This document shows positions 1 to 25,425 of a stretch of DNA of 25,425 nucleotides, in pieces. The notes below the pieces were generated by a model. It searched no databases, was not told the DNA's origin, and saw only the letters and a program-made list of their open reading frames with translations. Position 1 is the stretch's first letter. Every line of letters starts with the position of its first letter. The stretch is from a virus, in IMG/VR virus record IMGVR_UViG_3300022916_000083, positions 1 to 25,425 of that record. One strand, given 5' to 3'. Position numbers and translations under genes: made by a program.

Positions 1-660
1 CAACAAGATCGAGTCCTGGAGCTGCTCGGCGCTCAAGCCAGCTGCGGCGGAGACCACGCCGGTGCGCTCGATGTCCTCGGCGGCCGAGCGAATCGCGTCG
101 CCGCCCTCGCGCAGAGCTCCAACAACGCCACGGCCCGCCCGGCCGAAGATGTCCATCGCGACCTGAGATTGCTCCGCGTCATCGCGCAGGGTGCCGAACC
201 GGTCGCCAACGGTGGCCAGCGTCTCAGCCAGCGTCATCCCGGAGAGGTCTTCAACGGTCAGGTTCAGCTTCTCGAGTGCGTCCTTCGCCTCGCCGGTGCC
301 GTCGCGCGCGTCGGCGAGGTTGCGCTGGAGGTCCTGGAATGCACGGCCAGCCCGGACAGACCCGCTCGTCATCAGGTCGAGCACACCCTGAGCGGTGTCC
401 AGCTCCTCGATCGCCGCTCCGACCTGCCGAGCTTCCTTCGCGACCTGGTTGAGATCTGAGCTGAGGGTGACCGCGGACTTCGCGATACCGACGATCGCAG
501 CGGTCACGGCAACGCCGGCCGTCGCCATGACCGCGAACCCGACCTTGGCGATCTTGCTCGCGGCAGCGTCCAGCCCGCTCAACGACTTCGCGGTGGAGTC
601 GATCTCCTTCTTCGCGCTCTTCGCTGTGGCGCCGATGACCATCTTGAGGACGTCAGCCAC
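1..660 (-). CDS. Tape measure protein, N-terminal part (cut by window edge)
   Basis: The reading frame is open for 220 codons from a GTG at 660 to the window edge. Tape measure proteins set tail length and help pass DNA across the membrane. The visible part starts VADVLKMVIGATAKSAKKEI, then has a small-residue-rich hydrophobic stretch at about residues 28-50 (VGFAVMATAGVAV). Long Ala-rich helical segments follow, containing GTGEAKDALEKLNLTVEDLSG, a pattern common near the N-terminus of tape measure proteins. The GTG lies inside the end of the frameshifted chaperone gene (GTGGCTGA, 8-bp overlap). An ATG at 642 is the other possible start. The position directly after the G/GT chaperone pair is the classic siphovirus order and is the main support. 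The length and any lytic domain lie outside the window. Confidence 0.85.
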   Translation of the reverse strand, partial: MADVLKMVIGATAKSAKKEIDSTAKSLSGLDAAASKIAKVGFAVMATAGVAVTAAIVGIAKSAVTLSSDLNQVAKEARQVGAAIEELDTAQGVLDLMTSGSVRAGRAFQDLQRNLADARDGTGEAKDALEKLNLTVEDLSGMTLAETLATVGDRFGTLRDDAEQSQVAMDIFGRAGRGVVGALREGGDAIRSAAEDIERTGVVSAAAGLSAEQLQDSILL

Positions 661-1144
661 GGCCCCGCGCCCCCTTCATCGCCGCCAGCCGAGCCGCTCG
701 GCTCTTGGCTTCTTCCCGATCCTTCATCGCGAGGATCTCGATCTCATGGTCGAGGATCTGGCAGGCCTTCAACACGCGAGGGTCCGCCGTCTCCAGATCG
801 CTCACCGGAGACAGCCCGGTCACCCTCGCCGAGTGCCACACCGCCATCGCCGTACGCATCCACGGCTCAGCGGCTCGCTCCGGGCACGTGTGCAGCCGTC
901 GGCGTTCAGCATGCTCCTCGGCCGGTGGAGCCGCAGGCCAGCGCACGGGCGTGCTGAACCGCGGCTTGCCCGCGTGCTTGTGCCCCTTGGGGTAGGGGTC
1001 GCCCGTGATCCCGCGCACGCCTTCGCACATGGCCCACAGCCGGCAGCCGTCGCACCCGGCAGCCTTGCGGGCCGACAGTGCCTTCTTGTCCAGCAGTGGC
1101 TCGGGCGCGGCCTGGACGTGGAGGAGCGCCCTTAGGATTTTTCC
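653..1144 (-). CDS. Tail assembly chaperone, -1 frame extension (T part of GT fusion)
   Basis: This open frame has no convincing start of its own and is in the -1 frame relative to the upstream chaperone. It is best read as the T domain reached by ribosomal frameshifting at 1138..1144, giving a fusion of about 298 residues. In lambda-like phages the G and GT proteins chaperone the tape measure protein during tail assembly. The frame begins ILRALLHV after the slip. It carries a Cys cluster (CDGCRLWAMC) and a His/Lys-rich stretch, and ends in a charged helix (DREEAKSRAARLAAMKG). The Cys cluster is not usual for T domains and may bind metal. The end overlaps the tape measure start, as expected for this pair. 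A separate gene starting at the ATG within the Cys cluster is possible but would cut the motif. Confidence 0.75.
   Translation of the reverse strand, partial: GKILRALLHVQAAPEPLLDKKALSARKAAGCDGCRLWAMCEGVRGITGDPYPKGHKHAGKPRFSTPVRWPAAPPAEEHAERRRLHTCPERAAEPWMRTAMAVWHSARVTGLSPVSDLETADPRVLKACQILDHEIEILAMKDREEAKSRAARLAAMKGARGRG
1103..1144 (-). promoter_or_regulatory. Programmed -1 frameshift signal (slippery run plus stem)
   Basis: On the minus strand the last sense codons of the chaperone are GAA AAA TCC TAA. The run GGAAAAA spans 1144..1138, so a tRNA on AAA can slip back one base and still pair with AAA. Six bases later, GGGCGC (1131..1126) can pair with GCGCCC (1108..1103) across a 17-base loop. 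The spacing and the GC-only stem fit known -1 frameshift stimulators. The heptamer is not a perfect X XXY YYZ, because GAA would re-pair with GGA, so slippage is likely on the single AAA codon. Confidence 0.7.
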
Positions 1145-1548
1145 TGATCGGCGGTGACCTCCGCCTCGGCGAGCATGTGCTTGACCAGCGCCTTCGCCGG
1201 GGCCTCCATATCGACCAGTGCGCGGATCGCATCCTCGGTCGACAGCGACTCCGAGCCCATAGTCAGCCCCTCCACGGAGTGGACGAGATCCAGCAGGAGA
1301 TCGAGCCAGAGCGCGCTCGCCGACTGCAGCTGGCCTGAGAGCCCTGCCAGCTTCTCGGCGATCGCCTCGGAGGACACCTCCGCTTCGTCGTCTTCCGCAG
1401 TGGCCCCTGGCCTCATGGCCTGCAGGTCGTTCTCGAGCAGTCGAAGCCGCCACGCCCCCGTGACAGGACGGTAGCGAACCACAGCCGGGTCGCCTCCGTC
1501 CTCGTCCCGCAGCTCGTAGCGTCGCAGATTCCATCGCTTCAGATCCAT
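1132..1548 (-). CDS. Tail assembly chaperone (G-like)
   Basis: This 138-residue protein lies between the major tail protein and the tape measure gene, the usual place of the gpG-type chaperone. The N-terminus (MDLKRWNLRRYELRDEDG) is short and basic-acidic. The rest is helical and acidic (VSSEAIAEKLAGLSGQ; SEGLTMGSESLSTEDAIRAL is its later part in outline). It should act in the cytoplasm by coating the tape measure protein, while the frameshifted longer form recruits the tail tube protein. The product ends ADQEKS just after the slippery run. The assignment rests on context, size and the frameshift signal, since sequence similarity within this family is low. Confidence 0.78.
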   Translation of the reverse strand: MDLKRWNLRRYELRDEDGGDPAVVRYRPVTGAWRLRLLENDLQAMRPGATAEDDEAEVSSEAIAEKLAGLSGQLQSASALWLDLLLDLVHSVEGLTMGSESLSTEDAIRALVDMEAPAKALVKHMLAEAEVTADQEKS

Positions 1549-1574
1549 GTGTGGGCGCTCCTGTGGTGGTCGTC

Positions 1575-2963
1575 CTACGCGACCATGATGTAGATCTCAT
1601 CCTCGCCGGCAGACGTGCCCTCGGCCTCGCCTCCCATCGCGATCTGAACCTCGTCCTCGCCGCGGGCGTAGTCGGCGAAGTCCAGCCGAACCGTCGGGCA
1701 CTCGAAGGCGATGATCGCGCCGCTCGACCCGCCCTGCTGCGCGAAGAACTGGATCGCGGTCCGGTTCGTGGCCTCCTGCATCCTGACACCGGCCTCGTCG
1801 TAGAAGGACGAGCCGTTCCCAGAAGGCTTGATCGACCGCATCCCGAGGACGTAGCCACTGAACGCCCACTTGTCGCCGTGCTGCCCCTCGCGGGGTACCA
1901 CGCCCATCTCGCAGGCCAGCGACACCTCACCGAGCTGCATGTCGTCACCGTTGAGGATGATCTGCCCGCTGGTGGCCGGTGCAGGGGTCCCGGCGTAGGT
2001 GCCGGTCGGAACGGCCGGGAACACCTCGGCGTCCTCCAGGTGCGCGGCAGCAGCGCCGCCGTGGGCGTAGACGCCGCGGGTGTCAGATGTCCAGTTGTTG
2101 CCGGACACCGCGATGATCTTCAGCACCTCGGTTCCGACCTCGAAGTAGAAGGGGTTCGTGGCGCTGGCGTCTGCCGGGCACGCCGTGCCGTCGTCGACCG
2201 GGATCGTCGTGACCGCGTCGTTGATGCCGGCGGAGAGCGCCGTGCTGTAGAGCAGGTTCCGCTCGCGGGCCGGGCCACTGGCGGTGATCTTCGCCGCGCC
2301 GGTACCACCCATCGAGAGGTTGAGCGTGTCGATCACCCAGCCGACGAAGCGCTCCATGCTCCGGTTGTTGCCGGCCCAGCCGGTCAGCGCGTCCTGGTCG
2401 TCGGCGCGGGCGTCCTTCGGGTAGGCAGTGATCCCGAAGCTGACGATCGTCGTCGCCACCGGGGCGGACGACAGCGCGGGGGTGACCGTGATCGTGTTCG
2501 GAGCCCCCGCGGCGTCCACCGCTGTGATCCTGCGGAGCTCTCCGCTGATCTCAGCGCAACCCTTGACCGTGATCCCGGCCGCGGTCGTCAGGGCGATCAC
2601 CGTCGTCGTCGAGGTAACGCCAGTGACGGTCGTTGCCGCCGGTCCCGTCTGCTGCTGCCACCCGCCGTACAGCAGGAGGTCCCACCAGTCCGGCGCCGTG
2701 CCCACCGTCGTCATGTAGGCGTAGCACTCCAGCGCCAGCGACGCCTCGCGCTTCTCGCTGATCACGCCCTGCTTGGTCGACGTGTCCCGCTTGTCCTCGT
2801 AGAACGAGAAGGCGGCCGGGCCACTCGTGGTCACGCCGGGGAGCGCCCGCACGGCGTCCGCAGCGACCGGATAGTCCGTGGCCGGGGTGTCGAGCGCGTT
2901 CGCCGCCTGGCCGTCGATGAAGACTGCGAGGGCTGTCCCTACGTCTACGTTGGGTCCGGGCAT
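1575..2963 (-). CDS. Major tail (tube) protein with two inserted beta modules
   Basis: This 462-residue protein is placed between the tail terminator and the chaperone, as expected for the siphovirus tube protein. It starts MPGPNVDVGTALAVFIDG with FSFYEDKR and TTVGTAPDWWDLLLYGG early on, and ends with an acidic tail (EGTSAGEDEIYIMVA). Two segments, about residues 117-177 and 245-315, look like extra beta-rich modules. The second has FEVGTEVLKIIAVSGNNW, then RGVYAHGG and AAAAHLEDAEVF, a pattern found in many phage and adhesin beta repeats. These may explain why the protein is longer than simple tube proteins; in an assembled tail they could project outward. The ATG at 2963 lies just past the upstream stop at 2965. 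A tail sheath was considered but does not fit the context. Confidence 0.75.
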   Translation of the reverse strand: MPGPNVDVGTALAVFIDGQAANALDTPATDYPVAADAVRALPGVTTSGPAAFSFYEDKRDTSTKQGVISEKREASLALECYAYMTTVGTAPDWWDLLLYGGWQQQTGPAATTVTGVTSTTTVIALTTAAGITVKGCAEISGELRRITAVDAAGAPNTITVTPALSSAPVATTIVSFGITAYPKDARADDQDALTGWAGNNRSMERFVGWVIDTLNLSMGGTGAAKITASGPARERNLLYSTALSAGINDAVTTIPVDDGTACPADASATNPFYFEVGTEVLKIIAVSGNNWTSDTRGVYAHGGAAAAHLEDAEVFPAVPTGTYAGTPAPATSGQIILNGDDMQLGEVSLACEMGVVPREGQHGDKWAFSGYVLGMRSIKPSGNGSSFYDEAGVRMQEATNRTAIQFFAQQGGSSGAIIAFECPTVRLDFADYARGEDEVQIAMGGEAEGTSAGEDEIYIMVA

Positions 2964-2964
2964 A

Positions 2965-3519
2965 TCACCAAGCCTCTTCCATCCGCACCGTGAGGCGCGT
3001 CAGTACGATCCAGTTGGGATCAGTCGGGTCTTCGAGCGGTCCGCGGTCTTGCGAGTCGATGGAACAGCGGATCACGCGCCCCTTGGCGTCGCCGGTCCCG
3101 CCGTTGTTCAGAGTCCAGCCCTGAGATCCCATCGGCAACCGGCGGAAGAACAGCGCCCGGATCACGTCCGTGTACCGCGCAGCGGCGACCGCAGCGTCAG
3201 TCTCATCGCCTGAGATCTGAGCCGCGAGCATGAACAGCACCAGGTCGAACCGGTGGTTGACCATGCGGGCGTTCGTGCCCTCGTCCTCACCCTCACAGCC
3301 GTCCCAGACGATCGCCATGTTCGGGTAGGACGTGGCCTGAGACCCGCGGTCGTACAGCGTCTCGAAGGACGCCACGTCGGGCAGCTCAGTCTCGTCGATG
3401 CTCTTCTCGGTCCGGTACGTCTCCAGCAGGTCGTTGAGCCGGAGGGCCCCAGAAACTCCGTCCTCAAGGAACTCGCGGAGTGCCTCAGCCGCTGCCTCCT
3501 CGCCGTAGACGATGGACAT
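2965..3519 (-). CDS. Tail terminator-like protein
   Basis: This is a 184-residue acidic protein starting MSIVYGEEAAAEALREFLED. Its start ATG overlaps the stop of the upstream gene (TGATG), so translation is probably coupled. The order virion morphogenesis protein, this gene, major tail protein matches the usual place of the tail terminator (lambda U type), which caps the tail tube and joins it to the head. Internal features include YPNMAIVWDGCEGEDEG, a helical MVNHRFDLVLFMLAAQ region and WIVLTRLTVRMEEAW at the end, consistent with the alternating strand/helix build of this family. The function is inferred mainly from position; sequence motifs for this family are weak. Confidence 0.6.
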   Translation of the reverse strand: MSIVYGEEAAAEALREFLEDGVSGALRLNDLLETYRTEKSIDETELPDVASFETLYDRGSQATSYPNMAIVWDGCEGEDEGTNARMVNHRFDLVLFMLAAQISGDETDAAVAAARYTDVIRALFFRRLPMGSQGWTLNNGGTGDAKGRVIRCSIDSQDRGPLEDPTDPNWIVLTRLTVRMEEAW

Positions 3520-4160
3520 CAGCGAGTCTCCGTGTTGCGGATGCGCCGGATCGTCGCGTCAGCGGCAGATGTCGGGAAGCCGGTCGCGATCTTGCGGGCC
3601 CGGACGGCGTGAGCACCGATCAACTGGCGGGTCGCGTAGCCGAACGACGCCCTGCCGCGGGAGTCGAACGCCGTGGCCTTCGTGCCGAGCGGCGAGCCGT
3701 TGAAGCGGACCACGGCGCGCTTCTTGAGCTGGATCGTGCGGCCGAACAGGGCACTGGACACCGCGCGCCCAAGGTGGTGGTCCTCGGCGTAGGGGACTCC
3801 GCTTCCGACGCCCAACTCCATCGACGTCTTCGTGGTCCGTCGCAGGCTGCCAGCCCCACCGGTCGCCGCTGCTCGAAGCCGTCCGCTGAACTCGAGGGGG
3901 CGCGGGTGCCCTACCGCGGCGGCCTTGAACACCGGGTAGAGCTGTCGGCCCAGCCACGGAACCTTCGGCGTCCAGTTGGTAGGCCATGGATCGCCAGTCG
4001 AACGCCCGCCGGAGTCGAAGTGGCGGGTCTGGTGGCGGTTGAAGACGTGCCGGATGTCGGCGAACGCATCCCGGAAGTCGTCGATCACGTGCCCCCACTC
4101 CACGAGCCCGAGGGCCACCTTCTCCGCGGAGGGCTTCATCTGGAGGGAGATCGTGATCAC
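3519..4160 (-). CDS. Virion morphogenesis / tail completion protein (Mu gpG or HK97 gp10-like)
   Basis: The open frame extends further upstream, but a GTG at 4160 (VITISLQMKPSAEK) fits best, because it overlaps the stop of a tiny upstream frame and sits in a repeated start block; an ATG at 4139 is also possible. The 213-residue protein has LEFSGRLRAAATGGAG, followed by MELGVGSGVPYAEDHHLGR and then KKRAVVRF. This matches the layout of phage virion morphogenesis proteins: a TGRLR-like segment, V.VGS..PYA..H..G, then a basic strand. Such proteins complete the head-tail joint. The C-terminus is basic (RARKIATGFPTSAADATIRR). The next gene overlaps its stop. Confidence 0.65.
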   Translation of the reverse strand: MITISLQMKPSAEKVALGLVEWGHVIDDFRDAFADIRHVFNRHQTRHFDSGGRSTGDPWPTNWTPKVPWLGRQLYPVFKAAAVGHPRPLEFSGRLRAAATGGAGSLRRTTKTSMELGVGSGVPYAEDHHLGRAVSSALFGRTIQLKKRAVVRFNGSPLGTKATAFDSRGRASFGYATRQLIGAHAVRARKIATGFPTSAADATIRRIRNTETR

Positions 4161-4249
4161 GACGCGAGCCCCCGCACCGCCCGCCGACCGGGGGAGGAGC
4201 GCCCAAGCACCGCCAGCGACCGACGAGCGGGGAGGGAGATCGTGATCAC
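4142..4249 (-). repeat. 19-bp direct repeat covering two gene starts
   Basis: The 19-bp block ggagggagatcgtgatcac occurs exactly at 4142..4160 and 4231..4249 (plus strand), 89 bp apart. On the minus strand each copy reads GTGATCACG/A-type start then ATCTCCCTCC, so both copies encode VITISL in frame with a GTG start. The flanking bases differ. A partial duplication of the start region of the 3519..4160 gene is the simplest reading. Confidence 0.8.
4157..4249 (-). CDS. Possible 30-residue overlapping ORF
   Basis: A GTG at 4249 overlaps the stop of the upstream connector gene (GTGA), and the frame ends with a TGA at 4157..4159 that overlaps the GTG of the downstream gene. The product would start VITISLPARRSLAVL and end RRAVRGLAS. 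It has high third-position GC and is very basic. It may be a genuine tiny coupled gene or just the remnant of a start-region duplication; nothing identifies a function. Confidence 0.25.
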   Translation of the reverse strand: MITISLPARRSLAVLGRSSPGRRAVRGLAS

Positions 4250-4773
4250 AGGTCGTCCCTGCTCTCGGGCCACAAGCAGTTCTCGGAGTACGGCACGTCC
4301 CCGGTGCCAACGGTGAAGTCGAAGTCGGGATCGGCGTCGTCCACCTGGCGGGACTTGACGAACGGATTGGACCGACCGGCCTCCTCGGCAGCGCCTTCGC
4401 CGATCCACATCTCGCGATTGACCAGCAGGTCGGAGATCAGCTTGCGGCCGATGACCAGCAGTTCATCGGCGGTCGCCTTCGCGTCCTTGCCGATCGATCC
4501 CTTCGCCAGCAGGCACCCGCCAGACGTCAGGTAGGCCTCGATCCGCTTCGCCTGCTGAAGAGCCAGCCCGGTCAGTTCGGCGACGCCGTCGACCAGCCTG
4601 GCCCTACGAAACCCGATGGCCGTCTCGTTCGCGGCGTCAGCGTGGATCTCGTTCGCCGCCGTCAGCGTCGGAACCGTCGCCTTCGGAGTTGTGTCCGGCA
4701 GAACAGGAGCGTTTGCAGGCGTCCCGATCTGGGGCGCGTACCTGAGAGCCAGCGCTAGGGTCTGGTAGGCCAC
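4246..4773 (-). CDS. Head-tail connector / head completion protein (probable)
   Basis: This 175-residue protein is read from a GTG at 4773, four bases past the previous stop; no strong ribosome site is visible. It is mostly helical and Ala-rich (LTGLALQQAKRIEAYL; KATADELLVIGRKLISDLL) and ends in an acidic segment (DDADPDFDFTVGTGDVPYSE). In position, two genes before the major tail protein and after the capsid genes, it matches adaptor or connector proteins that attach below the portal. I did not recognise a specific family. Its stop overlaps the GTG within the first copy of a 19-bp repeat, so the following region seems rearranged. Confidence 0.5.
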   Translation of the reverse strand: MAYQTLALALRYAPQIGTPANAPVLPDTTPKATVPTLTAANEIHADAANETAIGFRRARLVDGVAELTGLALQQAKRIEAYLTSGGCLLAKGSIGKDAKATADELLVIGRKLISDLLVNREMWIGEGAAEEAGRSNPFVKSRQVDDADPDFDFTVGTGDVPYSENCLWPESRDDL

Positions 4774-4776
4774 CGC

Positions 4777-5151
4777 CTAGAAGTCCCGCGCGTTGCCGTA
4801 GGTGACCGACATCTTGATCCCGTGCCCCGACGTGGCGGACGCCTGGATCGTCCAAAACGAACCGGCCTCCAGCAGGATGTCCAGCCCGCCTGTCGAATCC
4901 TGCGAGTCAGCGCCTGCAGCGTCGAGCGTGAACGACTCCTCGATGCGCTTCTTGCCGTCGGTCAGCGCCGAGTAGCCGCGGATCTTGAACGTCACCGACC
5001 CCGCGCCGGCGCTGCGGTCGGCGTGCACGACCTTGACCCGCTGCGAGCCGATCGCCACCCCATCCAGGAGCAGCGGCTTGCGGGGTGTCGACTCGGTGGT
5101 TCCTACGCCAGTGAAGGCGAGGTCATCCGCAATCTTCCACGGTCGGCTCAT
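4777..5151 (-). CDS. Small structural protein, beta-rich (function unknown)
   Basis: This 124-residue protein starts MSRPWKIADDLAFTGVGTTE and has an AGGAGG-type ribosome site upstream of ATG 5151. It overlaps the previous gene by 29 bp. The sequence is beta-rich with few charged helices: LLLDGVAIGSQRVKVVHADR, GSVTFKIRGYSALTDGKKR and a C-terminal half (LEAGSFWTIQASATSGHG). Such all-beta proteins in the head-tail region are often virion decoration or joint proteins. No family was recognised and the role is inferred from location only. Confidence 0.55.
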   Translation of the reverse strand: MSRPWKIADDLAFTGVGTTESTPRKPLLLDGVAIGSQRVKVVHADRSAGAGSVTFKIRGYSALTDGKKRIEESFTLDAAGADSQDSTGGLDILLEAGSFWTIQASATSGHGIKMSVTYGNARDF

Positions 5152-5350
5152 CTGCCACCTCCTGCGCCTTGGGCACGTCGGCCAGCACGACCGCCGCCTC
5201 GGCGACCACTGCCTTGCGACTGCCCACCAGCGACTCGGCGTTGTCCTGGTTGACGCGGATCAGCGTCCCGGGCTCGACCTCGTAGACCACCGTCCCGTCG
5301 GCCAGACGGAGGTCACCCTCCAGCCGACACAGCGTGCGAACGAGTGGCAT
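5123..5350 (-). CDS. Small hypothetical protein in head-tail region
   Basis: This 75-residue protein starts MPLVRTLCRLEGDLRLADG. A short strand-rich part (VVYEVEPGTLIRVNQDNAE) precedes an Ala/Val-rich segment and an acidic end (ADEPTVEDCG). It begins three bases after the preceding stop and overlaps the next gene by 29 bp, so it belongs to the same transcription unit. No motif links it to a known family. Its small size and position suggest a connector or a minor virion protein. Confidence 0.5.
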   Translation of the reverse strand: MPLVRTLCRLEGDLRLADGTVVYEVEPGTLIRVNQDNAESLVGSRKAVVAEAAVVLADVPKAQEVADEPTVEDCG

Positions 5351-5353
5351 CGG

Positions 5354-5743
5354 TCAGGACCCGATCTGCTTGATCCGCTCGCGGCAGAAGCGGGCGACGG
5401 TCGAGCGCTTCTTGCCGGCCGCCTCGGCGTCCCGCACCGCCTCCACCTTCGCCGCCGTAGCGAGCGAGGCGAGGAGCTGGGGGATGACCTTCACCGGCAC
5501 GCCGGCGATCGACTCCGGGTCACCGGGCGACCACTCGGGGTGCACAAACGTGCGCTCGACAGCCTCGCCCTTCGTCGGGGGCGGAGCATCGGCGCGCAGT
5601 TCGACCCGGGTGAACAGCTTGTCCTTGAGACCTGCGGCGATGTAGGCGTCGGACAGACCCGAGGGGGCCTGCGTGCCGGCGCGGTAGCGCTTGTGATCTC
5701 GCCGGAGAATCCGGCCGGGGGCGATGACAAGGGTGGTGGGCAT
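5354..5743 (-). CDS. Hypothetical structural-module protein
   Basis: This 129-residue protein starts at an ATG with AAGGAG five bases upstream. The N-terminus (MPTTLVIAPGRILRRDHKRY) is basic. The middle has FTRVELRADAPPPTKGEAVE and a Pro-rich stretch (FVHPEWSPGDPESIAG). The C-terminal half is a helix of Ala, Glu and Lys (AAKVEAVRDAEAAGKKRSTV) ending in Arg/Lys residues. The short regular helix at the end may be a coiled coil or DNA contact. No family was recognised; the gene sits between the capsid gene block and the connectors. Confidence 0.5.
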   Translation of the reverse strand: MPTTLVIAPGRILRRDHKRYRAGTQAPSGLSDAYIAAGLKDKLFTRVELRADAPPPTKGEAVERTFVHPEWSPGDPESIAGVPVKVIPQLLASLATAAKVEAVRDAEAAGKKRSTVARFCRERIKQIGS

Positions 5744-5763
5744 GGGCGCTCCTTGGTGGTGGG

Positions 5764-5979
5764 CTACGGGACGGTCCGCGCGGTCCAGGTGGTGCCGCCG
5801 TCGGTGGTCGTGAAGATGGACGTCGAGTCGCTCCCGTCGTCCTGGAAGTAGTGGGCGACCGTCGCGCCGTAGGCGTACGTGGACCCAGACGGAGCCCCCG
5901 AGCCGGTCGACAGGACGACGTTCCCCAGCTTGATGAACTTCCGTACTCCGAGCTTGGTGAGCAGTGGCGCAAGGGCCAT
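5764..5979 (-). CDS. Small virion-associated protein with Asp-box-like motif
   Basis: This 71-residue protein begins MALAPLLTKLGVRKFIKLGN, with AGGAGG eight bases before ATG 5979, and follows the major capsid gene by 18 bp. It is rich in Ser, Thr and Gly, as are many decoration proteins and fibres. Near its end is TTDGGTTWTA, which fits the Asp-box/BNR pattern (S/T-x-D-x-G-x-T-W) found in sialidases and phage fibres. A single Asp box in so short a protein is unusual. A head fibre or decoration role is the best guess. Confidence 0.5.
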   Translation of the reverse strand: MALAPLLTKLGVRKFIKLGNVVLSTGSGAPSGSTYAYGATVAHYFQDDGSDSTSIFTTTDGGTTWTARTVP

Positions 5980-5997
5980 GTCGGGTCCCTCCTGTCG

Positions 5998-6960
5998 CTA
6001 CGCGACGACGGTGCTGTAGAGGTAGCCCAGCGCCACGGTCGGCGCGGAGAGCTGGTCATCGCGCACCATGTCGATCTGCTCGACGTAGCCGCCCGGGTGA
6101 TCCCAGGTTCGGACCTCGCCGTCCCGGGAGCCGCGCAGGCGCCACCGCTGCAGGCAGCTCTGGGGGGTCATCGCCTGGGGCGACGTCCGCAGCTTGCAGA
6201 AGAGGGCGAACTTGCCCCAGATCTTGGCGACGGTCGCCGTCTGCCCCTCGACCGCGGTGTTCGACCGCATCTTGCCGACCACGTAGTTGTCGACGTCCAG
6301 CGCCTCGGCGATCTGGGCGTCCTTGATCAGGCCGACCGTGTTCAGCGTCCTCGAGCTGTACTCCAGCACCGCGGGGTGCTGGCGGAGCTTCCGGTGCACG
6401 GCCTGACCGACCACACAGGTGTTCGGCTCCTCGCCGGTGGCGTCCTCGATGGAGTCCGCCGCGTCCTGTCCGTCGCTGACGGGGTCGGATGCGTCGTCGC
6501 TCCACTGGTCGGGGCCTGTCAGGGCCTCGGTTCGGCCGGTGAAGACGGCGGTCGAGAAGGCGATGGCCTCGGCCAGCCGCTCCCGATAGACGGCGTACTC
6601 GCGCACGAGGATCGCCGTGTGGACCACCCGCGTGTCGATGCCGTTCCTCAAGAGGGCCTGCTGGGTGCGCTTCGTGACCTTCGTCCCGAGGGCGCACTGC
6701 TCGACGTTCCAGCCGTCGATCTGGCTCATCGCGACGTCGATCGTCATCGGCTCCGTCTGGCCGTCCACCATGATCAGGCGGTTGCCGGGCGACTGCGACG
6801 CGAAGCCGCCGGACACGTTGATGAACTTGCCGGTGAGCGTCGGGACGTCCACCACGGGGAAGATCTGGTCGACGATCGCCGAGCCGGGATCCGAGCCGAG
6901 CAGTCGCGCGTAGTCGTCCAGGAGGACGTCGAGGCGCGCGGAGTTGACCGAGGTGCTCAT
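5998..6960 (-). CDS. Major capsid protein
   Basis: This 320-residue protein follows a decoration protein by an ATGA overlap and has GGAG five bases before ATG 6960. It starts MSTSVNSARLDVLLDDYARL. Segments such as FINVSGGFASQSPGNRLIM, AILVREYAVYRERLAEAIAF and a C-terminal DDQLSAPTVALGYLYSTVVA are typical of phage capsid proteins that follow Mu-I-like protease genes. The context (protease, DUF2190 protein, this gene, connectors) strongly supports the call. The protein has three Cys residues in the C-terminal half (CALG earlier, CVVG, CKLR, CLQR) that could form cross-links. The exact capsid family cannot be settled by eye. Confidence 0.82.
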   Translation of the reverse strand: MSTSVNSARLDVLLDDYARLLGSDPGSAIVDQIFPVVDVPTLTGKFINVSGGFASQSPGNRLIMVDGQTEPMTIDVAMSQIDGWNVEQCALGTKVTKRTQQALLRNGIDTRVVHTAILVREYAVYRERLAEAIAFSTAVFTGRTEALTGPDQWSDDASDPVSDGQDAADSIEDATGEEPNTCVVGQAVHRKLRQHPAVLEYSSRTLNTVGLIKDAQIAEALDVDNYVVGKMRSNTAVEGQTATVAKIWGKFALFCKLRTSPQAMTPQSCLQRWRLRGSRDGEVRTWDHPGGYVEQIDMVRDDQLSAPTVALGYLYSTVVA

Positions 6961-7340
6961 GTCGTCTCCAGGTAGCTCGGGGACCAGGTGAAGATACCGA
7001 GGTCGCCGTCAGCGTGCGTCTCCATCGCCTGACCGAACGTCCAGTTGCCGTCGGTCGCCAGGACAGCCTCGCCGTTGGCGTCGGACATGGCCGGCTGTCC
7101 GGCGGTGATGATGCCGCCGCACTTGATCTTGGGCAGCGGACCGCCGATCTGAACGCCCAGGCTCCGCTCGGTCGTTGAGCAGTCGGCCACGTCGTTGGTC
7201 AGCGCGCCGAAGGGGAGCTCCCCCGCGCCGCATAGGTCCATGTCGCTGTCGCCGTTCCGCTTGACCAGGCGGTATTCCTGGTCGCTGAGGTCGGCGTTGG
7301 TGCGGAAGCCGATGACTTCGCTCTTGTGCGGGACGCTCAC
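6957..7340 (-). CDS. Capsid decoration-like protein (DUF2190 type)
   Basis: The coding start is a GTG at 7340 (VSVPHKSEVIGFRTNADLSD) with AGGAGG five bases upstream; the longer frame beyond it is a shadow of the protease gene. The protein is 127 residues. RLVKRNGDSDMDLCGAGELPFG, then a variable loop, then GGPLPKIKCGGIITAGQPAM and a C-terminal GDLGIFTWSP match the DUF2190 style: a beta barrel in which repeating Gly-rich strands surround IxaG. These proteins sit next to the capsid protein and trim or decorate the shell. The gene ends by ATGA overlap with the capsid start. Confidence 0.75.
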   Translation of the reverse strand: MSVPHKSEVIGFRTNADLSDQEYRLVKRNGDSDMDLCGAGELPFGALTNDVADCSTTERSLGVQIGGPLPKIKCGGIITAGQPAMSDANGEAVLATDGNWTFGQAMETHADGDLGIFTWSPSYLETT

Positions 7341-7351
7341 GGCGACCTCCT

Positions 7352-7876
7352 CTAGTTCGCGACCGGCCCGCTGTACGCGGCGGCCTTGATGGGATCGGAC
7401 ATGACGAGGCTCATTGCCTCGGCGTGTGCGGCGGCGGGCTCCATGCCCTTGTCGTCGACCAGTGCCTTCGCGGCGGCACGGACCTCGGCGATCACGGCGT
7501 CCTGCGGGGAGAGGGTGTCGGGGTCGCCACCGCCGCCAGCCGCCCGGGACGCGCCCTTGATGCGGCCGATCGGGTAGGTGGCCTCCACGTCCTCGGCGGG
7601 CAGGAGGCTCAGCGCGCGGCCGTACTGCTCCTTCTCGCCGGCCGTGATCCGGTTGTCCACGCACGCCTGCTCGATGACCCGATCGCGCTCCGCGGCGCTG
7701 AGGGTGTCGAGGGACGCCTTGAGCGCGTCGCGGTCCGTGGTCAGGGTCGTGACCGACTCCTCCAGGACCGGCACCTTCGAGGCGGCCAGCTTGAGGTTCT
7801 CGATCTCGACGAGGATCACTGCCTCGGCCGCGTCCTCGGGCTTGCCCACTGCGAGGGCGAGGTTCTTCAGGTCCAT
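7352..7876 (-). CDS. Nested scaffolding protein (internal start within the protease gene)
   Basis: An in-frame ATG at 7876 (MDLKNLALAVGKPEDAAEAV) is preceded by AGGAG at 7887..7883, with six bases between. This would give a separate 174-residue protein equal to the C-terminal part of the protease. Lambda C/Nu3 and Mu I/Z use exactly this arrangement to make scaffold in excess over protease. The product is helical, with VEIENLKLAASKVPVLEES and LTTDRDALKASLDTLSAAER predicted as a coiled coil, and ends in helices rich in Ala. This internal start is inferred from the ribosome site and family knowledge. Confidence 0.65.
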   Translation of the reverse strand: MDLKNLALAVGKPEDAAEAVILVEIENLKLAASKVPVLEESVTTLTTDRDALKASLDTLSAAERDRVIEQACVDNRITAGEKEQYGRALSLLPAEDVEATYPIGRIKGASRAAGGGGDPDTLSPQDAVIAEVRAAAKALVDDKGMEPAAAHAEAMSLVMSDPIKAAAYSGPVAN

Positions 7877-8662
7877 GTCGGTCTCCTGCTGGTCGGGGGC
7901 TCGTACGGTCGCCGCGAGCGGCTCCATCTCACCGATGAAGGGGTGGTTCGTGATCACGACGCCGAGCATCGCCCAGTCGTCTACGGGCTCGCCGGTGCTC
8001 CTGTGTTCGACCGTTCCGGGCGGGTCCGCCTCGATGCTGACCGAGTCGTACTCTTCGCCGAGCACGATCTCCTCTCCGCGGGCTGACCACTTCACGCGGC
8101 CGAGCAGGCGGACAACCCCGTCGTCGAGGGTGTCGACCTGCGTCTCCTTGACGCGGCCGACCGAGGGCGTGGACTCGTCGGAGTGGTCCGGGGTGCCGCG
8201 AATCGGGATGCCGGTCGGGTGGCGCCCATCGGTGAGCACGACCTGGGTTCCGCGATGGAGCGACTCGATCTGCTCCGCCGTGATGACGATCTCTTCCTGG
8301 CCGGAAGCTGCGGTGAAGCCGGCTCGCCCTGCCCGGTGTGTCCCGGTGCGGATGAGCTCGATCCAGACCGTGCCGTCGTCCGACTTCTCGCCAACGACCG
8401 CGAGCCGGACAGAGGCGTTCGACCACTGCATCGGCTCAGGAGTCTTGTACGAGTCGCACACCATCCAAGGCTTGTAGTCGCCGCCGATGGTGTCGAAGAG
8501 GTAGAGCCCGCAGCCCTGACCCTCGGTGTCGTCCTTGTAGATGTACGTCCGGTAGGAGCAGTCGATACAGCGGTGGCCCGAGCTGCCCTCTTGGTAGTTC
8601 GGGACGTCCGCCACCGACAGGGCGACCTGAGAGAAACGGAGCGGGGTGACCGGATCGACCAT
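7352..8662 (-). CDS. Prohead protease with scaffold domain (phage Mu gpI-like)
   Basis: This 436-residue protein is read from ATG 8662, with AGGGG close upstream. The N-terminus (residues 32-69) has four Cys in C-x2-C-x15-C-x17-C spacing, HRCIDC then CGLYLFDTIGG and MVCDSY, so it likely binds metal. Residues 88-253 resemble the Mu I protease: PIRGTPDHSDESTPS, then LGRVKWSARGEEIVLGEEYD with SVSIEAD, then VVITNHPFIGEMEPLAA. The histidine after D159 and the serine near 207-209 are candidate catalytic residues. From about 263 the protein is a helical scaffold-type domain. The protease matures the prohead and degrades the scaffold. Its start region abuts a plus-strand promoter. Confidence 0.8.
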   Translation of the reverse strand: MVDPVTPLRFSQVALSVADVPNYQEGSSGHRCIDCSYRTYIYKDDTEGQGCGLYLFDTIGGDYKPWMVCDSYKTPEPMQWSNASVRLAVVGEKSDDGTVWIELIRTGTHRAGRAGFTAASGQEEIVITAEQIESLHRGTQVVLTDGRHPTGIPIRGTPDHSDESTPSVGRVKETQVDTLDDGVVRLLGRVKWSARGEEIVLGEEYDSVSIEADPPGTVEHRSTGEPVDDWAMLGVVITNHPFIGEMEPLAATVRAPDQQETDMDLKNLALAVGKPEDAAEAVILVEIENLKLAASKVPVLEESVTTLTTDRDALKASLDTLSAAERDRVIEQACVDNRITAGEKEQYGRALSLLPAEDVEATYPIGRIKGASRAAGGGGDPDTLSPQDAVIAEVRAAAKALVDDKGMEPAAAHAEAMSLVMSDPIKAAAYSGPVAN

Positions 8663-8690
8663 GCGCCCCTAGCGTGCTTGCGCGAGGGGT

Positions 8691-8781
8691 GGTGTATCAA
8701 GCGGATCGCCCGGTCGGAAAAACTGAACAGGCCCGCACTTATCCGCTTGCGCATAAGATAACCGCTAGCTAGTATCTCCCC
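8691..8781 (+). promoter_or_regulatory. Leaderless promoter and operator-like repeats of the plus-strand cassette
   Basis: TTGCGC (8748..8753) and TAGTAT (8770..8775) are 16 bp apart, and the -10 box ends six bases before the ATG at 8782. No ribosome site is seen, so the mRNA likely starts at or very near the ATG. An imperfect inverted repeat, CTTATCCGC/TT/GCGCATAAG (8738..8757), overlaps the -35 box. AAGCGGAT at 8699..8706 is the exact inverse of ATCCGCTT at 8741..8748. These look like protein binding sites for repression of the cassette. Confidence 0.55.
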
Positions 8782-9069
8782 ATGAGCAACGCACACACAG
8801 CCGCCGCCGAGCCCGTCACCGTCGCCACCACCCGCCACCACCTCGGCCCCGGGCGCATTTGGCGCGTCTACTGCGACGGCTTCTCGCGCTCGTTCAGCGG
8901 AAACGATGTCGGCGGCCAGACCCGGGCGTGGCTGCGAGGCCTCTGCCGCAAGGGCAGCGTCTCCGTCGGGGTCGAGGTCTCCATCCACAGCGGAGTCCTC
9001 AACGGCACGGCCGCCACCTACACCGGCGCCCCCCGCACGCTGACGATTCCCGCCGACTACGCCAACTAG
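8782..9069 (+). CDS. Hypothetical protein, first gene of the plus-strand cassette
   Basis: This 95-residue protein starts at an ATG six bases past a -10 box, so it is probably translated from a leaderless message. The N-terminus is Ala/Thr/Val-rich (MSNAHTAAAEPVTVATTRHH) and the rest has aromatic residues and beta-type stretches (RVYCDGFSRSFSGNDVGG; VSVGVEVSIHSG). Third codon positions are GC-rich, as in real genes here. It has no recognised family. It is transcribed against the surrounding virion genes, so it is not part of the late transcript. It could be a regulatory or host-takeover protein; this is only a guess from its location. Confidence 0.6.
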   Translation: MSNAHTAAAEPVTVATTRHHLGPGRIWRVYCDGFSRSFSGNDVGGQTRAWLRGLCRKGSVSVGVEVSIHSGVLNGTAATYTGAPRTLTIPADYAN

Positions 9070-9083
9070 ACCACCCACCCCCC

Positions 9084-9103
9084 GCGCCGGGGGATACCGG
9101 CGC
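9084..9103 (+). other. Hairpin between the first two cassette genes
   Basis: GCGCCGG (9084..9090) and CCGGCGC (9097..9103) form a perfect 7-bp inverted repeat with a 6-base loop. It is immediately upstream of the AGGAG ribosome site of the next gene. No T-run follows, so it is more likely a translation-affecting or mRNA-stabilising structure than an intrinsic terminator. Confidence 0.5.
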
Positions 9104-9119
9104 ACAGGAGATCGAACCG

Positions 9120-9452
9120 ATGAGCGACCCGACTTGCGCCAGCCTGATCGGCCCCCACTTCGACCCCACCAGGACCGACCTGACCTTCGGCGGACCCGTC
9201 GAGGAGTGCGACTCCTGGTACATCGACGTCAGTCCGGGTGACATGACCCGCTACCGGCTGCTGACTGCGCTGGCGCCGGACGGGGCGCTGATCGTCCACT
9301 GGCTGTCGACCGGCAAGACCTACAAGACCGACAGGCACTGCGGCGGCTGGATCCAGCAGATCGGCGGTCGGAGTCGCGGCGAACGTGGCGACGAGTACGA
9401 CCGCGAGGCGATCGGCCGCATCCTCGACGCGCACATCAGGACGAACGCATGA
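9120..9452 (+). CDS. Hypothetical protein, second cassette gene
   Basis: This 110-residue protein has AGGAG before ATG 9120 and ends by an ATGA overlap with the next gene. The sequence (MSDPTCASLIGPHFDPTRTD; VEECDSWYIDVSPGDMTRYR) has three Cys. A later segment, TKAAxx-like GALIVHWLSTGKTYKTDRHC, has a strand/helix pattern, and the C-terminus is charged (GDEYDREAIGRILDAHIR). I did not recognise a family. Position and overlap place it in one transcription unit with the neighbouring ribbon-helix-helix-like and HNH/zinc-type genes. The context of small accessory genes suggests a regulatory or anti-host role. Confidence 0.55.
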   Translation: MSDPTCASLIGPHFDPTRTDLTFGGPVEECDSWYIDVSPGDMTRYRLLTALAPDGALIVHWLSTGKTYKTDRHCGGWIQQIGGRSRGERGDEYDREAIGRILDAHIRTNA

Positions 9453-9652
9453 GCGGCGTCCCCCACCCCGAAGACTTCGTCGGTCTCGATGCTGGCCTCA
9501 CCCTCGGGCGCCCACCGAAGGACCCGGCAGATCGGCGCAAGCAGCGCGGCGTTCGATTCAGCGACCGCGAGTGGTCCGCCGTCGTGAAGGCTTCCGGCGA
9601 TGAAGGTCCCGGGCCGTTCGTGCGGCGGATTGTGCTGGAGTCGGTCCGATGA
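9449..9652 (+). CDS. Small ribbon-helix-helix-like protein
   Basis: This 67-residue protein starts at ATG 9449 in an ATGA overlap and ends by another ATGA-type overlap with the HNH/zinc-type gene. Its C-terminal half (RGVRFSDREWSAVVKASGDE and then FVRRIVLESVR) fits the ribbon-helix-helix pattern: a short basic strand RGVRFSD, helix EWSAVVKA, turn, helix FVRRIVLESV. Such proteins bind DNA as dimers and often autoregulate. In this cassette it could control its own promoter at 8748..8775. The N-terminal 30 residues look flexible (PPKDPADRRKQR is basic). The call is a fold guess from motif shape. Confidence 0.5.
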   Translation: MSGVPHPEDFVGLDAGLTLGRPPKDPADRRKQRGVRFSDREWSAVVKASGDEGPGPFVRRIVLESVR

Positions 9653-10026
9653 CGTTCGACACGTCGGGCACATGGGACACATACAAGATCAGGTACCGGA
9701 CCGGCAGAGCGCATCAGGCCGTAACCGCTGCAATCAAGCGTGGGGATTTGAAGCGTCCAGATTCGTGCTCCGAGTGCGGGTGTCCGTACGGCGCAATCTT
9801 GATGCACCACGACGACTACAAGCGGCCCCTGGACGTCCGAGCGCTCTGCTGCGATTGCCACTACGCATGGCACAGCAAGAACAGCGCTAGGCTTATCGAC
9901 GGATGGGCCGCTGCCAAAGAAGCGTGGGCAGCGGCCCGACTTCTTTCCGACTACGAGAGGCCTGCGGGGGCTGGGAGGGGCCGCTACGGTCGAGCCGCGA
10001 CGCTGGGTGCGCTGGAAGCGCCCTAA
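9649..10026 (+). CDS. HNH-like / zinc-binding phage protein
   Basis: This 125-residue protein has a clear zinc-type block: CSECGCPYGAILMHHDDY, then PLDVRALCCDCHYAWHSK. Two CxxC pairs and a His pair fit a treble-clef fold, as found in HNH-type endonuclease domains and in many phage HNH-like proteins. The HHDD pair could be catalytic, but the protein is small and may only bind DNA. The N-terminus (TSGTWDTYKIRYRTGRAHQA) is basic. Codon use is less GC-rich at third positions than its neighbours, so it may have arrived recently. Its stop (10024..10026) overlaps the stop of the opposite-strand gene. Confidence 0.65.
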   Translation: MTFDTSGTWDTYKIRYRTGRAHQAVTAAIKRGDLKRPDSCSECGCPYGAILMHHDDYKRPLDVRALCCDCHYAWHSKNSARLIDGWAAAKEAWAAARLLSDYERPAGAGRGRYGRAATLGALEAP

Positions 10027-10259
10027 CCCGGGTCCATCTCCAGCGGCCACTCCTCGAGGGACGACCACTCCACATCCGGGCGCTGCTCGAACCACTGCGA
10101 CCGATAGGGCTCTGACGCTGGCGCGATGCCGTCCCGTCGTCGTCGTGCTCGCACCGCCTCAGCGCTAATCCCGTTCATCGCACCCACCGCCTCGTCGCAG
10201 TGCTCGCCGATCCCAGCAGGGAGAGGGCCGGGCTTCCTGCCGCTGCCCTTGCCGCCCAT
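10023..10259 (-). CDS. Small helix-turn-helix-like protein following the portal
   Basis: This 78-residue protein begins MGGKGSGRKPGPLPAGIGEH, the type of basic N-terminus seen in small phage DNA-binding proteins. It starts at an ATG overlapping the portal stop (TGATG). CDEAVGAMNGISAEAVRARR followed by RRDGI fits a helix-turn-helix core in which GIS is the turn. The C-terminus (VEWSSLEEWPLEMDPG) is acidic and aromatic. The 3' end overlaps the opposing HNH gene by four bases, so the two genes converge exactly. A longer start at 10316 is a shadow of the portal end. It is unlike the true small terminase at 17157..17585. Confidence 0.6.
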   Translation of the reverse strand: MGGKGSGRKPGPLPAGIGEHCDEAVGAMNGISAEAVRARRRRDGIAPASEPYRSQWFEQRPDVEWSSLEEWPLEMDPG

Positions 10260-12790
10260 CAGGATGCGATCCCCAGTGTGATGCAGTTGCACAGGTCTTG
10301 CGGAACCGCCTCGCACCAGCCGGCCGGGGTGGCGTAGACGTCGAGCTGGTCAGCGCCGAACGTCTCCCCGTCGTGCCCGAGGCAGGCGTCGCAGCTGTCC
10401 GACTCCAGCATCGCCGAGTAGATGTACAGGCTGAATCCCTCAGCCCTCAACTCCTGCGACCGCCCCAGACCAAAGATGGTGTTCACGTCCGCTTGAGCCT
10501 GGTGCATGTCGCTGGACGTCGCCAGAGACTCCACAGACGTCGTCACGATCCCGGCGATGGAAGCGGCCTCCGGCAGCGCCCCGCCCGTGCCCTGAGCCTG
10601 TAGCGCTGCTGTGGCTGTCATCCTGACCTTGTCCGCCTGCGACGTCGCCGTGGTCTTCGCGACCGAGTAGATCGAGTCCTCCGGATCGATGTCGTCGAAG
10701 TCGGACTCCGGCATGTCGTCGTCGGGCGGTGGCGCCTGGACCTCGCGCTTCTTCGCCAGCTCCCACCCGTCCGGCCGCTTCCCGGCCTGCTCCATGCGCT
10801 CCTTGAGAGACAGGCGGATCAGCCACGGGTCACCGACTCCGCACCCGCACCCGGACCCCGACAACCGAGCAGGGGCAGGAACGTCGCCACCCTCTCCGAC
10901 ATCGACATCACCTCGTGCGATCCGCTTCTGCAACTCCGGGTCAGCCGCGATCCTGTCGGACTCGTTCCGCACGGACTCGCCGCCGGCCCGGTAGGCGGCT
11001 CGAAGGTTCGCCGACAGCGCTTCGATCAGCGCCTTCTGTCCAGGGACCGGCCTCGACTGCGCGTCCGGCAGGTCGGCCGACGTGGTCAGCTCGCGGCCGT
11101 AGGGCTCTGCGATCCGCTGCCGCCACTCGTAGATGATGCGGGCCTGCTCCTCCTTGCCAGCGTCGGTCTTGCCTCGAGTCTCGCTGAACCGGACGGCTTC
11201 CTCACAGGCGCGCAGTGCCCGACCACGCGGGCCGGCGATGACGCGGTCTCCATAGCCCGCCGCCAGCGCGATCGTCGCCGACTGTCCCTGCTCCTCGGCG
11301 ACGTCCTCCTCGACCTCATCGTCTGCCGGCTTCGGCTTCGCGCCCTTCTTCGGAGGCGCCTCCTGCTCCTCGGCCGTGTCGTCGTCGACCTCGTCGTCCG
11401 GGTCTGGCTCATCCGGGTTGAGCGGACCGCTCACCGGCTCCGGCCGCCCGGGCAGCGACAGCACCTCTCGGATCCTGTCCTCGATACCGCGGTCCGGGTC
11501 GGTCAACACGCCCTTGCTGGACGCATCCACGATCGCCGTCACCAGCGCGGCGGGGTCGCCGATCCGGATCTCAGGAGGCTGGACCGTCGGGAAGCGCCGC
11601 ACGTCGGGGAAGTTCTTCGCGATGAGCAGCTTGATCGGCGCATGCCGGCCCACCGACAGGGCGCGGGCGATCATGTTCGCCGCCTGCTGGAGCGAGATCG
11701 TGAAGAAGAGCACCTGGCCGTCGTGGAGGCTGAGCGCGCCCTTCGTCTCGCCGGTCCGCAGGAACGTCGCCAGGACGGACATGCCCATCGAATGCCGCTT
11801 GGCGGTGATCGCCTCCCTGAGCATGTCGCCGCGGAACGGAAACTCCTGGAAGGTGAGCTTGTAGCCCTTCGGGAACATCATCGCGGAGCGGAAATCAGCC
11901 CGGTAGTTCTGAGCCGCGAGGTTCACCGCGTCGATCGTCTCTTGCGTCCCGTCGAAGCCCTGGACGGTCGGGTCCACCTCGACCGTCGGCACGCCGTAGG
12001 CAGCCCGCGAGAAGCCCTGCGACTCCAGCACGCGGTAGGTGCTCGCCGCCATGTAGTCGCCGTAGGACGGACGGAAGGCCCCCATCGGGGCAGGGTCGCC
12101 GCCGGCCGGCATGTAGCGCAGGTTCAGCAGCTCGTCAGCGGTCAGCGCCACCGCCTGACGGTTCGCTCCCGGAGGAAGGTCGCCAGTCCGGGGCCACTGC
12201 TCCAGCCCGTAGCGCTCATCCGGATCCTGGACCCACTTCTTCACCGTCCAAGGCATGAGCGGCTTGAGACCCAGCAGCGTTCGCTTCAGCTCCCGGTCGT
12301 ACGGCCAGTACGGCTCCGACGGCGTGAACCCACGCCACTGGTACTGGACAGCCTGCTCGAGCCAGCCGTGCCATCCGCCGTCAGAGTCCAGGTGCTCGAA
12401 CAGGGCCAGGTCTGCGAAGTCCGTGGCCTCCTGCTCCTGCGGAGTCGGGTCCTCCGGCGCCAGCATTCCCCACGTGCCGGACATCAGCGGAAGCGTCATC
12501 GCCAGCCGCATCGCCTGAAGCGTCGGCTCCTCGCGGACCATCTTCTCGACGACTCCGATCCGTCCCGGAGCTCCCCACCACTCGCTCCCCGTGAGGTTCC
12601 GGTTGCCCTCCATGTCGGGGAGACCGCCGCGGAGCTGCGCGCCGCCCCACCCCCGAGAGGACCGCCCGCCAACCGACAGCGCCAGGCCCTGGTCGAAGCC
12701 GACGGGGTAGAACCTGGTCAGCTCGCCGCTCTTGACCGCTGCGGCGATGCCCTCAGCCGTGACCACTGGGGCGGTTGTGTCGGCTGGCAT
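10259..12790 (-). CDS. Portal protein (DUF935, Mu gp29-like) fused to MuF-like C-terminus
   Basis: This 843-residue protein is unusually long. Residues about 60-450 match DUF935 portals: MVREEPTLQAMRLAMTLPLM, then WEMLAPED-like WGMLAPEDPTPQEQEATDF, LKPLMPWTVKKWVQDPDER, and a core helix AANMIARALSVGR. Residues 459-503 are an acidic/Lys-rich linker (DDEVDDDTAEEQEAPPKKG). The C-terminal 110 residues resemble the MuF (phage head morphogenesis) domain: YSAMLESDSCDACLGHDGE with C800/C803, then WCEAVPQDLCNC. In Mu these are two genes (29 and 30); here they are one chain. The portal forms the DNA entry ring; MuF joins it to the head. An overlapping ATG links it to the gene before. Confidence 0.85.
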   Translation of the reverse strand: MPADTTAPVVTAEGIAAAVKSGELTRFYPVGFDQGLALSVGGRSSRGWGGAQLRGGLPDMEGNRNLTGSEWWGAPGRIGVVEKMVREEPTLQAMRLAMTLPLMSGTWGMLAPEDPTPQEQEATDFADLALFEHLDSDGGWHGWLEQAVQYQWRGFTPSEPYWPYDRELKRTLLGLKPLMPWTVKKWVQDPDERYGLEQWPRTGDLPPGANRQAVALTADELLNLRYMPAGGDPAPMGAFRPSYGDYMAASTYRVLESQGFSRAAYGVPTVEVDPTVQGFDGTQETIDAVNLAAQNYRADFRSAMMFPKGYKLTFQEFPFRGDMLREAITAKRHSMGMSVLATFLRTGETKGALSLHDGQVLFFTISLQQAANMIARALSVGRHAPIKLLIAKNFPDVRRFPTVQPPEIRIGDPAALVTAIVDASSKGVLTDPDRGIEDRIREVLSLPGRPEPVSGPLNPDEPDPDDEVDDDTAEEQEAPPKKGAKPKPADDEVEEDVAEEQGQSATIALAAGYGDRVIAGPRGRALRACEEAVRFSETRGKTDAGKEEQARIIYEWRQRIAEPYGRELTTSADLPDAQSRPVPGQKALIEALSANLRAAYRAGGESVRNESDRIAADPELQKRIARGDVDVGEGGDVPAPARLSGSGCGCGVGDPWLIRLSLKERMEQAGKRPDGWELAKKREVQAPPPDDDMPESDFDDIDPEDSIYSVAKTTATSQADKVRMTATAALQAQGTGGALPEAASIAGIVTTSVESLATSSDMHQAQADVNTIFGLGRSQELRAEGFSLYIYSAMLESDSCDACLGHDGETFGADQLDVYATPAGWCEAVPQDLCNCITLGIAS

Positions 12791-13137
12791 CAGTGACGCT
12801 GCCGCTGCCGGATGCTGATCCGGTGCTGGCTGACCAGGTGTCCAGGGAGCTTGTGGAGCGGGTCCATCCCCAGGCGGTCGCAGAAGCGGACCAGCTCCTC
12901 GTCCGCGATCAGCGCGGCGGCGGCCTCGTCCCGCGGCGTGGTGAAGGCGTCGTGCTCCAGCCGGATCGGAGCAGGGATGGCGAGGTGCGGCGGCGCCCCG
13001 CTCAGCAGCAGTACCTCCCGCTCACGGGCCAGGATCTCACGGGCCACGTCGCGCCACTCCTGGGCGTCCTTCGGGTCGATGTTGATCGTGTCGATGTAGT
13101 AGGTGGTCCGCTGGACGGGCTGGGCGGCGGCATGCAT
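12790..13137 (-). CDS. Hypothetical protein upstream of the portal
   Basis: The start ATG at 13137 (MHAAAQPVQRTTYYIDTINI) is chosen because it lies six bases past a -10 box, giving a likely leaderless message; a longer frame from 13173 would read through that promoter. The 115-residue protein has an amphipathic helix (DAQEWRDVAREILAREREVL) and DEAAAALIADEELVRFCDRLG, and ends basic (HLVSQHRISIRQRQRH). Its stop overlaps the portal start (TGATG), which suggests coupled translation. Its function is unknown. Confidence 0.6.
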   Translation of the reverse strand: MHAAAQPVQRTTYYIDTINIDPKDAQEWRDVAREILAREREVLLLSGAPPHLAIPAPIRLEHDAFTTPRDEAAAALIADEELVRFCDRLGMDPLHKLPGHLVSQHRISIRQRQRH

Positions 13138-13143
13138 GGGGCC

Positions 13144-13173
13144 AAGGTACAGCGGGCTGCGACGGGCGCGCAA
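13144..13173 (-). promoter_or_regulatory. Leaderless promoter upstream of the portal block
   Basis: On the minus strand TTGCGC (13173..13168) and TACCTT (13149..13144) are 18 bp apart. The -10 box ends six bases before the ATG at 13137, the same layout as the cassette promoter at 8748..8775. This would let the portal and head genes be transcribed separately from the terminase end. Direct repeats lie just upstream of the -35. Confidence 0.5.
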
Positions 13174-13179
13174 GGGTGA

Positions 13180-13203
13180 AGCGGTCAGGTGGTCAAGCGG
13201 TCA
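13180..13203. repeat. Three 8-bp direct repeats upstream of the portal promoter
   Basis: AGCGGTCA (13180..13187), GGTGGTCA (13188..13195) and AGCGGTCA (13196..13203) are tandem 8-bp units, followed by AGCG. Seen from the minus strand they lie about 43-66 bp upstream of the predicted start of transcription at 13137, where an activator would bind. The first unit also holds the stop codon of the upstream gene. Confidence 0.5.
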
Positions 13204-13395
13204 AGCGCGGCCAGACCTCTGCCGCACACCCATCGCAGCCATCTCCAGCCATCGGCGATCGAACTCGTCGGCCGTGGCCCGGCTCATGTAGAGGGTGCGG
13301 AGCGGGCGGCCCGTGGAGCGAGCGACGGGGTGCTCCTCGTCGCGAGAGGTTGAGGTGTCTAGGTTGGCGGCCTCTGGGACTGACGCGCTTGACAT
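13201..13395 (-). CDS. Small hypothetical protein
   Basis: This 64-residue protein starts MSSASVPEAANLDTSTSRDE at ATG 13395, twelve bases after the previous stop. The C-terminal half is a basic helix (ATADEFDRRWLEMAAMGVR) ending RQRSGRA. There is no recognised motif. It ends within a set of 8-bp repeats. No good ribosome site is visible, so the start may need coupling with the previous gene. Its function is unknown. Confidence 0.45.
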   Translation of the reverse strand: MSSASVPEAANLDTSTSRDEEHPVARSTGRPLRTLYMSRATADEFDRRWLEMAAMGVRQRSGRA

Positions 13396-13406
13396 TTCTG
13401 ATCATC

Positions 13407-13727
13407 TCATCGCTGCACACAGGCCCGGTTCTCGGCGCGGCCGTGGTGTCCCCTGCCTGGGACGATGCCGACCCTGATCCGCTCCGGGCTCGGCGGTTGA
13501 CGCTGATGGTCGACGGTCGGGCGCTGTGGTTCGTCGGTGTTGCAGCCCTCGGACCCGGTGCACGCACGCCGCCTCGTGGCCGACGCGGGCCGCGGTCCGC
13601 TCCGCATGCTCGGCCGGTGCTGGGCGGCGAGGATCTGCGCCGCGGTACGCCGCCTTCGCCGAGGCCGGAAGCTCTGGCGCGATTGGCCGTACCACGGGTC
13701 CTGGTTCCACACGACGCGGTACCTCAT
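13407..13727 (-). CDS. Hypothetical protein, possible remnant HNH
   Basis: This 106-residue protein starts MRYRVVWNQDPWYGQSRQSF at ATG 13727, six bases after the previous stop. Third codon positions are mostly G or C throughout, supporting this frame over a competing one on the same strand. The middle is basic (RPRRRRRTAAQILAAQHR). A pair of Cys (CTGSEGCNTDEPQRP) is followed by TVDHQRQPP, somewhat like the start of an HNH motif, but the later LC..CH half is missing. I would not call it an endonuclease. It sits among small genes between terminase and portal. Confidence 0.45.
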   Translation of the reverse strand: MRYRVVWNQDPWYGQSRQSFRPRRRRRTAAQILAAQHRPSMRSGPRPASATRRRACTGSEGCNTDEPQRPTVDHQRQPPSPERIRVGIVPGRGHHGRAENRACVQR

Positions 13728-13732
13728 CGTCC

Positions 13733-14236
13733 CTACTCCGCGGTCGCGGTGTCGGCGTCCTCGACCGTCGCGACCTTCCGCGACGCCCTGGCGTTGCTAC
13801 GCTCCCGCTCCAGTCGGCGGTGGGCCTGGAGCGCCGCGTCCTCCGCGCTGGCGCCCTTCCGGGTCAGGAAGCGCACGAGGGCCTTCCGCCACCGGGTCAC
13901 CGTGGACTTGCCGGCGAGGAGCGCGCCGTCGCTCGGCATGGCCGGGGCGACGGGCTCGGGGCGGCCCCGGACGCCGGTGACGTCGCGGCACGCACGGAGA
14001 CGGTTGAAGCCGATGCGGCGGGGGCCGCGGCCGGGGGACTTCCGGGGGTTGCGCGGCGGGACGGCGTCAGGCTTCCAGCCGATGACCGTCTCCACGTCGA
14101 GATTCGCGCCGTCTGCGGCCTTGATCGCGGCGGACATGATGCGCTTCTCGGCGCGGTTGAGCTTGCGGCCGGTGGGGTGGCGATACGCCTTCGTCTTCTG
14201 CACAAGGGTCTCCTCGCTGGGGGCTTCGTGGTTCAT
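13733..14236 (-). CDS. Hypothetical basic protein
   Basis: The chosen start is ATG 14236 (MNHEAPSEETLVQKTKAYRH), with GGAGA about six bases upstream; the frame remains open further up to 14341 but that part is a shadow of the next gene. The 167-residue protein is strongly basic (PPRNPRKSPGRGPRRIGFNR; KSTVTRWRKALVRFLTRKG) and ends in an acidic patch (VEDADTATAE). Basic, helix-rich small proteins near terminase genes often bind DNA, but no family is recognised. Confidence 0.55.
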   Translation of the reverse strand: MNHEAPSEETLVQKTKAYRHPTGRKLNRAEKRIMSAAIKAADGANLDVETVIGWKPDAVPPRNPRKSPGRGPRRIGFNRLRACRDVTGVRGRPEPVAPAMPSDGALLAGKSTVTRWRKALVRFLTRKGASAEDAALQAHRRLERERSNARASRKVATVEDADTATAE

Positions 14237-14252
14237 GGTGCAGTCTCCAGGT

Positions 14253-14543
14253 CTAAGAATCGTCGGTCTCCTGCGGGAACAGCAGCTTCGCGCCGGGCGG
14301 GAGGATGAGGACGCCGCGCTCTCCGCGCGACCATTGGTCAACGCCCTCGCAAACCTGCTCGAGTTCAGAGTACGGCAGCCCCTCGGGCAGCGAAATCACC
14401 GCTTGCCGAGCATGGCTGGCCGGATGCGGAGGCTCCGTTACCCGCACCACGGCGCCGTCCTCGGCGATCTGCATGTACTCGAATCCCGGAGTAGCTGGCG
14501 ACGCGGGGAAGGTGAACTCAATCCTCAGCGGGTCGTCAGGCAT
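14253..14543 (-). CDS. Small hypothetical protein
   Basis: This 96-residue protein starts MPDDPLRIEFTFPASPATPG at ATG 14543, which overlaps the end of the preceding gene (ATGCCTGA). It appears beta-rich (FEYMQIAEDGAVVRVTEPPH; RQAVISLPEGLPYSELEQVC). The C-terminus is GVLILPPGAKLLFPQE. No motif identifies a family. It lies in the accessory stretch between terminase and portal. The tight overlap suggests it is cotranslated with its neighbour. Confidence 0.55.
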   Translation of the reverse strand: MPDDPLRIEFTFPASPATPGFEYMQIAEDGAVVRVTEPPHPASHARQAVISLPEGLPYSELEQVCEGVDQWSRGERGVLILPPGAKLLFPQETDDS

Positions 14544-15090
14544 CGTCGTCTCGCTTCCTGTCGGCGTACTCGCCGCGGCGGAAGAAGCAGTCGCTGATCG
14601 GCGTGGTCGTTCGGATGCGCTCGGCGAAGTCTGCGCCCATCTCGGTCTGCCGGGTCTGGATCACGACCGGCAGCTTGACCTCGTCTGAAATGCCGCGCTC
14701 CTCCTTGAACCGGGCCAGCATGTCGGCGATCTCCTTGGTGCCCTTCGGGTCGACCAGCGACTCGCCCTTGAGGATGCCGCGCTGACGGTCAGCCCACACG
14801 TCCCGGGCCAGACGGTGCTCACGGCCGATCCTGGCGAGCGACTCCGAGATGGCGAGTGGCATCTGGCAGATCGCACCCGTCAGAGCGATGGCCTTCTCGA
14901 TCTTCGCGGCCGGGGTGTCCTCGCACAGTCGACCAGCCACCGACACGGCGTTGGCGTACGCGGCCAACCCGGACATCGCAGGTAGCGCCGCCCGGAGGAC
15001 GGACATCCGTCGACGGCGAGAGCACGGAGCACACGAGCACCTCCCAACAGGCGGGAGAGTCGGGTAGTGGGCAACTGGGTAGGGCGCCAT
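14536..15090 (-). CDS. Hypothetical protein in terminase-portal interval
   Basis: The ATG at 15090 has AGGAGG five bases upstream and overlaps the apparent stop of the gene before in TGATG form, so it is the likely start; reading on from 15369 in the same frame needs the low-GC3 stretch discussed for that gene. The 184-residue product has an early Cys cluster (GRCSCAPCSRRRR), a helical region (IEKAIALTGAICQMPLAISE) and a charged middle (DMLARFKEERGISDEVKLPV). It ends RKRDDDA. No known family. Function unknown; a scaffold or host-modifying role cannot be told apart. Confidence 0.55.
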   Translation of the reverse strand: MAPYPVAHYPTLPPVGRCSCAPCSRRRRMSVLRAALPAMSGLAAYANAVSVAGRLCEDTPAAKIEKAIALTGAICQMPLAISESLARIGREHRLARDVWADRQRGILKGESLVDPKGTKEIADMLARFKEERGISDEVKLPVVIQTRQTEMGADFAERIRTTTPISDCFFRRGEYADRKRDDDA

Positions 15091-15369
15091 CACCGCCTCC
15101 TCTCGTTCACCACCACCGCCACCCGCGCCCACACGGCGCCAGCGACAGCGGCGATCAGTCAGCGAGTCCACCAGCCCTGCCACTCGCTCGCGCACCATCT
15201 TCGCCCCACGGAGGCGGCTGGTGAGGAAGTGCGCGCGGTCGAACATGTTGAACCCGAACTGCTCTGCGTAGGAGATCGCTGCAACGACCCTGCCGTCTGC
15301 GGCCACCCCTTCGTCGTACAGCTTCAGGTACTCGTCGAACGCCTCATCTGGTGTCGGAAACGTGCCCAT
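15090..15369 (-). pseudogene. Small membrane-anchored protein gene broken by a 4-bp duplication
   Basis: From ATG 15369 the frame gives MGTFPTPDEAFDEYLKLYDE and continues with GC-rich third positions to about 15160 (MVRERVAGLVDSL). There the tandem CTGACTGA (minus strand, 15162..15155) shifts the frame. After that point the +1 frame has GC-rich third positions and reads LIAAVAGAVWARVAVVVNER, a transmembrane-like end with stop TGA at 15092..15090 overlapping the next ATG. Removing one CTGA would restore a single frame. So this looks like a frame-broken gene, or a sequencing indel. A zero-frame read through to the downstream protein also stays open. Confidence 0.5.
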
Positions 15370-15557
15370 CACTCCTCCTCCATCGCCTGGCCGTCATCAC
15401 CGCATCCGTCGCACCCAGCATCGCCGTTCGACAGGAGGAAGAGCATCAGGACGGCGAGCGTGAACACCGTCCAGGCGATCGACGATGCCGCCGAGCGGAC
15501 GCTGCGGCCAAGCCTGTCGATAGCGGATGAGATCATTCGAGAGCTGTCGTGGTCCAT
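15369..15557 (-). CDS. Small single-pass membrane protein
   Basis: This 62-residue protein starts at ATG 15557 (MDHDSSRMISSAIDRLGRS), with GGAGGAGG just upstream. It has one clear membrane segment, SIAWTVFTLAVLMLFLLS, with a positive N-terminal side. The C-terminus is Cys and acid rich (GDAGCDGCGDDGQAMEEE). It resembles small holin-like or membrane-anchored phage proteins, but a holin call would need evidence of location next to lysis genes, which are not in the window. Its stop overlaps the next start (TGATG). Confidence 0.6.
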   Translation of the reverse strand: MDHDSSRMISSAIDRLGRSVRSAASSIAWTVFTLAVLMLFLLSNGDAGCDGCGDDGQAMEEE

Positions 15558-15626
15558 CACTCCTCCTCCTTCACCACCGCCGACCGGTACGTCTGCGTTA
15601 ACCCGCCCGTTCACCCGAAGCAAGGC

Positions 15627-17156
15627 CTACCCGTTCCCATCCCACTCCGACGTCCCCCACTCGGACGGAGACGTCGAGCCCATCGCGGACCAGACCGTTG
15701 GGACGTCTGCCAGCGCGGCGTTCGCCTTGCTGAAGTCGAGGGCCCCGCGCTCGAAGACGCCGTGTCGGACGACCGCGTAGTAGCGGACAGCGTCCGAAGG
15801 ATGGTCGTGAATCCCGTCCTTCACCGGCTCGTCGCTCCCTGGCTTGTTGTCCGGGTAGCGGTAGCCGCTGAACGACCCGTGGATGCCGACCTTCCCCCGA
15901 GGAAAGGTGCCGGTGTGCGCCGGCTCAGTCAGGTGTTCTGCGACGAAGAACCGGCGCGCCCCGTCTGCACCCTGGAGCCGAGCGCGGACGACCTCGATCC
16001 CGTTGGGGATGTGGCGGTCCAGCAGGCTCCTCGGATAGTCCAGACCTCCGATCAGGACGCCGGCCGCCTTCAGCTCGTGGGTATAGACCTGGACGTCACG
16101 CAGCCCCGTCTGGCTGTTCCTCGCCCTTCCTGCCGGATCGCAGTAGACCGCCTGCAGCCGGACCCCTCTGTCCTTGCACACCGCCGCGATGGCCTGGGCG
16201 TGGCGCTGGGAGAGCGTGTCGCTACCGACCACCTCGTCGGTCACGCAGTCGACGACACGATCTCCAGATCCGAGCGACACGACGACCCCCCCCGCCTGGT
16301 CGTGGACAGGGACGTCCTGGATGAGACCAAACCACGGCGACCGCCCGCCGAAGTCCAGGGCGCCGTAGCTGGGCCTGTCCGGCGACGTGCGGACCGGGAG
16401 AAGCGACCCGCCGGCCGACGCCGAGGTCGCGTCGTAGGTCCAGAAAACGCGACCCTCCATGACCACGAACTCGCCATCGAGATAGGCCCTGGCCATCTGC
16501 GGAGACAAGCTGGCTGCGATGTCGTCGGCGTAGTCCGCGGGAAGGTGCGGATTGTCCCGTGTCCGCGCTCGGATGTACTTCCGGCCCGGAACGCCTCGCC
16601 CGAACTCGTCCCACAACCACCCCATCTCGGGCACCGAGGCGACACACCGGCGCCGGCAGCGCGACGCGGGCAGCCGGACACGAGCTGAGGCGATCTCCCA
16701 GGCCGAACGACGAATCAGGCGGCCCTCGTCGATGAAGACGGCGCAGAGGTTCACGCCCTCCAGCGAGCCGGGGACGTCGGCTGAGGCGAAGTAGGTGCGA
16801 TGATCGTTCCACCACGTCAGACACAGGTCAGCCGCGCTCCAGTCCTTGACCATCGGTCCGAGCGTCACCGAGGCGCTGTCAGTGCCCGACGGCCACCTCT
16901 TCGCGCCAGTGGGCCGTAGGACGTCGACGATCGTCGAGAAGACGGTCCGCCGCTGGAGACGGTACGACGGGGACACAGCCATCGACGGGAGGCCCGGGTT
17001 CTCAGCGACGCATCGGAGCATCTCCAGCACGAGCCACACGGTCTTGGACGACCCCCAGCCGCCTCCGACGAACACGAACCGTTCCGGGCTGTTCAGCGCC
17101 TCTATCTGCGCGCCGAACGGAACCAGCCCGAGGGCTACTCTGTGCTGCTCGACCAC
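15627..17156 (-). CDS. terL: Terminase large subunit (ATPase/nuclease)
   Basis: This 509-residue protein starts with GTG 17156, directly after the small subunit's stop. It packages DNA into the prohead. Residues 31-39 (GGGWGSSKT) are the Walker A, and 139-144 (AVFIDE) the Walker B with the catalytic Glu. The C-terminal RNase H-like nuclease has acidic residues in YGALDFGG (268), VYCDPAG (340) and IHDHPSDAV (451/455), the usual three-Asp pattern. The linker includes WTYDATSASAGG. Length is normal for the family. The portal lies about 3 kb downstream, beyond several small genes, which is wider than usual. Confidence 0.9.
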   Translation of the reverse strand: MVEQHRVALGLVPFGAQIEALNSPERFVFVGGGWGSSKTVWLVLEMLRCVAENPGLPSMAVSPSYRLQRRTVFSTIVDVLRPTGAKRWPSGTDSASVTLGPMVKDWSAADLCLTWWNDHRTYFASADVPGSLEGVNLCAVFIDEGRLIRRSAWEIASARVRLPASRCRRRCVASVPEMGWLWDEFGRGVPGRKYIRARTRDNPHLPADYADDIAASLSPQMARAYLDGEFVVMEGRVFWTYDATSASAGGSLLPVRTSPDRPSYGALDFGGRSPWFGLIQDVPVHDQAGGVVVSLGSGDRVVDCVTDEVVGSDTLSQRHAQAIAAVCKDRGVRLQAVYCDPAGRARNSQTGLRDVQVYTHELKAAGVLIGGLDYPRSLLDRHIPNGIEVVRARLQGADGARRFFVAEHLTEPAHTGTFPRGKVGIHGSFSGYRYPDNKPGSDEPVKDGIHDHPSDAVRYYAVVRHGVFERGALDFSKANAALADVPTVWSAMGSTSPSEWGTSEWDGNG

Positions 17157-17585
17157 CTACTCCGCCGGCGGGTCGTCGTTGGGCGTCTTCTCGATCTCAT
17201 CGAAGGACGGCAGACCGAGATGGATGATCGGCGGACTGCGCCCGATCTCGACCTTGACCTTGTCGATCCCGAGCACCCTGGCCTCGAGCCCGAGCATCGA
17301 CGCGACGGCCCCCCACTTCTTGTCGGCCGCTGCGCGCCGCTGGTGACTCCTCAGCCGGTCCAGGAACTCGGCGCGGGCCTCCCGCGGATCCAGGTCGTCA
17401 AAGGCCGCAGCGCGCGACGCGATCCGCTTTGCGACCTCGAGCTTGTAGGTCCGGATCGTCCTGGTCGACGTTCCGATCTGAACAGCGAGAGCTGCCTCAA
17501 GAGAAGAGCTCCATCCCTGGGCCTCGATCGCGTCCTTGACAGCGCGGATCCGCTCTTCGCGCTCCATGCTCGAGACGTTGCCCAT
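17157..17585 (-). CDS. terS: Terminase small subunit (probable)
   Basis: This 142-residue protein lies directly before the large subunit and ends where that one begins, as small subunits do. MGNVSSMEREERIRAVKDAI starts it, and SLEAALAVQIGTSTRTIRTY is a helix-turn-helix with the turn at IGTS. A central helical region (REARAEFLDRLRSHQRRAAA) would support oligomers, and the end is acidic (EIEKTPNDDPPAE). It recognises the packaging site. A later ATG (MEREERIR) is an alternative start. No strong ribosome site is visible for either. Confidence 0.75.
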   Translation of the reverse strand: MGNVSSMEREERIRAVKDAIEAQGWSSSLEAALAVQIGTSTRTIRTYKLEVAKRIASRAAAFDDLDPREARAEFLDRLRSHQRRAAADKKWGAVASMLGLEARVLGIDKVKVEIGRSPPIIHLGLPSFDEIEKTPNDDPPAE

Positions 17586-17613
17586 ATGGCCTATTCCCTT
17601 CCCTTCATGCCCA

Positions 17614-18150
17614 TCAGCCTACCGCCCACCACCCGAGATTCGTCGTCAAGATCTTGTCGGCCACGGGCTCGGCGGTCTCGACGTCGAGGAACTGGTCTCC
17701 AGACCGCTGTACCAACTCGGCGGTCGTGGAGCTGGTGTGAATGACGACGAACTCGACGTCGTCCGGAATCGGACCTGACATCTTCGGGTATCCGTGTACA
17801 GGCCAGCAGTTCGGACACGGGCGCAGTCCGACACGGACGACCCTCGCGCTGTCTGGCAACTTCGTCCCGCAGAGTGCCGTTGCCGCCCCTGGCCGCCTTC
17901 GGTGTTCTCGTCGGCCGCCAACGAGCCGTACCCACTCCCAGCGCCTCAACTGGAACACGATCGGGACCTGGTAGGAGTCGGGTCCCGACTTGAACTTCTT
18001 CAACGGAGTTCCCCTGCCCCGCATGAGGCTTGCCCTGTTCGACGCTCTCGACTTCGAGATCCCGAGGAGTGTCGTGACTTGCCCGAGCGATTCTGCGCCC
18101 TGCCATGCCTGCTCGAACCGCTCGTCGCTGGCCGCTTTTGTTCTTCCCAT
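17614..18150 (-). CDS. Helix-turn-helix regulator, first gene of the virion module
   Basis: The start ATG at 18150 (MGRTKAASDERFEQAWQGAE) is fixed by a -10 box six bases upstream. Residues 12-56 form a HTH (FEQAWQGAESLGQVTTLLGI then SKSRASNRASLMRGRGTPLK). The same block, ungapped, occurs in the divergent gene at 18544..18837, with 16 of 45 identical residues. The rest has a Cys pair region (LRPCPNCWPVHGYPK) and VEFVVIHTSSTTAELVQ. Upstream is the shared control region. It could activate or repress one or both modules. It is 178 residues, far longer than the HTH alone. Confidence 0.65.
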   Translation of the reverse strand: MGRTKAASDERFEQAWQGAESLGQVTTLLGISKSRASNRASLMRGRGTPLKKFKSGPDSYQVPIVFQLRRWEWVRLVGGRREHRRRPGAATALCGTKLPDSARVVRVGLRPCPNCWPVHGYPKMSGPIPDDVEFVVIHTSSTTAELVQRSGDQFLDVETAEPVADKILTTNLGWWAVG

Positions 18151-18156
18151 GCCAGA

Positions 18157-18186
18157 ACCATAGGTTACGGCCCGTGCCTCCGTCAA
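18157..18186 (-). promoter_or_regulatory. Leaderless promoter of the virion module
   Basis: On the minus strand TTGACG (18186..18181) and TATGGT (18162..18157) are 18 bp apart, and the -10 box ends six bases before the ATG at 18150. The layout equals that of two other promoters in this window (8748..8775, 13144..13173). A dyad TCCCGT-N5-ACGGGA lies just upstream of the -35. Confidence 0.55.
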
Positions 18187-18459
18187 CTACTCCCGTTCGA
18201 TACGGGACTTCCCGCGACCCCCTTGAACATACGTGTATAGGGGAACGGCCCCCTCCCCTCCTTTTCCCCCTTACGTATATAAAGGGAAAGAAGAACGACC
18301 AGGCGGCTACGGCTAAAGCCGCGGAATCATTGAAGATTCGGCCCGGCCCTGAACCCAAACGTTGTTCCCTGTCCCGATACCTGACGACCGTTTGACGCGA
18401 TGCAGTGCGTTTTATATTCGCTTCCGGTTATCAATTCCGCCGCATTTCCAGACCATTAG

Positions 18460-18488
18460 TTGACCTGCGAGAGTACGCCGTCTAATGT
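18460..18488 (+). promoter_or_regulatory. Promoter of the plus-strand early module
   Basis: TTGACC (18460..18465) and TAATGT (18483..18488) are 17 bp apart on the plus strand. The start would be near 18495, giving a leader of about 49 nt that ends in GGAGGT (18535..18540) before the TTG start at 18544. Another -35-like TTGACG at 18392..18397 has a poorly spaced TATATT (15 bp) and is less likely. Confidence 0.5.
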
Positions 18489-18543
18489 CGACAAATAGGC
18501 ATTGGAACGCGATAACGACTCGCATCGACTATTCGGAGGTCGC

Positions 18544-18837
18544 TTGAATACGCAAGATTTCGTGACGATCTGGCAGGGCTCACCCACTCTCGCGGAGGTC
18601 ATCCGCCGGACCGGGTACAGCTCCAAGTACTGCTCGCAGAAGGCCACGAGGCTCCGCAAGGCGGGGATCGACCTCAAGCGGTTCGCCCGCGGGATGAGGG
18701 CCGAGGCGATCACCTGCCACGCCCCCGAGACGGCGCGCGGACTCCTCGCGCTGGAGGACATGGACGCCGAGGAGGAGGCTGCTCAGAAGAACGATGAGAA
18801 GCCCCCCTTCAACGACGACGACGGGGCGGACTGGTGA
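18544..18837 (+). CDS. Helix-turn-helix regulator, first gene of the early module
   Basis: The frame has no ATG near the start. A TTG at 18544 follows GGAGGT (18535..18540), so it is preferred over the TTG at 18502 and gives 97 residues. MNTQDFVTIWQGSPTLAEVI then RRTGYSSKYCSQKATRLRKA and GIDLKRFARG match the HTH block of the protein at 17614..18150 without gaps (16 of 45 residues identical). The tail is strongly acidic (EDMDAEEEAAQKNDEKPPFN). It is the first gene of the plus strand and is followed by an overlapping zinc-ribbon gene (TGATG). Likely a transcription regulator or an antagonist of its paralogue. Confidence 0.6.
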   Translation: MNTQDFVTIWQGSPTLAEVIRRTGYSSKYCSQKATRLRKAGIDLKRFARGMRAEAITCHAPETARGLLALEDMDAEEEAAQKNDEKPPFNDDDGADW

Positions 18838-19142
18838 TGGCCCCACAGCGCCCGGCGTGCTCCGCGTGCGGCTGCTCCCCGGTGGGTGCGAAGGACGGCG
18901 ACGAGTGCCTCCGGTGCTCGGGGAGGATGGTCGACCCGCACTTCCTGACCAAGGAGGATCCGGTCAAGGCGGCGAAGCCCAACCCCTACGACGTCGACGA
19001 GGCGATCAGCATCCTCGGCCCGGATCCGGCGATGGAGGACCGGCTGCGCAGGATGTTCGGCAAGGGCGACGCGGTGGCGGCGGCATGGCTGGTACGGCGG
19101 ATCGTGGACATGCGGAACGAAGAGATGGAGACGAGACGATGA
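18837..19142 (+). CDS. Small zinc-ribbon protein
   Basis: ATG 18837 overlaps the previous stop in TGATG form; a GTG at 18834 is the alternative start. The N-terminus has CSACGCSPVGAKDGDECLRC, four or five Cys forming a zinc ribbon or knuckle. The rest is helical and charged (KPNPYDVDEAISILGPDPAM, then EDRLRRMFGKGDAVAAAWLV). It ends in METRR in an ATGA overlap with the HD gene. Such proteins often bind DNA or partner proteins in replication modules. No specific family was recognised. Confidence 0.6.
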   Translation: MAPQRPACSACGCSPVGAKDGDECLRCSGRMVDPHFLTKEDPVKAAKPNPYDVDEAISILGPDPAMEDRLRRMFGKGDAVAAAWLVRRIVDMRNEEMETRR

Positions 19143-19999
19143 GGCCCGAGATCGCCACTCGCTCCGGGAAGCTCGTCAACCCCTTCGACCTCCAGCCCGA
19201 GGACGTCGACGTGTTGGACATCGCCCACGCGCTGTCCAACACGTGCCGCTGGACGGGTCACACGTCGCGTTTCTACTCGGTCGCCGAGCACAGCGTGCGG
19301 GTCGCTGAGCGGGCCAGGGAGCTGCTCGCCGAGGTGGGCCACGGGCTGCACACCCAGCTCCTCGGCGCGCTGTGGGGCCTGCTCCACGACGCACCCGAGG
19401 CGTACCTGGTCGACATGCCGAGGCCGCTCAAGGGCCGGATGATCATCTCCTCCGGTCCAGGACAGGGTGAATGTGACGGCGCGTGGTGGCGCCTTGAGGA
19501 TCGGATCGCCTCGACGGTCCTCGCCGGTCTCGGGCTCGGTCCGCTGAACCGGATCGTGGTAGCCGCCTCCACCGTCGAGATCGCAGATCGGGGGCTGCTC
19601 GCCACGGAGGCGCGCGACCTCATGCACGGGACGGACGGCTGGTCGTTCGACCCGGGCCCGCCGCTGGAGGGCCGCATCCCGTCCGCCGGTGGCGACCCGG
19701 TGCTGTGGCGCGACTCGTGGCTCCTGCTGCTGCGGACCGTCGCCGACGAGCTGGTCGAGATGGGTGCCTCCGAGGTCGCTGGCGTGAAGCCGATCCCGCT
19801 GCCAGCTCGGCAGGCGGCAGGACTGGACCAGGAGACCGTCGCCGACATCGCCGCCAACCTGGCCTCGACGATCTGCTGTGGGCAGACGGAGACCGGGCCT
19901 GCGTGGTCCGACGGCGATGTGATCCGCGTCGAGCACGACGGCTGGAGGCTGGCCTTCCGCGTCGTGCCGATCGGCGGCGAACCCATCGATCGCAGTTGA
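19139..19999 (+). CDS. HD-domain phosphohydrolase (5'-deoxynucleotidase family)
   Basis: This 286-residue protein starts at ATG 19139 (ATGA overlap). It has the HD pattern of 5'-deoxynucleotidases: FYSVAEHSVRVAE (H51), GLLHDAPEAYLVDMPRPLKG (H83, D84) and EIADRGLL (D140). HTSRFYS and TRSGKLVNPFD at the N-terminus match phage YfdR-like enzymes, which hydrolyse nucleotides. About 95 residues beyond the usual core follow (from ~190), including GVKPIPLPARQ and ASTICCGQTETGPAWSDGD, with no recognised domain. DatZ of Z-genome phages belongs to this superfamily, but no PurZ is seen. The TTGACA of the next promoter overlaps its stop codon. Confidence 0.8.
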   Translation: MRPEIATRSGKLVNPFDLQPEDVDVLDIAHALSNTCRWTGHTSRFYSVAEHSVRVAERARELLAEVGHGLHTQLLGALWGLLHDAPEAYLVDMPRPLKGRMIISSGPGQGECDGAWWRLEDRIASTVLAGLGLGPLNRIVVAASTVEIADRGLLATEARDLMHGTDGWSFDPGPPLEGRIPSAGGDPVLWRDSWLLLLRTVADELVEMGASEVAGVKPIPLPARQAAGLDQETVADIAANLASTICCGQTETGPAWSDGDVIRVEHDGWRLAFRVVPIGGEPIDRS

Positions 20000-20025
20000 C
20001 ACGCTCCAGGCGTACCGCGTAGCGT
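19996..20025 (+). promoter_or_regulatory. Promoter of the primase operon
   Basis: A perfect TTGACA (19996..20001) is followed 18 bp later by TAGCGT (20020..20025), which fits TANNNT. The TTGACA includes the TGA stop codon (19997..19999) of the HD gene. The predicted start is near 20032, giving a leader of about 184 nt. Confidence 0.55.
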
Positions 20026-20215
20026 CAGATTCCCGGCGGCGGTAGCTTCCGGGATCCGCCCCCTCCGCCGGGGCTGCGGGGTTCCCCGCTCCGTTCGCAT
20101 CAGCCATGCGGGCGGGGCGGACCCCGTCGGCGGTCCGGGCCATGTAGGAACCTCGCGCCCGAGTTCAGCACAGAGGCGCACGACATCGATCCGCCTGCGT
20201 GGCGGGGGAGTTGCT
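20026..20215 (+). other. Structured 5' leader of the primase operon
   Basis: The stretch carries several strong inverted repeats: TCCCGG (20031..20036) with CCGGGA (20049..20054); GCGGGG/CCCCGC (20076..20089) with a small loop; and CGGACC (20118..20123) with GGTCCG (20132..20137). GC content is high and no open frame fills it. It looks like folded RNA in a long leader; it has no T-run and no riboswitch class was recognised. A GGGGAG ribosome site at 20205..20210 precedes the GTG at 20216. Confidence 0.45.
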
Positions 20216-20503
20216 GTGTCCGAATCCGCTGAATCACTGCTCGCCTTTGCCGTCGACGACAGCCCCACGCACCCCTGGGAGTGGACCTGCTCGGTTGCCT
20301 TCGCTGAGACTCGTGGAAAGGCAAGGTTCGCCGTTGCTCGCGAGTGGATGTTGGAGTGGGACGATGCACTGGCGCTTCGAGTTCGGCGCGTGCCCGAACT
20401 CGACCAGCACGCCGTCATCGACGAGGTGATCCTCGACGTTGCCGACCTACTCGCCATGACGGGAACTGACCCAGTAGCCCTTCGCGGAGTCCGTGGCCTG
20501 TGA
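20216..20503 (+). CDS. Small hypothetical protein before the primase
   Basis: This 95-residue protein starts at GTG 20216 with GGGGAG five bases upstream. MSESAESLLAFAVDDSPTHP, then WEWTCSVAFAETRGKARFAV and AREWMLEWDDALALRVRRV, suggest a mixed fold. The end (DEVILDVADLLAMTGTDPVA) is helical. It overlaps the primase start by four bases (GTGA), so it may help start translation of it. No family is recognised. Confidence 0.55.
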   Translation: MSESAESLLAFAVDDSPTHPWEWTCSVAFAETRGKARFAVAREWMLEWDDALALRVRRVPELDQHAVIDEVILDVADLLAMTGTDPVALRGVRGL

Positions 20504-22602
20504 CTGACCCCAGCACGCACGACGCCGCGTTGGCCTACGCGGAGCAGGGCTGGAGAGTCGTTCCCCTCCACTACCCGGTCGGCGATGGGAGCTGCTCCTG
20601 CGGGAAGTCGAGTTGCAACACAGCTGTCGGCAACGCCCCCGTCGGGAAGCACCCGCGCCTCACCGCGTGGCAGGACCGGGCCACAGTTGACCTCGACAAG
20701 GTGGACGCCTGGTTCGAGCGCGACCCGCGGAACAACGTGGGGATCGCCACGGGCTCCGGGCTCGTCGTCCTGGACATCGACCCGAAGGACGGCGGGTTCG
20801 AGACGCTCGACGCACTGCTAAAGGTGCACGGCGACCTCCCGACGACTCCGACGGTGGAGACGGGCTCGGGCGGCCGGCACTACTACTTCCACAGCTCCGA
20901 CGAGGTCCGCAACAGTGCAGGCAAGCTCGGCGCCGGGCTGGACATTCGAGGGGACGGCGGCCAGGTCGTCGCGCCCCCCTCGCTCCACAAGTCGGGTCAG
21001 CGGTACAGCTGGCTCGTGGGGCTCGACGACGAGGAGCCCGCTGAGCTGCCCGGGTGGATCCCCGAGGAGTTGGAGCGCGCCAGCAAACCGCGCCGCGCGA
21101 AGGTCGATCAGGACCCCGAGGATGTCATCGACGGGAAGCGGAACGACTGGCTGACGAGCAGGGCGGGGTCGCTCCGCCGGTTGTCGCTCGACACCGAGGC
21201 GATCCACGCCGCTTTGGTCGTCATGAACCGGGCGAAGTGCAAGCCGCCGCTGGACGATGACGAGGTCCTCAAGATCGCGAAGTCGGTCGCGAGCTACGCG
21301 CCGGGCCGGCACATCCCTCAGTCGCCGGACGACTGGGAGAACAAGCTGCGGCCGAAGCTTGACCGCAAGGGCAACGAGATCGGCTACATGCCGACCCGTC
21401 GCAACGTGGCGATCGTGCTGTCCAACGACAGCGATTGGCGCGGCAAGATCTGGTTCGACGCGACCCGCTCCAGGGTGTGTTTCGGTGACCAGTCCGTCGA
21501 GGACAGCGACTTCGTCGCGATCGCAAACACGCTCGACAAGCGGTACGACTGGCACAGCTTGAAGGTGGGGCTGATTCACGAGGCGGTGCTGGACGTGGCG
21601 CACCGGCATCAGGTCGACGTCCTGAGCGACTACCTGGAGTCGCTGACCTGGGACGGCGAGACGCGGATGGACCAGTGGCTCTATCACGGGCTGGGAGCCG
21701 AGTGGTCCGACCTGTCCCAAGCCTACTCGCGGAAGTTCATGATCCAGGCCGTCGCCCGCGCCTTGAGGCCCGGGTGCCAGGCGGACACCGTGTTGATCCT
21801 CGTGGGTCCGCAGGGCGCCGGGAAGTCGACGGCTTTCCGCATCCTGGCGGGTGACGAGTGGTTCAGCGACACGGTCGTGGACCTCAAGTCAAGGGATCGG
21901 TTCGCTCAGATCAACCGGGCGTGGGTCTACGAGTTCGCCGAGCTGGCGTCGTTCCGGGCGAGTCGCTCCGACTCGATCAAGGCGTTCCTGACATCGCGCG
22001 ACGACGTCTACCGGCCGCCGTACGCGCGGACAGAGGTCCACCACAAGCGCCGGGTCGTGTTCGTGGCCTCGACGAACGAGGACGAGTTCTTGGCCGACTA
22101 CACGGGCAGTCGGAGGTTCTGGCCGATCCGAGTCAAGGGGCCGCTCGACCGGCAGTGGCTCTCCGAGATGCGCGACCAGCTCTGGGCTGAGGCAGTCGTC
22201 GCGTTCAAGGCTGGCGAGCGGTGGTACCTCGACGACGAACTCGAGGGGCTCCGCGCCGGCGAGTCGCGCCAGTACCAGGAGCGCGACCCGTGGACGGAGC
22301 TGATCGCCGGGTGGGCACAGGACCGGGTCGACCCGTTCACGATGTCCGATGTGCTGGCGAAGGCCTGCAAGCTCGACCCGAGCCGTCAGAGCATGCGGGA
22401 GATGGCGCGCGCGTCGTCGATCCTGCGCGCCCTGGGCTACTACGCCTGTGACGGCATGGTCTACATCGACAGCAAGCAGGTGATGGGCCGGGTCTGGAAG
22501 CTGCCGGGAGACGTCGAGGACCTGGAGGCTGCGCGCCGGCGGCCCGCTGAGATGGTCGAGGCGTGTGAGGACGACGACGAGAGCGAACGGATCCCGATGT
22601 GA
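20500..22602 (+). CDS. Bifunctional primase-polymerase / SF3-type helicase
   Basis: This 700-residue protein starts at GTG 20500. Residues 1-160 are a PrimPol (AEP) domain: SCSCGKSSC (a possible zinc loop), GKHPR (49-53), LDIDPKDGG (91-99; catalytic Asp), ETGSGGRHYYFHS (120-132) and LDIRGDGGQVVAPPS (147-161). Residues 205-270 look like a primase C-terminal helix bundle. Residues about 385-545 form the VirE/SF3 helicase: Walker A GPQGAGKS (436-443), WVYEFAEL (475-482), VVFVASTNEDEFL (519-531) and the arginine-rich GSRRFWPI (536-543). It would prime and unwind phage DNA. Length and order are usual for phage and plasmid replication proteins. Confidence 0.87.
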   Translation: MTDPSTHDAALAYAEQGWRVVPLHYPVGDGSCSCGKSSCNTAVGNAPVGKHPRLTAWQDRATVDLDKVDAWFERDPRNNVGIATGSGLVVLDIDPKDGGFETLDALLKVHGDLPTTPTVETGSGGRHYYFHSSDEVRNSAGKLGAGLDIRGDGGQVVAPPSLHKSGQRYSWLVGLDDEEPAELPGWIPEELERASKPRRAKVDQDPEDVIDGKRNDWLTSRAGSLRRLSLDTEAIHAALVVMNRAKCKPPLDDDEVLKIAKSVASYAPGRHIPQSPDDWENKLRPKLDRKGNEIGYMPTRRNVAIVLSNDSDWRGKIWFDATRSRVCFGDQSVEDSDFVAIANTLDKRYDWHSLKVGLIHEAVLDVAHRHQVDVLSDYLESLTWDGETRMDQWLYHGLGAEWSDLSQAYSRKFMIQAVARALRPGCQADTVLILVGPQGAGKSTAFRILAGDEWFSDTVVDLKSRDRFAQINRAWVYEFAELASFRASRSDSIKAFLTSRDDVYRPPYARTEVHHKRRVVFVASTNEDEFLADYTGSRRFWPIRVKGPLDRQWLSEMRDQLWAEAVVAFKAGERWYLDDELEGLRAGESRQYQERDPWTELIAGWAQDRVDPFTMSDVLAKACKLDPSRQSMREMARASSILRALGYYACDGMVYIDSKQVMGRVWKLPGDVEDLEAARRRPAEMVEACEDDDESERIPM

Positions 22603-23957
22603 TCACCCTCTCCCCCGACCAGTCCGGCGCGCTCGACCACGTCCTGAGCCTGCTCCACGGCGGCGCGCGGGTGGTCACGCTGGCCGGTGCCGCTGGGACG
22701 GGCAAGACGACGATCATGCGCGAGGTGCTGGACAGATCTGGGTTCCCGTTCGTGCTCGCTGCCCCGACTGGTAAGGCTGCTCTGAGGCTGGAGGAGCTGA
22801 CTGGGCAGCCCGCGATGACGCTGCACCGGGTCGCGTACGCGGGAGCCAGGGAGTTGGACGACGGGTCGCTCGTGTTCCATCGGCGGGAAGCCGGCAGCGT
22901 GACCCCGTGGGGCGCGATCGACTTCGACCGCACGAACCGCCACGAGTACAACGACCAGGCGGCGAAGCTGCTCCGTGGGCTCGACCGCGCGCTGCTGATC
23001 ATCGACGAGGCGAGCATGGTCGGAACGCGGATCATGATGGACCTGATCGGCGGGGTGGACGTCGACGGGTGTCAGGTGCAGGCGGTGCTTGGGGAGGGGA
23101 TCCAGATCCTCGCCGTGGGCGACCACTGCCAGCTCCCGCCCGTCAAGGCGGAGCCGGCATTTGACCTCGAGGGCGCGGACGCTCGGCTCGACCGGGTGCA
23201 CCGACAGGCTGAGGGCTCCCCGTTGCTGGCGCTGGCGACGGAGTTGCGGACTCGGCGCGCCGTCCTCGACCGCCACCACCTGGCGCGATACGGGTTCCGG
23301 GCTCGACGGTCGAGCGCAACGGAGCTCGGGCACCGGATCGCGGTTCAGCTCGACATGGTGGGCTCGGACTTCGTCGTGCTGGTCTCGACGAACCGTCAGC
23401 GGCTCGCTGTGAACCGGGCTGCGCGGGCGGCGCTGCTGCTGCCTCCGATGTCTGAGGGCCCTGCTTGTGGCGAGCGGGTGATCCTGCTCGACAACAACTA
23501 CGGGATCCCGTGCGCGAACGGCGAGATCGGGACCGTGCTGGAGGCGCGACCCTGGACGGTGCAGGACTGGCTCGGGGAGGCTGCGTGTGGGTGGACGATG
23601 ACCGTCGACTTGGGGGACCGGGTCGCGCAGGTCTCGACGACGGCGGACGCGTGGACTCGGACTCAGCCTGCGGGCAAGGGCGGCCGAGTGCTCAAGTCCG
23701 AGCGCGACCGTCTGAAGCGGATCGACTACTCCGGAGGGCTGCACGGCGTGGAGGCGGGTCGAGTCCGTGGGCAGCTCGTCGGGTGCGCTCCGGCGTACGC
23801 GATCACGGTGCACAAGTCGCAGGGGTCGGAGTGGGATTGCGGTGTGTTCGTGATGGGCCGATGTGACTGGCTGGGGGCGGACGCCTGGAGGTTGCCCTAC
23901 ACGGGGATCACCCGGTTCCGCTCGGACTGCGACTTCGTCTATGGGGTGAACGGATGA
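22599..23957 (+). CDS. SF1B helicase (RecD/Dda-like)
   Basis: This 452-residue protein overlaps the primase gene by 4 bases, with a GTG start (MITLSPDQSGALDHVLSLLH). It is an AAA-type helicase: Walker A LAGAAGTGKTT (28-38), APTGKAA (55-61), Walker B LLIIDEASMVG (132-142), GDHCQLPPV (174-182), and the C-terminal AITVHKSQGSEWD (401-413) with YTGITRF (434-440). These match RecD/Dda enzymes that unwind 5' to 3' and clear proteins. The middle (residues 200-400) carries accessory beta parts (GERVILLDNNYGIPCANGEI). It probably helps the primase-helicase at forks. A four-base overlap links it to the methyltransferase. Confidence 0.88.
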   Translation: MITLSPDQSGALDHVLSLLHGGARVVTLAGAAGTGKTTIMREVLDRSGFPFVLAAPTGKAALRLEELTGQPAMTLHRVAYAGARELDDGSLVFHRREAGSVTPWGAIDFDRTNRHEYNDQAAKLLRGLDRALLIIDEASMVGTRIMMDLIGGVDVDGCQVQAVLGEGIQILAVGDHCQLPPVKAEPAFDLEGADARLDRVHRQAEGSPLLALATELRTRRAVLDRHHLARYGFRARRSSATELGHRIAVQLDMVGSDFVVLVSTNRQRLAVNRAARAALLLPPMSEGPACGERVILLDNNYGIPCANGEIGTVLEARPWTVQDWLGEAACGWTMTVDLGDRVAQVSTTADAWTRTQPAGKGGRVLKSERDRLKRIDYSGGLHGVEAGRVRGQLVGCAPAYAITVHKSQGSEWDCGVFVMGRCDWLGADAWRLPYTGITRFRSDCDFVYGVNG

Positions 23958-25126
23958 GGGCCGGCTCCCTCTTCTCGGGGATCGGCGGGCTCGACATCGC
24001 CTGTGAGTGGGCCTTCGGGGCTTCGACGGTCTGGCAGCTCGACCTCGTTGGCGAGGCGATCCGCCGCCGGCACTTCCCCGATGCGCTCCAGGTGACCGCC
24101 GACGTGGCGACAGTCGACCCGCTGGGCCTTCCACCAATCGACGTGCTCTGCGCTGGCTTTTCCTGTCAGGATCTGTCCTGTGCTGGCAAGGGCGGGTCGC
24201 GTGACGACCTGGACGCGGGCGACAAGACCGGCCCGACCTATCGCGGTGTGATCCGCTTCGTCGAGGCCCTTCGGCCCGCGTGGGTCGTGCTGGAGAACGT
24301 GCCCGCCGTGCTCAAGCACCGGGACCGCATCGAGACCGACCTGCAGGCCGCGGGGGGCGCGAGGGGCTACGGGGTGACGTGGGTCAAGGCCCGTGCCCTC
24401 GACGCCGGGGCGCCGCACATTCGCCGGAGGGTGTTCGCCGTCGCCGAGCTCGGCGGGACGCCGGGCGGCGTGGTCGACGCGGACCGGGCCGGCATGTGGA
24501 CGTCGGAGGGGGAACAGGCGTGGCAGACGCCGCGAGCAAGCGAGGGGAAAATTGGCGGCTGGAGCAGCAAGGAGGCGACACGTAAGAGCCCATCGCTCGG
24601 GTTCGAGGTCCAGGTCCGCCCGTGGGCCACGCCGACGGTAAATGAGAGCGGCACGGGTCGGCGGGGGCCAGGCGCCGGCCGGGGATCGTGCCCCGGTGAC
24701 GAGTCGATCTCAGGGCAGGTCCGCCCGTTGGCGACCCCTCGGGCAAGCGAGGAACGCGCCTCCGCCTCCCAGGGCACGGTATCGCTGGGCCGGGAACTGC
24801 GCCGGTCCGAGTGGGGACGGCGCCTCAGCCCCGATTGGATTGAGACCCTCATGGGCTACCCGGTCGGCTGGACGCTTCCGACCGGCCCGGCCCTTGCCGC
24901 AGAAGGCGCCCCGGCCTGGCCCCGAGGTCGCTACCCGGCGACCTGGGACCGCGCCACGCCCTGGCCCGGCTACGCCTGGGAGCCCCCGCGCACCCTGCCA
25001 GACGGTCCGCCGTGCCCTGGCCGCCCGGCAAGGATCCGCGGCCTCGGAAACGCAGTGAACCCGCAGTCTGGTGCGCTCGCAATCGGTACAGCGCTTCGTC
25101 CGCCACAGCCGAGCCTCTTCGGATGA
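23954..25126 (+). CDS. DNA cytosine-5 methyltransferase
   Basis: This 390-residue protein has C5 methyltransferase motifs: I (LFSGIGGLD, 6-14), IV (GFSCQDLS, 68-75, Cys71 the nucleophile), VI (WVVLENVP, 110-117), VIII (IRRRVFAVA, 156-164) and X (GLGNAVNPQSGALAIG, 363-378). The motif IV has Ser where Pro is usual (PCQ). The target recognition region (190-267) has three copies of a short repeat: WQTPRASE, WATPTVNE and LATPRASE. A phage-type LSPDWIETLMGYPVGWT follows. It likely protects phage DNA from host restriction. No paired restriction enzyme is seen. Confidence 0.85.
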   Translation: MRAGSLFSGIGGLDIACEWAFGASTVWQLDLVGEAIRRRHFPDALQVTADVATVDPLGLPPIDVLCAGFSCQDLSCAGKGGSRDDLDAGDKTGPTYRGVIRFVEALRPAWVVLENVPAVLKHRDRIETDLQAAGGARGYGVTWVKARALDAGAPHIRRRVFAVAELGGTPGGVVDADRAGMWTSEGEQAWQTPRASEGKIGGWSSKEATRKSPSLGFEVQVRPWATPTVNESGTGRRGPGAGRGSCPGDESISGQVRPLATPRASEERASASQGTVSLGRELRRSEWGRRLSPDWIETLMGYPVGWTLPTGPALAAEGAPAWPRGRYPATWDRATPWPGYAWEPPRTLPDGPPCPGRPARIRGLGNAVNPQSGALAIGTALRPPQPSLFG

Positions 25127-25341
25127 TCACCCGCTACTTCTGCCCCAACGGCCGCAGCGGTCCGAAGTCGACCGCACGCAAGCGTCGCCGCTGCGAGCTG
25201 GACTACGGGCGGCCGTGCCAGTGCTCTCGGGGTCCGGTTCCGGTCATCGATCTCCAGGGCGACTTTCGGTCGATCTGCGACATGCCAGACGACTCGGACC
25301 CGGAGAAGGACGACGGTGGAGGGTTCGATCGGTGCCGCTGA
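25123..25341 (+). CDS. Small Cys-rich protein
   Basis: This 72-residue protein starts at ATG 25123 in an ATGA overlap with the methyltransferase. MITRYFCPNGRSGPKSTARK is basic; RRRCELDYGRPCQCSRG gives Cys residues that could bind zinc together with Cys7 and DRCR at the end. The tail is acidic (MPDDSDPEKDDGGGFD). A linked methyltransferase gene starts inside its end (GTGCCGCTGA). No family was recognised. Confidence 0.55.
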   Translation: MITRYFCPNGRSGPKSTARKRRRCELDYGRPCQCSRGPVPVIDLQGDFRSICDMPDDSDPEKDDGGGFDRCR

Positions 25342-25425
25342 TCAACACCCACCTCGGCGACGGCCTCGACATCTACCCGACGCTCCCGGCCGACGCCTAC
25401 ACGCTGATCGTCTCGGACGGCGCCT
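25332..25425 (+). CDS. Start of a second DNA methyltransferase (cut by window edge)
   Basis: From GTG 25332, overlapping the previous stop, 31 residues are visible: MPLINTHLGDGLDIYPTLPA then DAYTLIVSDGA. The LGD-x-L-x-x-x-P-x-LP start and the VSD block match N6-adenine or N4-cytosine methyltransferases, whose catalytic motif is usually [DS]PP[YF]. Here the residues after SD are GA, so the motif may be a DGAY variant; the deciding residue is beyond the window. It follows the C5 methyltransferase closely. Confidence 0.55.
   Translation, partial: MPLINTHLGDGLDIYPTLPADAYTLIVSDGA

Follow-up and report, generated by a model that had tools for sequence, protein, structure and literature searches.

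Two members of an unmodelled phage HTH family at the heads of divergent packaging and replication modules in one virus record

A virus record of 25,425 bases, analysed here over its whole length (the window), carries two new members of a recurrent phage HTH family. Protein A heads the packaging and structural genes on the minus strand, and protein B heads the replication genes on the plus strand (Table 1). The finding is a modest one: the HTH domain recurs in phages yet is unmodelled in Pfam, PHROGs and NCBIfam, and what is unusual is the placement of its two copies. The explanation preferred here, which is given about an even chance, is that A and B are anciently diverged members of one small family that reside on different modules and act locally.

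The two arms of the window diverge at positions 18151-18543. Profile searches place the large terminase, portal, head protease and major capsid protein on the minus strand, and the HD phosphatase-like protein, Prim-Pol/VapE primase-helicase, Dda/RecD-like helicase and C5 methyltransferase on the plus strand, in agreement with the divergent modules of the preliminary description. The probable small terminase subunit had no match in a profile search, and the small Cys-rich protein matches no family in Pfam, PHROG or NCBIfam. The Prim-Pol and VapE-like domains are fused in one 700-aa protein, at least 80% of which is covered in only 2 of 1,325 matching phage records. Single-protein scans found no relatives of A, B or the primase, and for TerL a single short contig that ends inside the gene. 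Neither the HTH family nor TerL was found in 396 genomes of the Amycolatopsis phylum, and Rfam and tRNA searches of the window gave no match.

Table 1. Positions of the features discussed in the text (window coordinates).
Feature	Position	Strand	Evidence or remark
Major capsid protein	5998..6960	-	phrog_1005, E 1.5e-31
Head maturation protease	7352..8662	-	phrog_328, E 2.5e-12
Portal protein	10259..12790	-	phrog_113, E 2.4e-25
Large terminase subunit (TerL)	15627..17156	-	phrog_2, E 3.7e-24
Probable small terminase subunit (TerS)	17157..17585	-	inferred from position before TerL
A, 178 aa, N-terminal three-helix HTH and Cys-containing C-terminal tail	17614..18150	-	heads packaging/structural genes
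HTH domain of A	17983..18123	-	
Intergenic control region, 393 bp	18151..18543		54.7% GC vs 68.2% for window
Predicted promoter of A, TTGACG-18-TATGGT	18157..18186	-	sigma70-like
Interrupted palindrome ACTCCCGTTCGATACGGGACT	18189..18209		candidate operator, next to the -35 box of A on its upstream side
Predicted promoter of B, TTGACC-17-TAATGT	18460..18488	+	sigma70-like
B, 97 aa, N-terminal three-helix HTH and acidic tail	18544..18837	+	heads replication genes
HTH domain of B	18553..18693	+	
Small Cys-rich protein (CSACG...CLRC)	18834..19142	+	sequence; overlaps stop of B
HD-domain deoxynucleoside monophosphate phosphatase-like	19139..19999	+	phrog_318, E 2.2e-40
Prim-Pol/VapE primase-helicase	20500..22602	+	PF09250 E 5.4e-49; PF05272 E 4.5e-77
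Dda/RecD-like helicase	22599..23957	+	phrog_325, E 2.9e-73
C5 cytosine DNA methyltransferase	23954..25126	+	PF00145, E 5.1e-24

The 45-residue HTH block described earlier as common to both proteins is real. BLASTP aligns it with 16 identities (36%) and no gaps (E 6e-7), and over 47 columns the BLOSUM62 score of the pair is 75, compared with a maximum of 30 among shuffles. Chance similarity is rejected, as none of 200,000 shuffles was as good. The family profile A3 matches A at E 2.8e-22 and B at E 3e-23, its rows including A and B themselves; each also scores well against independently found family members. In AlphaFold2 models both proteins adopt a three-helix HTH arrangement with domain pLDDT mostly above 90. 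The helices span residues 9-18, 22-29 and 33-45 in A (mean pLDDT 97-98 over residues 11-50) and residues 3-12, 16-23 and 27-39 in B (mean pLDDT 95-96 over residues 1-40). Almost all the Foldseek matches listed for the two models are HTH regulators, none of them significant. Profile matches in the PDB were disregarded, being mostly to designed repeat proteins and lacking a single significant stretch. Neither A nor B has a match in Pfam, PHROG or NCBIfam.

Beyond the block the proteins part ways, as the preliminary description had stated. The tail of A carries Cys residues (ALCG, RPCPNC; CGTKL...CPNC) and that of B, read from the sequence as EEEAAQKNDEKPPFNDDDGADW, is acidic and ends in DDDGADW. 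Both tails are modelled with low confidence, and a search of 50,697 phage records with the tail of A found no match at E 10. The pattern H...C...CPNC in this tail (17614-17980) may be metal-binding. GC content at the third codon position is 0.78 in A and 0.90 in B, compared with 0.83-0.96 in most neighbours, values that fit coding genes. B starts at a TTG (18544) preceded by GGAGGT. For A, the ORF finder lists a TTG at 18186; the ATG at 18150 is the more likely start, because the predicted promoter puts the start of transcription on that ATG, and the mRNA of A would then be leaderless.

Family members were retrieved from IMG/VR by means of degenerate DNA patterns that encode the block, and were confirmed by profile. 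Such retrieval favours consensus-like members, and since pattern scans need fixed codons the resulting count is a lower bound: at least 25 other viral records, including near-copies such as G605/G619, carry the domain, and 23 of the 25 were searched whole with the profile. The domain is phage-borne and 47 residues long, with invariant F, W, G, A, R, G, L and K. Judged by sequence, A and B belong to this scattered, unnamed family. Other members often end in a short C-terminal segment, D...L..L, where A and B have other tails. The family members tested gave no convincing Pfam, PHROG or NCBIfam match, and a tblastn search with the family consensus returned nothing from 50,697 phage and 72,556 plasmid records. 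A protein of a planctomycete MAG (L043, 4482-5498, minus strand) has an unusual multi-HTH architecture with five tandem copies of the domain, and the genome scans revealed one further protein with a single copy. In another protein (L067, 6292-6855, plus strand) the family domain is preceded by additional HTH-like segments.

Where their context is readable, family members often sit in replication or recombination modules. They occur together with Sak4 and PolA (G620, G008), together with an exonuclease and Sak4 (G614), or beside DnaB (G003, G006, G608, G609 and G627, the context of G006 and G627 being assigned by likeness to scanned records). Because of this recurrence, the domain is a candidate for early regulation or for an accessory role in replication. 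By score, B is closest to G620/L061, which has an exonuclease on one side and Sak4/PolA on the other, and A to G005/L007, which has an HNH gene and TerS-TerL downstream of it on the same strand. These neighbours, one match each, fit a replication-type context for B and a packaging-type context for A.

The same contexts raise a possible, more tentative alternative, that A and B are accessory DNA-binding proteins instead of transcription factors, B aiding the replication proteins at an origin and A aiding DNA recognition by the terminase. Members found repeatedly inside replication and recombination clusters, and not only at operon heads, would suit such a role, as would the position of A immediately before the probable TerS. 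The acidic tail of B ends in an aromatic residue, a feature of some replication proteins, and the AT-rich divergence region lies near the cumulative GC-skew minimum. However, the coding strand switches at the point where the skew changes, and no iterons were found in 18151-18543.

The control region holds one predicted promoter for each arm, about 270 bp apart. Sites of the type TTGAC-16..19-TANNNT occur at a frequency of 0.02 per shuffled region, and promoter-type sites on both strands in none of 200 shuffles; a stricter scan was passed only by the promoter of A and missed that of B. With the gene order, these predictions fit the proposal that A and B are probably first in their transcription units. 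A single interrupted palindrome, in which 7 of 8 pairs match, is not repeated anywhere else in the window even when up to 3 mismatches are tolerated, and palindromes in the control region are no more numerous than chance would produce (77 of 200 shuffles). The two promoters have no repeat or palindrome in common and only marginal two-copy repeats are present, in a search that would miss weak or degenerate operators.

The third helices also differ, being KSRASNRASLMR in A and SKYCSQKATRLR in B. In the family alignment these recognition helices are identical at 3 of 12 residues and differ at 9, and two of the three common residues (Ala and Arg) are invariant across family alignments. As the exposed residues of this helix differ, the sequences suggest that A and B have different target sites.

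These results bear on the preliminary suggestion that A and B are paralogues competing for the same operators in 18151-18543, thereby choosing between packaging and replication expression. Homologous HTHs in divergent units, separated by a single AT-richer intergenic region between two predicted promoters, invited this reading. It is now unlikely, given the distance between the promoters, the lack of common repeats and the divergence of the recognition helices, whose few identities are mostly those of the family as a whole. The proteins are also not each other's closest relatives by score. Furthermore, the two other viral lineages that carry the domain twice have it in convergent orientation, with 3-8 kb between the copies: G002 at 29398-29535 (+) and 37455-37595 (-), and G605 at 33430-33567 (+) and 36929-37069 (-), with G619 likewise. 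Most other carriers, which are distant, have one member only. Quite unlikely as well is that two HTH lineages have become module-specific, the first moving with replication genes and the second with packaging genes, and have met here at one divergence point, where they coordinate early and late transcription through related but distinct recognition helices.

The notion of a dedicated paralogous pair is not supported by comparison with the rest of the family. Among 24 partners, B ranks 15th for A and A ranks 19th for B, and the A-B pair is 197th of 300 by score. Without the positions fixed by the search patterns it is average, ranking 61st of 105 pairs in a smaller set. None of 200 bootstrap trees joins A and B as sisters, although an alignment of 47 columns resolves the tree poorly. 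A recent duplication is accordingly set aside, each protein having closer relatives; an old one is compatible with the AU test, by which sisterhood is not rejected (p 0.30). A duplication within this phage lineage with overlapping functions kept, for which the shared block in adjacent genes and the AU result might speak, is very improbable in view of the low identity, the 14 (A) and 18 (B) other members that score higher, and the bootstrap trees.

As the two predicted promoters are separate and no operator common to them was found, local control or an accessory role is more likely than competition. In the preferred explanation, that of anciently diverged members acting locally, A and B would each bind their own site near their own promoter. 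A would mainly tune the packaging and structural operon, and B the replication operon. Their differing tails would set what else each protein contacts: that of A is possibly metal-binding, and the acidic one of B might make contact with RNA polymerase or with proteins of replication. With two members and two predicted promoters around one 393-bp region, the window is a conveniently small system for testing.

Among known systems, lambda CI and Cro resemble the present case in that they, too, are structurally related HTH proteins whose transcription units diverge around one control region. Because lambda already has this arrangement, relatedness alone does not set the window apart from the standard cI/Cro layouts, from which the preliminary description had distinguished it; the placement of A and B at the heads of packaging and replication modules does. 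The comparison also differs in that CI/Cro-type operators, shared, repeated and overlapping both promoters, were looked for in the control region and not found, and that the predicted promoters are about 270 bp apart. Neither protein matches the CI/Cro families (HTH_3 and related) in Pfam, PHROG or NCBIfam. In the titles and abstract openings of the literature searched, an arrangement of the A/B type is not described.

The central switch of phi29 is similar in that its early and late units diverge from a junction at which DNA-binding regulators act. These regulators, p4 and p6, are not homologous to each other; to our knowledge, neither is a member of the present HTH family. RinA/ArpU-type late regulators are likewise small DNA-binding proteins encoded next to the terminase. 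They usually end the early operon next to TerS, whereas A heads the packaging operon and matches no named family in Pfam, PHROG or NCBIfam. The unnamed family itself (G620, G008, G005, G003 and others) shares with A and B the same 47-residue domain, but its other carriers usually have one copy, whereas A and B flank one intergenic region.
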